Assembly: GCA_002700095.1 (NCBI GenBank)
Contig: PACL01000039.1
Coordinates: 82,212-146,211 of the forward strand
Source of the DNA: Fulvimarina sp.
GTDB lineage: Bacteria; Pseudomonadota; Alphaproteobacteria; Rhizobiales; Rhizobiaceae
DNA: 64,000 nt
Direction: 5' to 3'
Each line of letters opens with the position of its first letter. Positions within the stretch are counted from its first letter, which is position 1. Positions 1-64,000 of the stretch are shown piece after piece. The translations under genes were made by a program, and so were the position numbers. The notes beneath the pieces were generated by a model, which did not search any database, was not told where the DNA came from, and worked only from the letters and a program-made list of their open reading frames with translations.

Positions 1-223
1 CCTCATGCGCCTGTGCATCGCGCTCGCGGCGGCGTTCCTCGGCCTCGGCGAGCGCGCGGCGGGCTGCGGGCGTGAGTGTCTTGTCCGCGCTGGCGGCCGG
101 TTTCTGCTCGGAGGAAAGGCGCATCCGGGCGAGCACCGCGTCGCCGCTGCCGGCCTCGTCCGCTGCGTTCTTCTTCGTCTCGCCGTCGTCGCCCATCGCT
201 GCGATCCTCGCTTCGTCGTGCAT
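1..223 (-). CDS. DUF1674 family protein, partial at window edge
   Basis: The ORF track shows another frame here, but reading from the ATG at 223 gives a charged N-terminus followed by LTPAARRALAEAEERR, which resembles the conserved helix before the C-terminal motif of alphaproteobacterial DUF1674 proteins. The eukaryotic relative SDHAF4 is an assembly factor for succinate dehydrogenase; a similar role here is inference. The diagnostic C-terminus lies beyond the left edge, so 74 codons are visible. A second in-frame ATG at 196 is an alternative start. It is divergent from htpX, an arrangement I recall from other Rhizobiales. Confidence 0.6.
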   Translation of the reverse strand, partial: MHDEARIAAMGDDGETKKNAADEAGSGDAVLARMRLSSEQKPAASADKTLTPAARRALAEAEERRRERDAQAHE

Positions 224-510
224 CGTTTCGTCTCGTCACATAGTCGGTGACGGCACCGAACCGAAGAGCATTGGCGCGAAATCCTGCATTCCGGTCGGGC
301 CGGCGGCGGGATCATCCCGCGATGCGGCCCCGCAGCAAGCGCCGGGGAAACGGCGAGGGTCGCGGCGCGGCGCGCCACCGTCAGATGGCGGGCCGAATGG
401 CGGCCGGCAGGCAAGTCGTGTGAAACTTGAAGCCGGGACGGGAAATGCCCAGATTTCCGGGTGATCGGGCGCTCTCTGCCCGCAACGGATCGAACGGTGC
501 GAGCCACCCC

Positions 511-1602
511 ATGAACATGATCAAGACGGCGATGCTGATCGCCTTCCTCACCGCGCTCTTCATGGGCGCGGGGCTTTTGATCGGCGGGCGGGCCGGCATG
601 CTGATCGCGCTGGTCGTCGCGCTCGGCATGAACCTCTTCGCCTACTGGAACGGCGACAAGATGGTGCTGAAGATGTACGGCGCCCGCCAGGTCGACGCGC
701 GCACGGCGCCGGAATTTTATCGGATCGTCGAGCAGCTCACGGCGCGGGCCGGGCTGCCGATGCCGCGGGTCTTCGTCATCGACAGCGACCAGCCCAACGC
801 GTTTGCCACCGGCCGCAACCCGCAGAATGCCGCCGTGGCGGCGAGCCGCGGGCTCCTGGAGGCGCTGACGCCCGAGGAGGTCGCCGGCGTCATGGCCCAC
901 GAACTCGCCCATGTCGAACATCGCGACACCCTGACCATGACGATCACCGCGACGCTCGCCGGCGCGATCTCGATGCTCGCCAATTTCGGCTTCTTCTTCG
1001 GCGGCAGCCGCGACAACAACAATCCGCTGGGCTTCGTCGGGGTCCTTGCCGCGATGATCGTCGCGCCGCTCGCCGCTATGATGGTGCAGATGGCGGTCAG
1101 CCGGACGCGGGAATACGAGGCCGACCGTCGGGGCGCGGAAATCTGCGGCCAGCCCTTGTGGCTCGCCTCGGCGCTGGGCAAGATCGCCGGCGCCTCCCGT
1201 CGGATCCCGAATCGGAGCGCGGAACGCAATCCAGCCACGGCTCACATGTTCATCATCAATCCGCTCAGCGGACAGCGCATGGATGGTCTGTTCTCGACCC
1301 ATCCGGCGACGGAAAACCGCATTGCCGCACTTCGCGAGCTGGCGACGCAGATGGGCGGCGAGACGCTCGGCTTCGAGGCGCGGGACCGGCTCGGCGACGG
1401 CACCGCACCTCGCCGCAGCGAGCCACGCGCGGCTTCGCAGCTGCCGGGCGGCAGTGCCGCCAGGGCCGGGCCGTGGGACGGGCGGGCATACGATCCGCGC
1501 AGCGACGAGCGCGAGGACGACCATCCCGGTCCCTGGGGCCGGGGCTCGGCCGAAAAGCGCCCCTCGACGCGCGGCCGCTCCAATCGCGGACCCTGGGGTT
1601 GA
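511..1602 (+). CDS. htpX: Zinc metalloprotease HtpX
   Basis: Membrane-bound M48 metalloprotease that degrades misfolded inner-membrane proteins during envelope stress. From the ATG at 511 it is 363 residues. Two N-terminal membrane helices span about residues 5-48. The zinc motif HELAH is at about residue 130, and EYEAD near 200 supplies the third metal ligand. Two further hydrophobic segments lie between them. The C-terminal 80 residues are polar, Gly/Arg-rich and probably disordered, ending in a repeated GPWG motif. The ORF track start at 427 lacks family similarity, so the start is placed at MNMIK. The stop overlaps the proposed rsmB start by 4 bp, suggesting translational coupling. Confidence 0.95.
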
Positions 1603-3047
1603 GCGGCCCGCAGGAGCCCGGAACGGCGGGTGAAGCCCCGCGGCCGAAGCGCAAACAGGCGGGAGCCGGCGCAAGGCGTCCGCAGGGCGGCAAGCCGAAT
1701 TTCGGCGACGCCGACCGGCCGGGACTTGCGGCGCGGCAGGTGGCGGCGCGGCTTCTTTCCGCCGTCGTCGACAAGCAGACCTCCCTCGACGGGCTGACCG
1801 ATCCGGTCGGCGGCCATCCGCATTTCCGCCAGCTGAGCCCCCGCGACCAGTCGCTGGTCAAGGCGATCCTGACGTCGGCGCTCCGGTTTCGCGGCACCAT
1901 CGAGGCGGAGATCGCCGCGCGGCTCGAACGGCCGCTGCCGCCCAACGCGGCGTCGCTGCGTCACATCCTGCATGTCGGCGCGGCACAGATCCTCTGCCTC
2001 GACGTGCCGGACTCGGCCGCCGTCGACCTTGCTGTGGCGAGCGCCACCGCCGATCCGCGTGCCCAGCGCTTCACCGGCCTCGTCAATGCGGTGCTGCGGC
2101 GGATCGCCCGCGAGGTGAAGCATCTCGGCGCCGAGACGGCCGATGCCCGCAAGAACTGCCCCGACTGGCTGTGGAACCGGCTCGCCGCGCAATATGGCGC
2201 CGAGCGCGCTGGCGCGATCGCCGCCGCCCATCTGTCGCGGGCGCCGATCGACCTGACGGTGAAGCGCGATGCCGAGGCCTGGGCTGCGCGTCTCGGCGGC
2301 CGCGCGATCGGCGGCGAGGCCGGGAACGGCCCGGCAACGGTGCGGCTCGATGGCAGCGAGGGCGCGATCTCGGCGCTCGACGGCTTTGCCGAAGGCGACT
2401 GGTGGGTCCAGGACGTCGCGGCGACGCTGCCGGTCCGGCTTCTCGGGGAGGTGAGTGGCCTTGCCGTCGCCGATCTCTGCGCCGCTCCCGGCGGCAAGAC
2501 GGCGCAGCTCTGCGCGCTGGGCGCCAGGGTCACGGCGCTCGACCAGTCCAAGACGCGGATGAAGCGGCTCGAGGACAATCTCGGCCGGCTCGGCTTTTCC
2601 GCCGAGACGGTGGTCGGCGACGTGCTGGAGTTCTCGCAGGAGACCCGCTTCGACGCAGTGCTCCTCGACGCGCCCTGCTCCTCGACCGGCACCATCCGCC
2701 GTCATCCGGACGTCGCCTACACCAAGGACGACGCCGAGATCGACAAGCTCGCGGCCCTGCAGCTGAGGCTTCTCGACAAGGCCGCCGACCTCGTCGCGCC
2801 CGGCGGCCGGCTGGTCTTCGCCAACTGCTCGCTGGACATGCGGGAGGGCGAGGCGGTCGCGAAAGCCTTCCTTGCGGCACGGCCAGGCTATCGCCTCGAA
2901 GCGATCGAGCCCGGCGAAATGGCGGGATTCGAATTCGCCGTCTCGGCCGAGGGAGGCCTGCGCACCACGCCCGACATGCTGGGCGGCGCGGCGGGCGGCG
3001 GCATGGACGGATTCTTTGCCGCAAGGTTCAGACACGAAAAACCTTGA
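1599..3047 (+). CDS. rsmB: 16S rRNA (cytosine-5)-methyltransferase RsmB/Sun
   Basis: Methylates a 16S rRNA cytosine (C967 in E. coli) using S-adenosylmethionine. An N-terminal NusB-like RNA-binding domain covers about residues 50-190. The methyltransferase domain follows, with SAM motif [13 protein letters not shown] near residue 290. The two catalytic cysteines are in DAPCSSTG (about 357) and ANCSL (about 408). Start choice: TTG at 1599 overlaps the htpX stop as TTGA and gives 482 residues; no ATG fits before the NusB domain. The first 40 residues are basic and low in complexity, so a slightly later start is possible. Confidence 0.92.
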
Positions 3048-3219
3048 TTTCCAGACTAATACGGCGCTCCATTCCGTTACGTGATCCCTGCGGTCGGTAA
3101 GGCTTTGTTTACCCTAATGGCGGAAACTTGGCTCTCGACGGCCTGCGAAGACGCCCGAAACGGCGCCTTTTGAGGCTTCAAAGGCGACGCGTGAGCCCTC
3201 GCGAAGGGCCGGCCATGGG

Positions 3220-4926
3220 GTGATCGGAGTGTCGACGGCGTTGGCGGAAAACCCGCAAATTGCGGTTCTGACGATGCAGGAGGCCTGGCGGCGCCTGCGT
3301 CGGCGGCTGCGTACCGGTCCGCTGCACAGCCTGCGCTTTGTCGGCTCGGCGCCAGAGCGCCTCGCCGTCATCCCGCCGACGCTGCACCAGGGCGATCCCT
3401 TCGTCGCCGAGGCGATCTATGCCGGCAGCTTCCATCTCGCCGGGCGGCTCGTCGAGGCGGGCAGGGGCTCGATCTTCCAGGCACCTTCGCCCTCGGACGA
3501 GTTTTCCGCCGAACTCCACAGCTTCTTCTGGCTGCGCCACCATGCGGCGGCCGGCGACGCCCTGGCGATCAGGAACGCCCGGGCCCTCGTCTCCGACTGG
3601 CTGCGCCATTGTTCCGGCCGGCTCGGCGGGCCGGCCTTCGAACCGGAGGTGGCGGCAAGGCGCCTGATCGCCTGGCTGAACCATGGCGACCTTCTGCTCG
3701 GCACGGCCGACTACGAATTCTACCGGAGGTTCCTGCGCAGCCTCAGCGCCCAGACCCGCTATCTGCGGTCCATCGCCCAGGAGGCGCCGGCCGGCATGCC
3801 GCGGCTGATGGTGCGCATGGCGATCGCGCTGGCCGGCGTCTGCCTGCCGATGCCGTCGGGCCGGGCGAAGGCGAGCGTCCAGCATCTCGCCGACGAGCTC
3901 GACCGGCAGATCCTGCCCGACGGCGGCCATGCCAGCCGCAACCCGGCGGCCCTCGCCGCGATCCTCGCAGAGTTGCTGCCGATCCGCGAAACCCTCGTCA
4001 ACCAAGGCCAGCCGGTTCCCAAGGGCATCTATTCGGCGATCGACCGCATGCTGCCGGCGCTGCGCTTCTTCCGCCATGCCGACGGCACGCTGGCGCTGTT
4101 CAACGGAACCGGGGCCTGCGAGATGCAGCTTCTCGCGGCGCTGATGCGCTTCGACGAGACGCTCGGCGAGCCGCTCTCCAACGCCCGCCATTCCGGCTAC
4201 CACCGGCTGGCCGCCGACGGCACGGTGGTGATCGCCGACACCGGCTGCCCGCCGCAGGTGGCGCTGTCGCGCAGCGCCCATGCCGGGACGCTGGCCTTCG
4301 AACTGTCGTCGCAGGCGGCGCGCATCGTCGTCAATTGCGGCTCGCCGCAGCCCGGGCAGCCCGAATTGCGGCGTCTCTCCCGCTCGACGGCGGCCCACTC
4401 CACCGTGACGGTGGAGGATCGCTCCTCCTCGCGCTTTGCCGGACAGCCGCAGCTCGACCGGTTTCTGGGCTCGCCCCTCGTTCCCGGGCCGACGGAGGTT
4501 CGCGTCGAGGAGATCGCCGCCGAAGGCAGCGAGCGCACCATCGGCTTCGACGCGGCCCATGACGGCTACGAGCGCGAATTCGGCTTCCTGCACCAGCGTC
4601 GCCTGCAGCTTTCGACCGACGGCGCGATGCTGTCGGGCAGGGACCATCTGCTGGCGACCCGCAAGCCGCGGGGGCGCGAAGACACCAAGCGGGCGGCGAT
4701 CCGGTTTCACCTCCATCCGCAGGTCAGCGTCGAGACGATCGGCGACACCGCCCGCCTGTCGCTGCGCGGCCAGCTCTGGCGCTTTTCCGCCGACCGGCCC
4801 TTCACGGTAGAGGATTCGATCTTCTTTGCCGACAATTCCGGCTCGCGCCGGACCCTGCAGCTGGTCGTCGAGGTCGATCCGGGGCTGACGCCCGAAGTCG
4901 CCTGGGCCTTCGAGCGGATGTCCTGA
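3220..4926 (+). CDS. Heparinase II/III family protein
   Basis: A 568-residue protein starting at GTG 3220 (GTG 3229 is an alternative). The N-terminal half is helical, as in the alpha/alpha toroid of heparinase II/III-like polysaccharide lyases. The C-terminal half carries the heparinase II/III-like beta domain, with conserved-looking segments such as RSTAAHSTVTVEDRSS and IRFHLHPQ. There is no signal peptide, so it is probably cytoplasmic; the substrate is unknown. I recall the order htpX-rsmB-heparinase-purH from many Rhizobiales, suggesting a housekeeping role rather than host glycan degradation. That role is inference. Confidence 0.85.
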   Translation: MIGVSTALAENPQIAVLTMQEAWRRLRRRLRTGPLHSLRFVGSAPERLAVIPPTLHQGDPFVAEAIYAGSFHLAGRLVEAGRGSIFQAPSPSDEFSAELHSFFWLRHHAAAGDALAIRNARALVSDWLRHCSGRLGGPAFEPEVAARRLIAWLNHGDLLLGTADYEFYRRFLRSLSAQTRYLRSIAQEAPAGMPRLMVRMAIALAGVCLPMPSGRAKASVQHLADELDRQILPDGGHASRNPAALAAILAELLPIRETLVNQGQPVPKGIYSAIDRMLPALRFFRHADGTLALFNGTGACEMQLLAALMRFDETLGEPLSNARHSGYHRLAADGTVVIADTGCPPQVALSRSAHAGTLAFELSSQAARIVVNCGSPQPGQPELRRLSRSTAAHSTVTVEDRSSSRFAGQPQLDRFLGSPLVPGPTEVRVEEIAAEGSERTIGFDAAHDGYEREFGFLHQRRLQLSTDGAMLSGRDHLLATRKPRGREDTKRAAIRFHLHPQVSVETIGDTARLSLRGQLWRFSADRPFTVEDSIFFADNSGSRRTLQLVVEVDPGLTPEVAWAFERMS

Positions 4927-5024
4927 CGAGACGGGTGGCAACGAGGTGCGGCGCGGCGGGAGGAACCCGCCGTCTCGCGCGCCGCGGCCTTTACCTTGCC
5001 GCCGGCCCCGCCAGATCTCGGCGC

Positions 5025-5219
5025 ATGACCCCCTTGCGCCCGCGCTACCCCACCGTCCTCGTTCTTGCCGGCCTCCTCTCCGCTTCGCTTCTCGGCGGCT
5101 GCGGCGGCATGAACCGGGCGGTGACGACGGTGCCGAAGACCTTCGACGATCTGGGGGCGAAGACCGCGCCCTTCCGGGCCGGGCGCTCGTCCGAAGACGA
5201 GGCCGGACCCGACCGCTGA
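5025..5219 (+). CDS. Small putative lipoprotein
   Basis: From ATG 5025 the product is 64 residues: a short polar start, a hydrophobic stretch VLVLAGLLSASLLGGC ending in a lipobox-like LLGGC with the cysteine near residue 26, then a polar tail. This fits a lipoprotein signal, although Gly at the -2 position is not ideal. The ORF track extends 30 residues upstream, but that part is Arg-rich and lacks a membrane signal. No family is recognised. It lies between the heparinase-like gene and kup. Confidence 0.5.
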   Translation: MTPLRPRYPTVLVLAGLLSASLLGGCGGMNRAVTTVPKTFDDLGAKTAPFRAGRSSEDEAGPDR

Positions 5220-5627
5220 GCCACCCGCTGCCGCTCTTGCGGCATCGCGTCCCCGGAAAGCATGTCTTCAGAAGCCCGCGCGCCGCGATTGACTCCGCAG
5301 GCGGCGAGGCTCATGGACGCGCCGCGTCCGTCCCGTGCGCCGCTTGGGCCCGGCCGGGCGACATTGCGTGAACTTAATGATGCCGGCGGCATTATGGGCT
5401 GACGAACGATGCCTCGCTGTCCCATATCTGGTCGGACCAACCATGGAACGATGCCCGCGGCGTGACGATGCCGGCGCAGTCCAACCCGGCCGGCCGGCGC
5501 CGCCCTGAGGGCGCCCGCCGGCCGGTCCTCGTGAACAATCCCAAGCTTTTCCCGACGGGCCGTCACCGGTGCGCAGCCACCGCCGCGACGCCTGCGTAAC
5601 GGAGTGACGGCTTTTCGCCGTTCGATC
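5220..5627. other. Gene-free stretch with a strong GC hairpin before kup
   Basis: No convincing gene. The main element is a nested hairpin at about 5486-5525: CCGGCCGGCG pairs with CGCCGGCCGG, and inside it CGCCC pairs with GGGCG around a TGA loop. No T-run follows, so it is not a typical intrinsic terminator. It could end transcription from upstream or shape the kup 5' leader. Confidence 0.5.
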
Positions 5628-7544
5628 ATGATCGATACCCCCATCGATGCTTCCCGGCCCGGCACCCCGGCCACGGCCGGCCATGGCGCCACGGCCGGCA
5701 CCGCCCTGACCATCGGCGCCCTCGGCGTCGTCTTCGGCGACATCGGCACCAGCCCGCTCTACGCCTTCAAGGTGGCGCTGACGGCGAGCGGCAGCGCCGA
5801 CGCGCCCGCCGTCCTCGGCGTCCTGTCGCTGATCCTGTGGGCGCTGATCCTCGTCGTGACGGCGAAATACCTGTTCTGGATCCTGCGCGTCGACAATGCC
5901 GGGGAGGGCGGCATCCTGGCCCTCGCCGCGCTGCTCCGGCTCGATCGCCGGCATGGGATGACGCCGCGGGCGCTGTTTCTTCTCGCCGTCGCGCTTGCCG
6001 GCGGCGCCCTGCTCTTCGGCGATGCGGTGCTGACGCCGGCGATCTCGGTGCTGTCCGCCGTCGAGGGGCTGGGCGAGATCACCTCCAGCCTCGATCACCT
6101 GATCGTGCCTGTCGCGCTCGCCATCGTCATCGGCCTGTTCGCCGCGCAGTTCCTCGGTGCCGGCCGCATCGGCCGGGCCTTCGGGCCGATCATGCTGGTC
6201 TGGTTCGCCATGCTGGCGGTTTCGGGGGTGATCCAGATCGTCCGGGTTCCGGCGGTGCTGGAGGCCGTCTCGCCGCATTATGCCATCGTCTATCTCGCCG
6301 CCCACCCGGCCGTCGCGGCGGCGGTCTGCGGCGCGGTCTTCCTCGCGGTGACCGGCGGCGAGGCGCTCTATGCCGATCTCGGCCAGTTCGGCCGGCGGGC
6401 GATCACCAATGCCTGGATGTTCATCGCCTTTCCGGCGCTGGCTCTGAACTATTTCGGCCAGGGCGCGCTGGTATTGTCCGGCCAGGTGACGGACAGCACC
6501 TTCTACGGCCTGTTCGGCGGGCTCATGCTGCCCGTCGCGGTGATCCTCGCAACACTCGCCTCGATCATCGCCTCGCAGGCGGTGATCACCGGCATCGCCA
6601 GCCTCGCGAGCCAGTCGATGCGCCTCGACTTCCTGCCCTCGATGCGGATCCGCTACTTCTCGCCGACCAACCCCCACGACCTCCTCGCCCCGGCGGTGAA
6701 CACGCTGGTCGGGTTCTGCACGGCGATCGTGATCCTGACCTTCCGCTCGTCGGACGCCTTGTCCAGCGCCTACGGCATCGCCGTCGCCGGCGCGATGCTG
6801 AGCACCACGGCGCTCTATCTGGCCTACCGGCTCAAGGAGCCGGGGCGCGGCGGCTGGCGGGCGGTCTCGGTGGGCATCACGGTGATCTTCCTCGGCCTCG
6901 ACCTCGCCTTCGTCGGCGCCAATCTCGGCAAGCTGGAGGCCGGCGGCCTCCTGCCGATCGGGCTGTCCTCGGCGGTGATCTTCCTTGCCGTCTCCTGGCG
7001 GATCGGCCAGATGCGCATGGCCCGCATCCAGGAGGGCGAGGAGCAGGGGATGCGCGAATATCTGAAGGCCTGCGGCGGCCGCCCGCCGACGACCGGCCGC
7101 TCGGCGGTCTTCCTGGTGCGGCGCGGGGCGAACATCCCGCACACGCTGGTGGAGATGACCGATCTCGCCGAGACGCGGTTTTCCCGCACGATCCTCGTCT
7201 CGGTGCGCACGCGGGCGATCCCGCGCGTTCCCCAGGACGAGCGGATCCAGCGGACCGACATTAGGCCGGATATCGCCCGCATCGTCGTCAATGTCGGCTA
7301 TCTGCAGCGCATCAACCTGCCCTCGCTCATCGCCGGGGAACTGCTGAGCCTCGGCGCGGATCCGGAGAACACCGTCTATATCGTCGGGCTCGAACGGCCG
7401 GTGTCGCCGCCGATCTTCTCGCGGACCCTCGGGCTCTTCCTGTTCGCCTATGCCACCATGGCACGGCTGGCGCTGCGGCCGGCGGACCGCTTCAACCTGC
7501 CGCCGACGCGCACCCTCGAACTCGGCATGCCGCGCTACCTGTGA
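5628..7544 (+). CDS. kup: Low-affinity potassium uptake protein Kup
   Basis: Inner-membrane potassium/proton symporter of the KUP/HAK/KT family. About 638 residues from ATG 5628; GTG 5604 in the same frame would add 8 residues, and neither has a clear Shine-Dalgarno. The family signature GALGVVFGDIGTSPLYAF follows a short polar N-terminus. About twelve hydrophobic segments extend to roughly residue 470, followed by a cytoplasmic domain including PRVPQDERI and ending PRYL. All expected blocks are present and length is normal. It stands alone, preceded by a strong hairpin. Confidence 0.95.
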   Translation: MIDTPIDASRPGTPATAGHGATAGTALTIGALGVVFGDIGTSPLYAFKVALTASGSADAPAVLGVLSLILWALILVVTAKYLFWILRVDNAGEGGILALAALLRLDRRHGMTPRALFLLAVALAGGALLFGDAVLTPAISVLSAVEGLGEITSSLDHLIVPVALAIVIGLFAAQFLGAGRIGRAFGPIMLVWFAMLAVSGVIQIVRVPAVLEAVSPHYAIVYLAAHPAVAAAVCGAVFLAVTGGEALYADLGQFGRRAITNAWMFIAFPALALNYFGQGALVLSGQVTDSTFYGLFGGLMLPVAVILATLASIIASQAVITGIASLASQSMRLDFLPSMRIRYFSPTNPHDLLAPAVNTLVGFCTAIVILTFRSSDALSSAYGIAVAGAMLSTTALYLAYRLKEPGRGGWRAVSVGITVIFLGLDLAFVGANLGKLEAGGLLPIGLSSAVIFLAVSWRIGQMRMARIQEGEEQGMREYLKACGGRPPTTGRSAVFLVRRGANIPHTLVEMTDLAETRFSRTILVSVRTRAIPRVPQDERIQRTDIRPDIARIVVNVGYLQRINLPSLIAGELLSLGADPENTVYIVGLERPVSPPIFSRTLGLFLFAYATMARLALRPADRFNLPPTRTLELGMPRYL

Positions 7545-7697
7545 ACCGCTCCAATCGCCGGAAGAGGGCGGTTGTCGCGGCGGGGCAAGCCGACTATCAG
7601 GGCGCCAAGACCTTGCGGCGCAGCCAGATGCCGCGTGACAAGCGCCCGGTCGTTGCGCCGCCTCCGGCCGACGGGCGAAAGCCGAGGAAGCCGAGAG

Positions 7698-9314
7698 ATG
7701 TCCGTCAAAGCCAACGCCACGCCGCTGCCCGACCGGGTGAAGATCCGCCGTGCCCTGATCTCGGTCTCCGACAAGTCCGGCCTCGAGGACTTCGCCAGGG
7801 GTCTTTCCGACTTCGGGATCGAGCTGGTCTCGACCGGCGGAACGCGCCAGGCGCTCACCGAGGCGGGCCTTGCCGTCCGCGACGTTTCCGAACTGACCGG
7901 CTTTCCCGAGATCATGGACGGCCGCGTGAAGACGCTGCATCCGGGCGTCCATGGCGGCCTTCTCGGCATTCGCGACGATGCGGCCCATGCCCGCGCCATG
8001 GAGGAGCACGGCATCGCCGGCATCGACCTCCTCGTCGTCAACCTCTACCCCTTCGAGGCGACGCGGGCCTCCGGCGCTTCACGTGAAACCATCGTCGAGA
8101 ACATCGACATCGGCGGGCCGGCGATGATCCGTGCCGGCGCCAAGAACCACGGCTATGTCGCCGTCGTCGTCGATCCGGCCGACTATGGCGACGTGCTCGC
8201 CGCCCTCAAGGACACCGGCGGCGAGACGGGGATCGCCCTGCGCCGCGACCTCGCCGGCCGTGCCTATGCCCGCACCGCCGCCTATGACGCGGCGGTCTCG
8301 GCCTGGTTCGCCGAGAGCCTCGGCGAGACGACGCCGAAGCGGGTCGCCATCGCCGGCGAACTCGCCGAGCCGCTGCGCTACGGCGAGAACCCGCACCAGT
8401 GGGCGGGTTTCTACCGCACCGGCGAGGCCCGGCCGGGCGTTGCCACGGCCCGGCAGGTGCAGGGCAAGGCGCTCTCCTACAACAATATCAACGACACTGA
8501 CGCCGCCTTCGAGCTGGTCGGCGAGTTCGACCCCGCCCGGACCGCGGCGGTGGCGATCATCAAGCACGCCAATCCCTGCGGCGTTGCCGAAGGGGCCGAC
8601 CTCGTCTCGGCCTACCGCGCGGCCCTCGCCTGCGACCCGGTCTCGGCTTTCGGCGGCATCGTCGCGCTCAACCGCCGGCTCGATGCGGCAAGCGCCGAAG
8701 CGATCGTCCAGGTGTTTACCGAGGTGATCATCGCGCCGGAGGCCGACGACGAGGCGATCGCCATCGTCGCCGCCAAGAAGAACCTCCGCCTGCTCCTCAC
8801 CGGCGGCCTGCCGGACCCCCGCGCGCCGGGGCGCTTCGTGAAGTCCGTCGCCGGTGGCCTGCTCGTCCAGTCCCGCGACAACGGCGTCGTCGACGATCTC
8901 GACCTGAAGGTCGTGACGACGCGCGCGCCGAGCGAGGCGGAGCTCTCGGATCTGCGCTTTGCCTTCCGCGTCGCCAAGCACGTGAAGTCCAACACCATCG
9001 TCTATGCCAAGGGCGGGGCGACGGTGGGCATCGGCGCGGGGCAGATGAGCCGGGTCGATTCGGCCCGGATCGCGGCGCGCAAGGCCGAGGACGCGGCGCG
9101 GGCGATCGGCGCCGACAAGCCCGCGACGATCGGCTCGGTGGTCGCATCCGACGCCTTCTTCCCGTTTGCCGACGGGCTCCTGTCGGCGGTGGAGGCAGGC
9201 GCCACGGCTGTGATCCAGCCCGGCGGCTCGATGCGCGACGACGAAGTCATCGCCGCGGCAAACGAGCATGGCATCGCCATGGTGCTGACGGGGATGCGGC
9301 ACTTCCGGCATTGA
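7698..9314 (+). CDS. purH: Bifunctional AICAR transformylase/IMP cyclohydrolase PurH
   Basis: Catalyses the last two steps of purine synthesis: formylation of AICAR with 10-formyl-THF, then ring closure to IMP. It is 538 residues from ATG 7698, preceded by GAGGAAG at good spacing. The ORF track start at 7572 adds an unrelated Arg-rich extension. The N-terminal MGS-like cyclohydrolase domain includes ISVSDKSGL and STGGT. The transformylase domain contains the catalytic Lys-His pair in KHANPCGVA near residue 290. The C-terminus [10 protein letters not shown]...[10 protein letters not shown] is typical. Intact and of standard length. Confidence 0.97.
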
Positions 9315-9336
9315 GGAGGCGGAGCGTCGGGCGAGA

Positions 9337-9738
9337 TCACGGATCGAAGGGCTTGAGAGCGGGAAGCTCGCGTGTCTCCTGACCGCCTTGCCGCGCCAGG
9401 CGAGAGATCCTCGTTCCATCCAGAGCCATGACGATGTGCGCGCCGGGCTGGGCATAGGCGAGCTTATCGACGATGTCGGGGACACGCTCCAGCATAGTCC
9501 GGCGCTTGTTGTGCGGGAGCGCGATTACGGCGATGCTCCTGCCGGCAAGGCTCTGCTGGCTGGCCATGTTCTTGTCGTTGGTGAGAAGAACGTCGTATCC
9601 GGCTCGTTCGACGGCAGACAGCAGGTCTCCGTTCGTCAGCCCGGCCCACGTCTTGTCGAACCGGTAGGTGTCGATGCCATCGCGGCGCAGGGCCGGGACG
9701 AGATGGCGTGGAACGCCCTCGTCGAGAACCACCTTCAT
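9337..9738 (-). CDS. DUF5615 PIN-like protein (putative VapC-type toxin)
   Basis: A 133-residue PIN-like protein of the DUF5615 type. The start [10 protein letters not shown] followed by [10 protein letters not shown] shows the acidic positions expected of a small PIN-type nuclease fold. Its start overlaps the DUF433 gene upstream by 4 bp (ATGA), so the two are translationally coupled. DUF433/DUF5615 pairs are known toxin-antitoxin-like modules in which this partner is the presumed ribonuclease; its target is unknown. Length is slightly above usual because of a 25-residue polar tail. It converges on purH with a 22-bp gap. Confidence 0.8.
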
Positions 9739-9968
9739 GCGGCGACGGGTTTGGCGATCACGCCGGGGGAAAGCTCCAGGACACGGACGACGTCTTCCCG
9801 GTCGAGTGTCTGATATTCGTCGAGGATCTCGGCGAGGGACAAACCGTCAGCCAGATTCTCGAACAGCACTTCGACGGGAACCCGAGTTTCGCGGAACACC
9901 GCGCGACCACCCATGATGTCGGGGTTGCGCACGATGAGTTCGTCAAGGGTGGGGGCTTCGGCAGTCAT
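9735..9968 (-). CDS. DUF433 antitoxin-like protein
   Basis: A 77-residue DUF433 protein. The pattern IVRNPDIMGGRAVFRETRVPV followed by LADGLSLAEILDEYQTL is characteristic of this HTH-like family, the usual antitoxin or DNA-binding partner of DUF5615 toxins. It is first in the operon, with the toxin overlapping its stop by 4 bp. Self-repression of the pair is expected from the family but no operator was identified. Confidence 0.85.
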   Translation of the reverse strand: MTAEAPTLDELIVRNPDIMGGRAVFRETRVPVEVLFENLADGLSLAEILDEYQTLDREDVVRVLELSPGVIAKPVAA

Positions 9969-10144
9969 CGTCGACTTCTCCGTGGCAACGAACCGTCCGG
10001 CAGGATCGCGCTGCGGCGTCCACGTCGCAAGATATCGGGCCGGAAAAGCCGGCGAGCAAGGCCTGTCTGGCGCGCGCCGCCTGCGACCATGGCTGCGGGT
10101 GAGACCAAGTCAGACCGTCGGCCCCGGTCTTTGACCGGCGCCAA

Positions 10145-10223
10145 GGGGTCTACGCTCAATCTCCGCGCGGGCTTCATACCACAGCCCGGGGTCATTCTCC
10201 CGGCCTTGTGGGTATCAGACCCC
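10145..10223. other. Nested inverted repeats: candidate structured element
   Basis: Three nested complementary arms: GGGGTCT (10145-10151) with AGACCCC (10217-10223); ATACCACA (10176-10183) with TGTGGGTAT (10207-10215, one bulge); CCGGG (10186-10190) with CCCGG (10199-10203). No T-run follows on either strand. It lies between the receiver gene end and the DUF433 promoter region. It may be a terminator of the receiver transcript, a small structured RNA or a repeat remnant; the sequence alone does not decide. Confidence 0.4.
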
Positions 10224-10234
10224 ACCCCTGCCGT

Positions 10235-10615
10235 TCAGGCCAGCGCCCGTTCCGGCGCCAGGAACGCTCGCAGGCCGCTCTCGAGGGATTTCCGGTCGAA
10301 GGGCTTGTGGAGATAGCCCTCGACGCCGGCCCGTTTCAGCCGGGTCATCAGGCCGAGATTGGCCTCGACGATCATCGCGACGACGTGCATCGAACTGCCC
10401 GCCCGCTCGCGCAGCCGCTTGATCTCGTCGACGACGGTCTTGTCCTGGGGGCTCGCGGCGACGATCAGGATGTCCGGCGCGCCGTGGCTGTCGATCCAGC
10501 CGAACGCCTCGGCCGGCGTCTCCAGCGTGTCGACGTCGAGCCCGTCGCGGCTGAGGAGCCGGAAGGCGATCTTCCGGATGACCGGAGCCTCGTCGATGAT
10601 CAGGCAGGTCTTCAA
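10235..10615 (-). CDS. Degenerate receiver-domain protein next to ChpT
   Basis: The TTG at 10615 is preceded by GGAGG 8 nt upstream and starts exactly at the receiver fold (LKTCLIIDE), giving 126 residues; the longer ORF of the track is an Arg/Ala-rich extension. It is a single receiver domain with no output domain. The acidic pair is D-E, and the late lysine is kept in LHKPFD. The phospho-acceptor position at the end of strand 3 (DILIVAAS) is Ala instead of Asp, and the usual Ser/Thr on strand 4 is absent (VVAMIVE). It probably acts unphosphorylated, perhaps as a binding partner in the ChpT relay; that role is inference. Confidence 0.75.
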   Translation of the reverse strand: MKTCLIIDEAPVIRKIAFRLLSRDGLDVDTLETPAEAFGWIDSHGAPDILIVAASPQDKTVVDEIKRLRERAGSSMHVVAMIVEANLGLMTRLKRAGVEGYLHKPFDRKSLESGLRAFLAPERALA

Positions 10616-10973
10616 GGCTTCATCCTCCGACGCGGGCGGTCCCGATGCGAAACAGGCGAGAGGCGGCGCAGCGACGGCTGGCATCGCCCTGCGAGCGGGA
10701 GCCCTTCGACGTCCGCGCGACGCGATTCCGCTTCCGCGATGCCGGATCGGGGCCGCGAAGACGCGAGCGCACCTCTCGAGTGACGCCAAGGTAACGTTAC
10801 GGCTTTGCCAGAGCGTTCAGGAAGATGGCTAACGCAGGGTAAATCGGTGCGAGCATGCCGGGGAGCCGGCAATTGCGGGCGGCAGGCGACCTTGCGCAGG
10901 CGCCCCGCCGCTCGCCGCCTGCGGGCCGCGGCGCCTGCCGGTCGCGCCAGTCGCCGACGGTTGTTCGCGAAGA
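10616..10973. other. Gene-free stretch: leader of the receiver gene
   Basis: Lies between chpT and the receiver gene, both on the minus strand. It holds a CtrA-like box (listed separately), a perfect 10-bp palindrome GTAACGTTAC at about 10792-10801, and the GGAGG ribosome site of the receiver gene. Several Arg-rich ORFs cross it but none has a ribosome site or family similarity. Confidence 0.5.
10829..10843 (-). promoter_or_regulatory. CtrA-like box upstream of the receiver gene
   Basis: Minus-strand TTTACCCTGCGTTAG matches the CtrA consensus TTAA-N7-TTAA at 6 of 8 positions. It closely resembles the box between ctrA and fliJ (TTTACCCTGCCTTAA), differing at two positions. It lies about 215 nt upstream of the TTG start. 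Binding is inferred from similarity only. Confidence 0.4.
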
Positions 10974-11624
10974 TCAGGCGGCGGCTTCGGCCGGCTTCGG
11001 GGCGAGCCGGAACACCACCTGCTCATCGGTCTTCTCATAGGTGACGGCAAGGCCCGATTCCTCGGCGAGGAAGAGCGTGTAGTAGGGCTGGATCGCCTGG
11101 GCATCCAGCGCCTCATCGGCGTTCACCCCGTCGAGCATCTGGACGAGGCGCTGCTGCAGGCGGATGCGCTGGCCGGTGGCGCTGATCGTCGCGCCGAAAG
11201 GCTCGATGCTGTCGATCATCACCTTGACCTCGCCGCCGCGGCTGATCGAGGCGCTGGCCATGACGACGAGATTGAGGACGATCTTGGCGCAGTTCTTCGG
11301 CACGTAGCCGGGCTCGCCTTCCCAGACGAGATTCGGCTTCTCGTGCGCCATGTAGCCGGTCGCGACCGTCCTGGCGTCGTTGAGATCGATCGTCGCGGTC
11401 TGCGATCCGGCGGCGCCGAAGGCGATGCGGGCGAATTGCAGCTTGGCGACGGCCGCCTTCAGCGAGGAGCGCACCAGCTCCATGGATTCCTTGTCGCCGG
11501 GCATGTCGTCGAGGAGCTCGAGCCCACTCTGGATGCCGAAGACGGGGGAGATGATGTCGTGGCAAAGGCGGCTCGACAGAAGCGCCGCAAGATCCGCCGC
11601 GGAGATGGAGGGCAGGCTGGTCAT
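10974..11624 (-). CDS. chpT: Histidine phosphotransferase ChpT
   Basis: Carries phosphate from the hybrid kinase CckA to CtrA and CpdR in the alphaproteobacterial cell-cycle relay. 216 residues from ATG 11624, preceded by AAGGTG. The motif SSRLCHDIISP near residue 17 contains the phosphorylated His. Helices follow, then a degenerate ATPase-like domain (PKNCAKIVLNLVVMA, GGEVKVMID) lacking ATP-binding motifs, as in ChpT. The longer track ORF adds an unrelated N-terminus. A degenerate receiver lies downstream, and ctrA is about 6 kb away. Confidence 0.92.
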   Translation of the reverse strand: MTSLPSISAADLAALLSSRLCHDIISPVFGIQSGLELLDDMPGDKESMELVRSSLKAAVAKLQFARIAFGAAGSQTATIDLNDARTVATGYMAHEKPNLVWEGEPGYVPKNCAKIVLNLVVMASASISRGGEVKVMIDSIEPFGATISATGQRIRLQQRLVQMLDGVNADEALDAQAIQPYYTLFLAEESGLAVTYEKTDEQVVFRLAPKPAEAAA

Positions 11625-11930
11625 GGGCACACCTTGGCTCGGGTCAGCTCGTCTGGAAGGGCGAATCATCGCCGGTTGCATCGTCGGACCATGATTCCGC
11701 GGCGCCGGGAGGTCAACCGAGGCGCCGGCAGGCGATGGGTCCGCGATGGGCTCGAAGGCCCTTCGGAAGCACCGGTCGCCATCACCGGAGAGCCGGCGGG
11801 AACAGGAAAGTTCGGGTTCTTTGCGATCCATTAGTCATTCGGAAACCACGATCGGATCAAATTGCGCGGGAATGGGACGAACACGTCCCTCCCGGGGCCG
11901 ACACGGCCTCTTACGCGAAAGGAATGGATC
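11625..11930. promoter_or_regulatory. Divergent chpT/eipA promoter region with two GANTC sites
   Basis: About 306 bp without a gene, divergent between chpT and eipA. It holds two CcrM methylation sites, GAATC (11663-11667) and GATTC (11693-11697), both within 75 nt of the chpT start. GANTC near promoters can make transcription depend on methylation state and GcrA. No strong core promoter could be assigned by eye. Confidence 0.4.
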
Positions 11931-12521
11931 ATGCGCTCGATCATCGGGACGTTCCGCACTCTTCTCGCCGCCGCTTGCCTCAGCCTTGCGGCGATCGGCA
12001 TCCTCGCCAGCCCCGCCGCTGCCCAAGCCGTCGGGCGCAACGGCTACACCATGGACGAGGTGATCAATACCGGCCAGCAGTTCTTCGGCTCGACGTCGGG
12101 CGGGCTTGCCCAGCTGATCGAGCGGGCCTTCCAGAGCTACGGCCTGCCGAACGGCTACATCCTCGGCCAGGAAGCCTCCGGCGCCTTCTTCGGCGGCCTG
12201 CGCTTCGGCGAGGGCACGCTGTTCACCAAGAATGCCGGGCAGCGCAAGATCTTCTGGCAGGGCCCTTCGCTCGGCTTCGACGTCGGCGGCGACGGCGCCC
12301 GCACCATGATGCTGGTCTACAACCTGCCGTCGGTCGAGTCCGTCTTCGGCCGCTTCGGCGGCGTCTCGGGCAGCGCCTATCTCGTCGGCGGCGTCGGCAT
12401 GACGGTGCTGGCGCGCGACAACGTCCTGCTGGTCCCGGTGAAGACCGGCGTCGGCGCCCGGCTCGGCCTCAATCTCGGCTATCTGAAGCTGACGCCGATG
12501 CCGACCTGGAACCCCTTCTGA
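11931..12521 (+). CDS. eipA: EipA-type DUF1134 envelope protein
   Basis: A 196-residue secreted protein starting at ATG 11931 after AAAGGA. It has a Sec signal (LLAAACLSLAAIGILASPAAAQA) cleaved near residue 31. The mature part is the Gly-rich DUF1134 domain (GYILGQEASGAFFGGLRFGEG, GVSGSAYLVGGVGMTVL). In Brucella the DUF1134 protein EipA is a periplasmic beta-barrel protein needed for envelope integrity and is controlled by the CtrA/CcrM circuit. Placement beside chpT fits that link. A perfect hairpin follows the gene. Confidence 0.9.
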   Translation: MRSIIGTFRTLLAAACLSLAAIGILASPAAAQAVGRNGYTMDEVINTGQQFFGSTSGGLAQLIERAFQSYGLPNGYILGQEASGAFFGGLRFGEGTLFTKNAGQRKIFWQGPSLGFDVGGDGARTMMLVYNLPSVESVFGRFGGVSGSAYLVGGVGMTVLARDNVLLVPVKTGVGARLGLNLGYLKLTPMPTWNPF

Positions 12522-12531
12522 TCCCATCTCT

Positions 12532-12548
12532 CGCCGCGCATCGCGGCG
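12532..12548 (+). terminator. Hairpin after eipA
   Basis: CGCCGCG and CGCGGCG form a perfect 7-bp stem with loop CAT, 11 nt after the eipA stop. There is no T-run, so it is only a candidate terminator or mRNA-stabilising hairpin. Confidence 0.4.
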
Positions 12549-12785
12549 GGTCGCAACCGGGATTTGCCTACTACTCGGCGCCGGAACCGCAAGCGCGGTC
12601 CGGCGCTTCTGCATGGGCCGGGTCCGGCGAGGCCCGTCCGCCGGCATGGGGCGAGGCCGCGATGTGCTCCGTGACGAATTCACCATAGGGCGTTGCTTTT
12701 ATGTCCCTTCGCGCCGCCGAGACGCGCATCGGACGCGCAAATGTTCTATATGTCCTCGCGAAGGACGTGAATTTCCGGAACTTCG

Positions 12786-14195
12786 ATGATCGCCACCGCC
12801 CTCACATTCGTGTCCGGCTTCCTGACTGCGACACTGATCGCCCTCGTGATCGCGCCGCTGTTCTGGTCGCGGTCCCGGCGTCTCGCTCTCAGGGAGTACC
12901 GGGCCGCCATTCCGGCCACGGCGCGGGAGATCCGCGCCAGCCTCGATCACGTCCGGGCCGAGGCGGCCCAGGCTGCCCGGCGCCGCGAGATCAAGGCCGA
13001 GGCGGAGATGGAGAAGGCCGCCCTGGCGCGGGCCGAGGCCGGCCGCGTCGCCGGCGAGAATGCCGAGCTGCGCGCCCGCAACACCGTCCTCGTCGAAAGC
13101 CTCGCCCATACGACGGCGGAGCTCGAGGAGGCGAGCGAGCAGATGGCGATCCGTGACGCCGAGATCGAGGAGCTCGACGCCGAGCTGCGCGCCGTGCGCC
13201 ACGATCTCGACATCCGCTCGGACGAACTCGAGGCGCTGGCCGCGCGGTTCACCGATCTCGGCGCCATCGCCGACGAGCGCAAGACGATGATCGTCGATCT
13301 CGAGACGCGGCTGGAGGATCTCTCCGATGCGCTGCGCGAGGCCGAGCGCAGCCGCCGGGAGGCGAGCCATGCGGTCGAGCGGCTGCGCGGCGAGGTCGCG
13401 TCCCTCGAGGCGCATCTCGGCAAGGAGAAGAACGCCGTGAAGCGGCTCGACGAGAAGGCGGCGCGGCTGGCGGCGCAGCTGTCGGAGCGCGACGAGCAGG
13501 TCGCCCGGCTGCTCGGCGAGACGGCGGCGAGCGCCGCGGCCCTCGGCGTCTCCCAGCATCATGGCGCGTCCGGCGATGCCGGCTCCGGTGGCGCGTCGGA
13601 GGACGATCTTTCGGGCGAACGACGGCTGCGGCTGCGCCCGGCCGTGCGGCCCGCCTTCGGCCGGCGCAGCGAAGAGGCGGAGGCGGCGGAACTCGCCGCC
13701 CGCACGGCCACGACGCGGACTGCCGTCGCCAATGCAGCCGCCAGTGTCGCCGCAGAACCGGCGGCGAAGCCAGCCGCCGCCGCCGTTCCGGCCAGGCAGC
13801 CGGCCGCTGCCAGCGCAGCGCACGCCGCGCCGCGGGCGCCTGCCTCAACGGCAGGCGTTCCCGGTGCCGCCGATGGAGCCGCCGCCGCGACGCCGTCCGG
13901 CGAGGGCGCTGCGGCAGCGCCGACGGCCTCGCTCGCCGCAAGCCTCGGCCTTGCCGCCAAGCCCGATTTTCCCGACGATCTCGACGACGAAGGCGTGCGG
14001 CAGAAGGTCGGCGAACTCGCCGCCCGGGTCATCGCGCTCACCGCCGAGAAGGAGGGGCCGCGCTCCCCCCTCGACGCCATCCTGTCGTCCGAGACCTCGC
14101 CGGCCGAGGCCGGAGCGCGGGACGGCTCGCAGCCCTCGCTCGCCGACCGGGTCCGCAGGATCCGCGACGAGGCGCGCGATCACGCCGCCGAATAG
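12786..14195 (+). CDS. Membrane-anchored coiled-coil protein, unknown function
   Basis: 469 residues from ATG 12786 after CCGGAAC. One N-terminal membrane helix (about residues 5-27) is followed by a basic stretch and a long coiled coil (about 50-245) rich in Ala, Glu and Arg with heptad-like spacing. The rest is low-complexity Ala/Pro with a short conserved-looking C-terminal part. The architecture suggests an inner-membrane anchor with a cytoplasmic rod, as in scaffold or division-associated proteins, but I do not recognise a family. Its last 16 bp overlap the convergent TrmH-like gene. Confidence 0.75.
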
Positions 14196-15034
14196 AGCCG
14201 CGACAGCACGATTGCCGCGCTCGTCGCGACATTGAGACTGTCGATCCCCGGCGCCATCGCGATCCGCACCGTCTCGCAGCGTTCCATGAGCGCCTCCGGC
14301 AGGCCGCGGCCCTCGCTGCCGAGAAGCAGCGCGATGCCCGGCCGGGGCACGAATCCGGACAGATCGCTCGTGCCGCGCGGCGACAGCGCGACGGGGTGGT
14401 GGCCGGAGACCTCCAGCGCCGGGACGATCGCCTCGATCGCCGCCCCGTGATGCCAGGGCAGCGTCAGGGTGGTCCCGACCGAGACGCGAATCGCCTTGCG
14501 GTAGAGCGGGTGGCAGGAGGTGGCGTCGAGGACGACGCCGGATGCGCCGAAGGCAGCGGCATTGCGGAAGATCGCGCCGACATTGTCGTGATTGGCGAGG
14601 CCGACGGCGACGACCAGCGGGCCGCCATGCCGGCGCGCCGCGAGGAGAAGGTCGGCGAGCCCGCCGGTCTCTTCTCGCTCGGCCTCTTCGCCGGAAGCCT
14701 CGCGTTCGACGCCGTGGGCGAGGACGCCGCGATGGATGGCGAAACCTGCTACCTCGTCCATCACCGCGCGGTCGGTGACATAGACCGGCACGTCGGCGGG
14801 AACGCGGGCGAGCCGTTCGGCGATCCCTTCCAGGCGGCTGTTCAGGACGAACAGGCTGGTCGGCCGGAAGCGGGCCGATTTCAAGAGGTGGTCGAGAACG
14901 ACGGTGCCCTCGGCGATGAAGCCGCCGCCGCCGATGCGGTCGCGCTCGCGGATGTCGCCATAGTCGGCGACGCGCGGATCGTCGGCATCGGTGATCTGGA
15001 TGAGCCGGGCGGCGATGTCTGGGTGAAGAGCCAT
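14180..15034 (-). CDS. TrmH/SpoU-family RNA 2'-O-methyltransferase
   Basis: 284 residues. An N-terminal substrate-binding domain (to about residue 110) is followed by the SPOUT methyltransferase domain. The three family motifs are visible: [16 protein letters not shown] (motif 1), [13 protein letters not shown] (motif 2) and [14 protein letters not shown] (motif 3), which form the knotted SAM site. It should methylate a ribose 2'-OH in tRNA or rRNA; the target nucleotide cannot be read from the sequence. The 3' end overlaps the convergent coiled-coil gene by 16 bp. Confidence 0.9.
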
Positions 15035-15109
15035 GGCCGATGTTATCGGAACGGCGATGCGGAATTAAGGCCTTCGGTCGCCGGCACGCGCGTCCCGCCC
15101 CGGTCGCGC

Positions 15110-15165
15110 CGGCATCTCCCTCTTGCGGCGATCCGGCCGGCAGGGCAGAGGGGGCTATCCTTGCG
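15110..15165. repeat. Dispersed palindromic repeat, partial copy
   Basis: Contains GGCATCTCCC and CCGGCAGGGCAGAGGGGG, shared with the two copies near 21.9 and 22.0 kb, but the central palindrome is degraded. It lies in the short TrmH/hisA intergenic region. Confidence 0.55.
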
Positions 15166-15274
15166 GAGCGCCGCAGCCCGGTTGCCGGAGTTTTCTGACC
15201 GGGCGGGCGCATCCGCTCCTCCTCGCGGTGCCGGGCCGGCGCCGGACGCGTCATCGAACAGCGAGACCCCAGCC

Positions 15275-16012
15275 ATGATCCTGTTTCCCGCGATCGATCT
15301 GAAGGACGGCGCCTGCGTGCGTCTGAAGCTCGGCCTGATGGAGGAGGCGACGGTCTACAACGCCGACCCTGCGGGCCAGGCGAAGGCCTTCCGGGACGTC
15401 GGCTTCAGCCATCTCCATGTCGTCGACCTCAACGGCGCCTTCGCCGGCCGGGCGGTCAACGACGATGCGGTCGACGCCATCCTCGCCGCCGTCGGCAAGG
15501 AGATGAAGGTGCAGCTCGGCGGCGGCATCCGGACGATGGAGGACATCGAGCGCTGGCTGGCCAAGGGGCTTTCGCGGGTCATCCTCGGCACCGTGGCGGT
15601 GCGTGATCCCGATCTCGTGAAGGCGGCAGCCGGGCGCTTTCCCGGCCAGATCGCCGTCGGCATCGACGCCAAGGGCGGCAAGGTGGCCGTCGAGGGCTGG
15701 GCCGAGACGTCGGAGCTGACCGCCGTCGACCTCGCCAGGCGCTTCGAGGACGCCGGCGTCGCGGCGATCATCTACACCGACATCGACCGGGACGGGGTTC
15801 TGGCCGGCATCAACTGGGACGCGACCATCGACCTCGCCGAGGCGGTGTCGATCCCGGTGATCGCCTCCGGCGGCCTCGCCTCGATCGCCGACGTCGTCCG
15901 CATGACGATGCCGGATGCGGCGAGGCTCGAGGGGGCGATTTCGGGGCGGGCGCTCTATGACGGCCGGCTCGATGCGGCCGAGGCGCTGAAGGTGCTTGCC
16001 GGCGAGGCGTAG
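15275..16012 (+). CDS. hisA: ProFAR isomerase HisA
   Basis: Isomerises ProFAR to PRFAR in histidine synthesis. 245 residues from ATG 15275 ([12 protein letters not shown]). It is a (beta/alpha)8 barrel with catalytic Asp in PAIDL and the second Asp in [10 protein letters not shown], and phosphate-binding motifs LGGGIR and ASGGL. The track ORF extends far upstream in frame without family similarity. Unlike the usual hisBHAF cluster of alphaproteobacteria, no hisH, hisF or hisE adjoins it. Confidence 0.96.
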
Positions 16013-16143
16013 CTTTTGCGGACGGGCGGCCGAGGCGGGGCCGCTTCGGAGAGGCCATGAGCCGGCGCGCCGGGGGACGACGCGCCGACGATGCCTCGAT
16101 TGGGGCACGACGCCTCTGGCATGGGCGAGGATGAATCGCTAGA

Positions 16144-16158
16144 TTGGAATTATTCTAA
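16144..16158. promoter_or_regulatory. Irr box (ICE motif) upstream of mbfA
   Basis: TTGGAATTATTCTAA is an inverted repeat of TTxGAA and TTCxAA with a 3-nt centre, one mismatch from the rhizobial Irr/ICE consensus TTAGAA-N3-TTCTAA. It ends 49 nt before the mbfA ATG. Irr represses mbfA under low iron in Agrobacterium, Bradyrhizobium and Brucella, so the same control is likely here. Confidence 0.8.
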
Positions 16159-16207
16159 ATCATAGGCGCGATGGCCCTGCCGGCGCGTCTGCCATTGCGA
16201 GGTCGTC

Positions 16208-17185
16208 ATGCTCTCCTTCGCCCCCGGCCGCCGCCGCTTCTCCGACCTGTCCGAACGCGAGATCCTGGCGCTCGCCATCTCCGCCGAAGAGGACGACGGG
16301 CGGATCTATGCCAGCTATGCCGAGCGGCTGGAGGCCGATTATCCGGCGAGCGCCGGCATCTTCCGCGAGATGGCCAAGGAGGAGGACGGCCATCGACGGG
16401 CGCTGATCGCCGAGCACGAGCGGCGCTTCGGGCCGACCATCCCGCTGATCCGGCGCGAGCATGTCGCCGACTACGTCTCCCGCCAGCCTGTCTGGCTGGT
16501 CGAAAATCTCGGGCTGGAGCGTATCCGGGCGCAGGCCGAGCGGATGGAGAAGGACGCCGCGCGCTTCTACGAGGTGGCGGCGCAGCGCAGCACCGACGCC
16601 GGCACGCGTCGCCTGCTCGGCGATCTCGCGGCCGCCGAGCGGGAGCACGAGCACAGGGCCGAGGAACTGGCCGAGCAGAATCTCGGCGGCGAGAGCCGGG
16701 AGACGGAGGACAGGACCGCCCGGCGTCAGATGATTCTCACCTTCGTCCAGCCGGGTCTTGCCGGCCTGATGGACGGCTCGGTTTCGACGCTGGCGCCGAT
16801 CTTCGCCACCGCCTTCGCCACCCGGGACCCGCATACGACGCTGCTCGTCGGCCTTGCCGCCGCCGTCGGCGCCGGCATTTCCATGGGCTTCACCGAGGCG
16901 GCCCATGACGACGGCAAGCTTTCGGGACGCGGCTCGCCGATCAAGCGGGGCCTGGCCTCCGGCATCATGACGACCGTCGGCGGCCTCGGCCACGCGCTGC
17001 CCTACCTCATTCCGGATTTCTGGACCGCGACGGCCCTCGCCTTCGTCATCGTCTTCCTGGAGCTCTGGGCGATCGTCTGGATCCAGCACCGCTTCATGGA
17101 GACGCCGGTCTGGCGCGCCGCGATGCAGGTGGTCGTCGGCGGGGCGCTGGTGCTCGCAGCCGGCGCGGCGATCGGGGCCGGGTGA
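16208..17185 (+). CDS. mbfA: Membrane-bound ferritin / iron exporter MbfA
   Basis: 325 residues from ATG 16208. The N-terminal rubrerythrin-like ferritin domain (about residues 10-170) carries the acidic and His ligands of a diiron site (EEDDGRIY, KEEDGHRR, EREHEHR). The C-terminal VIT1-like membrane domain has about five hydrophobic segments (VQPGLAGLMDGSVSTLAPIF onward). MbfA exports ferrous iron and protects against peroxide and iron overload. The Irr box upstream supports iron-dependent repression. A hairpin with a short T-run lies 60 bp downstream. Confidence 0.95.
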   Translation: MLSFAPGRRRFSDLSEREILALAISAEEDDGRIYASYAERLEADYPASAGIFREMAKEEDGHRRALIAEHERRFGPTIPLIRREHVADYVSRQPVWLVENLGLERIRAQAERMEKDAARFYEVAAQRSTDAGTRRLLGDLAAAEREHEHRAEELAEQNLGGESRETEDRTARRQMILTFVQPGLAGLMDGSVSTLAPIFATAFATRDPHTTLLVGLAAAVGAGISMGFTEAAHDDGKLSGRGSPIKRGLASGIMTTVGGLGHALPYLIPDFWTATALAFVIVFLELWAIVWIQHRFMETPVWRAAMQVVVGGALVLAAGAAIGAG

Positions 17186-17244
17186 CGAGACCGGGGCGGC
17201 GGCCGGGCAGGATCTCGTCGTCCGACTGAAGCTCTCAACGGAAG

Positions 17245-17274
17245 ACGCCGCGCCTCCGGGTGGAAGCGCGGCGT
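17245..17274. terminator. Hairpin terminator between mbfA and ctrA
   Basis: ACGCCGCGC pairs with GCGCGGCGT around a 12-nt loop and is followed by TTT on the plus strand. It lies between the convergent mbfA and ctrA genes and probably serves mbfA, perhaps both. Confidence 0.65.
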
Positions 17275-17318
17275 TTCAGAGATTGTTGGGCCCAGCCGGC
17301 CTTGCGGCCGGCGGAATA

Positions 17319-18008
17319 TCAGGCGGCGACTTCTTCCGGCTCGCGCAGCACGTAGCCGCGGCCCCAGACCGTCTCGATGTAGTTCTTGCCGTCGGCCGCC
17401 GTCGCCAGCTTCTTGCGCAGCTTGCAGATGAAGACGTCGATGATCTTCAGCTCCGGCTCGTCCATGCCGCCATAGAGATGGTTGAGGAACATCTCCTTGG
17501 TGAGCGTGGTGCCCTTGCGCAGCGAGAGGAGCTCCAGCATGGCGTATTCCTTGCCGGTCAGATGGACCCGCTGGCCGTTCACCTCGACGGTCTTGGCGTC
17601 GAGATTGACAGTCAGGTCGCCGGTGTGGATCACCGACTGGGCATGGCCCTTGGAACGCCGGACGATGGCGTGGATGCGGGCGACCAGCTCGTCCTTGTGG
17701 AACGGCTTGGTCATGTAGTCGTCGGCGCCGAAGCCGAGCCCGCGGACCTTGTCCTCGATGCCGGCCATGCCGGAGAGGATCAGGATCGGCGTCTTGACCT
17801 TGGACAGCCGCAAGGTGCGCAGCACCTCGTAGCCGGACATGTCGGGAAGGTTGAGATCGAGGAGGATCAGGTCGTAGTCGTAGAGCTTGCCGAGATCGAC
17901 GCCCTCCTCGCCGAGGTCGGTCGTGTAGACGTTGAAGCTCTCCGACTTCAGCATCAACTCGATGCTCTGTGCGACCGCGCTGTCGTCTTCGATCAAAAGA
18001 ACGCGCAT
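17319..18008 (-). CDS. ctrA: Cell-cycle master regulator CtrA
   Basis: 229-residue response regulator of the OmpR class, essential in most alphaproteobacteria. The receiver (1-120) has acidic residues LIEDD, phospho-acceptor in [13 protein letters not shown], and KPFHKDE. The C-terminal winged helix (about 130-225) has the recognition region [13 protein letters not shown] and TVWGRGYVL. The C-terminal AA resembles the ClpXP-degradation end of CtrA proteins. It is phosphorylated via CckA-ChpT. A CtrA-like box lies upstream, consistent with autoregulation, and fliJ is divergent. Confidence 0.97.
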
Positions 18009-18369
18009 CAGAAAGTCCTCTCAGCCAGCCGAGCCGAACCCGGGAAATTCGGCATAGCGATTATTGTCATCGTTTGGCCCAAACTGGCACTGAATGGTTA
18101 ACAAATCCTCCTGGTCCTTCATGGACCCAGGTCGCAGCGGCACCGCGGCCTGATTGGCGGGAGCCGGCAGAGCGCCTTGGCGGTCGTCTCCTGCCGGGCA
18201 GAAGACCTCGCCGTTTCGGTTTACCCTGCCTTAAACCCTCGATCCTATGATTAACCGTGCGCGTAAACAGACGGTTAAGGGCATAGGTCACGAGCCTTGC
18301 CCGAAGCAGTTCGCTGCGCTGAGTTTTAACGCGCTCCGCCTGGCGGAGCCGTGAGTTGAGGGTGTGTGC
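18009..18369. promoter_or_regulatory. Divergent ctrA/fliJ regulatory region
   Basis: 361 bp without a gene. It contains the CtrA-like box listed next, several other TTAA-containing motifs (about 18097 and 18251), and a small hairpin GGTCC-TTCAT-GGACC in the ctrA leader. I found no GANTC site here, unlike the Caulobacter ctrA P1 promoter. The fliJ ribosome site GAGGGTG is at its right end. Confidence 0.55.
18220..18234 (+). promoter_or_regulatory. CtrA-like box between ctrA and fliJ
   Basis: TTTACCCTGCCTTAA matches TTAA-N7-TTAA at 7 of 8 positions. It is about 212 nt from the ctrA start and 136 nt from fliJ, so it could serve autoregulation of ctrA, fliJ, or both. Confidence 0.5.
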
Positions 18370-18738
18370 ATGAAACGCGACAACATGGTGCGGCTAACGC
18401 GCTTCAAGGTTCTGGAGAAGCGTCGCCAGGTCGAGCAGCTCGACCTCATGCTGGAGGACTTCTCCCGGATGGCCGCGGAGCTGGACGCCCAGATCCTCAA
18501 CGAAGAAAAAAAGTCGGGGATCACCGACATGAATCACTTCGCCTATTCGACCTTCGCCAAGGCGGCCCGTCTGCGGCGCGACAATCTGCAGAACTCGGCC
18601 AAGGACCTGAAGGTCCAGATCAATGCGGCGCGGCTGTCGCTGGAAGAGGCCGAGGCCGAACTCGAGAATGCCGAGAAGATGGAACAGCGTGACGGCCTGC
18701 GCGACGATCACGAGCCGCGGCGCACCGCCATCGGCTGA
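18370..18738 (+). CDS. fliJ: Flagellar export protein FliJ
   Basis: A 122-residue, almost entirely alpha-helical coiled-coil protein (LTRFKVLEKRRQVEQLDLML, then AEAELENAEKMEQRDGL). This matches FliJ, the type III flagellar export chaperone that binds the FliI ATPase and FlhA. ATG 18370 follows GAGGGTG; GTG 18364 would add two residues. In Rhizobiales fliJ is often beside ctrA, usually with fliI next to it, but fliI is absent here. CTGAGGC and GCCTCAG around its stop form a hairpin (18735-18761). Confidence 0.85.
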   Translation: MKRDNMVRLTRFKVLEKRRQVEQLDLMLEDFSRMAAELDAQILNEEKKSGITDMNHFAYSTFAKAARLRRDNLQNSAKDLKVQINAARLSLEEAEAELENAEKMEQRDGLRDDHEPRRTAIG

Positions 18739-18957
18739 GGCGGGCATCGCCTCTGCCTCAGGACTGCATGGCCGGGGACGCGTTCGCCATGGGCGCGGCG
18801 CCCGGCAGGATGAGCGGGACGGTCGCTTCCCCGGGTGAGCGTTCACCGCCGGTGCGGCGGCGCCCTCGGGTTCTGCCGAAACGATTCGCGACGTCGAAGC
18901 CGGCGAGTGGCGGAACGGCGTCCGGCATCCGGCTCCATCGCCCGGGCGAGCCGGTCG

Positions 18958-21753
18958 CTATGCCGTGCGCTGCGACGCGTCGCCTGTCACGATATTGGGG
19001 ACGACCTCGGGGGCAACCCCGGCGACGATCCCGGCGATCTCGCTGCGGCAGGAGCCGCAATTGGTGCCGGCCTTCAGCAGCTCTCCCACCGCCTCGACGC
19101 TGATTGCCCTGCCGGAGGCGATCGCCCCGGCGATCTCGTTGATCCCCACCGAAAAGCACGAGCAGACGATGGCGCCGGGATCCGGCCGGTCGGCCCCGCC
19201 GCGCCCGGCGAGCAGGCGGGTGCGCGCCGGCGATGGATGGGCTCCGGCAAGCTGCGCGGCGGCCCAGCCGCGCGAGACGGCGACCGGCGAACGGGAGAAA
19301 TAGAGCGCGGCCACCAGCCGCTCCCCGGCAAAGGCGGCGAAGCGATGGGCGCCGCCTGCATCGTCGCGATAGGCCAGAATGGCGCCCGCGGAAACGCCGG
19401 AGAGCCGCTCGGCGAGGCGGGCGGGATCGTCCAGTGTGACAAGACCGGCCATCTCCAGCCGCCATCCCCGTTCCGCCCGGGCCAGCGCGAAATAGTCGAG
19501 CCCTGCCGTCGGCGGGCGCTCGGCCGTCACCGCGAAGCCGTACCAGGCGGCTTCGAACCGGCTGACGGTGACCGGCGTCGCCTTCAGTCCCGGTTGGCCG
19601 GAGACCGGATCCACCGCGGAGGAGACCAGCGCGTCGATCCGGCCGTCGGAGGACGTGTCGCCGGTCCAGTGCATCGGCACGAAGACCGAGCCGAGGCGCT
19701 GCCGGTCGCTGACCAGCAGCCGCACGACCACCGCACCGCGCGGCGAGACGATCCGCACGAGATCGGCGTCGCCGAGACCGAGACGCGCGGCATCGGCCGG
19801 ATGCAGCTCGGCATAGGGCTCGGCGATATGGGCCGAGAGCCGCGCCGAAAGCCCGGTGCGGGTCATGGTGTGCCAGTGGTCCCGCCCCCGGCCGGTGTTG
19901 AGGGTGAGGTGGCCTGCGCTGCGCGCTGCGGCGTCGAGCGGCGTCGTGGTGAGGCTCTCGGCAGCGTCGTCTTCTGGCACGCGGCGCACGGCCGGCATCG
20001 GTACGAAGCGGGCGCGGCCGTCGGCGTGAAAGAAGCCGCCATCGGCGAAGAAGCGGGTATCGTCGGCCGACGGAAAGGCGGGGTGCGGGACGGAAACCGT
20101 GCCGCCTTCGACCTTTACGGCCGGCCGGGGCCATTGCACCGGGCCGAGCGCGTCGTAGCCGGCGGCGCCCAGCCCGGCGAGGCCGCCGATGTCGAAATCC
20201 CGGCGTCCATCATTCTCGAAGCCCGACAGCCGGGCGTGCTCGTCGAAGATCGCGGCCGGGCCCGGGTAGTCGAAGGCGGAGCCGGCGCCCATGCGCCTTG
20301 CGACCTCGCAGATCATCCACCAGTCCGGCCGCGCCTCGCCGGGCAAAGGCAGGAAGGCGCGCTGGCGCGAGATGCGGCGTTCGGAATTGGTGACGGTGCC
20401 GTCCTTCTCGCCCCAGGCGGCGGCCGGCAGGGCGACTTGTGCGTACTTCATCGTGTCGGTGCGGGCGACGACGTCGGAGACGACCACGAAGGGACAGGCA
20501 GCGAGCGCCCGCGCCACCCTGTCGGCATCGGGCATGGAGACCACCGGATTGGTGCCGATGATCCAGATCGCCTTGATCGTTCCCGAAGCCACCGCGTCGA
20601 ACATCTCGACCGCCTTCAGGCCGGGCTTCTCGGCGAGCTTCGGTGCGTTCCAGAAACGGCGGACGATGTCGCGCTCGGTCTCGTTTTCGATCGCCATGTG
20701 GGCGGCCAGCATGTTGGCCATGCCGCCGACCTCGCGCCCGCCCATGGCATTGGGCTGGCCGGTGATCGAGAACGGGCCCATGCCGGGGCGGCCGATCCGG
20801 CCGGTGGCCAGATGCACGTTGATGATGGCGTTGACCTTGTCGGTGCCTGAGACCGACTGGTTGACGCCCTGGCTGTAGACGGTGACGGTCTTCCCCGCGG
20901 CGGCGAAAAGCTCGTAGAATCGGCGAATGTCGGCGGGGGCGAGACCGGTGGCGGCGGCCACAGTGGGAATGTCGAGCTGGGCGGCGGTATCGAGGGCGGC
21001 GTCGAGGCCCGACGTGTGGGCCGCGACATAGGCCCGGTCGATCGCGCCGACATCGGCGAGATGGTGAAGTAAGCCGGCAAATAAACTGGTATCGCCGTCG
21101 CTCGCGATGGGCAGATGCAGGTCGGCGATCTCGGCCGTCGCCGTGCGGCGCGGATCGATCAGCACGACCTTCATCGCCGGCCTTGCGGCCTTGGCCGCGG
21201 CGAGGCGCTGATGGATGACGGGATGGCACCAGGCGAGGTTCGAGCCGACGAGGACGACGAGGTCGGCAAGCTCCAGGTCCTCATAGGTGCCGGGCACCGT
21301 GTCCGAGCCGAAGGCGCGACGATGGCCGGCGACGGAGGATGCCATGCAGAGGCGGGAGTTCGTGTCGATATTGGCCGAGCCGACAAAGCCCTTCATCAGC
21401 TTGTTGGCGACGTAGTAGTCCTCGGTCAGGATCTGGCCGGAGACGTAGAAGGCGACGGAGTCCGGCCCGTGTTCGGCGATGGTGCGGGAAAAGCGGTCCG
21501 CCACGAGGTCGAGGGCGGTGTCCCAGTCGGTCCGCACGCCGTGATGCAGGGGATGAAGCAGCCGGCTTTCCAGCCCCAGCGTCTCGCCGAGCGCCGAACC
21601 CTTGGAGCACAGGCGGCCGAAATTCGCCGGATGCTCCGGATCCCCGGCAATGGCGACGCCGCCGTCGCCGCGCGGCGTCGCCAGGATGCCGCAACCGACG
21701 CCGCAATAGGCGCAGGTGGTGCGGACGGATTTGCGCGTCGGGGCGGCGTCCAT
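18958..21753 (-). CDS. nasA: Assimilatory nitrate reductase NasA
   Basis: Cytoplasmic molybdoenzyme reducing nitrate to nitrite. 931 residues from ATG 21753; the longer track ORF adds repeat-derived sequence. The N-terminal [4Fe-4S] cluster is bound by CAYCGVGC and a later CSKG. The Mo-bis-MGD domain has Cys in SRLCMASS near residue 136 as likely Mo ligand. A molydopterin-binding C-terminal beta domain is followed by a fused BFD-like [2Fe-2S] domain (IVCSCFSVG, GTNCGSCRSEI). No signal peptide. It is last in the nitrate locus, 460 bp after nirD. Confidence 0.96.
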   Translation of the reverse strand: MDAAPTRKSVRTTCAYCGVGCGILATPRGDGGVAIAGDPEHPANFGRLCSKGSALGETLGLESRLLHPLHHGVRTDWDTALDLVADRFSRTIAEHGPDSVAFYVSGQILTEDYYVANKLMKGFVGSANIDTNSRLCMASSVAGHRRAFGSDTVPGTYEDLELADLVVLVGSNLAWCHPVIHQRLAAAKAARPAMKVVLIDPRRTATAEIADLHLPIASDGDTSLFAGLLHHLADVGAIDRAYVAAHTSGLDAALDTAAQLDIPTVAAATGLAPADIRRFYELFAAAGKTVTVYSQGVNQSVSGTDKVNAIINVHLATGRIGRPGMGPFSITGQPNAMGGREVGGMANMLAAHMAIENETERDIVRRFWNAPKLAEKPGLKAVEMFDAVASGTIKAIWIIGTNPVVSMPDADRVARALAACPFVVVSDVVARTDTMKYAQVALPAAAWGEKDGTVTNSERRISRQRAFLPLPGEARPDWWMICEVARRMGAGSAFDYPGPAAIFDEHARLSGFENDGRRDFDIGGLAGLGAAGYDALGPVQWPRPAVKVEGGTVSVPHPAFPSADDTRFFADGGFFHADGRARFVPMPAVRRVPEDDAAESLTTTPLDAAARSAGHLTLNTGRGRDHWHTMTRTGLSARLSAHIAEPYAELHPADAARLGLGDADLVRIVSPRGAVVVRLLVSDRQRLGSVFVPMHWTGDTSSDGRIDALVSSAVDPVSGQPGLKATPVTVSRFEAAWYGFAVTAERPPTAGLDYFALARAERGWRLEMAGLVTLDDPARLAERLSGVSAGAILAYRDDAGGAHRFAAFAGERLVAALYFSRSPVAVSRGWAAAQLAGAHPSPARTRLLAGRGGADRPDPGAIVCSCFSVGINEIAGAIASGRAISVEAVGELLKAGTNCGSCRSEIAGIVAGVAPEVVPNIVTGDASQRTA

Positions 21754-21870
21754 GGATGTGTCCTTCGTCGGTTGTGGCGGCTGGCTTGCGGGGCGACGGC
21801 GGATCGATGGATCTTTGGACGGGCGCGCTCGGCATGTCCCGCTGCTCCGTCTGATCCGTGGGGCGCGGGG

Positions 21871-21920
21871 ACTCCCCTCTGTCCTGCCGGACATCTCCCC
21901 ACAAGGGGGGAGACTGGACC
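21871..21920 (+). repeat. Dispersed palindromic repeat, copy A
   Basis: CTCCCCTCTGTCCTGCCGGACATC followed by the palindrome TCTCCCCACAAGGGGGGAGA. This matches copy B in inverted orientation and copy C in part. Elements of this kind are common between genes in Rhizobiales. Confidence 0.75.
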
Positions 21921-22024
21921 TCGTTTGACCTCGGCCCACACCGGACCTTTCCTCCGTCTGAGCCCGACGATCGGTCGCCACCCCGGCCGCCATGTTCAGA
22001 CATCTCTGGACAGGGATCGCCAAA

Positions 22025-22080
22025 CTCCCAGCCGATCTCCCCCGCGTGGGGGAGATGCCCGGCAGGGCAGAGGGGGGCGC
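22025..22080 (-). repeat. Dispersed palindromic repeat, copy B
   Basis: Contains GATCTCCCCCGCGTGGGGGAGATG, a strong hairpin, then CCCGGCAGGGCAGAGGGGGG. It is the reverse complement of copy A with a few substitutions. Copies A and B lie about 100 bp apart and could pair in RNA. Confidence 0.75.
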
Positions 22081-22213
22081 TCCTGCGCTGTCGCCGGCAG
22101 AGCTGTCCTCCGACGAGCCGTCGTCTGGCGAGGAGCCCAAATCCTCGGAAAACCCCGTCGCCCGTCCAGCGACGCCGCAATCGACGGCCGGCTGCCTCAC
22201 CCGATCTCGCCCG

Positions 22214-22570
22214 TCATTCGGCCGCTTCCCTCAATCCCGCCACCTCCTCGGCCAGCGAAAGCTCGATCACCTCGGTTATCGGATCGACCCGGACGGAAAA
22301 CACCCGCACCCGGCCCTCGTCGGGCCCTCGCATCTCGCCGCTGGTCAGCGAGATCACGGCATTGTGGAGCGGACAGGTGACCGAGGCATCATGGACGATC
22401 CCCTGGGAGAGCGGCCCGCCCTTGTGGGGGCAGCGGTCCTCGGTGGCGAAGATGCGGTCCTCGGCGGTGCGGAAGACGGCGATCCGTCCGATGGGCGTCA
22501 CGACGCAGCGGGCGCCGCGGCGGGGAATGTCGGTGACGAGGCCGATCCTGTGCCAGGAGCTGGTCATCAT
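22214..22570 (-). CDS. nirD: Nitrite reductase small subunit NirD
   Basis: 118-residue Rieske-fold subunit of the NADH-dependent assimilatory nitrite reductase. It retains potential cluster ligands CPHKGG and CPLHN (CxH and CxxH, about 17 residues apart). The stop follows a short acidic helix. Its start overlaps the nirB stop by 4 bp (ATGA), giving a tight NirBD pair. Confidence 0.93.
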   Translation of the reverse strand: MMTSSWHRIGLVTDIPRRGARCVVTPIGRIAVFRTAEDRIFATEDRCPHKGGPLSQGIVHDASVTCPLHNAVISLTSGEMRGPDEGRVRVFSVRVDPITEVIELSLAEEVAGLREAAE

Positions 22571-25020
22571 TCGGCGGCCTGCTGGAGGCCGATCGCGGCC
22601 ATGGGCTCGAATTCGTGGCGGGCGACGCCGCCCGTGGCGCGGTCCGCCCAGGGGTCGCGCTGGGAAAACTGCTGGCTGAAGACGAAGCGGTCGTAATAGT
22701 GTCGGCGCTTGCCCGGATCATCGACGATCGCCGCCTGGATGGACTCCATGCCGACCCGTTTGAGCCATTTGTACATGCGCTCGAGATAGTGGCCCTGCTC
22801 GCGGTAGAGCTGGACGAGGGCGACGATGGTCTCCAGCGCCTCGTCCTCGGTCCTGACCTGGGTGAGGACTTCCGTCGGCTTGATGTCGAGGCCGGCGGCG
22901 CCGGCGAAATGGATCTCGAAGCCGGCATCGGTGCAGATGACGCCGACATCCTTGCAGGTCGCCTCGGCGCAGTTGCGCGGGCAGCCGGAGACCGCCATCT
23001 TGACCTTGGCGGGGGTCCAGGAGCCCCACATGAAGCGCTCGATCCGGATGCCGAGGCCGGTGGAATCCTGCGTCCCGAAGCGGCACCAGTCGGTGCCGAC
23101 GCAGGTCTTCACCGTGCGCAGCGCCTTGCCATAGGCGGCGCCCGAGACCATGCCGGCGGCGTTGAGATCGGCCCAGACGGCGGGCAGGTCCTCCTTCTTC
23201 ACGCCGAGCATGTCGATGCGCTGGCCGCCGGTGCATTTGACGGCGGGGATCTGGAACTTGTCGACCACGTCGGCGATGGCCCTGAGCTCATTGGCCGAGG
23301 TCATGCCGCCCCACATGCGCGGGACGACGGAATAGGTGCCGTCCTTCTGGATGTTGGCGTGGACGCGCTCGTTGATGAAGCGCGACTGCTTGTCGTCGAC
23401 ATATTCGCCCGGCCAGTCGGCGAGGAGATAATAGTTCAGCGCCGGCCGGCATTTGGCGCAGCCGCAGGAGGTCTTCCATTCGAGCTCCTGCATGACCTCG
23501 GGGATCGATTTCAGGGCTTTCGCGACGATCAGCCGGCGCACGTCGGCATGGCCGAGATCGGTGCAGGGGCACATCGGCTTGACGGCCTGGGGATTGAAGG
23601 CGTCGCCCAGCGTCAGTGCCATCAGCTGCTCGACGAGGCCGGTGCAGGTGCCGCAGGACGACGAGGCCTTGGTGTGGGCGCGGACCGCGTCGAGGGAGGC
23701 CAGGCCCCTGGCCGTGATCGCCCCGGTGATCTTTCCTTTGCACACGCCGTTGCAGCCGCAGATTTCCGCATCATCCGGCAAGGCTGCAACGGCCGCCATA
23801 GGGTCCAGGGGGGCGCCTCCCTGGTAGGACTGGCCGAAGATCAGCGTCTCGCGCATCTGCGACACGCTGGTCTTCTTCTTCATCAGGTCGAAGAACCAGG
23901 CGCCGTCCGCCGTCTCGCCGTAAAGGACCGCGCCGATGATCGCATCGTCCTTGATGACGAGGCGCTTGTAGACGCCGACCGAGGCGTCGCGCAGCACGAT
24001 CTCCTCGCGGTCGTCGCCTTCCGCGAAGTCGCCGGCGGAAAACAGGTCGATGCCGGTGACCTTCAGCTTGGTCGAGGTGACCGAGCCGAGATAGGCGTTT
24101 TCGCAGGGGCCGCGGAGCTGCGCGGCCACCACCTCGGCCATTTCGTAGAGCGGCGCGACGAGGCCGTAGCACATGCCGCGATGCTCCACGCACTCTCCGA
24201 GGGCGAAGATGTCGGGGTCCGACGTGCGCATGTCGTCGCCGACCCTGATGCCGCGGCCGACGTCGAGGCCGGCCTGTTTCGCGAGATCGGTGGAGGGCCG
24301 GATGCCGACGGCCATGACGACGATCTGAGCGTCGATCACCGTGCCGTCGTCGAGCTTCACGTTCTCGACCTTGTCCTCGCCGAGGATGGCGTGGGTGTTG
24401 GCCCTGGTGACGACATCTATGCCGCGCGCCTTCAGGGAGCGTTCGAGGAGGAAGCCGGCGGCCGGATCGAGCTGGCGCTCCATCAGCGTCGGCATGAGAT
24501 GGAGGACCGTGACGTCCATGCCGCGCAGCTTCAGGCCGGCGGCGGCTTCGAGACCGAGCAGCCCGCCGCCGATGACCACGGCGCGGCCGCCGTTCTTCGC
24601 CGCCTCCAGCATCTTCTCGACGTCGTCGAGGTCGCGATAGGCCAGGACGCCGGGCAGGGTGGAGCCCGGGATCGGCACGATGAAGGGGTTCGAACCGGTG
24701 GCGACGATCAGCTTGTCGTAAGGCGCCGTCGTGCCGTCGGCTGCCGTGACGGTCTTGCCCGCCCGGTCGATCGCCTCGACCCGCTTGCCCTTGTGGAGGG
24801 TGACGCCGTGGGCCGCGTACCAGGCGTCGTCATGGGTGACGATCTCCGCATAGGTCTTTTCGCCGGACAGCACCGGCGAGAGCATCAGCCGGTTGTAGTT
24901 GACGCGCGGCTCGGCGTTGAAGATCGTCACCTCGTACTGGCCGGGGGCCCGTTCGAAGAGGCGTTCGAGGGCACGGCCGGGGGCCATCCCGTTGCCGATG
25001 ACGACGAGTTTCTCAGGCAT
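22567..25020 (-). CDS. nirB: NAD(P)H nitrite reductase large subunit NirB
   Basis: Reduces nitrite to ammonium with six electrons. About 817 residues from ATG 25020 after GGAGCC; ATG 25032 would add four. The FAD/NAD(P) oxidoreductase domain (VVIGNGMAPG, VIGGGLLGLEAA) covers about 1-400. BFD-like [2Fe-2S] domains follow with CGCNGVCKG, SCGTCTG, CPCTDLG and CGCAKC. The siroheme/[4Fe-4S] half has KTCVGTDWCRFG and GCPRNCAEATC. All cofactor motifs are present. A brnTA module on the opposite strand lies directly upstream, separating it from nrtCD. Confidence 0.96.
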   Translation of the reverse strand: MPEKLVVIGNGMAPGRALERLFERAPGQYEVTIFNAEPRVNYNRLMLSPVLSGEKTYAEIVTHDDAWYAAHGVTLHKGKRVEAIDRAGKTVTAADGTTAPYDKLIVATGSNPFIVPIPGSTLPGVLAYRDLDDVEKMLEAAKNGGRAVVIGGGLLGLEAAAGLKLRGMDVTVLHLMPTLMERQLDPAAGFLLERSLKARGIDVVTRANTHAILGEDKVENVKLDDGTVIDAQIVVMAVGIRPSTDLAKQAGLDVGRGIRVGDDMRTSDPDIFALGECVEHRGMCYGLVAPLYEMAEVVAAQLRGPCENAYLGSVTSTKLKVTGIDLFSAGDFAEGDDREEIVLRDASVGVYKRLVIKDDAIIGAVLYGETADGAWFFDLMKKKTSVSQMRETLIFGQSYQGGAPLDPMAAVAALPDDAEICGCNGVCKGKITGAITARGLASLDAVRAHTKASSSCGTCTGLVEQLMALTLGDAFNPQAVKPMCPCTDLGHADVRRLIVAKALKSIPEVMQELEWKTSCGCAKCRPALNYYLLADWPGEYVDDKQSRFINERVHANIQKDGTYSVVPRMWGGMTSANELRAIADVVDKFQIPAVKCTGGQRIDMLGVKKEDLPAVWADLNAAGMVSGAAYGKALRTVKTCVGTDWCRFGTQDSTGLGIRIERFMWGSWTPAKVKMAVSGCPRNCAEATCKDVGVICTDAGFEIHFAGAAGLDIKPTEVLTQVRTEDEALETIVALVQLYREQGHYLERMYKWLKRVGMESIQAAIVDDPGKRRHYYDRFVFSQQFSQRDPWADRATGGVARHEFEPMAAIGLQQAAE

Positions 25021-25099
25021 GGAAGGCTCCATGGTTCAGGCGATTGTCGTCGGCCGCGTTGCCACTTAAGATGGCGCCAACCGAGCCGGGGCGGGGGCG

Positions 25100-25396
25100 A
25101 TGGCGGGCGAAGTCTTCGACTGGGACGAGGCGAAGCGGCGGGCGAACCTCGCCAAGCACGGCGTCGATTTTTCGCTGGCGCGCGAATTTTACTGGGACAT
25201 CGCCGTCATCGAGAGGGACGGCCGAAACGACTATGGCGAGGACCGGCTTTCCGTCACGGCGCCCTTGCTGGGCCGTCTCCACGTCATGATCTATGTGGTT
25301 CGGGACGGCATGATCCGGATCATCAGCCTTCGCCGGGCGAACAAGCGAGAAAGGCGACGTTATGAAGAAGCGATGGCAGACCGAGCCGATAAGTGA
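25100..25396 (+). CDS. brnT: BrnT-family toxin
   Basis: 98 residues with the BrnT pattern VFDWDEAKRRANLAKHGVDF and a C-terminal RIISLRRANKRERRRYEEA. BrnT is a RelE-fold ribonuclease toxin, and the conserved Arg/Glu residues appear present. It overlaps brnA by 35 bp. The pair lies on the plus strand inside the minus-strand nitrate locus. Confidence 0.9.
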   Translation: MAGEVFDWDEAKRRANLAKHGVDFSLAREFYWDIAVIERDGRNDYGEDRLSVTAPLLGRLHVMIYVVRDGMIRIISLRRANKRERRRYEEAMADRADK

Positions 25397-25658
25397 CGAG
25401 GAAGACGCGGCGATCACCGCGGCGGCCCTGTCGGACCCCGACAACCCGCCGCTGACCGACGAGCAGATGGACCGCATGCGCCCGGCGCGGGACGTGATGC
25501 CGCGCGAGCTGTTCGAGAGGCTGACCGAAACCCGGGCCGTCTTCGTGCCGGAAAAGACCGTCGCGACCTTCAAGAAGGCGTTCGGCGCCGACTGGGAAGA
25601 GGCGATGCGCGATGTCCTGCGCGAGGCGGCCGAGCGGAAGGACGAGGCGGCGGAGTAG
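25362..25658 (+). CDS. brnA: BrnA-family antitoxin
   Basis: 98 residues. An acidic N-terminal half (ISDEEDAAITAAALSDPDNPPLTD) is followed by a C-terminal ribbon-helix-helix-like DNA-binding segment (VFVPEKTVATFKKAFGADWEEAM). The toxin-first order and reading-frame overlap are typical of brnTA. It probably represses its own promoter. It ends 28 bp from the convergent nrtCD gene. Confidence 0.85.
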   Translation: MKKRWQTEPISDEEDAAITAAALSDPDNPPLTDEQMDRMRPARDVMPRELFERLTETRAVFVPEKTVATFKKAFGADWEEAMRDVLREAAERKDEAAE

Positions 25659-25686
25659 TCTCCGGTCCGGGGGCAGGTACGAACCA

Positions 25687-27456
25687 TCAGGCCGCCTCCC
25701 TGGCCTTTGCGGATGGTGCTGGCTTGCCATCCTCGGCGGCAGATGTTCCCGCGGCGGGCCTCGCGCCCCCCTCGTATTCTTCGAGGAAATCGAGCAGTTC
25801 CTGGCGGGTGCGCCAGTAGTCGGGATGCTCCAAGAGCGCCTTGCGGCTGCGCGGGCGGGGCAGATCGACGCTCATGATCTTGCCGATCCTCGCCTTCGGA
25901 CCGTTGGTCATCATCACCACCCGGTCGGCGAGGAGGATCGCCTCGTCGACGTCGTGGGTGACGCAGATCGCGGTTACCTGGGTGCGCTTCCAGACGTCCA
26001 TCAGGACGTCCTGCAGCTCCCAGCGCGTCAGCGAATCCAGCATGCCGAAGGGCTCGTCGAGGAGGAGCAGCTTCGGCGACAAGGCGAAGGCGCGGGCGAT
26101 GCCGACCCGCTGCTTCATGCCGTTGGAAAGGTCGGCCGCCTTGCGGTGCATGGCATCGGCGAGCCCCACCCGGTGGAGATAATGCTCGACCACGTCGCGG
26201 CGCTCGGCGGGGGCGGCGTTGGGATAGACCCGGTCGACGCCGAGCGCGACGTTTTCGCGGGCGGTCAGCCAGGGCATCAGCGACGGCGCCTGGAACACCA
26301 CGGCGCGGTCCGGCCCGGCGCCCGAAACCTCGCGGCCGTCGAGGATGATGCCGCCGGAGGAGATGTCGGTCAGCCCCGCGGCCATCGACAGCACCGTCGA
26401 CTTGCCGCAGCCCGAATGGCCGATCAGCGTGACGAACTCGCCCTGGCGCATCGTCAGGTCGAAGCCGTCGACGACGGTGAGCGGCCCCTTCGGTGTCGGA
26501 TAGACCTTGCGCACCTCGAAGAACTCGGCGAAGCCGCGCTCGATCGGCGAGCGGGCGGCGTCGAGATAGGCCTTGGGCAGATCCGGCGAGGGGGTGCGCT
26601 TCTTCGAACCGAGGGTGATCGGCGTGACGTTGGGCAGGGCGACGGCGTCGCCGGCCTCGGCGCTGGCATGCCGGCCCTTTTCGACGAGATAGCCGGTGAT
26701 CTCGCGGCGCAGGCGCTTGAAGGTCTCGTTGCCGTTCATCGATCCGCGCTCTCGCGGATGCGGCAGATCGACGGCGAATGAGGGTCCGAGCGAGGCGCGC
26801 GGGCCGGGATCGAGCGGGATGATCCGGTCGGCGAGGAGGATCGCCTCGTCTACGTCGTTGGTGATGAGGACGATGGTCTTCTTCTCGATCTGAGAGATCG
26901 CGGCGAACTCGTCCTGGAGCTTGCCCCGGGTGAGCGCGTCAAGGGCCGAGAGCGGCTCGTCGAGGAGGAGGATCTCGGGGCTCATGGCGAGCGCCCGCGC
27001 CACCGAGACGCGCTGGCGCATGCCGCCGGAAAGCTCGGCCGGCTTGCGGCTCTCGGCATGGGAGAGGCCGACCATGGCGATGTATCTGTCGATCCGGGCG
27101 TTGCGCTCGGCCTTCGAAGCCTTGGCGAAGACGGTGTCCACGGCGAGCGCGACATTGCCGCGAACCGACAGCCAGGGCATCAGCGAATAGGACTGGAAGA
27201 CGACGCCGCGCTCGGGGCCGGGGCCGGTGACCGGCTTGCCCTTCATCAGGACCTTTCCGGCATCCGGCGCGATCAGCCCGGCCAGCAGCGAGATCAGCGT
27301 GGTCTTGCCGGAACCGGAGAAGCCGACGATGGCGATGAACTCGCCTTCCGCGACCGTCAGATCGACGTCCTTCAGGATCTCGGCGCGGTGCTTGCCCTCG
27401 CCATAGGCCTTCGAGACCTTGTTCAGCTCGATGATCGGGGTCGGCGCCATATCCAT
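25687..27456 (-). CDS. Nitrate ABC transporter, fused double ATPase (NrtC/NrtD-like)
   Basis: 589 residues with two complete nucleotide-binding domains in one chain. Domain 1 (about 5-235) has Walker A GFSGSGKTT, signature LSGGMRQR and Walker B ILLLDEP. Domain 2 (about 315-550) has GHSGCGKST, LSNGMKQR and LLLLDEP. Domain 2 keeps the H-loop His (VTHDVDEA), while domain 1 has Asn (ITNDVDEA). A polar linker joins them. There is no NrtC-type substrate-binding domain. The ATG overlaps the nrtB stop by one base. The much longer track ORF extends through nrtB in another frame and is not real. Confidence 0.9.
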   Translation of the reverse strand: MDMAPTPIIELNKVSKAYGEGKHRAEILKDVDLTVAEGEFIAIVGFSGSGKTTLISLLAGLIAPDAGKVLMKGKPVTGPGPERGVVFQSYSLMPWLSVRGNVALAVDTVFAKASKAERNARIDRYIAMVGLSHAESRKPAELSGGMRQRVSVARALAMSPEILLLDEPLSALDALTRGKLQDEFAAISQIEKKTIVLITNDVDEAILLADRIIPLDPGPRASLGPSFAVDLPHPRERGSMNGNETFKRLRREITGYLVEKGRHASAEAGDAVALPNVTPITLGSKKRTPSPDLPKAYLDAARSPIERGFAEFFEVRKVYPTPKGPLTVVDGFDLTMRQGEFVTLIGHSGCGKSTVLSMAAGLTDISSGGIILDGREVSGAGPDRAVVFQAPSLMPWLTARENVALGVDRVYPNAAPAERRDVVEHYLHRVGLADAMHRKAADLSNGMKQRVGIARAFALSPKLLLLDEPFGMLDSLTRWELQDVLMDVWKRTQVTAICVTHDVDEAILLADRVVMMTNGPKARIGKIMSVDLPRPRSRKALLEHPDYWRTRQELLDFLEEYEGGARPAAGTSAAEDGKPAPSAKAREAA

Positions 27457-28550
27457 CACCGCGTGCCGGAGAAGGTGAAGGCGGCCTGCAGCGCGGCCAT
27501 GATCCGGTCGAGGACGAAGCCGACGATGCCGATGGTGATGACCGCGACGATGATCCTGGCGAGCGAATCCGACGAGCCGTTCTGGAACTCGTCCCAGACG
27601 AACTTGCCGAGGCCGGGATTCTGGGCGAGCATCTCGGCGGCGATCAGCACCATCCAGCCCACACCGAGCGACAGCCGCAGGCCGGTGAAGATCAGCGGCA
27701 TCGCCGAGGGCAGCACCAGCTTGGTGATGGTCTTCGTCGTCGACAGCTGCAGCACCTTGCCGACATTGACGAGGTCCTTGTCGATCGAGGCGACGCCGAG
27801 GGCGGTGTTGATCAGCGTCGGCCAGAGCGAGCAGAGCATCACGGTGATGGCCGAGACGACCATTGACTTCGGCATGGCGTCGGAGGCGTTCACGTAGAGC
27901 GCCGAGACGATCATCGTGACGATCGGCAGCCAGGCCAGCGGCGAGACCGGCTTGAAGATCTGGATCAGCGGGTTGAGCGCGCCGCTGACGGTCGGCGACA
28001 GGCCGCAGGCGATGCCGACCGGCACGGCGATGATCGTGGCGAGGACGAAGCCGAGGAAGACGGTCTTCAGCGAGGTGAGGATCTGCTCGGGATAGGTCGG
28101 CGCGCCGGTATAGTCGCGGATTTTCACCCGGTCGGCATGGCCGGCCTCGACGAGCTTCTGGTTGCGGGCCTCCTGGCGCTCGTAGAACTCCGCCTTGTCG
28201 GCGGAGGTGCGCTGGTAGTCGGCATAGAGCGCCTCGGCCTGGCCCCAGACGGCGGCGGGGCCCGGCACCGTGCCGAGCGAGGTCTGCACCTGCGGGGCAA
28301 GCGCCGCCCAGGCGGCGAGGAAGGCAAGAATGCCGATCAGCGGCACAACCAGCCCCATCCAGAGCCCCTTCAGATTGGCGCGGGGATCGTCGCCGGCGGC
28401 GATCTTCATGATCGGCACGGTCCAGCCGAGGCCGATGGCGGTCAGCGGGCCGGACGCCCGGGTGATGCGCATCATGCGCGTCTCGCGCTTCAGCACCCGG
28501 CGCGCTTCGGCCGAAGGCACGTCGCCCATGAAGTCGGAGGCGGTGGTCAT
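27456..28550 (-). CDS. nrtB: Nitrate ABC transporter permease NrtB
   Basis: 364 residues. An N-terminal cytoplasmic region and first membrane helix are followed by a periplasmic insert (ADYQRTSADKAEFYERQEAR) and a five-helix BPD_transp core. The ATPase-contact loop is AAEMLAQNPGLGKFVWDEF. It works with NrtA and the fused ATPase to import nitrate. The stop and the next start share one base, so translation is probably coupled. Length exceeds cyanobacterial NrtB because of the N-terminal part. Confidence 0.92.
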   Translation of the reverse strand: MTTASDFMGDVPSAEARRVLKRETRMMRITRASGPLTAIGLGWTVPIMKIAAGDDPRANLKGLWMGLVVPLIGILAFLAAWAALAPQVQTSLGTVPGPAAVWGQAEALYADYQRTSADKAEFYERQEARNQKLVEAGHADRVKIRDYTGAPTYPEQILTSLKTVFLGFVLATIIAVPVGIACGLSPTVSGALNPLIQIFKPVSPLAWLPIVTMIVSALYVNASDAMPKSMVVSAITVMLCSLWPTLINTALGVASIDKDLVNVGKVLQLSTTKTITKLVLPSAMPLIFTGLRLSLGVGWMVLIAAEMLAQNPGLGKFVWDEFQNGSSDSLARIIVAVITIGIVGFVLDRIMAALQAAFTFSGTR

Positions 28551-28634
28551 CTCGCCATGTCCTCAAATGGAGTTTGGATTGCCGCATCTGGGTCCGCGGC
28601 GAGCGCCTCGCCGCGGAGCGGCCGTGTCGGCCGG

Positions 28635-30011
28635 TCAGTTCGAGAGGCTCGCGACGTCCTCGTCGCCCTTCAGGCCGATCTCGAATTTCTGCAGATATTC
28701 GTTGGGCCGCGAGCCGTCATATTCGACGCCATCAATGAACTCGGCCGTCGAGGGCTTGTAGCCGTCGGTCTCGGGAATGTCGGCGGCGTCGAGGAGGCCG
28801 TCGTCGATGAGCGAGGCGGCGGCCTGTCTGTAGATGTCCGGGCGGTAGACGCTTTTGGCCGTCTCGGCATACCAGTCGTCGGACTTCTCTTCCGCGATCT
28901 GGCCCCAGCGGCGCATCTGGGTGAGATACCAGACGGCGTCGGAGTAATAGGGATAGGTGGCGAACTTCTTGAAGAAGACGTTGAAGTCCGGCGCCGGGCG
29001 CTTGTCGCCCTTCTCGTATTCGAAGGTGCCGGTCATCGAATTGGCGATGACTTCGGCGTCGGCGCCGACATATTCGGGCCGCGCCAGGATCTCGACGGCC
29101 TCCTTGCGGTTTTCCGGGCTTTCGTCGAGCCATTTGCCGGCGCGGATCAGCGCCTTGGTGAGGGCGATCGTCGTCTGCGGGTTCTCCTCGACGAACTTCG
29201 CGGTCAGGCCGAAGACCTTTTCCGGATTGTCCTTCCAGATCTCGTAGTCGGTGATGACCGGCACGCCGATGCCCTTGAAGACGGCCGCCTGGTTCCACGG
29301 CTCGCCGACGCAGTAGCCCTGGATGGTGCCGGCCTCGAGCGTCGCCGGCATCTGCGGCGGCGGCGTGACGGAGAGGAGAACGTCGGCCTTCACCTGGCCG
29401 GACGTGTCCGACGGCGTGTAGTAGCCGGGGTTCAGCCCGCCGGCGGCGAGCCAGTAGCGCAGCTCGTAATTGTGGGTCGAGACCGGGAAGACCATGCCCA
29501 TGTTGAAGGGCTTGCCCGACGCCTTGTACTGTTCGACCACCGGCTTCAGGGCGCTCGCCGAAATCGGATGCTGCGGCCTGCCCTCGGCATCCTTGGCGAT
29601 GTGCGTCTTCATCTCGGCCCAGACGGCGTTGGAGACGGTGATGCCGTTGCCGTTGAGGTCCATCGAGAAGGGCGTGACGATATGCGCCTTCGTGCCGTAG
29701 CCGATGGTGGCGGCCAGCGGCTGGCCGGCCAGCATGTGGGCGCCGTCGAGTTCGCCGGTGATCACCCGGTCGAGCAGCACCTTCCAGTTCGCCTGGGGCT
29801 CGATGGTGACGTAGAGACCCTCGTCCTCGAAGAAGTGCTTCTCCTTGGCGATGGCGAGCGGCGCCATGTCGGTCAGCTTGATGAAGCCGAACTTCAGCTC
29901 GTCCTTTTCGGGGATCAGCATCTCGGCGGAAGCCGGCAGAACCGTCAGGGCGGCTCCGGCGATGGCTGCGCGAAGAAGAAGACGGCGGGTAATCGCAGTC
30001 AGGATCGGCAT
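28635..30011 (-). CDS. nrtA: Nitrate-binding periplasmic protein NrtA
   Basis: 458 residues from ATG 30011 after GGGAGA; TTG 30017 would add two. The N-terminus [22 protein letters not shown] resembles a Tat-type signal. The substrate-binding fold resembles NrtA/Nas[43 protein letters not shown] and [12 protein letters not shown]. It is the first structural gene after the regulated leader. NasS encoded upstream shares the same fold but has no signal peptide. Confidence 0.95.
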
Positions 30012-30417
30012 GAACAAAGCTCTCCCGTGGCCTGGCGTGGAAACGCACCGGCTTGGCGATGTCTGGAAAAAGAAAAAGGCTGCCCGACCCTTCCCGTCAC
30101 GACCCGAAGTCTGTGACGATGCAAAGAAGTGTCGGCAGCCTTGCCAGTGGCGCCCGCCCTTGGACGCCGAATGCTGAAGACGACTATGGTCGCCTCACGG
30201 AACCCTGTTTAGAACAAGCCGAAGCGTGGTGCAATGCGAAATGGGGGATTTACGCGAGATTTTTGGGCGGTAGGAGATTATGAATAGAATTTAGGCAGGA
30301 TGAATTCGCCTTAGGCATCTCGGGTGCAAGCCAAGTGTGCAAGCGCACGCCCTTTCGCATACCACTGAAAACGAGCACTCGCGGAGGGATCAACGTAGCT
30401 CATGACAATTGAGCTCT
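30012..30417. promoter_or_regulatory. Long leader and promoter region of nrtA
   Basis: 406 bp with no gene, between hicA and nrtA. The part nearest nrtA (listed separately) folds into a terminator. The distal part is AT-richer than its surroundings and should hold the promoter. I searched for a sigma-54 motif (TGGCAC-N5-TTGC) and found none. The ribosome site GGGAGA is near 30020. Confidence 0.6.
30067..30192 (-). terminator. Nitrate leader attenuator, likely NasT-controlled
   Basis: Read on the minus strand: a small hairpin CGAC-CATA-GTCG (30181-30192), then GGCTGCCGAC pairing with GTCGGGCAGCC (one bulged G), then TTTTTCTTTTT. Between the outer arms lies a second hairpin CGTCAC/GTGACG with a GAC-TTCGG-GTC tip (30095-30118). 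This is a textbook intrinsic terminator 55 nt before nrtA. ANTAR regulators such as NasT bind paired hairpins in leaders and prevent termination. I could not match the canonical hexaloop residues, so the exact ANTAR site is unproven. Confidence 0.8.
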
Positions 30418-30612
30418 TCAGAAATGTTTCGAAAGGCCGGCGTCCTTGAGAGATTGGTTCGCGGTGTGCCGCGACTTGATATCGGAATCGACGGTGAAGT
30501 AACGGCCCGTGATCGGACTGTACCAGATCTCATGATCACCTCTTCCCTGCCGGTGAAACCAACAGCCGGCGGCCAGAAGAAGTGTCTTCAATTCTCGGGT
30601 GTAGCCTGGCAT
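30418..30612 (-). CDS. hicA: HicA-type toxin
   Basis: 64 residues with the double-stranded-RNA-binding HicA fold. The catalytic His is in GDHEIWYSP, followed by the helix IKSRHTANQSLKDAGL. HicA toxins cleave mRNA. It starts 3 nt after the hicB-like stop. It is slightly longer than typical HicA. The pair lies between nasS and the nrtA leader. Confidence 0.88.
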   Translation of the reverse strand: MPGYTRELKTLLLAAGCWFHRQGRGDHEIWYSPITGRYFTVDSDIKSRHTANQSLKDAGLSKHF

Positions 30613-30615
30613 CGT

Positions 30616-30858
30616 TCAATGCCGGGGATTTGGGATCCGGGACAACTGCTCCGCCATGAAGTGCACCGGAATTTCAGACGTCTCGTAGCTGGGGCCGTTG
30701 AGTTCGATCAGATCCGCAAGTGCTCCGAAAACCTTGTCCCTCAGGCGGTCCAGGCTGGCTGCCTCGATCGACAGGCCGGCGACGTCGTCGCTGCTGGCAA
30801 CCCAGACGCTCGCCTCCTCGTCCCAAACCGCTCGCACGATGATCGACGCATGACGCAT
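30616..30858 (-). CDS. hicB: HicB-like (DUF1902) antitoxin
   Basis: 80 residues with the DUF1902 pattern AVWDEEASVWVASSDDVAGL followed by a helical region LDRLRDKVFGALADLIELNG. DUF1902 is the HicB-type partner of HicA toxins. ATG 30858 is preceded by GGAG at 8-nt spacing. Its first 118 bp overlap the 3' end of the open nasS frame in a different frame, suggesting the module arrived later. Confidence 0.82.
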   Translation of the reverse strand: MRHASIIVRAVWDEEASVWVASSDDVAGLSIEAASLDRLRDKVFGALADLIELNGPSYETSEIPVHFMAEQLSRIPNPRH

Positions 30859-32063
30859 GGGTTTTCTCCGAGAGTTTTAATGTCTCGCCGAAATTGGCAT
30901 GTGACGAGCGGATTTGCGAGCCCGGCCCCTCCCCCCTCCGCGTCGAACAACCCCGCCGGCCTGTCGCCAGCGTCGCCGGTGACGGCGCCGGCGCCCGGAT
31001 CGCCGACCACGCCCGTCGCGGCATCGAAAAGCTGCGGCGAAAACGTCTCGCCGGCGATCGTCAGGCCGTGGTCGGAGAAGGGGGCGTCGCCCCAGCCGGC
31101 CATCTGGCGATAGAGCCAGCGGCCGTGGCCGTGGTCCGGCCGGTTGGCGCCCGAGCCGGCAAAGACCATGAAGTCGGGAATCGCGCGGCTGCGGCCCGGC
31201 GCCGTCTCCAGGCGGCCCGTCAGGCCCGGCATCAGCGCCGCTTGCTCGACGTCGAGCCGGTCTGGCCCGGCGAGAAGCGTGGCGAGTTCGGGGACGTTGT
31301 CCGCGTCGGCGCACCATGCGGCGGCGTCGCCGAGGGCGAGGAGGAGGTTCGCCAGCGTCTCGGGGTTCTCCTCGGCGAAGGCTTTTCGCACGCCCAGCAC
31401 CTTTTCCGGCCCGCGCCGCCAGATCTCCGCCCGGCTGGTGACGATGCGCCCGGCGCCGCGACGGACCGCGATCGTGCCCCAGGGCTCGCCGGCGCAAAAA
31501 CCGTCGATGCCGCCGCCGGCCAGCGCGTCGGGCATCAGCGGCGGCGGCACCACGGTGATCTCGACGTCCGTCTCCGGCGCAAGGCCGCAGGCCGCGAGCC
31601 AGTAGCGAAGGTCGTAGTTGTGGCTCGAATGGGGATGCACGACGGCAAGCCGCAGCGGCGTCCCGCCCGCTTCGCCGCGCTGGCGAACCACCGCTGCCAA
31701 GGCCGCGCCGGCGGTCGCGGGAGACGCGTCGTAGCCGGACGGCCCCAGTCGGTCCATCGCCGCGGCGACGGCGTTGGAGACGGTGACGCCGTTGCCGCCG
31801 AGCGCCAGCACCATCGGCGCCAGCATCGGCACGGGCAGGGGGCCGAGGCCGAGATTGGCGGCGATCGGCATCGGCGCCAGCATGTGGGCGCAGTCGAACT
31901 GGCCGACGCCGATGCGGTCGCGCACCGTCGCCCAGGAGGTTTCGCGCTGCAGGGAGAGAATGATGCCGCGTTCCTCGGCAAAGCCCTTGGCCGCGGCGGC
32001 GACGATGACGGCGCTGTCGAGGAGCGGGACGTAGCCTGCGCGGATGAAACTCGGCCCGGCCAT
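30741..32063 (-). CDS. nasS: Nitrate sensor NasS, with an altered C-terminus
   Basis: 440 residues as an open frame. It is NrtA-like without a signal peptide: IRAGYVPLLDSAVIVAAA, GNGVTVSNAVAAAM, HSSHNYDLRYWLAACGL and GFCAGEPWGTIA. NasS binds NasT and releases it when nitrate or nitrite is present. The family-like part ends near residue 385 (LFDAEGG). The last roughly 55 residues are basic and unlike NasS, and the final 39 are the hicB gene read in another frame. The likely cause is loss of the original stop when hicBA arrived or a frameshift in the nearby G-rich tract. Confidence 0.85.
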   Translation of the reverse strand: MAGPSFIRAGYVPLLDSAVIVAAAAKGFAEERGIILSLQRETSWATVRDRIGVGQFDCAHMLAPMPIAANLGLGPLPVPMLAPMVLALGGNGVTVSNAVAAAMDRLGPSGYDASPATAGAALAAVVRQRGEAGGTPLRLAVVHPHSSHNYDLRYWLAACGLAPETDVEITVVPPPLMPDALAGGGIDGFCAGEPWGTIAVRRGAGRIVTSRAEIWRRGPEKVLGVRKAFAEENPETLANLLLALGDAAAWCADADNVPELATLLAGPDRLDVEQAALMPGLTGRLETAPGRSRAIPDFMVFAGSGANRPDHGHGRWLYRQMAGWGDAPFSDHGLTIAGETFSPQLFDAATGVVGDPGAGAVTGDAGDRPAGLFDAEGGGAGLANPLVTCQFRRDIKTLGENPCVMRRSSCERFGTRRRASGLPAATTSPACRSRQPAWTA

Positions 32064-32653
32064 CAGTCGTCTCCGAGAAGGGTATAGGCGGAAACGAGGT
32101 TGGCGGCGACCTCGCCGATCCGGCGGTTCTCGTTCATCGCGGTGCGGCGCAGGAGCTTGTAGGCGGCGGCCTCGTCGAGCTTCTTCACCTTCATCAGGAT
32201 GCCCTTGGCGCGGTCGATGGTCTTGCGTTCGGCGAGTTCGGAGCGCGCCTCGGCGAGCTCGCGGGACAGCCGGCTGACGGCGTTGAAGCGGGAGATCGCC
32301 ATTTCGAGGATCGGCTTGATCCGCTCCTTCTTCAGCCCGTCGACCACATAGGCCGAGACGCCCGCCTCGATGGCCGCCTCGATCTCGGCGGTGTCGGAGC
32401 GATCGACGAACATCGCCATCGGCCGCTTCACCACCCGGGAGACCTGGAAGAAATGCTCGAGCTGGTCGCGGTTGGGATTCTCCAGATCGACGACGATGAC
32501 GTCGGGCTCCAGCTTCTCGATGCGCTTCACCAGCCCCTCGACGGTGGTCACGACCGAGACGTTGCCGTAGCCGGCCTCACGCAGCCCCTCTTCGATGATC
32601 GAGGCGCGCAGGCCGTTGTCATCGACGAGAAGGATGTTGAGCGGCTGCGACAT
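32063..32653 (-). CDS. nasT: ANTAR antitermination regulator NasT
   Basis: 196 residues from ATG 32653; the longer track ORF is not supported. The receiver-like domain (LNILLVDDN, VIVVDLENPNRDQ) occupies about 1-120. The C-terminal ANTAR domain (ERKTIDRAKGILMKVKKLDEAAAYKLLRRTAM) binds RNA leaders. Free NasT lets polymerase read through leader terminators of nitrate genes; NasS sequesters it without nitrate. The stop overlaps the nasS start by one base. The predicted target leader is in front of nrtA, 2 kb downstream. Confidence 0.95.
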   Translation of the reverse strand: MSQPLNILLVDDNGLRASIIEEGLREAGYGNVSVVTTVEGLVKRIEKLEPDVIVVDLENPNRDQLEHFFQVSRVVKRPMAMFVDRSDTAEIEAAIEAGVSAYVVDGLKKERIKPILEMAISRFNAVSRLSRELAEARSELAERKTIDRAKGILMKVKKLDEAAAYKLLRRTAMNENRRIGEVAANLVSAYTLLGDD

Positions 32654-32662
32654 GCGCCGGAT

Positions 32663-32684
32663 ATTGCACCTGCGAAGATGCAAT
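32663..32684. promoter_or_regulatory. Inverted repeat upstream of nasT
   Basis: ATTGCA and TGCAAT, each 6 bp, separated by 10 bp, starting 10 nt before the nasT ATG. Its nature is unknown; it could be an operator or a leader hairpin for nasTS. Confidence 0.35.
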
Positions 32685-32788
32685 GCGCAACGGCAAAAGA
32701 AGGCCGGCGCACCCGCCGCGAGCCGCTTCGCCAGGCGGGCCGCAAAGGGCGCATCGAGCAGGCTGGCTTGCGGGTAAGGCTGCTCCGC

Positions 32789-32802
32789 TTGATCCCGATC
32801 AA
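32789..32802. promoter_or_regulatory. FNR/FixK box upstream of adhP
   Basis: TTGATCCCGATCAA is a perfect match to the FNR/FixK consensus TTGAT-N4-ATCAA. Its centre is about 60 nt before the adhP ATG. If it sits at -41.5, transcription would start near 32837, leaving a 19-nt leader containing GGAGG. This is the geometry of an oxygen-limitation-activated promoter. Confidence 0.82.
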
Positions 32803-32855
32803 GGTGGCCGCCACCGGCGGCCTTAAGGTGGGAACAACCGGATGGAGGTTCCGAC

Positions 32856-33929
32856 ATGACCCAGATGATGAAAGCCGCCGTCGTCCATGCCTTTGGCGAC
32901 AAGCTGGTGCTCGAAGACGTTCTCGTTCCGCGGCCGGGTCCCGGCGAGGTGCTGGTCAAGGTCGCCGCCTGCGGGGTCTGCCATACCGATCTTCACGCCG
33001 CCGAGGGCGACTGGCCGGTCAAGCCCTCGCTGCCGTTCATTCCCGGCCACGAGGTGGTCGGCACGGTGGCCGAACTTGGACAAGGCGTGAGCGATCTCGC
33101 CGTCGGCGACCTCGTCGGCGTGCCGTGGCTGCATGATGCCTGCCGGGCCTGCGAATATTGCGAGACCGGCTGGGAAACGCTCTGCGAGCACCAGCACAAC
33201 ACCGGCTACAGCGTGAATGGCGGCTTCGCCGAATATGTGATCGCCGCCGCACCCTTCGCCGCGCGCCTGCCGGCCGGCGTCGATCTGGCGGCGATCGCGC
33301 CGATCCTCTGCGCCGGCGTCACGACCTACAAGGGCCTGAAGGAGACCGATGCCAAGCCCGGCCAGTGGGTCGCGATCTCCGGCATCGGCGGTCTCGGCCA
33401 TGTCGGCGTGCAATATGCCAAGGCGATGGGCTTCAACGTCGTCGCCCTCGATATCGCAGCGGACAAGCTGGAACTGGCGAGGCGCGACGGCGCGGACGTC
33501 GTGATCGACGCCTCGGCGCCGGATGCGGTCGAGAAGGTCCTCGAGGCCACCGGCGGCGGCGCCCATGGCATCCTCGTCACGGCGGTGTCCGTGCCGGCCT
33601 TCAGCCAGGTGCTGCAGATGGTCCGACGGCGCGGCACGATCAGTCTCGTCGGCCTGCCCGCAGGGGAATTCCCGACGCCGATCTTCGACGTCGTCCTGAA
33701 GCGCATCACCGTGCGCGGCTCGATCGTCGGGACGCGGGCCGATCTCGACGAGGCGGTGGCCTTCGCCGTCGCGGGCAAGGTGAAATGCGAGGTCCGCACG
33801 GCGCCGCTCTCCGCGATCAACGACATCTTCGCCGACCTCAAGGCCGGCAGGGTCGAGGGCCGCATGGTGCTCGACATCGACATCGCCGGCGCGACGCGCC
33901 TTGCCGCAGCCCCGGCGAAAGCCGCCTGA
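32856..33929 (+). CDS. adhP: Zinc-dependent alcohol dehydrogenase AdhP
   Basis: 357 residues from ATG 32856 after GGAGG. Catalytic zinc ligands are in CGVCHTDLH and GHEVVG, structural zinc cysteines in CRACEYCETGWETLC, and the NAD site in GIGGLGHVGVQYA. It should interconvert alcohols such as ethanol with aldehydes using NAD. The perfect FNR/FixK box suggests induction under low oxygen, where it could reoxidise or supply NADH. A universal stress gene follows after 20 bp in the same operon. Confidence 0.95.
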   Translation: MTQMMKAAVVHAFGDKLVLEDVLVPRPGPGEVLVKVAACGVCHTDLHAAEGDWPVKPSLPFIPGHEVVGTVAELGQGVSDLAVGDLVGVPWLHDACRACEYCETGWETLCEHQHNTGYSVNGGFAEYVIAAAPFAARLPAGVDLAAIAPILCAGVTTYKGLKETDAKPGQWVAISGIGGLGHVGVQYAKAMGFNVVALDIAADKLELARRDGADVVIDASAPDAVEKVLEATGGGAHGILVTAVSVPAFSQVLQMVRRRGTISLVGLPAGEFPTPIFDVVLKRITVRGSIVGTRADLDEAVAFAVAGKVKCEVRTAPLSAINDIFADLKAGRVEGRMVLDIDIAGATRLAAAPAKAA

Positions 33930-33949
33930 GCCGAAACGGAGCCAGACCC

Positions 33950-34777
33950 ATGTACAAGACGATCCTCGTCTGCCTCGATTCCGCCGAGCGTTCCGACCGG
34001 TTGCTCGACGTCGCCGTGCCGCTTGCCGAGCGGCATGGCGCCCATCTCGTCGGCCTGCACGTCACGCCCAGCGTCCTCACCGACCTCGTGAGCGAGGTGT
34101 CGGTGGAATATCTCGAGGCGACGCGAAAATCCCTGAAGCAGGCGGCCGAGGCGGTGCGGGCGGCGTTCGAAGCCCGTGTCGCGGGAGAGGGCGTCTCGGC
34201 CGAATGGCGCTGCGAGGAGCCGGCCGATCCGGACTATGCCCGGGCAGTGACGCGCCACGCGCTCTGTTCGGACCTCGTCGTCGTCGCCCAGTCCCACACT
34301 TCGCAATGGAATGGCGGCGGCCTCGTGACCGAGGTCCTCTTCGAGACCGGTCGGCCGATCCTGTTCGTGCCAAGGGAAGGAGACTATCCGACGCTCGGCG
34401 AGCGCCCCGTCATCGCCTGGAACGGCACGCGGGAAGCGGCGCGGGCCGCCTTCGACGCAGTCCCGATCCTGTCGGCGGCCGGAACCGTCCGCCTGCTTGC
34501 CGTCGATCCCCATCGCACCGGCGGCAAGGGCGGCCTCGCGCCGGCCGACGACCTGGCGGTGACGCTGGCGCGCCACGGCCTGACGGTCGAGGCCGGCGTC
34601 ACCTATAGCGGCGACCTTTCGGTCGGGAACGCGCTGCTGTCCTACCTCGCCGATGTCGGCGCGGATCTGCTCGTCATGGGGTGCTACGGGCATTCGCGGA
34701 TCCGCGAGATGCTGTTCGGCGGCGTCACGCGGCAGATCCTGCGCGAGATGACGGTACCTGTGCTGATGTCGCGCTGA
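33950..34777 (+). CDS. Universal stress protein with tandem Usp domains
   Basis: 275 residues from ATG 33950. The first Usp domain (1-145) starts MYKTILVCLDSAE. The second (about 155-275) ends with the ATP-binding-like GCYGHSRIREMLFGGVTRQIL. The first domain lacks an equally clear G-x2-G-x9-G motif. Tandem Usp proteins of this type respond to stress, and the shared operon with adhP implies FNR/FixK control. The much longer track ORF is not supported. Confidence 0.92.
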   Translation: MYKTILVCLDSAERSDRLLDVAVPLAERHGAHLVGLHVTPSVLTDLVSEVSVEYLEATRKSLKQAAEAVRAAFEARVAGEGVSAEWRCEEPADPDYARAVTRHALCSDLVVVAQSHTSQWNGGGLVTEVLFETGRPILFVPREGDYPTLGERPVIAWNGTREAARAAFDAVPILSAAGTVRLLAVDPHRTGGKGGLAPADDLAVTLARHGLTVEAGVTYSGDLSVGNALLSYLADVGADLLVMGCYGHSRIREMLFGGVTRQILREMTVPVLMSR

Positions 34778-34844
34778 GGCGGTATCCGGCGGGCGGCCGG
34801 GCAGACTTCGGCGTCCGCTGGCCAGGGCTTTGAGGAAATCTCGC

Positions 34845-34880
34845 AAAAAAAAGACCCGGCCCGCGGCAGCGGTTCGGGTC
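34845..34880 (-). terminator. Intrinsic terminator of the 53-residue gene
   Basis: Minus strand: GACCCG and CGGGTC around an extended GC stem, followed by eight T. It lies about 70 nt after the stop of the small gene, confirming that the gene is a transcribed unit. Confidence 0.8.
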
Positions 34881-34950
34881 CTTGTGGCGCGTCCAGACGA
34901 AGCTGACGGCGCGATGCAGGGCGGTCCGGTGTCGGCGGACCTCGCCGTGA

Positions 34951-35112
34951 TCAGCGATAGCGCGAGAAGATCTCGCTGTTGAGGCCAAGCTGGCGCAGCG
35001 CGGATTCCGGCGGCCTGCGGCCCGCCTCGATGGCGACGGCGCAATGGCGTGCGGCCCTGACATCGGACCAGAAATCCGCAAATCCTCCGACGAAGCCTTT
35101 TCGGCGGCTCAT
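34951..35112 (-). CDS. Small 53-residue protein, unknown function
   Basis: Too short for the ORF track. Reads MSRRKGFVGGFADFWSDVRA and continues with GRRPPESALRQLGL, ending FSRYR. ATG 35112 is preceded by AAAGGAG at ideal spacing, and a strong terminator follows. It is basic at both ends and predicted helical, with a final short motif recalling DUF1127-like small proteins; that resemblance is weak. The family is not recognised. Confidence 0.78.
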   Translation of the reverse strand: MSRRKGFVGGFADFWSDVRAARHCAVAIEAGRRPPESALRQLGLNSEIFSRYR

Positions 35113-35241
35113 GACACTCTCCTTTGGTCAATCTGATACGTTTCAAGATAGACATGGGAGGGGGCCGCTTGAAGCGACGATCCGACGTTGCTGCAATGCA
35201 CTCCCTGCATCTCTCGAGGGCGTGATTTGATCGACGCACAT

Positions 35242-37230
35242 ATGAAGCCCGCGGCTAGGGGACCGGTCGCCCCTGCCGGCGGGCGGGCCCGGCAGGCGGG
35301 ACGCGCCTCGCGCGTGGCAAGGCCGCACCTCGCCCGGCAGAAGGGCCGCCTCACCGGCTGGCGCATCCGCCGCCGCTTCGCCGCAACGCGCATCGCCGTC
35401 CTCGCCATGCTGGCTCTCTTTGCCGCGGTCGCCATCCTGTCGGCCGGGCGGTTCGCCGCGCGCCAGGCTTTCGCCGAGGTCTATGCCGGCGCGCTCGAAA
35501 CCCTCAACGTCCAGACCGCGACGCTCGACGGCGTCCTCGACAAATACCGGGTGCTGCCGCCGCTGCTCGCGCAAGGAGCGGAGTTCCGGCGCTTCTTCGC
35601 CGAGCCGGCAGGGCCTGCCGGCGGCGCCGATGCGGCGAGAATGCGGATCGCGGCGGAATCCGTGGTCGGCCTTTCCGGGGCGCTCGATCTCCTGCTGATC
35701 GATCCCGCCGGCGCGATCTTCCATTCGGCGCGGGGCCGGCTGAGCGAGACGCGGGACCGGCTGGAGGAGGCGATCGCCGCCGCCCGCCAGGGGCGGCTCG
35801 GCCGCCAGAGCCTCGTCCTGCCGGACGGCGAGCGGGCCTATGTCTTCGTCGCACCGGTCCGCCGGGGCGCCTCGCTCGGCGGCTTCATCGCCCTCGTCGT
35901 CGACCTCGAGAATGTCGAGGCGACCTGGGCGCTGTCGAAGAACACCGTCTATGTCACCGACCGGTCGGGGCGGATCTTCCTGTCGAACCGCCGGGACTGG
36001 CGGATGGCGCAGCCGGAGGCGGTGACGGCGAGCGTCGGCGCGGGGGGGAGAGAGCCTCTCGACCTGACCCGCGGCCTGCCGCTGCTCGAATGGCAGATCC
36101 ACGTCCTCGCCGACACGGCGGCCGTCGCCGAGGCGCGGCTCGGCGGCCAGACGGTGGCGGGGCTGGTCAGCCTGGTCCTCGCCGGCATCGCGGTGATCGC
36201 GTTGCGCCGGCGGGAGACCGGCATCCTGCGCGAGCGCCGCGACCGGGCACTGGCGCTGCGGCTCGAGCGGGTGGTGCGCGACCGCACCCGGGCGCTCAGC
36301 CAGGCGAACCTCTTCCTGAAGGACGAGGTCGAGGAGCGGCGCCTGACCGAGGCGAAGCTGCGGCGCACCCAGGACGAGCTGGTCCAGGCGGCGAAGCTAG
36401 CCAGCCTCGGCCAGATGGCGGCGGCGCTCGGCCACGAGTTCAACCAGCCGCTCGCCGCGATCCGTACCTATGCGGACAATGCCGAGCGGTTCCTGTCCCG
36501 GGAGCGCACCGACATGGCGAGCGGCAACCTCAAGCGCATCGTGGCGATGACCGACCGCATGGCCGAGATGTCGAAGACGCTGCTGGCCTTTGCCCGCAAG
36601 CCGGGCACCGCCTCCAACCCGGTCGCGCTCGGGCCGATCCTCGACGAGGCGATGATCCTGGTCCGCCCGCGCCTGCGCAAGGCCGGCATCGCGCTCGCCG
36701 TCGATCCGGCGCTGCGGCAGGTGACGGTCATGGGCGGGCGGGTGCGCCTCGCCCAGGTCTTCGTCAATCTCGTCAACAATGCCGCCGACGCAATGTCCGG
36801 AATGGGGGTCGGTCTCGGCGCAGGGGCCGGCCGGGGTGACGTATCGTCCGGCTCCGGCTCCGGCTCCGGGGGCGAGGCGGCCGGCGGCCGGATCGCGATC
36901 GGCCTCGGCCCCGGCCCTGGGTCTGGCGCAGCTTCTTCTGGCGGTCCGGGCGGCGAGGCAGCGCCCGGTACTGTTGAGATCCGCGTCGCCGACGACGGTC
37001 CCGGTATCCTGCCGGCGATGCAGGACCAGATCTTCGAGCCCTTCGTCACCACCAAGGCGAGCGGCGAGGGGATCGGCATCGGCCTGTCGATCGTCAGGAA
37101 CATCCTCGCCGACTTCGGCGGAACGATCCGGCTGGTGGCAAGCGGCCCCGGGGGGAGCGAATTTGCAATCGTCCTCGTCAGCGCCGATACCGGCGAGACA
37201 GTGCGCGACCCGTTTCTCGAGGTGTCCTGA
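35242..37230 (+). CDS. dctB: C4-dicarboxylate sensor histidine kinase DctB
   Basis: About 662 residues from ATG 35242; TTG 35227 after GAGGG is an alternative. There are two membrane helices (about 55-75 and 310-330) flanking a periplasmic sensor domain, then a coiled coil. H-box GHEFNQPLAAIRTYADNA, N-box FVNLVNNAADAM, G1 DDGPGI, F EPFVTTK and G2 GIGIGLSIV are present. A Gly/Ser/Ala-rich insert of about 50 residues (SGSGSGSGGEAAGG) separates the N and G1 boxes, which is unusual. dctD follows after 3 nt. Confidence 0.93.
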   Translation: MKPAARGPVAPAGGRARQAGRASRVARPHLARQKGRLTGWRIRRRFAATRIAVLAMLALFAAVAILSAGRFAARQAFAEVYAGALETLNVQTATLDGVLDKYRVLPPLLAQGAEFRRFFAEPAGPAGGADAARMRIAAESVVGLSGALDLLLIDPAGAIFHSARGRLSETRDRLEEAIAAARQGRLGRQSLVLPDGERAYVFVAPVRRGASLGGFIALVVDLENVEATWALSKNTVYVTDRSGRIFLSNRRDWRMAQPEAVTASVGAGGREPLDLTRGLPLLEWQIHVLADTAAVAEARLGGQTVAGLVSLVLAGIAVIALRRRETGILRERRDRALALRLERVVRDRTRALSQANLFLKDEVEERRLTEAKLRRTQDELVQAAKLASLGQMAAALGHEFNQPLAAIRTYADNAERFLSRERTDMASGNLKRIVAMTDRMAEMSKTLLAFARKPGTASNPVALGPILDEAMILVRPRLRKAGIALAVDPALRQVTVMGGRVRLAQVFVNLVNNAADAMSGMGVGLGAGAGRGDVSSGSGSGSGGEAAGGRIAIGLGPGPGSGAASSGGPGGEAAPGTVEIRVADDGPGILPAMQDQIFEPFVTTKASGEGIGIGLSIVRNILADFGGTIRLVASGPGGSEFAIVLVSADTGETVRDPFLEVS

Positions 37231-37233
37231 ACG

Positions 37234-38658
37234 ATGACCGGCTTCGGCGAACCGAGCGTCCATCTCGTCGACGACGACGACGACCTGCGCGACGCGCTCT
37301 GCCAGGGGCTCGAACTGGAGGGCATGCCGGTCGAGCTGCACAAGGACGGTTCGACGCTTTTGGCGAGAATCAGCCACGAGGCCTATGCCGTCGTGGTCAG
37401 CGACATCCGCATGCCAGGCCTCGACGGGCTGGAACTCCTGAAGTCGGCACTGGCGATCGACCCGACCCTGCCGGTCATCCTGATCACCGGCCATGGTGAC
37501 GTGCAGATGGCGGTGGATGCCATGCGGGCCGGTGCCTACGACTTCATCGAGAAGCCGTTTTCGGTGTCGCGGCTGCATGCGGTGGTCGAGCGGGCGCTGG
37601 AGAAGCGCCGCCTGGTGCTGGAAAACCGCATCCTGCGTTCCACCCTCGACGACGGCGACGAGCTGGCCCTCAGGCTCGTCGGCCGCACCCCCGGGATCCA
37701 GCGGCTGCGCCAGCAGATCCACGCGCTCTCCGACACCGACGTCGACGTCCTGGTGCTGGGCGAGACCGGCACCGGCAAGGAGGTGGTGGCGCGGGGCCTG
37801 CACGAATGCGGCAGCCGGGCGAAGAAGAACTTCGTCGCCATCAACTGCGCGGCGCTGCCCGCCGACATCATCGAATCGGAGCTCTTCGGCCACGAGCCCG
37901 GCGCCTTCACCGGCGCCGCCAAGCTGCGGATCGGCAAGCTCGAACATGCCGACGGCGGCACGATCTTCCTCGACGAGATCGAATCGATGCCGCTCGACCT
38001 GCAGGCCAAGCTGCTGCGGGCGATCGAGACACGGGTGATCGAGCGGCTCGGCTCGAACCGGCCGATCCCCCTCGACGTGCGCTTCGTCGCCGCCACCAAG
38101 ACCGACCTCGCCGAGGCGGGCCGCACCGGCCGCTTCCGCTCCGACCTCTATTATCGCCTCAACGTCGTGACGCTGACGATCCCGCCTTTGCGGGACCGGC
38201 GCGAGGACGTGCCGCTCCTGTTCTTCCACCTGGCGCGGGAAGCCCGGGCGCGGTTCCGCCGCGAGATCCCGGCGGTCGATCACGGGCTGGAGATGCAGCT
38301 GATGCGCCGCGACTGGCCGGGCAACGTGCGCGAACTGCGGAACTACGCCGACCGCTTCGTGCTCGGCATGTGGTCGGGCTTCGACGAGGGCGAGGCCACG
38401 GCGACGTCGAATGGAGGGGGCGCGGGGGGACTGCGGGCCGGAGCGACCGGCGTCGAAGGGGCCGGCGGGGGCGCCGGCGGGGGCGGCTCGCTGGCCGACC
38501 GGCTCACCGCCTATGAGCGGGCGGTCATCGAGGCCGAACTCGCCCGCAATGGCGGCGCCCTGCGGCCGACCTACGAGGCCCTGCAGATCTCGCGCAAGGG
38601 CCTCTACGACAAGATCCGCCGGCTGGGCATCGAGAGCGGCGAAGCGCTGGAAGATTGA
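37234..38658 (+). CDS. dctD: Sigma-54 response regulator DctD
   Basis: 474 residues. The receiver (DDDDDLRDA, VVVSDIRMPGLDG, EKPFS) is followed by an AAA+ domain with Walker A GETGTGKE, the sigma-54 contact loop GAFTGA and Walker B GTIFLDEIE. The C-terminal Fis-type HTH is YEALQISRKGLYDKIRRLGI. A Gly-rich segment (GGGAGGLRAG, GGGAGGGG) links the AAA+ and HTH parts. DctBD activates the C4-dicarboxylate transporter dctA in rhizobia, but dctA is not adjacent. Confidence 0.95.
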   Translation: MTGFGEPSVHLVDDDDDLRDALCQGLELEGMPVELHKDGSTLLARISHEAYAVVVSDIRMPGLDGLELLKSALAIDPTLPVILITGHGDVQMAVDAMRAGAYDFIEKPFSVSRLHAVVERALEKRRLVLENRILRSTLDDGDELALRLVGRTPGIQRLRQQIHALSDTDVDVLVLGETGTGKEVVARGLHECGSRAKKNFVAINCAALPADIIESELFGHEPGAFTGAAKLRIGKLEHADGGTIFLDEIESMPLDLQAKLLRAIETRVIERLGSNRPIPLDVRFVAATKTDLAEAGRTGRFRSDLYYRLNVVTLTIPPLRDRREDVPLLFFHLAREARARFRREIPAVDHGLEMQLMRRDWPGNVRELRNYADRFVLGMWSGFDEGEATATSNGGGAGGLRAGATGVEGAGGGAGGGGSLADRLTAYERAVIEAELARNGGALRPTYEALQISRKGLYDKIRRLGIESGEALED

Positions 38659-38996
38659 GGCGGCGTGCGGCTCGACCGTGAGGACTGCCGCAGCAAGACC
38701 CATGCAGATGACGGAGCGGACATCGCGTCTCCGTGCCGTTTCGTCACAGACGATACTTCGGACAACCCACTGATCGTTCGGAATTGTTCGCGCCCATCCC
38801 CCATTTTGGGGATGCGCTCACCTGATGGTTTGTTTCCAATACTGGCGGGGCCAGCGCAATTGCCCCAGCCACGAGGCCCCCCAACGCGGTCCGGTCGCTC
38901 CCAACGGCCGGACCGCGTTCAGATCATGGCGTGCGGCTCCCGGGGCGTGCGGGGCCACGACGGCTCCGATTGGACGGATCAACTCCAGCGCGTAGA
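38659..38996. other. Gene-free stretch before the LuxR-type gene
   Basis: 338 bp. It contains CCCCATTTTGGGG and a perfect 12-bp inverted repeat AACGCGGTCCGG/CCGGACCGCGTT (38883-38919, 13-nt loop). No T-run follows, so the large hairpin may end the dctD transcript without being a classical terminator, or act as a regulatory structure. The track ORF over this region is not supported. Confidence 0.55.
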
Positions 38997-40100
38997 ATGG
39001 CGACCATGCTCGATGCGATCCTGGATGAACTCTACGGCACGATCGACGGCCAGGTCGAATGGCGGAGCGCTTTACGCTCGGCGATCCAGGCCGCCGGTGC
39101 AGAGCGGCTTTCCATCCACGTGTTCGGAGCGGACGGTTCGTTCCGGCAGGAAACCGAGCCCTTCGATCCGGAAGGCGTGCTGCTCTATGCCCGCGATTTT
39201 GCCGACAAGGACCTGCGGGTCGGCCGGATTCTCGGCGGAAGGCGGGGCGTCCTCGCGACCCAGGACGTGATGACCGGCGAGGAGATTGCCCGCTGCGCCG
39301 TCCACAACGAGTTCTACCGGATCTATCCGGAGTGCTGGAACACGGTCAACGTCGCCTTGGACGGGGACAAGGCCCTGTGGGTCCCCTCGTTCTTCCGCAG
39401 CGCCAGGCGCGGCAGCTTCTCGGCGGACGAAAAGCGGAAACTCGCCATCCTGGCGGCGCATATCGCCAGGGTTTCGGAGACCCGGGAGGCCCTTTCTCCG
39501 CAGAGTTCGAGCCTGTCGAGGGACGGCATCCTCGCCGCCTATGACGCTCTCGACGACGGCATCGTCATCTTCGACCGGTTCGGCTGCGTGCTCCACATGA
39601 ACCAGGCGGCGCGTCGCCTCGCCGGGACGATGGACGGCATCATGGTCCGCGACGGCGTCCTCCTGGCCTCCCACCGCGACTGCGCGGAGCCGCTGGCGAC
39701 CATGATGGCCGCCACGATCCGCGTCGCGGCGGGCGAAGCCCTCGAGATGCCGCGGCCGATCGGTCTTCGCCGCACGACGACGCCGCATCCGCTGCTGGTG
39801 CGGGCCTATGTCGCGCCAAACGGCGCCGATGGCGGCCGCATCAGCGTCCTGAAGCTGCAGGACCATGCCCATTGGGCGCTGCCTTCGCCGGAGATGGTGC
39901 AGGCGGCCACGGGCTTGAGCCCGGCCGAATCCCGCCTCGCCATCGCCCTCCTCGAAGGCCTCGGCGCTTCGGCCTACGCCAAACGCGCCGGGGTGTCGGA
40001 GCACACCGTGCGCAGCCAGCTGAAGGTGATCCGCGCCAAGCTGCGGGTCTCGCGCCAGGCGGACGTCGTCGCCCTCATCGCGCGGCTCTGCCGCGGATGA
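38997..40100 (+). CDS. LuxR-type HTH transcriptional regulator
   Basis: 367 residues from ATG 38997; ATG 39006 is an alternative. A long N-terminal domain includes a PAS-like part (AYDALDDGIVIFDRFGCVLHMN). The C-terminal GerE/LuxR HTH is LSPAESRLAIALLEGLGASAYAKRAGVSEHTVRSQLKVI. No known ligand motif is visible. It may sense a metabolite or redox cue, but that is open. Its stop overlaps the next small gene by 4 bp (ATGA). Confidence 0.85.
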   Translation: MATMLDAILDELYGTIDGQVEWRSALRSAIQAAGAERLSIHVFGADGSFRQETEPFDPEGVLLYARDFADKDLRVGRILGGRRGVLATQDVMTGEEIARCAVHNEFYRIYPECWNTVNVALDGDKALWVPSFFRSARRGSFSADEKRKLAILAAHIARVSETREALSPQSSSLSRDGILAAYDALDDGIVIFDRFGCVLHMNQAARRLAGTMDGIMVRDGVLLASHRDCAEPLATMMAATIRVAAGEALEMPRPIGLRRTTTPHPLLVRAYVAPNGADGGRISVLKLQDHAHWALPSPEMVQAATGLSPAESRLAIALLEGLGASAYAKRAGVSEHTVRSQLKVIRAKLRVSRQADVVALIARLCRG

Positions 40101-40309
40101 GGAGGAAACGGGCCGTTACCCGTCTGCCGCCGCGCGAGAAGGCCTGCGTGATTCGCTTCGGGATCCAGCGCCGCTACCGTCCGACCAACGACAACCGCCA
40201 GCTGTCGGCCATCGGCGGATTGTCGCCGGGGCCGCTCTGGGCCGCCATCGCATTTGCCGTGTGCAGCTTCTGGCTCGGCGTCGCGGCGCTGCTCGTCGGG
40301 CTGATGTGA
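40097..40309 (+). CDS. Small single-helix membrane protein
   Basis: 70 residues from ATG 40097, overlapping the LuxR-type stop by ATGA. GTG 40148 would give 53 residues. The N-terminal half is basic (YRPTNDNRQLS) and the C-terminal 30 residues form one hydrophobic helix (PLWAAIAFAVCSFWLGVAALLVGLM). No family is recognised. The coupling suggests a functional link with the regulator. Confidence 0.55.
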   Translation: MRRKRAVTRLPPREKACVIRFGIQRRYRPTNDNRQLSAIGGLSPGPLWAAIAFAVCSFWLGVAALLVGLM

Positions 40310-40438
40310 TTCGGCGCCCGACGTCCCGAAGAAAGACGCCGAACCTGATGTCATTGGCCGCCCGATCGATCGGAGCGGGGTCTGTTTCGGCCCCGCTCGG
40401 CGCGCGAGCGGCCCGTGCCTCGATGCGGTCTGCCTCGC

Positions 40439-41050
40439 TCAGGCAGCCTTCAGCCCGGCGATCGCGCCGAGGGCATCGTTGGTGGCCTTCTCGCGCTGCT
40501 CGGGACCGGTGGCGATGCCTTCGGCGACGATCACTTCGAGATTGGTGACGCCGAAGAAGCCGAAGACCGTGCGCAGATAGGTTTCGGCATGTTCGAAGGC
40601 GGCGGCCGGGGTGCCGGCGCCGTAGAATCCGCCGCGGGCGATGGTGAGGATCACCCGCTTGTCGCCGGCCAGACCCTCCGGCCCCGCTTGCGTGTAGCGG
40701 AACGTCTTGCCGGCCACGGCGACGCGGTCGACCCAGGCCTTCAACTGGCTCGCCACCGAGAAATTGTAGAGCGCGACGCCGATCACCACGACATCGGCCG
40801 CGAGGAACTCCTCGAGGACCCGGCCGCCGAGGGCGAGATCCTCCTGCAGGGCCTGGTCGTGCTGGACCGGCGCGCTCTGGCCGGCGAGATACTGGCCGGT
40901 CAGATGGGAGATCGGCTCGGCGACGAGATCGCGATAGGAGACCTCGATGCCGGGGTTTTCCTCGACCAGCCGCTCGACGGTGGCCTTCGAGAGCGTGCGG
41001 CTGACGGAACTCTCGCCGAGAATGCTGGAATCGAGATGGAGCAGTTTCAT
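40439..41050 (-). CDS. azoR: FMN-dependent NADH-azoreductase AzoR
   Basis: 203 residues from ATG 41050. Flavodoxin-like fold: MKLLHLDSSILGESSVSR binds FMN phosphate, PLYNFS is represented by ALYNFSVASQLKAWVD, and RGGFYG is another flavin-contact loop. AzoR reduces quinones and azo compounds with NADH in two-electron steps. It is divergent from hxlR, a common pairing with redox-sensing HxlR regulators. Confidence 0.95.
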   Translation of the reverse strand: MKLLHLDSSILGESSVSRTLSKATVERLVEENPGIEVSYRDLVAEPISHLTGQYLAGQSAPVQHDQALQEDLALGGRVLEEFLAADVVVIGVALYNFSVASQLKAWVDRVAVAGKTFRYTQAGPEGLAGDKRVILTIARGGFYGAGTPAAAFEHAETYLRTVFGFFGVTNLEVIVAEGIATGPEQREKATNDALGAIAGLKAA

Positions 41051-41174
41051 GGCTGTATCCTCTGGGCACGGCGGCATCGGTCCGAGAATCGACAGCGATC
41101 CCCGGTCGGTCCGATGCGGCGGATGGATGGGACGGAGCGTCGGTCCTGCGGCTTGTCGGGCGTCCGGCGCTCCA

Positions 41175-41191
41175 GGTATGGTTTTGATACC
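41175..41191. promoter_or_regulatory. Candidate operator between azoR and hxlR
   Basis: GGTAT and ATACC form an inverted repeat with a 7-nt centre in the divergent promoter region. HxlR regulators bind short dyads next to the gene they control, so this is a possible site. Confidence 0.4.
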
Positions 41192-41238
41192 GAGGCTCAT
41201 TAAATGACCGTCATGCTGCGGCGCAAGGAGGCACATTT

Positions 41239-41637
41239 TTGGAACCTGAGAACAGCGCTGTGACCCATGAGGACCATCGGTTTCCCGGCGGTTGCCAGGC
41301 GGTGGGCAGCGTGTTGTCGCGGATCGGCGACAAGTGGTCAGTGCTGGTGGTGATGCTGCTCGCCGGCGGGCCGAAGCGCTTCAGCGAATTGAAGCGGGCG
41401 ATCGGCACCATCTCCCAGCGCATGCTCACGCTGACGCTGCGCGGGCTGGAACGGGACGGCCTCGTCACCCGCACCGTGACGCCGACGATCCCGCCGCGGG
41501 TCGACTACGAACTCACCGATCTCGGCCATTCGCTCTGCGTCCCGGTGCGCGGCATCGGCGACTGGGCGTTCGAGAACCACGCCCGGATCGAGGCGGCGCG
41601 GCAGAGCTATGACGGACGGCAGGACGGCGCTGGCTGA
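41239..41637 (+). CDS. HxlR-family transcriptional regulator
   Basis: 132 residues from TTG 41239, preceded by AAGGAGG at 7-nt spacing, which supports the unusual start. The winged-helix pattern CQAVGSVLSRIGDKWSVLVVMLL and GTISQRMLTLTLRGLERDGLVTRTV is typical of HxlR/DUF24. The single Cys near residue 19 occupies the place of the redox-sensing Cys of YodB/QorR types. It probably represses azoR and itself. Confidence 0.93.
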   Translation: MEPENSAVTHEDHRFPGGCQAVGSVLSRIGDKWSVLVVMLLAGGPKRFSELKRAIGTISQRMLTLTLRGLERDGLVTRTVTPTIPPRVDYELTDLGHSLCVPVRGIGDWAFENHARIEAARQSYDGRQDGAG

Positions 41638-41710
41638 AGGATGCGCGGCCGCCTTCGGCTGGGGGCCGCGGGGTCGGGATGGCGCGCAGTCGGAATATCG
41701 GCCGCCCTTG

Positions 41711-42091
41711 TCAGCCCTGCGAGCGCCGATAGGCCTCGATCATGTCCGTCACCAGGATGCCCTCGATGCGCATGTCCGTCAGGTCGGCGTTGCGGATCTC
41801 GGCCTTCGCCAGCGTCGCGCCGTCGATGACGACGCCGGATAGATTGGCGTCGGTGATGGCCGCGCCGGCGAGATTGACGTTGTTGAACCGGGCCTTTGCC
41901 AGGTTCACGTCGTCGAAGACGGCTTCGCCGAGATTGGTGTCCTCGAAGCTCGCCCGGGTCAGGACGGCGTGGAAGCGCGCATCGGCAAGGTTGACGCCGT
42001 CGAAGGTGGCACCCGTCATCTCGGCCCGGTGATATCGCACCCCTTCCAGCCTTTCGCCGTTGAAGGGTCTGCTCGTCTCGTCGTCGCTCAT
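41711..42091 (-). CDS. Pentapeptide-repeat protein
   Basis: 126 residues from ATG 42091. About 15 pentapeptides of A(D/N)LxX type (ANLADARF, TNLGEAVF, VNLAKARF, ANLSGVVI, ADLTDMRI) form a right-handed quadrilateral beta-helix. Such proteins can be structural or bind DNA-like targets, but no specific role is visible here. The N-terminal extension in the track is not supported. Confidence 0.85.
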   Translation of the reverse strand: MSDDETSRPFNGERLEGVRYHRAEMTGATFDGVNLADARFHAVLTRASFEDTNLGEAVFDDVNLAKARFNNVNLAGAAITDANLSGVVIDGATLAKAEIRNADLTDMRIEGILVTDMIEAYRRSQG

Positions 42092-42312
42092 GATCGGCCT
42101 CCACGCCTTCGCTTGCCCGGGCAGCATCGCAGACCGGGGGCGGCGATGCACCGGTTTCGCATCGACGCCAGTCCCGGAACCTCGTTCGGGATTTTGTCCG
42201 GGGCCTGCGCGAGATCGTCGTCCTCTGCCGGGCTCGCGGGCCGCGCCGCGCTTCCGCTTCGGCTCCATCTCCTGTATCCCGTGGCTTTTCCGCCGATGTC
42301 ACGGAACTGCTC

Positions 42313-42798
42313 ATGGACCGGCTCGACAAGAAGATTCTGCGGCTCCTGCAGGAGGACGCCACCCTCGCCGTCGCCGACGTCGCCAAGCGCGTCGGCCTGT
42401 CGACGACGCCCTGCTGGCGGCGCATCCAGCGGCTGGAGGAGGACGGCGTCATCATGCGACGGGTCGCGGTGCTCGACCCGGAGAAGATCAACGCCCGCGT
42501 CACGGTCTTCGTGGCGATCCGCACCAACTCCCATTCCACCGAGTGGCTGAAGCGGTTTTCCGAGGTGATCGGCGAGTTTCCCGAGGTGATCGAGTTCTAC
42601 CGCATGAGCGGCGACGTCGACTACCTGCTGCGCGTGGTGGTGCCGGACATCGCCGCCTATGACGCCTTCTACAAGCGGATGATCGAGAAGATCGAGATCC
42701 GCGACGTGTCGTCCTCGTTTGCCATGGAGCAGATAAAATACACGACCCAGATGCCGCTGGACTACATGGTGCTCGACAAGGAGCCGCGGGGGGAGTGA
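42313..42798 (+). CDS. Lrp/AsnC-family transcriptional regulator
   Basis: 161 residues. N-terminal HTH (LDKKILRLLQEDATLAVADVAKRVGLSTTPCWRRIQRLEEDGVI) and a C-terminal RAM ligand-binding domain (AIRTNSHSTEWLKRFSEVIGEFPEVIEFYRMSGDVDYLLRV). It senses an amino acid and controls genes not identifiable here. It is complete and of standard length. The neighbours give no direct hint of the target. Confidence 0.94.
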   Translation: MDRLDKKILRLLQEDATLAVADVAKRVGLSTTPCWRRIQRLEEDGVIMRRVAVLDPEKINARVTVFVAIRTNSHSTEWLKRFSEVIGEFPEVIEFYRMSGDVDYLLRVVVPDIAAYDAFYKRMIEKIEIRDVSSSFAMEQIKYTTQMPLDYMVLDKEPRGE

Positions 42799-42965
42799 CG
42801 GCCTGCCGCGGCACGGCGATTTAAACGGCCTCGGCACCTGATGCGCCGGCTGGACGGTGGCTGCCTCACTGGAACCGGCACACCCTGATGGGGCGACCGT
42901 CACGGAAACGTCACAGGGCTAACCCATAGTTGCGGGCGAGGGGCGAGTGAGCCGGGAGCAGCGCG

Positions 42966-44216
42966 ATGAAACTCGTCCTGACGACATGGAACCTCGAATG
43001 GTTCGGCCAGCTTCTCAAGGGGCATGACAGAACAATCGCCACCGAGGCCAAGCGCGTCACCAGCGCCGCCGGTAAGCGGCTGCAGGCACTGCAGAAGGCG
43101 CAGATCGCCGAGGAGATCCGGCTGATCGGGCCCGACATCCTGTGCATCCAGGAAGGGCCGAGCACCGGCCAGGCGCGTCTGCTGCAGGCGTTCTGCGACG
43201 AGGAACTCGCCGGCGAATACGTGCCGATCCTTCGCCCGGACGGCGACCGCTACTACATCCGTGGGGCGCAGGGCATCTGGTTCCTGGTAAAGCGCCGGCG
43301 GCTCGATCTGCTCCAGCCGACGCTCCTGCCGATCCCCAAATGGTGGGAGGCGACGGAGCGCCAGAGCCGCTTCGATCCGGCCCAACCGGGTGAGCACGGT
43401 GCGACCTGGCCGATCAACCATCCCGCCTACAAGCCCGGGCGACGCGAGCCGGAGCCGGAGGACGAGGAGGGCGAGCCGCTGCCGCCCGACCTCGGCGACC
43501 GCGAGCATTTCCACTATCGGCATCCGCAGACCCTGGTGTGCCGGATCGGCGGCAAGCGCGTCGATTTCGTCGGCGTCCACCTGAAATCGAAGTTCAGCGG
43601 CGAGGACTACGAACCAGCCGGCCGGATCCGCCGCGCGCTCCGCCTCGAGGAGCGGGCCGCGAGCGAGGCGGAGGCCGCGACCATCGCTGCGGCGGAGCAG
43701 AAGGCCGTCGAGGCGCGGATCAAGATCTCCACCGAGGCCGAGGACATCCGCTACTATATCGACGCTCGCTTCGAGGACGAGCCGTTTCCGGCGATCTTCC
43801 TGCTCGGTGACATGAACGACGGCGTCGGCAAGGAATATTTCGAGCGCCGCTACCTCTTCCACGACCTGATCTCGAACCTGCAGGGCGACGTCTTCTTCGC
43901 CCGGCGCTTCCTCAACCACGCGCTGTTCGACTACGGCATCGACGGCGAGACGGACTATCGCTGGACCGTGCGCTTCCTCGACGCCTGGGAGCCCTATCGC
44001 GACCCGAAGATCCTGCTCGACCACATCATGTTCACCCAGTCCGTGGTGGGCGAGAATGCCTTCGAGCATTCGCCGATCCGCGTGCCACCCCATGCCGGCC
44101 GGGTCGAGCATGCGGCCCACAATGCCGCCAATGTCGTGTTCGAACGGAGCGAGGACCAGACCAGCGATCACCGGCCGGTCAGCGTCGACATCGAGGTCGA
44201 TGCCAGGGTCGCCTGA
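42966..44216 (+). CDS. Endonuclease/exonuclease/phosphatase-family hydrolase
   Basis: 416 residues. EEP fold motifs are visible: TWNLEWFG, CIQEGP with the metal-binding Glu, GDMNDG with Asp and Asn, and SDHRPV with the catalytic Asp-His. No signal peptide, so cytoplasmic. A charged insert (PEPEDEEGEPLPPD) and a coiled-coil insert (LEERAASEAEAATIAAAEQ) break the core. The substrate (DNA, RNA, phospholipid or inositol phosphate) is unknown. Confidence 0.88.
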   Translation: MKLVLTTWNLEWFGQLLKGHDRTIATEAKRVTSAAGKRLQALQKAQIAEEIRLIGPDILCIQEGPSTGQARLLQAFCDEELAGEYVPILRPDGDRYYIRGAQGIWFLVKRRRLDLLQPTLLPIPKWWEATERQSRFDPAQPGEHGATWPINHPAYKPGRREPEPEDEEGEPLPPDLGDREHFHYRHPQTLVCRIGGKRVDFVGVHLKSKFSGEDYEPAGRIRRALRLEERAASEAEAATIAAAEQKAVEARIKISTEAEDIRYYIDARFEDEPFPAIFLLGDMNDGVGKEYFERRYLFHDLISNLQGDVFFARRFLNHALFDYGIDGETDYRWTVRFLDAWEPYRDPKILLDHIMFTQSVVGENAFEHSPIRVPPHAGRVEHAAHNAANVVFERSEDQTSDHRPVSVDIEVDARVA

Positions 44217-44314
44217 ACCGGCGGCAATCCAAGAGCCGCCCTCGCCGATGGTCGACGGCAAGGCCGCGCCTGTCGCAAGGCTCGGCAGTCGGAATGCGGC
44301 CTGCAGTGATGCGG

Positions 44315-45184
44315 TTACCGGTTGAGCAGCGCCAAGAGGCTGGACGTGTCCCAGCGCTTGCCGCCCATCGCCTCAACCTCGGCGTAGAACTGGTCGACGA
44401 GGGCCGTGACGGGCAGGCGGGCGCCGTTGCGCTTGGCTTCAGTGAGGCAGATGCCGAGGTCCTTGCGCATCCATTCGACGGCGAAGCCATGGTCGTAATG
44501 GCCCTGGTTCATGGTCTTGTGGCGGTTTTCCATCTGCCACGAGCCGGCGGCGCCCTTGGAGATCACGCCGACGACCTTCTCGATGTCGAGGCCGGCCTTC
44601 TGGCCGAAGGCGATGGATTCCGACAGGCCCTGGACGAGGCCGGCGATGCAGATCTGGTTCATCATCTTGGTCAGCTGGCCGGAGCCGGCCGGCCCCATCA
44701 GCCCGACCATCTTGGCATAGGCCTCGATGACCGGCTTTGCCGCCGAAAAATCGGCTTCCTCGCCGCCGCACATCACCGTCAGCGCGCCGTTCTCGGCGCC
44801 GGCCTGGCCGCCGGAGACCGGCGCGTCGATGAACTTGAAGCCCTTCTCGCTGGCGGCCTCCGCCAACTCGCGGGCGAGTTCGGCCGAGGCGGTGGTGTTG
44901 TCGATGAGCGTCGCGCCCGGCTTCATGCCGGCGAAGATGCCGTCGTCGCCATGGACGACGGAGCGGACATCGTCGTCATTGCCGACGCACATGAAGACGA
45001 AGTCGGCGTCCCTTGCCGCTTCTCGCGGGGTCGGGGCGTGGCCGCCGCCGTACTGGGCCGCCCATTTCTCGGCTTTCGCGGCCGTGCGGTTCCAGACGGT
45101 GACGTCGTGGTCGCCCTTGGTCTTCAGGTGGCCCGCCATGGGATAGCCCATCACGCCGAGCCCGATGAATGCGACCTTGGCCAT
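44315..45184 (-). CDS. Beta-hydroxyacid dehydrogenase (GarR/MmsB-like)
   Basis: 289 residues. Rossmann motif FIGLGVMGYPMAGHL, substrate-binding motif DAPVSGGQAGAENGALTVMCGG and catalytic Lys in GSGQLTKMMNQ. The family includes tartronate semialdehyde reductase and 3-hydroxyisobutyrate dehydrogenase; the exact substrate is not decided by the sequence. It stands alone between the EEP gene and a chemoreceptor. Confidence 0.9.
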   Translation of the reverse strand: MAKVAFIGLGVMGYPMAGHLKTKGDHDVTVWNRTAAKAEKWAAQYGGGHAPTPREAARDADFVFMCVGNDDDVRSVVHGDDGIFAGMKPGATLIDNTTASAELARELAEAASEKGFKFIDAPVSGGQAGAENGALTVMCGGEEADFSAAKPVIEAYAKMVGLMGPAGSGQLTKMMNQICIAGLVQGLSESIAFGQKAGLDIEKVVGVISKGAAGSWQMENRHKTMNQGHYDHGFAVEWMRKDLGICLTEAKRNGARLPVTALVDQFYAEVEAMGGKRWDTSSLLALLNR

Positions 45185-45301
45185 TTGTCCCGTCTCCCTG
45201 TCCGTGCGTTTCCGCCCCTCGGTTCGTCTGCGAAGTAGTCCGGCGGGGGTGGAGCGTCAATCGCGAACGGCCGGCGCCCGCAATCCTCGCCGCCGGCTGG
45301 C

Positions 45302-47551
45302 TCAGGCCGCGCGGGCGACCGGCATCCGGCCTTCGCTCGGCAGGGTGAATGTGTCGACGAGGCCGTTCAGGCGGTCGCCCTCGTCGGCGAGCCCCTCGAT
45401 CGCGGCGGTCGTCTTGTCGACCATCGCGGCGTTCTGCTGGGTGACCTGGTCGAGTTCGCGCATCGCCTGGCTGACCTCGCCGAGACGGCGGGCCTGATCG
45501 CGGGACATCTCGGCGATGCCCTCCAGCGCCGAATTGACGGTCTGGATGTTGGTCTCGATGCTCGCAAGGGATTCACCGGTACGACGGACGAGCATGACGC
45601 CGCCCCCGACTTCGTCGCTGGAGCGCTTGATCAGCTTGCCGATCTCGGCGGCGGCCCCGGCCGAGCGCTGGGCAAGTTCGCGCACTTCCTGGGCGACGAC
45701 CGCGAAGCCCTTGCCGGATTCGCCGGCCCTCGCCGCCTCGACGCCGGCGTTGAGCGCCAGGAGATTGGTCTGGAAGGCGATCTCGTCGATGACGCCGATG
45801 ATCGTCTCGATCTCCTTCGACGAGGTCTCGATCCGCTCCATCGCCAGCACCGCCTGGCTGACGACCTCGGACGAACGACCGGCGTCGGCGACGGTCCGCT
45901 CGGTGGTCTTCACGGCGTCGTCGCAGCGGGCCAGCGAGCTGTGCACCGCGTCGTTGGTCTCGGCCAGCGCCGCGGCGGTCTCCTCCAGCGTCGCGGCCTG
46001 CCGCTCGGTCCGGCTCGACAGGTCCTGCGAGGAGGCCTGCAGCTCGAAGGATTCGTGGCGCACGTTCGTCGCCGCTTCGCGGATCGACAGGATGGTCTCC
46101 GCCAGCTGGTCGAGGGAGCGGTTGTAGTCGAGGCGCAGGCTCTCCAGCGCCGGCGGGAAGGGCGTCGTGATGCGGGTGTCGAGGCGGCCGGAGGCCAGCG
46201 CCTTCATGCCGTCGGCGAGGATGCGCACGGTCCGCTGCAACTCGCCGGCGCTCCGCTCGCGCTCGGTGCTGGTCTGTTCGCGCTCCTGTGCCAGCTCCCG
46301 GTCCTTGGCAAGCGTGCTCGCCTCGATCTCGTCCTTCTCGATGGCGTTGCGCCGGAAGGTATCCAGCGCCCGCGCCATCTCGCCGATCTCGTCCTTGCGC
46401 CCGGTCGCGTCGATGACGATCGTCTTGTCGCCGTCGGTCAGGCGGTTCATCAGCCGGGCGATGTCGATCAGCGGCCGCGTCAACCGCGACGAGACGACAA
46501 AGCCGACCAGCGCCATGGCCAGCACGATCGCGAGGGTCGCCCAGAGCGCATATTTCGCCAACTGGTCGGCGGAGGCCAGCATGGTCTCCTGGTCCTCGCC
46601 GATGACCAGCAGCATCGGTTCGTCGAGGACGTCGAGCGGCTGCCAGACGTAGAACTTCCCGCGGCCGTCCACCTCGGCGAAGGCGGTGCCGCTGCCGCCG
46701 TCCCGGGCGGCGCTTTGCAACGCGGCGGGCAGTTCGGCCGCCTCGGTTCCCGGGCTGCCGGCCGCGACCCGTCCATCGGACGAGACGAGCATCGCCGAAC
46801 CGACGCCGTTGGCGTCGTCCTGCGGGGCGACGACCGCATCGAGGGCCTTGTCGGAGATCCGGATGACGATCGTGCCGCGGCGCTCGAGCTCGCCCCAGTA
46901 GTTGAAGGCCAAAGGCTGTGCCAGGAAGGCGGAGCGGCCGCTCGTGCCTGCCGGATAGGCGGTCAGGCCGGTCGTGACCACGTCCGTCAGGCCGGCCGCC
47001 TGCGATCGCTGGACGAGATCGGCGAGAACGCCGTCCTTGAGCGACGCGACGTTCTGCAGGAGCTCCGGCCCCTTGGCGGCGCTGAAGGCCACCACGCCGT
47101 CGGTTCCCACCACATAAATGTCGGCGAGCCTGGCATTCGACAGGGCGTTGACGAAGGAGCCGTGGAACTTGCCGTATTTCATCGCATAGAGCAGCCGCGA
47201 TCCGTCGCCGTCGGCGGCGATCCGCTGCTCGTCGGTCAGGTCCGGATTGCGGAAATAGGTCAGGATCTTCGCGTTTTCCGACTGGAGGAGCCTGTCGAGG
47301 CCATCCATGGTCTCGCCGATCGAGTTGTTCTGAGCGATCTCGGCGAGCGCCTGGCGGGCGCGGTGCATGTGGCTTTCCAAGGCGTCTGCGCGGATCCTAG
47401 CGACCATGTCGAGCCGGGCTTCGCTGGCCTCGATCAGTCCGGCCCTGCCGATGCGGTAGCTGAGGACGCCGACGGCAGTGCCTGCAACCAAGGCGGCCCC
47501 AACGACGACGAGGGCGAATTTCGCCTTGATGGAAAGAGTACCGAACCGCAT
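45302..47551 (-). CDS. Methyl-accepting chemotaxis protein with periplasmic sensor
   Basis: 749 residues from ATG 47551 after GAGAG; ATG 47563 is an alternative. The first membrane helix (about 10-30) is followed by a 300-residue periplasmic domain, probably dCache-like (VVGTDGVVAFSAAKGPE). The second helix (YALWATLAIVLAMALVGFVV) precedes HAMP. The signalling hairpin tip is [23 protein letters not shown]. There is no CheB/CheR-binding pentapeptide at the C-terminus. The ligand is unknown. Confidence 0.95.
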   Translation of the reverse strand: MRFGTLSIKAKFALVVVGAALVAGTAVGVLSYRIGRAGLIEASEARLDMVARIRADALESHMHRARQALAEIAQNNSIGETMDGLDRLLQSENAKILTYFRNPDLTDEQRIAADGDGSRLLYAMKYGKFHGSFVNALSNARLADIYVVGTDGVVAFSAAKGPELLQNVASLKDGVLADLVQRSQAAGLTDVVTTGLTAYPAGTSGRSAFLAQPLAFNYWGELERRGTIVIRISDKALDAVVAPQDDANGVGSAMLVSSDGRVAAGSPGTEAAELPAALQSAARDGGSGTAFAEVDGRGKFYVWQPLDVLDEPMLLVIGEDQETMLASADQLAKYALWATLAIVLAMALVGFVVSSRLTRPLIDIARLMNRLTDGDKTIVIDATGRKDEIGEMARALDTFRRNAIEKDEIEASTLAKDRELAQEREQTSTERERSAGELQRTVRILADGMKALASGRLDTRITTPFPPALESLRLDYNRSLDQLAETILSIREAATNVRHESFELQASSQDLSSRTERQAATLEETAAALAETNDAVHSSLARCDDAVKTTERTVADAGRSSEVVSQAVLAMERIETSSKEIETIIGVIDEIAFQTNLLALNAGVEAARAGESGKGFAVVAQEVRELAQRSAGAAAEIGKLIKRSSDEVGGGVMLVRRTGESLASIETNIQTVNSALEGIAEMSRDQARRLGEVSQAMRELDQVTQQNAAMVDKTTAAIEGLADEGDRLNGLVDTFTLPSEGRMPVARAA

Positions 47552-47871
47552 GGGATCTCTCATGGAGGATGATCGTTTCGCAGGATACTTTCTGCTTTCC
47601 CTTTCGAAATGGTGAATTTGCAACGTCTCGTTATACGAAAGGCCGGCCGGCCGGCATGCCACGTGCCCCTGGGCGCCGCTGCCGCATCCACACGGTGCGG
47701 AAAGCGCCTTTGGACAATGCTGCGCGGCGGAGGTTCGAGAGGCCGGGACGCGTGAAATCAGGCGCCATGGTCAAAGTCTCGTCAATTGGGACCCGATCAC
47801 GCAAGTTCCCTTGCGGCGCGAAAGACTGCGCATTGACTCGTCGCGGGACGCTGGCCGTCCCTCGCAAGGCC
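47552..47871. other. Gene-free stretch between chemoreceptor and ABC permease
   Basis: 320 bp. Just after the hisM-like stop, GGGACG-CTGGC-CGTCCC (47845-47861) forms a 6-bp hairpin, possibly marking the operon end. The rest should hold the chemoreceptor promoter. The 78-residue ORF in the track lacks support. Confidence 0.5.
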
Positions 47872-48684
47872 TCAGCGCTTCAGATGCCGGGTCAACCGTC
47901 GTTCGGCCCAGTTGGTGGCGTGGCGCAGCGCCTCGACGAGGGCGAGATAGAGCAGCGCCGCCCAGACATAGGTCTGGAAGTCGTAGGTGCGGGAATAGGC
48001 CTGGCGGGTTTCGCCGAAGAGATCGTAGACGGTGATGATCGCGACGATGGCCGAGGCCTTGATCATCAGGATGATCTCGTTGGCATAGGGGCGCAGGGCG
48101 ACGATCATCGCCTGGGGCATCACCACCTTGAAGAAGATCACCTGGCGCGACAGCCCCAGCGAGCGCCCGCCCTCCCATTGGCCCTTCGGCACGCTCTCGA
48201 TGGCGCCGCGCAGGATCTCCGCCTGATAGGCGGCGGTGTTGAGCGCCAGCGAGAACAGCCCGCAATACCAGGCTTCCCGGAAGAACCACCACAGGCCGAT
48301 CGTCTCGAAGAAGCCGCGGAACTGGCCGAAGCCGTAGTAGAACAGGAAGATCTGGGCGATCAGCGGCGTGCCGCGGAAGAAGTAGACGAAGGCGAAGGCC
48401 AACCCTTGCGCAATCGGGTTCGACGCCATGCGGCCGAGCGCCACCGGCAGCGAGACGATCGCGCCGAGGACGAAGGAGACGCCGACGAGCGAAACCGTGA
48501 CCCACAGGCCGTGGAGATAGGACCAGCCGAACCGCTCGATCAGCGTCACGTCGAAGGCGCGGACGAAATAGAAGGCGAAGGCGGCGGCCACCGCGATCCA
48601 CAGGCCGATCGCGACGAACCCGGCGGGCTTCAGCTTCTCCCGCGGCGCGGCGGGGGCGGCCAGGGCCGGATTGTTGCCGCTCAT
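47872..48684 (-). CDS. Polar amino-acid ABC transporter permease (HisM-like)
   Basis: 270 residues. Five hydrophobic segments and the permease motif EILRGAIESVPKGQWEGGRSLGLSR, which contacts the ATPase. Forms a heterodimer with the HisQ-like permease. It starts 4 bp inside that gene's end (ATGA), so translation is coupled. It is the last gene of this operon: no ATPase follows. Confidence 0.92.
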   Translation of the reverse strand: MSGNNPALAAPAAPREKLKPAGFVAIGLWIAVAAAFAFYFVRAFDVTLIERFGWSYLHGLWVTVSLVGVSFVLGAIVSLPVALGRMASNPIAQGLAFAFVYFFRGTPLIAQIFLFYYGFGQFRGFFETIGLWWFFREAWYCGLFSLALNTAAYQAEILRGAIESVPKGQWEGGRSLGLSRQVIFFKVVMPQAMIVALRPYANEIILMIKASAIVAIITVYDLFGETRQAYSRTYDFQTYVWAALLYLALVEALRHATNWAERRLTRHLKR

Positions 48685-49391
48685 TTCGCCACCTCGCCGC
48701 GCTTGGTCCAGCGGTCGATGCCGCCGATGGCGATGGACGAGAGGATGGTCAGGACGAGATAGAGGGCGATCGCCGTGCCGAAGAACAGGAACGGCTCACG
48801 CGACACCCGCGCCGCGACCTGCGCCTGGCGCAGGATGTCGGCAAGGCCGATGACCGAGACGAGGGCGGTGTCCTTCAAGAGGTTCATCCAGAGATTGCCG
48901 AGGCCCGGCAAAGCGATCTTGATCAGCTGCGGCAGGATGACGAGGACCATGACCTTCGCCCGCCCGAGGCCGAGCGCCATGCCGCCCTCGCGCTGGCCAT
49001 GGGGGATCGCCCGGAAGGCGGAAAGGAACACCTCGCTCGAAAAGGCCGCGAAGACGACGCCGAGCGCCACCATGCCGGAGACGAAGCTCGACAATGCGAT
49101 GTCCGGCAGGCCGGTGGCGGTGGAGAGGGACTTCAGCGCGGCATTGACGCCGAAATAGACGAGGAACAGCGTCAGGAGTTCGGGCAGGCCGCGAAAGATC
49201 GTCGTGAAGATGTCGGCGGACAGCTTCAGGAGGCGATCCTCCGACTGCTTGGCGAGCGACAGGAGGAAGCCGAGGCCAAGGCCGATCGGCAGCGTCGCCA
49301 GCGACAGGGTGACGGTGACGACGACGCCGGTGGCGAGATCGTCGCCCCAGCCGGTTGATCCGAAGCCGAGAAGGGTGAGGGATTCGTTCAT
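48681..49391 (-). CDS. Polar amino-acid ABC transporter permease (HisQ-like)
   Basis: 236 residues with about five membrane helices and the motif SEVFLSAFRAIPHGQREGGMALGLGRAK, the cytoplasmic loop that meets the ATPase. N-terminus GWGDDLATGVVVTVTLSLATLPIG. It follows the binding protein after 124 bp and overlaps the HisM-like gene. Confidence 0.92.
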   Translation of the reverse strand: MNESLTLLGFGSTGWGDDLATGVVVTVTLSLATLPIGLGLGFLLSLAKQSEDRLLKLSADIFTTIFRGLPELLTLFLVYFGVNAALKSLSTATGLPDIALSSFVSGMVALGVVFAAFSSEVFLSAFRAIPHGQREGGMALGLGRAKVMVLVILPQLIKIALPGLGNLWMNLLKDTALVSVIGLADILRQAQVAARVSREPFLFFGTAIALYLVLTILSSIAIGGIDRWTKRGEVAK

Positions 49392-49457
49392 CCGGTCCGT
49401 TCGTCACTGCGCTGGCGGTGGCTCTCTTTCGCCGGGCACGGGTCTTTCACGAAGACG

Positions 49458-49490
49458 AAAAAGGCCGCCGGGCGCAATGCCGGCGACCTT
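49458..49490 (-). terminator. Attenuator between binding protein and permeases
   Basis: Minus strand: GGTCGCCGG pairs with CCGGCGGCC (one T-G pair) around CATTGCG-C, followed by TTTTT. Partial termination here would give more binding protein than permease, as is usual for such importers. Confidence 0.75.
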
Positions 49491-49515
49491 GATCATTGTT
49501 GTCCGAGGACGGGCC

Positions 49516-50328
49516 TCACTGGGCAGCCGGCTCTTTGCCATAGACGTCGAAGTCGAAATACGTCTTCTGGATCTTGTCGTAGGTGCCGTTCTCGCGGATC
49601 GCCACGATGGCGTCGTCGAGCATCGTCTTCAGCTTGTCGTCGCCCTTGCGAAGGCCGACGCCGACGCCCTTGCCGTAGATCGCCGGATCGGCGGTCAGGG
49701 TGGACAGAAGCTTGCAGCAGGCGCCCGCGTCGCTCTTCAGCCACTCGTCGAGGACGACGACGTCGTCCATCACCGCGTCGAGGCGGCCGTTCTCGATGTC
49801 GAGCTTGTATTCCTCGGCGGTCGGATACTGGCGGACGTCGGCGCTCGGGAAGAGGGCGGCCGCGGCCTGGGCGTGGGTGGTCGAGACCTGCGCCCCGATC
49901 GCCTTGCCGGAGAGCGTCGCATCGGTCGCCTCGGTGATCTCCGAATCCTTCGGGACGGCGATCGCCGGCGGCGTCTGATAGTACTTGTTGGTGAACGCGA
50001 TCTGTTCCTCGCGCTCCGGCGTGATCGACATCGAGGCGACGAGGGCGTCGAAATTGCCGTTCTGAAGCGCCGGGATCATGCCGTCCCAATCCTGGGTGAC
50101 GAAGGTGCACTCGACCTTCATCTCAGCACAGAGCGCCTTGGCGATGTCGACGTCGAAGCCCTTCAGCTCGCCCGATGCGTCGAGGAAGTTGAAAGGCGGA
50201 TAGGCCCCCTCGGTGCCGATCACGACCTTCGACCAGTCCTTGTCGGCGTCGCTCTGTTGAGCCACGGCGGTTCCGGCGAAGAGACCGGCAAGCGCGGCGG
50301 CGAGAGCGAAGGATTGGGCAAGACGCAT
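49516..50328 (-). CDS. Polar amino-acid ABC transporter binding protein
   Basis: 270 residues from ATG 50328. A Sec signal ends in AVAQ near residue 24. Family 3 binding-protein motifs: IGTEGAYPPFNFLD, GFDVDIAKALC, SITPEREEQIAFTNKYY, and PSADVRQYPTAEEYKLDI. Similar to Lys/Arg/Orn- or His-binding proteins; the substrate is not certain. Two cysteines (ACC) near residue 205 are unusual. An inverted repeat lies 80 nt upstream. Confidence 0.92.
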   Translation of the reverse strand: MRLAQSFALAAALAGLFAGTAVAQQSDADKDWSKVVIGTEGAYPPFNFLDASGELKGFDVDIAKALCAEMKVECTFVTQDWDGMIPALQNGNFDALVASMSITPEREEQIAFTNKYYQTPPAIAVPKDSEITEATDATLSGKAIGAQVSTTHAQAAAALFPSADVRQYPTAEEYKLDIENGRLDAVMDDVVVLDEWLKSDAGACCKLLSTLTADPAIYGKGVGVGLRKGDDKLKTMLDDAIVAIRENGTYDKIQKTYFDFDVYGKEPAAQ

Positions 50329-50407
50329 GGAGAACCCCTTTGTCGTCAGGAAAAGATCGATCTTGATGTCATGCAACGGCGCAGCGTCGTCCCTGCCGCG
50401 CGATTGA

Positions 50408-50430
50408 GCATGCCGTGTCGGGAGGCATGC
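50408..50430. promoter_or_regulatory. Inverted repeat upstream of the amino-acid ABC operon
   Basis: GCATGCC and GGCATGC, 7-bp arms with a 9-nt spacer, 80 nt before the binding-protein start. A dyad of this shape could be a regulator operator; no regulator gene is adjacent. Confidence 0.45.
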
Positions 50431-50512
50431 TGCCATTTTTCGAAAGCCGAGCGCAACAGCGATCTGCCTGTGAGCACAACCGAATTTCGCGACGGGACGC
50501 CGGGTTCGCCGC

Positions 50513-51139
50513 TCAACCACGGGACGTCCGATCGAGGAAGACTTCGGCGGCCACGAGGTCGTCCGGCGTGTTGACGTTGAAGAACGGGTCGCCTGCGGGA
50601 GCGTCAGCGGTGGCGTCGATCGCGGCGACGTCGAAGCCGATGTCGGCGAGGAAGGCGCGAATCGCCAGCGGCCGTCCCGCATCGAGCCAGCGGGTGAGAT
50701 CGGCGAGGATCCGGCCCGGCCACAGCCCGGTCGCCGGCTGCAGCCGGCCGTCGAAGGCCGCGATCACCGGCCGCTCGCCGGCCCGTTGCGCAAGGCGTTC
50801 GGCGAGATCGCGCGGCAGGAAGGGCGTATCGCCGGGCACGACGAGGAGACGGCGCCCCGGCTCGCCCGGATGGCGCGCCGCCAGCGCCGCAAGGCCCGCC
50901 TCGATGCCGGCAAGCGGGCCGGGCAGGCCGGGGCGGTGATCCGGCGCGAGCGTCAGGGCGAAGCGCTCGTAGCCGCGATCCCGGGGCGCTGCGAGAATGA
51001 GCGGCTCCGCCTGGGGCTCCAGCCGCGCGATGACATGGCCGACCAGCGGACGGCCGCCGAGCAGCGTCAGCGGCTTCGGCGTCCCGCCGCCCATGCGGCT
51101 TCCCCGGCCACCGGCCAGGACGAGACCCGCCGGCTTCAA
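50513..51139 (-). CDS. mobA: Molybdenum cofactor guanylyltransferase MobA
   Basis: 208 residues from TTG 51139, which overlaps the MFS stop as TTGA. Nucleotidyltransferase motifs: LVLAGGRGSRMGGG, KPLTLLGGRPL and VPGDTPFLPRDL. MobA adds GMP to molybdopterin to make MGD, the cofactor form needed by NasA. C-terminus FFNVNTPDDL is typical. The much longer track ORF runs through the MFS gene in another frame. Confidence 0.93.
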   Translation of the reverse strand: MKPAGLVLAGGRGSRMGGGTPKPLTLLGGRPLVGHVIARLEPQAEPLILAAPRDRGYERFALTLAPDHRPGLPGPLAGIEAGLAALAARHPGEPGRRLLVVPGDTPFLPRDLAERLAQRAGERPVIAAFDGRLQPATGLWPGRILADLTRWLDAGRPLAIRAFLADIGFDVAAIDATADAPAGDPFFNVNTPDDLVAAEVFLDRTSRG

Positions 51140-52353
51140 GTGGCGTGCCGGACGCGCCGCACCATCAGCGCGACGACGAGCGAGCCGAGACCGAAGGCGG
51201 ACATCAGCGCGAACAGGCCGAGCGGGCCGCCGTAGCGGGTGGCGACCAGCGAGGCGATGAAGGAGGCCAGCGCCCCGGTGCCGATCTGCAGCGCGCCGAG
51301 CATGCCGGCGGCGGCCCCAGCCGCATGGGGCACGACGCTGATGCCGCCGGCAGTCGAGGTCGGCGTCGCCAGGCCGTTGCCGATGCCGACGATGAACATC
51401 GGTCCGAACAGCGTCAGCGGCGTCAGCCAGCCGGAGGCGATGAAGCCGAGGGAGAGGAGGGCGGCGGCCATGGAGGTGGCGCTGCCGGCCACCATCAGGG
51501 TCTTGATGCCGAGCCGCTCGGACAGCTGCGCGGTGACGAAGTTGCCGGCGATGTAGCCGGCGGCGCAGAGGCCGAACCACAGGCCGTAGGCGGCCGGTGT
51601 CATGTGGAGGATGTTGACTGCGACGAAGGGCGCCCCGCCGAGAAAGGCGAAGAACACCGCCGAGATCAGCGCCGAGACGAGGGCGTAGGTCCAGAACGAG
51701 CCGGCCGCGAGCAGCACGCCGTAGTTCTTGAACTGGTCGCGCATCGGCTTGCCGCGCTCGGCATTGGTCTCGGAGAGATCGGCGAGGAGCAGGCCGAGGG
51801 TCAGCGCGCCGATCGCCGCGAGCAGCCAGAACACCATGCGCCAGCCGAAGGCCGTGTCGATCGTTCCGCCGACGAGGGGGCCGAGCAACGGTGCGACGGC
51901 AAAGCCCATGGTGACGTAGCCGATCATCGCGGCGGCGCGCTCGCGCTCGTAGACGTCGCGCACGATCGCCCGGGAGAGGGCGATGCCTGTGGCGCTCGCC
52001 GCCTGCACGACACGTCCCGCGAGAAACAGCCAGACGCCCTCGGCGGCGATGCACATGAAGGTGCCGACCATGAACAGCACCATGCCGCCGATGATCACCG
52101 GGCGGCGGCCGTAGCGATCCGACAGCGGCCCGGCGAGGAGCTGGATCAGCGCGGTGGCGGCGAGATAGAGCGACAGGCCGAGACCGACGATCGCCTCTTC
52201 CGCGACGAGATCGTCGGCGATCGAGGCCATCGACGGGATGTAGATGTTGATCGCCAGAGGAGAGAGGGCCGAGGCGATCATCAAAGTGATGAGCATCGGC
52301 CGGCGGGCGGCGATGCCGGCTGCCGGCGCTGGCGTGTCGCGAAGGCTCGTCAT
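51136..52353 (-). CDS. Bcr/CflA-type MFS multidrug exporter
   Basis: 405 residues from ATG 52353. Twelve membrane helices and the MFS loop GPLSDRYGRRPVIIGG. Similar to Bcr/CflA drug-proton antiporters (ALSPLAINIYIPSMASIADDL). Its stop is shared with the mobA start. A functional link with mobA is not obvious; they may simply be co-transcribed. Confidence 0.92.
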   Translation of the reverse strand: MTSLRDTPAPAAGIAARRPMLITLMIASALSPLAINIYIPSMASIADDLVAEEAIVGLGLSLYLAATALIQLLAGPLSDRYGRRPVIIGGMVLFMVGTFMCIAAEGVWLFLAGRVVQAASATGIALSRAIVRDVYERERAAAMIGYVTMGFAVAPLLGPLVGGTIDTAFGWRMVFWLLAAIGALTLGLLLADLSETNAERGKPMRDQFKNYGVLLAAGSFWTYALVSALISAVFFAFLGGAPFVAVNILHMTPAAYGLWFGLCAAGYIAGNFVTAQLSERLGIKTLMVAGSATSMAAALLSLGFIASGWLTPLTLFGPMFIVGIGNGLATPTSTAGGISVVPHAAGAAAGMLGALQIGTGALASFIASLVATRYGGPLGLFALMSAFGLGSLVVALMVRRVRHAT

Positions 52354-52661
52354 GATGGGATCGTCGCGCCTCTTGCGGCCATTGCGGCGGAAGGGCGATG
52401 CCTCCCGGTTCGCCGGCAAGATGTCGCTGCCGGGCTGCGAAGGCAAGTCGCGACGTGGCGGGCCGCGCCGCCGGCTGAAGCAAGGGAAGGCTGCGAACCG
52501 GGCCCCGCGACGCTGCGCCTGGTTAACTCCGTTGAAATACTAAGTATGCAGAATCAAAAGCGGAAATCCGCCATCCGTTAAAATGTCGCCTCATTCCGCA
52601 AGGGAATCGCAGAGCTTTCGTGGTCAAGACTGACGCTCCGCCATAGGCGTGAGGAACCGGA
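52354..52661. other. Gene-free divergent region
   Basis: 308 bp between the MFS gene and the 190-residue ORF. The right part is AT-richer (about 52520-52620), with small dyads such as GCGGA-AA-TCCGC. It probably holds both promoters. No clear regulator site. Confidence 0.5.
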
Positions 52662-53234
52662 ATGGGCTTCGATTTTTCCGCAATGACCGCTCTGCTCGGT
52701 GGCTATGCCGATTCGCGCCAGCGGCCCCACGACTATCACCCGGGCGAGCGCCGGCAGCGCGGATCCTGGCGGCAAAGGCCGGCGCCCGGGAGCGAGGCCG
52801 GGTCGCGCGATGCGTCAGCCGATGCGGCGGCGGACGCCTCGGACGCTGCCCCGCGGCTCGCCCTTCCGCCGGTGACCGGCGGCGCGCCGGGGCAGGTCGG
52901 CGGCGTCGGTCGGGCGCTCGACGCCCTGATCGCCGCCGAGGAGACGCGCCGACGCAAGACCCCGCCGGAGTCTGCGGCAAAAGCCGACCATTGCGAACTC
53001 TCGAGCGTGCTGAAGGCCTCGCTACCCCCGCGGCGGCCGGCTCCGCAGGACGCTGCACCGGCCCGGGCGCCGGCTGCCGCGACCACCGGGGGCGGACGTG
53101 ACTGGGGGCAGATCCGCGACCTCATCGAGGCGTTGGCGAAAGCCGATCGGCCGTCGGTCGCGGAACAGGCGCGCAGCGAACCGCTTGCCGACGCCCGCGA
53201 CACGCGGCCCTGGCGACCGAGGCATGCCCCGTGA
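52662..53234 (+). CDS. Proline/alanine-rich hypothetical protein
   Basis: 190 residues from ATG 52662 after GAGGAA. An ordered N-terminal patch (MGFDFSAMTALLGGYADSR) is followed by a mostly disordered Arg/Ala/Pro-rich body and a predicted helix RDWGQIRDLIEALAKADR near 145-165. No family is recognised. The ribosome site favours a real gene, but it could be lineage-specific. Confidence 0.5.
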   Translation: MGFDFSAMTALLGGYADSRQRPHDYHPGERRQRGSWRQRPAPGSEAGSRDASADAAADASDAAPRLALPPVTGGAPGQVGGVGRALDALIAAEETRRRKTPPESAAKADHCELSSVLKASLPPRRPAPQDAAPARAPAAATTGGGRDWGQIRDLIEALAKADRPSVAEQARSEPLADARDTRPWRPRHAP

Positions 53235-53294
53235 CCGTGGCACGAGCCGAAAGCCGGGCCCTTGCCTTGTCAGTTTCCGAGCTCGGACAGACTG

Positions 53295-53338
53295 ATGAGA
53301 CTTATGAGATCGTGAAATGAGACTTATGAGATCGTGAA
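53295..53338. repeat. 22-bp tandem duplication
   Basis: The unit ATGAGACTTATGAGATCGTGAA occurs twice without a gap, followed by AAAA. Each unit itself holds ATGAGA twice. It lies between convergent genes and resembles a recent slippage event. Confidence 0.85.
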
Positions 53339-53376
53339 AAAAGCCGGAGCGAGCCGTCAGGTCGCGGCCGGCCGTG

Positions 53377-53856
53377 TCAGCCCGAGGGGCCCTGCAACGA
53401 ATTTGTCACCGGCCCGACGAGCCGGTCGTAGCGCGAGCGCAGGTTCTTCGGATAGCGGATCGCCACCGAGTGGATCAGGTCGCCGCGAAAGATGTAGCGC
53501 TCGTAGAAGATCTTGCCGTCGCGGTAGCCGGAGACCACCGCCCAGCGCTGGCCGGAGGCCTTGTATGTGACGTCGTCCGCCTGGCCGCGATCCCGGATGA
53601 TCGACGCGGGCGTCTCGCTGCCGCCGTTCTGGCGCGCATAGATGAAGAGCTGGGCGCCGTCGGGCGAAGCCCAGGCCAGCCCGTCGCCCTCGACCGGGGC
53701 GGGCAGCTTCTCGGGAAAGGCCTCCGAGGGGAAGCTCGCCTTCGTCCCGAAACGCTGGTTCTGGTAGGTCACCTGGTCCGCCAGCGCGGGGCCGCAAAGA
53801 ACCGCCGCGGCGAGGCTCGAAGCCGCCACGAGAGATCCGATCCGCCATTTCGCCAT
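53377..53856 (-). CDS. Secreted hypothetical protein coupled to moaA
   Basis: 159 residues from ATG 53856 after GGAGG. The signal peptide ends near ALADQV (about residue 27). The mature part (FGTKASFPSEAFPEKLPAP, GDGLAWASPDGAQLFIYARQN, KIFYERYIFRGDLIHSVAIRYP) looks like a small beta-sheet domain. No assigned function. It starts 2 nt after the moaA stop, so the two are in one operon. Track ORF start at 54042 is not supported. Confidence 0.8.
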   Translation of the reverse strand: MAKWRIGSLVAASSLAAAVLCGPALADQVTYQNQRFGTKASFPSEAFPEKLPAPVEGDGLAWASPDGAQLFIYARQNGGSETPASIIRDRGQADDVTYKASGQRWAVVSGYRDGKIFYERYIFRGDLIHSVAIRYPKNLRSRYDRLVGPVTNSLQGPSG

Positions 53857-53858
53857 GT

Positions 53859-54923
53859 CTATCCTCCGGTCACGCTCATATGCCGCGAGACGGCGGGCTT
53901 GCGCGTCTCCCGATCGATAATGAAGTCGTGTCCCTTCGGTTTCCTGCCGATCGCCTCGTCGATGGCGTTCGACAGGAGTTCGTTGCCCTCGGAGGCCCGG
54001 AGCGGCGCCCTGAGATCGGCTGCATCCTCCTGCCCGAGGCACATGTAGAGGGTGCCGGTGCAGGTGAGGCGGACGCGGTTGCAGCTTTCGCAGAAATTGT
54101 GGGTCAGCGGCGTGATGAAGCCGAGCCGGCCGCCGGTCTCCTTCACCTCGACATAGCGGGCCGGCCCGCCGGTCGCATAGGGGATGTCGGCGAGAGTGAA
54201 GCGCTCGGCGAGCTGCGCGCGCACCGCCGACAGCGGCAGGTACTGGTCGGTCCGATCGCCGTCGATTTCGCCCAGCGGCATCGTCTCGATGAGGGTCAGG
54301 TCGATGTTCTCGCCATGGGCCCAGCGCAGCATCTCGGGGATCTCATCCTCGTTGAAGCCCTTCAGCGCCACGGCGTTGAGCTTGACCCGGATGCCGGCGG
54401 CCTGTGCCGCGCGGATGCCGGCCATCACCTTGTCGAGATTGCCCCAGCGGGTGATCTGCTTGAACTTGTCGGGATCGAGGGTGTCGAGCGAGACGTTGAT
54501 CCGCCTGACGCCGCAATCGGCGAGCTCGGCGGCGAAGCGCTCCAGCTGCGAGCCGTTGGTGGTGATCGTCAGCTCCTCGAGGGCGCCGGTGCCGAGATGC
54601 CGCGACAGCGAGCGGATGAGATGCATGATGTTGCGCCGGCCCAGCGGCTCGCCGCCGGTCAGCCGCAGCTTGCGCACGCCCTTCTCGACGAAGGCGGTGG
54701 CGAGCCGGTCGAGCTCCTCCAGCGTCAGAAGGTCCTGCTTGGGCAGGAAGGTCATGTCCTCGGCCATGCAATAGACGCAGCGGAAGTCGCAGCGGTCGGT
54801 CACCGAGATCCGCAGATAGGAGACCGTGCGGCCGAACGGATCGATCATCTGGCCGGCGGGAGCCCGCATGGGGACGGCCGCCGCTGCACCGGGCCGGTCT
54901 GCGATGTCGCGGGAAATGTCCAA
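53859..54923 (-). CDS. moaA: GTP 3',8-cyclase MoaA
   Basis: Radical-SAM enzyme for the first step of molybdenum cofactor synthesis from GTP. 354 residues from TTG 54923, preceded by AAGGGA; ATG 54869 would give a shorter protein without a ribosome site. The radical-SAM cluster is CDFRCVYC. The C-terminal cluster is [11 protein letters not shown]...C, and the chain ends in GG, as required for MoaA. With MobA it serves NasA and other molybdoenzymes. Confidence 0.96.
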
Positions 54924-55074
54924 GAATTCGTCCCTTCGAACGCGCGTCTGCTTGCAATCTGAACGACGAATGTGGAAGTCCCGGGGGGAAGGGTCAAGCC
55001 GCCCCATCCAATGAACCCATGGGAATCAGACTCGTAATGGGCCGGCCGCGACCGCTGCGAAGGAATGATTGGTG

Positions 55075-55440
55075 ATGAACGCAAGCATCGAAGCGCCGAG
55101 CGAACTGCGGGTCGCCAGGGATCGACGCCTCCTGACGGTCGTCTGGCCGGACGGGGCGAGGGACGAATTCTCGGCCGAGATGCTGCGCGTCCTGTCGCCG
55201 TCTGCCGAGGTGCGCGGCCATTCGGAGGCCGACCGCAAGACCATGTCCGGCAAGCGCGACGTGACGATCGCCGATCTCCAGCCGATCGGCCATTATGCGA
55301 TCCGGGTGGTGTTTTCCGACGGCCACGATTCCGGGCTGTTCTCGTGGAGCTACCTGTCCGAACTCGGCCGGGAGAAGGATGCCCGGTGGCAAGGCTATCT
55401 GGACGAGCTGAAGGCCAAGGGGCTGCGGCGCGAGCCGTGA
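55075..55440 (+). CDS. DUF971 protein
   Basis: About 121 residues from ATG 55075 (TTG 55069 and GTG 55072 are also in frame, after AAGGA). The DUF971/GBBH-like N-terminal fold is visible in LTVVWPDGARDEFSAEMLRVLSPSAEVRGH and HYAIRVVFSDGHDSGLFSWSYL. In gamma-butyrobetaine hydroxylases this domain binds zinc, but the His/Cys set is incomplete here. It is often near moaA/mobA, suggesting a supporting role in cofactor or Fe-S biology; that is inference. Confidence 0.88.
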   Translation: MNASIEAPSELRVARDRRLLTVVWPDGARDEFSAEMLRVLSPSAEVRGHSEADRKTMSGKRDVTIADLQPIGHYAIRVVFSDGHDSGLFSWSYLSELGREKDARWQGYLDELKAKGLRREP

Positions 55441-55475
55441 GCCGCCGGGCCTGAGGCGGCTTCCGCCGGAGCGTT

Positions 55476-56090
55476 TCAGTAGATCGTCTGCTTCAGACGC
55501 TCGGGATAGTCGGCGTCGTATTTCGCCCCGTCGAAATCCGCCATCCGGGCGGCCAGCATCTCGCCGGTGCTTGGCAGGCTCTGGCGCTCGACATGCCGGG
55601 AGGGATCCCAGAGCTTCGAGCGCACCAGCGCCTTCTGGCACTGGAAATAGACGCTTTCGACATGGATCCGCACGACGCTGCGCGGCGGCTTGCCGTTGAT
55701 CGCCATTCGCTCGAGCAGGGCCGGCGCGGTGTCGATCTCGGCCGTCCCGTTGACCCTGAGGGTCTCGCCGACGCCGGGGATGAGGAAGATCAGCGCCACC
55801 CGCGGGTCGCGGACGATGTTTCGCAGCGTGTCGGTGCGGTTGTTGCCGAGCCGGTCGGGGATCAGCAGCGTGCGCTCGTCCTCCACGACGACGAAGCCGG
55901 CCGGATCGCCGCGGGGCGAGCAGTCGAGCCCTTCCGGCCCGGCGCTGGCGATGAGGACGAAGGGCGAGGCTTCGACGAAGGCGCGGTAATGCGCCGTGAG
56001 GTGGTCGGTCTCCTTGGCGAGGGAGGTGGCCAGCGGCTGACCGTATAGCGCCTCGAGATCCGCGATCGAGCGGATGATGGTGTCGCCCAT
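55476..56090 (-). CDS. PPOX-type FMN-dependent flavoprotein
   Basis: 204 residues of the pyridoxamine-phosphate-oxidase-like split beta-barrel fold (MSMEG_1061 type). Motifs: FVLIASAGPEGLDCSPRGDPAGFV, LLIPDRLGNNRTDTLRNI and PRVALIFLIPGVGETLRVNG. Such proteins bind FMN or a related flavin; substrate unknown. Complete and of normal length. Confidence 0.88.
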   Translation of the reverse strand: MGDTIIRSIADLEALYGQPLATSLAKETDHLTAHYRAFVEASPFVLIASAGPEGLDCSPRGDPAGFVVVEDERTLLIPDRLGNNRTDTLRNIVRDPRVALIFLIPGVGETLRVNGTAEIDTAPALLERMAINGKPPRSVVRIHVESVYFQCQKALVRSKLWDPSRHVERQSLPSTGEMLAARMADFDGAKYDADYPERLKQTIY

Positions 56091-56267
56091 GGGGGTGCCC
56101 TCCTCTGCGTGACTGCCGTGCCCGCCTCGGCCGTTCGTCGTGTCCGGCCATTGATGCTGCGGCTCCGCAAGCTGTCAACGATCGATGCGTGACCGTTGCA
56201 AAGCGCCGCCGGGAGCGTCCGCGGTTCTCGGCGGCGAAAGCGGCAGGGGAAGGCCGGGTCGCGAGCC

Positions 56268-56879
56268 TCAGGCGGCCTGGCCGCGCCGGAACGCCTCCCG
56301 TCCGGTGACGCGGGCGACGAAGCCCTTGATCGCCTCGCTCTCGGTCAGGCGCGGCGCGCCGAACATCGATAGCCACCAGAGCGTCGCGCCGAGCGCCAGA
56401 TCGGCGGCGGTGAAGGTTTCGCCGGTGACGTAAGGGGCTTTGGCAAGCTGGCCTTCCAGCGTGTCGATGACGTCGTCGTAGCTGCCCCAGCCGAGCGCCA
56501 TCTTCGGCAGCGGCTCGCTGCCCTTGCGCATCATCGCGTCGATGCCGGCCGGCTCCAGGCAGGAGGGGCCGAAGAAAAGCCAGCGATAATAGGACGCCCG
56601 CTCGCCGGCGCCGAGGGCAGGGGCGAGGCCGGCGGCGGGAAAGCTGTCGGCCAGCTGGGCGAGGATCGCGGCGGTCTCGGTCATGACCGTTCCGTCGGGC
56701 AGGATCAGCGTCGGCAGCTTGCCCATCGGATTGACGGCGAGGAAGTCCGGCGTGCGGTTCTCGCCCGCCTGGATGTCGACGGGGACGAGTTCGTAGTCGG
56801 CGCCGACCTCTTCCAGCATCCAGCGCGCCACCGAGGCACGGCTCTCGGGGTTGTAATAGAGCTTGTAGCGGCCCTGCAT
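56268..56879 (-). CDS. Glutathione S-transferase family protein
   Basis: 203 residues from ATG 56879 after GAGGAGG. An N-terminal thioredoxin-like domain (YKLYYNPESRASVARWMLEEVGADYELVPVDI, NPMGKLPTLILPDGTVMTETAAI) and a helical C-terminal domain. The active-site Ser/Tyr is probably in PESRAS. The role is detoxification or thiol transfer. The longer track ORF is not supported. Confidence 0.93.
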   Translation of the reverse strand: MQGRYKLYYNPESRASVARWMLEEVGADYELVPVDIQAGENRTPDFLAVNPMGKLPTLILPDGTVMTETAAILAQLADSFPAAGLAPALGAGERASYYRWLFFGPSCLEPAGIDAMMRKGSEPLPKMALGWGSYDDVIDTLEGQLAKAPYVTGETFTAADLALGATLWWLSMFGAPRLTESEAIKGFVARVTGREAFRRGQAA

Positions 56880-57046
56880 GACGTCGCCTCCTCGCGAACA
56901 AAACATGAATACCTGCATATGCGCCGGCGATCGTGACGCCATTGTGACGCTGCGACAGGGCGATTGCGGCAGGGCGATTGCGATGGGGTGATCCCGGCGG
57001 GGCAGGGGCGGCGGGGTGGTAGCGGCGGATGTCCTGGACGAACCTC

Positions 57047-57751
57047 CTACAACAGGCGTGGCTGCGCCGGCTCGGCGGCGGCCTCGCCGCCGTCCTCCCG
57101 CGCGCCCTCGGCGACGATCCGGAGCGCGCCGTCGGGCAGCGGACGCTGCAGCGCCGACGCCGCTTCCCACGGGCCCGTCAGCCAGAGGTCGATCTCCGCC
57201 GGCTCGGTCAGGATCACCGGCATGGCCTTGGGATGGACGCGCCGCACCTCGGCATTGGGTTCCGATGTCAGGAAGCCGAAGAGGTCCGCCGTGACCTCGC
57301 CCTCCTTGACCTTCCGGACGCTGGTCCAGCTGGTCCAGAGCCCGGCGAAGACCGCCAGCGGGCGCTCCTCGGACAAAGCGAACCAGACCGGCACCTTCCT
57401 GCCGTCCCGGTCCTCATATTCGGAGAAGCTGGTGAAGGGCACGACGCAGCGGTGCTGCGTGCCGAGCCAGCGCCGCCAGTGCGGGCTCTTGACGTTGCGG
57501 ATGTTGGTGACGCCGGGATCGGTCTTGCGGTTCTTCAGGACGAAGGCCGGGGAGGGCATGCCCCAGCGCATCATCGTCAGCTCGCGGCTCCCGGCGACCC
57601 CCTCGGCGCCGGGAACCACCCGCACCACCGGCGCCGCGGTGTCCGGGAAGATGCCCGGCAGCGGCGGCAGGTTGCCGGTCCGATCCTGCGTCGCCCGCAG
57701 GAACTCGCGGATCGCCTGCTGGCCCTTGGTCACGGAATAGAGGTTGCACAT
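57047..57751 (-). CDS. SRAP-family abasic-site protein (YedK/HMCES-like)
   Basis: 234 residues. The catalytic Cys is the second residue (MCNLYSVTKG), exposed after Met removal; it forms a thiazolidine with abasic DNA. Other conserved parts are MRWGMPSP, NIRNVKSPHWRRWL, CVVPFTSFSEYE and HPKAMPVIL. It protects abasic sites in single-stranded DNA. Complete, though the C-terminal 20 residues are low in complexity. Confidence 0.94.
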   Translation of the reverse strand: MCNLYSVTKGQQAIREFLRATQDRTGNLPPLPGIFPDTAAPVVRVVPGAEGVAGSRELTMMRWGMPSPAFVLKNRKTDPGVTNIRNVKSPHWRRWLGTQHRCVVPFTSFSEYEDRDGRKVPVWFALSEERPLAVFAGLWTSWTSVRKVKEGEVTADLFGFLTSEPNAEVRRVHPKAMPVILTEPAEIDLWLTGPWEAASALQRPLPDGALRIVAEGAREDGGEAAAEPAQPRLL

Positions 57752-57791
57752 CGTATCGCTCCCGGCTGGCTCTCCCGACCAAGGTAGGGCG

Positions 57792-58328
57792 CTAGAGGGT
57801 CGCCGCCGTGCGGGCGGCCTGGTCGTAGTGGCCGGACAGGAGCCGCAGGAGATGGGCGATCTCGCTCATTCGCTCGGCGGAGAGGCCAAGCTCGGAGATG
57901 CCCGCGACGAGGATGCGCTCGCGCAGGTCCCGGTAGCGCGAACAGGCCGCTTCGCCGGCCGGCGTCACCTGGATCAGCCGCTCCTTGCCGGCCTTGCGGC
58001 GGATGACGAGGCCCTTCTCTTCCAGCTTCCTGACCGCATAGGTGACGAGGTGGGTGTCCTCGATGCCCAGAACCAGGCAGATGTCGGCGAGGCGCTTGGA
58101 CGTGCCGCGATGGGTGACGGTGTGGAGGACGGTGACCTCCGTCGCGGTCAGCCCCGCCTCGCCCGCCGCCGTCATGCAGCGGACCATCCAGCGCTCGAAG
58201 GCGTGGCTGGACAGGAGCATGCCGAACTCGACCTCCGACAGCGCCGGCACCGCCCCGTCGGCGAGATGGGCCGAAGAGACGATCGGGCCGATGGATGCGG
58301 CGGGCCGGGTGTTGTTGCTGGCACTCAT
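57792..58328 (-). CDS. MarR-type winged-helix regulator
   Basis: 178 residues from ATG 58328 after GGGAGG. HTH region LTATEVTVLHTVTHRGTSKRLADICLVLGIEDTHLVTYAVRKLEEKGLVIRRK, typical of MarR. It lies divergent to the 5-oxoprolinase gene, which it may control. An AT-rich strip (about 58445-58475) in the shared region may hold the operator. Confidence 0.88.
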   Translation of the reverse strand: MSASNNTRPAASIGPIVSSAHLADGAVPALSEVEFGMLLSSHAFERWMVRCMTAAGEAGLTATEVTVLHTVTHRGTSKRLADICLVLGIEDTHLVTYAVRKLEEKGLVIRRKAGKERLIQVTPAGEAACSRYRDLRERILVAGISELGLSAERMSEIAHLLRLLSGHYDQAARTAATL

Positions 58329-58501
58329 CTTGCCTCCCGAGGTGGGCGTCGGCGGGCCGGGGCTGTCGCTGCGATCGACGGGCGGGGCGCCCGGCGATCC
58401 GGGCACCGAGATCGCCTCACCGGATTTGCCGGCCGGCCTCGACGCTGATAATCTACCGATAAATCATTGGCAAATGAACCGCGAACGCACAAGGGCCCAT
58501 C

Positions 58502-61500
58502 ATGCAGCCAGACAACCGGCCGGAATCCGAAAGTCCCGACGATCGCGGCAACCGCTGGGACTTCTTCGTCGATCGCGGCGGCACCTTCACCGACGTCATC
58601 GGCAAGGCGCCGGACGGCTCGCTGCATCCCAGGAAGCTCCTGTCGGAGAACCCCGGCGTCTACGATGACGCGGCGCTGGAGGGCATTCGCCAGACGCTCG
58701 GTATCGAGACCGGCGGCGCGATCCCGCCCGGCCGCGTCGGCACGGTGCGGATGGGAACCACGGTGGCGACCAATGCGCTCCTGGAGCGCAAGGGCGACAA
58801 GACGCTGCTCCTGATCACCCGGGGCTTTCGCGACGCGCTGAGGATCGCCTACCAGGCCCGGCCGGAGATCTTCGCCAAGGAGATCATCCTTCCCGAGCAG
58901 ATCTATGCGAAGGTCTGCGAAGTCCCGGAGCGGGTGCTGGCCGACGGCACGGTCGAGACCGATCTCGACGAGGCGGCGACGGCCGAGGCGCTGAAGGCTG
59001 CCAAGGCCGATGGGATCGACGCCGTCGCCATCGTCTTCATGCATTCCTGGCGCTATCCCGAGCACGAGGCCCGCGCCCGCAGGCTGGCTGAGGACGCAGG
59101 TTTCGGCCAGATCTCCGTCAGTCACGAGGTCTCGCCGCTGGTCAAGCTCGTCGGGCGCGGCGACACGGCGGTGGTCGACGCCTATCTCACGCCGATCCTC
59201 CGGCGCTATGTCGACAAGGTGGCGGCGGCGCTCGGCGCCGAGACAGGGGACGAGGCCGCGCCGTCGCTGCAGTTCATGATGTCGTCCGGCGGGCTGACGG
59301 CGGCCGAGATGTTCCAGGGCAAGGACGCGATCCTCTCCGGGCCGGCCGGCGGCGTCGTCGGCATGGCCGAGACGGCGAAGGCGGCGGGCTTTGCCGAGGT
59401 CATCGGCTTCGACATGGGCGGCACCTCCACTGACGTCACCCACTATGCCGGCGCCTACGAGCGGGCGCTGGATTCCGAGGTCGCTGGCGTGCGCATCCGG
59501 GCGCCGATGCTGCGCATCCATACCGTCGCGGCCGGCGGCGGCTCGATCCTGTCGGTGGACCAGGGCCGGTTCCAGGTGGGGCCGGCCTCGGCCGGCGCTA
59601 ATCCCGGCCCCGCGGCTTACGGCAAAGGCGGACCGCTGACCGTCACCGATGCCAATGTCATGGTCGGCAAGCTGAAGCCGGAGCTCTTCCCCGCGGTGTT
59701 CGGGCCGAACCAGGACCAGCGGCTGGACGTCGCCGTCGTGCGCGAAAAATTCGCCGCCCTTGCCGAAAAGCTGGGTGACGGGCGCAGCCCGGAGGCGCTG
59801 GCCGAGGGCTTCCTCACCATCGCCGTCGAGAACATGGCCAATGCGGTCAAGAAGATCTCGGTGCAGCGGGGCTACGACGTCTCGAAATATCTGCTCAACT
59901 CGTTTGGCGGAGCGGGCGGGCAGCATGCCTGTCTCGTCGCCGACGCCCTGTCGATGGAGAGCGTGCTCATCCATCCGATGTCGGGGCTGTTGTCGGCCTA
60001 TGGCATCGGTCTGTCCTCGCTGTTTTCCAGCCGTTCGCAGGCGCTGGTCGTTGAGCTGGCTGACGGCGCCAAGCGGGAGATCGAGGCGCTGGCCGAGCGC
60101 CTGGCCCGGGAAACCACCGGCGAGATCGAAACCCAGGGCGTACCGGTCGGGGGCCATGACACCGAGGTCCTTCTGCAACTGCGCTACGACGGCACCGACA
60201 CGACGCTGCCGGTCATCTATGACGGCTCGCTTGAGCATGCCCGCGAAGGCTTCGAGGCGGCGCACAAGGCGCAGTTCGGCTTCGTCTATCCCGGCCGGTC
60301 GATCACGGTGGAGAACGTCTCCGTCGAGACCTCCGAAAAGCCCAGAGAGGCTGCTGAGGGATCGACGAGCGATGCGACTAGCTTCGAGGCCGATGGTACC
60401 GAGACCGGCCGCTTCTTCACCGGGGGCGAAGCCCGTGACGCCGCGATCATCCGCCGGGAGAATTTCGGCCCCGGCGCGAGCGTGAAGGGCCCGGCGCTGA
60501 TCGTCGAGCCGAACCAGACCATCGTCGTCGAGCCCGGCTGGGCGGCCGAGACGACGGCGGACAATGACGTCCTCCTGCGGCGCATCGAGAAGAAGCCGCG
60601 CCTCGCAGCGCTCGGCACCGCTGCGGCCGGTGGCAAGGGCGCCGATCCGGTGCTCTTGGAAGTCTTCAACAATCTCTTCATGTCGATCGCCGAGCAGATG
60701 GGCGTGACGCTGCAGAACACCGCCTCCTCGGTGAACATCAAGGAGCGGCTCGACTTTTCCTGCGCCGTCTTCGACGCCTCCGGCGCCCTCGTCGCCAATG
60801 CGCCGCACATGCCGGTGCATCTCGGCTCCATGGACCGCTCGGTGGAGGCGATCATCGCCCAGAACGAGGGGCGGATCCGGCCGGGCGACGTCTTTGCGCT
60901 CAACGCCCCGTATAATGGCGGCACCCATCTGCCGGACATTACCGTGGTAACGCCGGTGTTCGACGACGCGAAAGGGCACATCCTCTTTTACGTCGCCTCG
61001 CGCGGCCATCATGCCGATGTCGGCGGCATCGCGCCGGGCTCGATGACGCCGCGGGCGACCAAGGTCGACGAGGAGGGCGTGCTCATCGACAATCTCAAGC
61101 TCGTCGACCAGGGCACGTTCCAGGAGGAGGAACTGCGCCGCGTCCTCACGGACCATCCCTATCCGGCCCGCAATCCGGACCAGAACGTCGCCGACCTGAA
61201 GGCCCAGATCGCCGCCAACGAGAAGGGTGTCGCAGAACTGCGCCGGATGGTCGAGAATTTCGGCCTCGACACGGTGAAGGCCTATATGGACTTCGTCCAG
61301 GACAATGCGGCCGAGGCGGTGCGCGAGCTGATCGACCGGCTCGACGACTGTTCCTGCGACTATCCGACCGACAGCGGCCAGGTGATCAGGGTGACGATCA
61401 CCATCGACAAGGAGAGGCGTGAGGCGACGGTCGACTTCACTGGAACGTCTGCCTCCATCGGCAACAACTTCAACGCCCCCGAGCCGGTGACGCGGGCGGC

Positions 61501-62188
61501 GGTGCTCTACGTCTTCCGGGTGATGGTGGAAAAGCCGATCCCGATGAATGCCGGCTGCCTGCGGCCGGTGACGATCGTCGTGCCGGAAGGCTCGATGCTG
61601 AAGCCGCGCTATCCGGCCGCCGTCGTCGCCGGGAACGTCGAGACCTCCCAGCACGTCACCAACGCCCTCTTCGGCGCCTTCGAGGCGCTGGCGAATTCCG
61701 AGGGCACGATGAACAACCTTACCTTTGGCGACGAGCGCTACCAGTATTACGAGACGATCTGCTCGGGCTCGCCGGCCGGCCGGATGAACGACGGGACGAG
61801 CTTTGCCGGCACCTCGGGCGTCCATGTCCACATGACCAATTCCCGGCTCACCGACCCGGAGATCCTTGAGATGCGCTACCCGGTGGTGTTGGAGGATTTT
61901 CACATCCGCAAGGGCTCGGGCGGGGCCGGAGAGAAGCGCGGCGGTGACGGCACCAAACGGACGATCCGGTTTTTGAAGGAGATGGACTGCGCCATCCTCT
62001 CCTCCCACCGCACCCGGCCGCCGGAAGGGATCTGCGGCGGCTCTGCCGGCGAGGTGGGGCGAACCGAGGTTCGGCGGCTGGACGGTTCGCTGGAGGAACT
62101 CGCCGGCTGCGACCAGACGGTGCTCGCCGCCGGCGAGGCGGTGATCGTCACGACGCCGACGCCGGGCGGATACGGGCGGGCGGGGTAA
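58502..62188 (+). CDS. 5-oxoprolinase (fused HyuA-HyuB)
   Basis: 1228 residues. The N-terminal hydantoinase-A half (about 15-690) includes [14 protein letters not shown] and [20 protein letters not shown]-binding motifs. The hydantoinase-B half (about 700-1228) includes [21 protein letters not shown] and [20 protein letters not shown]. It cleaves 5-oxoproline to glutamate with ATP. Full length for the fused form. The divergent MarR-type gene may regulate it. Confidence 0.94.

Positions 62189-64000
<1,812 letters not shown>

Follow-up and report, generated by a model that had tools for sequence, protein, structure and literature searches.

The window, a stretch of 64,000 nucleotides, lies in the 5.6-Mb draft genome (100 contigs, 93% complete) of a Jiella relative. 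On its minus strand, nasT is followed by nasS, hicB, hicA, nrtA and further nitrate transporter genes (Table 1). We assigned nasS by its NMT1_2/NrtA-like fold and its position next to nasT, which encodes a receiver-ANTAR protein; known NrtA and CmpC structures match NasS residues 5-354. The native part of NasS is 91% identical to its counterpart in J. pelagia and 88% identical to that in the sister species, Aurantimonas sp. 22II-16-19i. An AlphaFold2 model is confident for residues 1 to ~350 and falls to pLDDT values <50 over residues 374-440.

Table 1. Features of the nasTS-hicBA-nrtA region of the window.
Feature	Position	Strand	Description
nasT	32066..32653	-	receiver + ANTAR; Pfam ANTAR E=5e-19, Response_reg E=6e-11
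nasS native part, residues 1-377	30933..32063	-	nitrate sensor, NrtA/CmpA relative, NasT partner; Pfam NMT1_2 E=1e-69
lost nasS stop	30930..30932	-	GGA (residue 378) vs TGA in all genus relatives
nasS run-on tail, 63 codons	30744..30932	-	next stop 30743-30741
nasS run-on/hicB overlap	30741..30858	-	118 nt, out of frame, about 39 codons
hicB-type antitoxin (putative), DUF1902, 80 aa	30616..30858	-	Pfam PF08972 E=2e-18
hicA-type toxin (putative), 64 aa	30418..30612	-	Pfam PF07927 E=1e-6; 86% identical to J. endophytica hicA at the same site
nrtA, nitrate-binding protein of the downstream transporter	28635..30017	-	Pfam NMT1_2 E=2e-98

In Paracoccus denitrificans, NasS acts by nitrate-sensitive binding of NasT (PMC3795266). 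The locus resembles that system in the adjacency of nasT and nasS, the NMT1_2-type sensor with its ANTAR partner, and downstream nitrate genes preceded by a leader with a terminator-like stem; it differs in the C-terminal run-on tail of NasS and in the presence of hicBA between nasS and nrtA. The nrtA leader itself (30017-30340 of the window, minus strand) is strongly conserved, two relatives showing identities of 92% and 88%, and contains the terminator-like stem at 30095-30072. It is likely to be a NasT antitermination leader; an Rfam search of the intergenic region and this leader gave no match.

The hicB and hicA genes have the arrangement of class 2 hicBA modules (PMC10865869), in which a small HicB of 63-103 codons that lacks a DNA-binding domain is encoded directly upstream of hicA. 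Here hicB comes first, the two genes of 80 and 64 codons are 3 nt apart, and DUF1902 was the sole domain recognised in HicB, with no DNA-binding domain among the matches; the pair is thus a putative toxin-antitoxin module. Unlike in such modules, the upstream run-on gene overlaps the hicB start region. A ribosome-binding-like GGAG stands shortly upstream of the hicB ATG, and a simple scan for a sigma-70-type promoter of hicB found none. The sister-species hicB is 92% identical, the differences falling 1/1/7 on codon positions 1/2/3, a pattern that suggests a constrained gene, though there are few differences to count.

The nasS frame (32063-30741, minus strand) is open for 440 codons. We compared its 3′ end across ten genomes of the genus in all. 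In each of the nine relatives read, a TGA at the equivalent point terminates NasS after GLFD (GLYD in one), giving proteins of 372-390 residues; the two nearest relatives end in DRPAGLFDAEG-stop (J. pelagia) and DRPAGLFDAQG-stop (Aurantimonas sp. 22II-16-19i). The window reads DRPAGLFDAEG-GGA-GAGLANPLV, with the codon GGA in place of the TGA. Native NasS is therefore complete, its last residue being 377 (LFDAEG); nothing is missing from its own end, GDAGDRPAGLFDAEG, after which the native 3′ flank, gctcgcaaatccgct, follows before hicB is reached; J. pelagia, which has no hicBA at this place, shows the flank too. In a three-way alignment the G-rich tract at the nasS end, gaggggggagggg, shows a single T-to-G difference in GGGG-T-GA and no change of length relative to J. 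pelagia. The stop codon of the orthologues has thus become a sense codon in the same alignment column, and the next stop lies inside hicB. A sequence-only reading of this DNA had proposed that nasS lost its stop and runs into hicB, and had suggested an alignment with relatives; that alignment bears the proposal out. The reading also placed the NasS-like end near LFDAEGG beside a G-rich tract: place and tract are correct, but the native protein ends one residue earlier, the second G of that string being the GGA codon.

Aligned with its relatives, the run-on comprises 63 residues, not the about 55 first estimated, whereas the statement that its last 39 codons are hicB coding sequence in another frame agrees with the overlap found here. 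In random frames of the window, which has a G+C content of 68%, a stop is met after a median of 66 codons, and 52% of frames run for at least 62; past the stops of 23 putative genes in the window, 8 frames stay open for at least 62 codons. The length of the tail is therefore at chance level. The tail is predicted to be disordered and, among the loci searched with tblastn, its matches are confined to hicB DNA read out of frame, in the window itself and in the sister species. An extended NasS is absent from the nine other genus members and from the Aurantimonas and Fulvimarina relatives, so that homologous proteins ending in the same tail, which would have spoken against a stop loss, were not encountered. 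NasS proteins of other genera continue for about 20 residues beyond the equivalent GFFD motif, and a disordered tail is therefore probably tolerated. The tail appears meaningless and shows no sign of a new function; the extended NasS probably retains nitrate sensing and its hold on NasT.

The presence of hicBA at this site varies in the genus. Aurantimonas sp. 22II-16-19i carries hicB at the same site, with the nasS stop intact and hicA gone; J. endophytica has an intact hicBA downstream of an intact nasS stop; and at the nasS site of J. pelagia, J. pacifica and J. avicenniae no hicBA was found. Relative to nasS, hicB stands in frame 2 in the window, 0 in Aurantimonas sp. 22II-16-19i and 1 in J. 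endophytica. The module may be ancestral with frequent loss, or may have entered the site repeatedly. In Aurantimonas sp. 22II-16-19i, hicB (L051:5207-5500) shares the reading frame of the nasS gene upstream of it, and loss of that nasS stop would therefore yield a NasS-HicB fusion. In another genus member, a hicB of 74% identity sits beside a hicA near a contig end and away from nasS (L035:151-549, genome G005), so the module is not confined to one site within the genus.

Extension of one gene into the next by loss of its stop is an established source of same-strand overlaps in prokaryotes (PMC3887535): a point mutation in the stop prolongs the first gene to the next in-frame stop within the second. 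Nothing essential differs here, and the overlap of 118 nt is long, as chance gives where stops are rare. We consider a recent, nearly neutral stop-loss substitution that produced an ordinary same-strand overlap the likely explanation of the sequence. A single T-to-G change would have turned the nasS TGA into GGA, and ribosomes passing the former end would translate 63 more codons, across the hicB ribosome-binding and start region and out of the hicB frame. Termination would come after 118 nt of hicB, so that NasS, otherwise complete, would carry a disordered tail. HicB, with its presumed antitoxin function, would still be made from its own start, the initiation of which the run-on could slightly hinder; re-initiation there after termination at such a distance would be unlikely. 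Along the window's own lineage, T-to-G changes amount to 0.5-0.8% per site, from which, as a rough estimate, a few stop losses per genome are expected. A scan of the window for other stop losses in this lineage flagged no clear one, which indicates that such events are not common here.

The main competitor is a systematic Illumina miscall, GGT being called GGG, in which case the nasS stop is not lost and the gene ends normally. Among systematic Illumina errors, the reading of GGT as GGG is the most frequent by a wide margin (PMC3295828), and the difference seen here, known from assembly sequence, matches it in both base change and context: the lost base, T in the minus-strand GGGG-T-GA, fits the error context exactly. 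A few bases further along, the window again departs from J. pelagia by a change to G after GG, and the draft, incomplete state of the assembly also favours an error. The sequencing error in the G-tract that the sequence-only reading named as a refutation would thus be a miscalled base and not an indel. Against this, consensus errors are rare at good depth, the prior for one at normal depth is low, and the window as a whole bears no miscall signature in its own lineage, where GGT-to-GGG changes at 3 of 386 sites are no clear excess over T-to-G changes at 21 of 4022 other T sites, a comparison of low power. We regard a miscall as unlikely, yet worth keeping in mind, and hold that the substitution is probably real in the organism, which is a judgement and not a measurement.

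A different kind of irregularity was noticed in the assembly of J. pelagia HL-NP1. Over 80 kb (L088-L091), GAGCTC is depleted: it occurs 8 times there, whereas the 64-kb window has 18 copies and 60 kb of sister-species sequence has 27. GAGCCTC/GAGGCTC is in excess, and three isolated insertions of a single base within conserved genes lie at or beside a GAGCTC-type motif. This has the appearance of an indel error tied to the motif in that assembly and may explain its completeness of 84%.

It had also been suggested that translation of NasS through hicB could alter production of the antitoxin and connect the toxin pair with nitrate sensing. In favour of lowered or coupled HicB synthesis, the two genes are co-directional and the run-on covers the hicB start, but the frame relation, the tail and even the presence of hicBA vary between relatives, termination falls far from the hicB start, and the tail is predicted to be disordered. 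We therefore find no support for such a link and consider a functional run-on very improbable; that a real run-on through the hicB initiation region would shift the balance of HicB to HicA, and that transcription of nasTS would thereby tune the pair, seems just as doubtful. The idea that arrival of hicBA, or a frameshift in the G-tract, replaced the original nasS 3′ end, prompted by the adjoining hicBA and the hicB codons in the tail, has next to no likelihood, since the native end and flank are those of the hicBA-less J. pelagia, the tract shows no length shift indivisible by three before the tail, TGA becomes GGA by one substitution, and the sister species has hicB at the same site behind an intact nasS stop; the three-way alignment rules out both.

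The likely stop loss in nasS is of little importance by itself: such events are ordinary, and an error of sequencing is possible. The case provides a clean example of how, in high-G+C DNA, one base can create a long out-of-frame overlap that resembles a gene fusion, and a check for the GGT-to-GGG miscall should precede any assignment of function to such overlaps.
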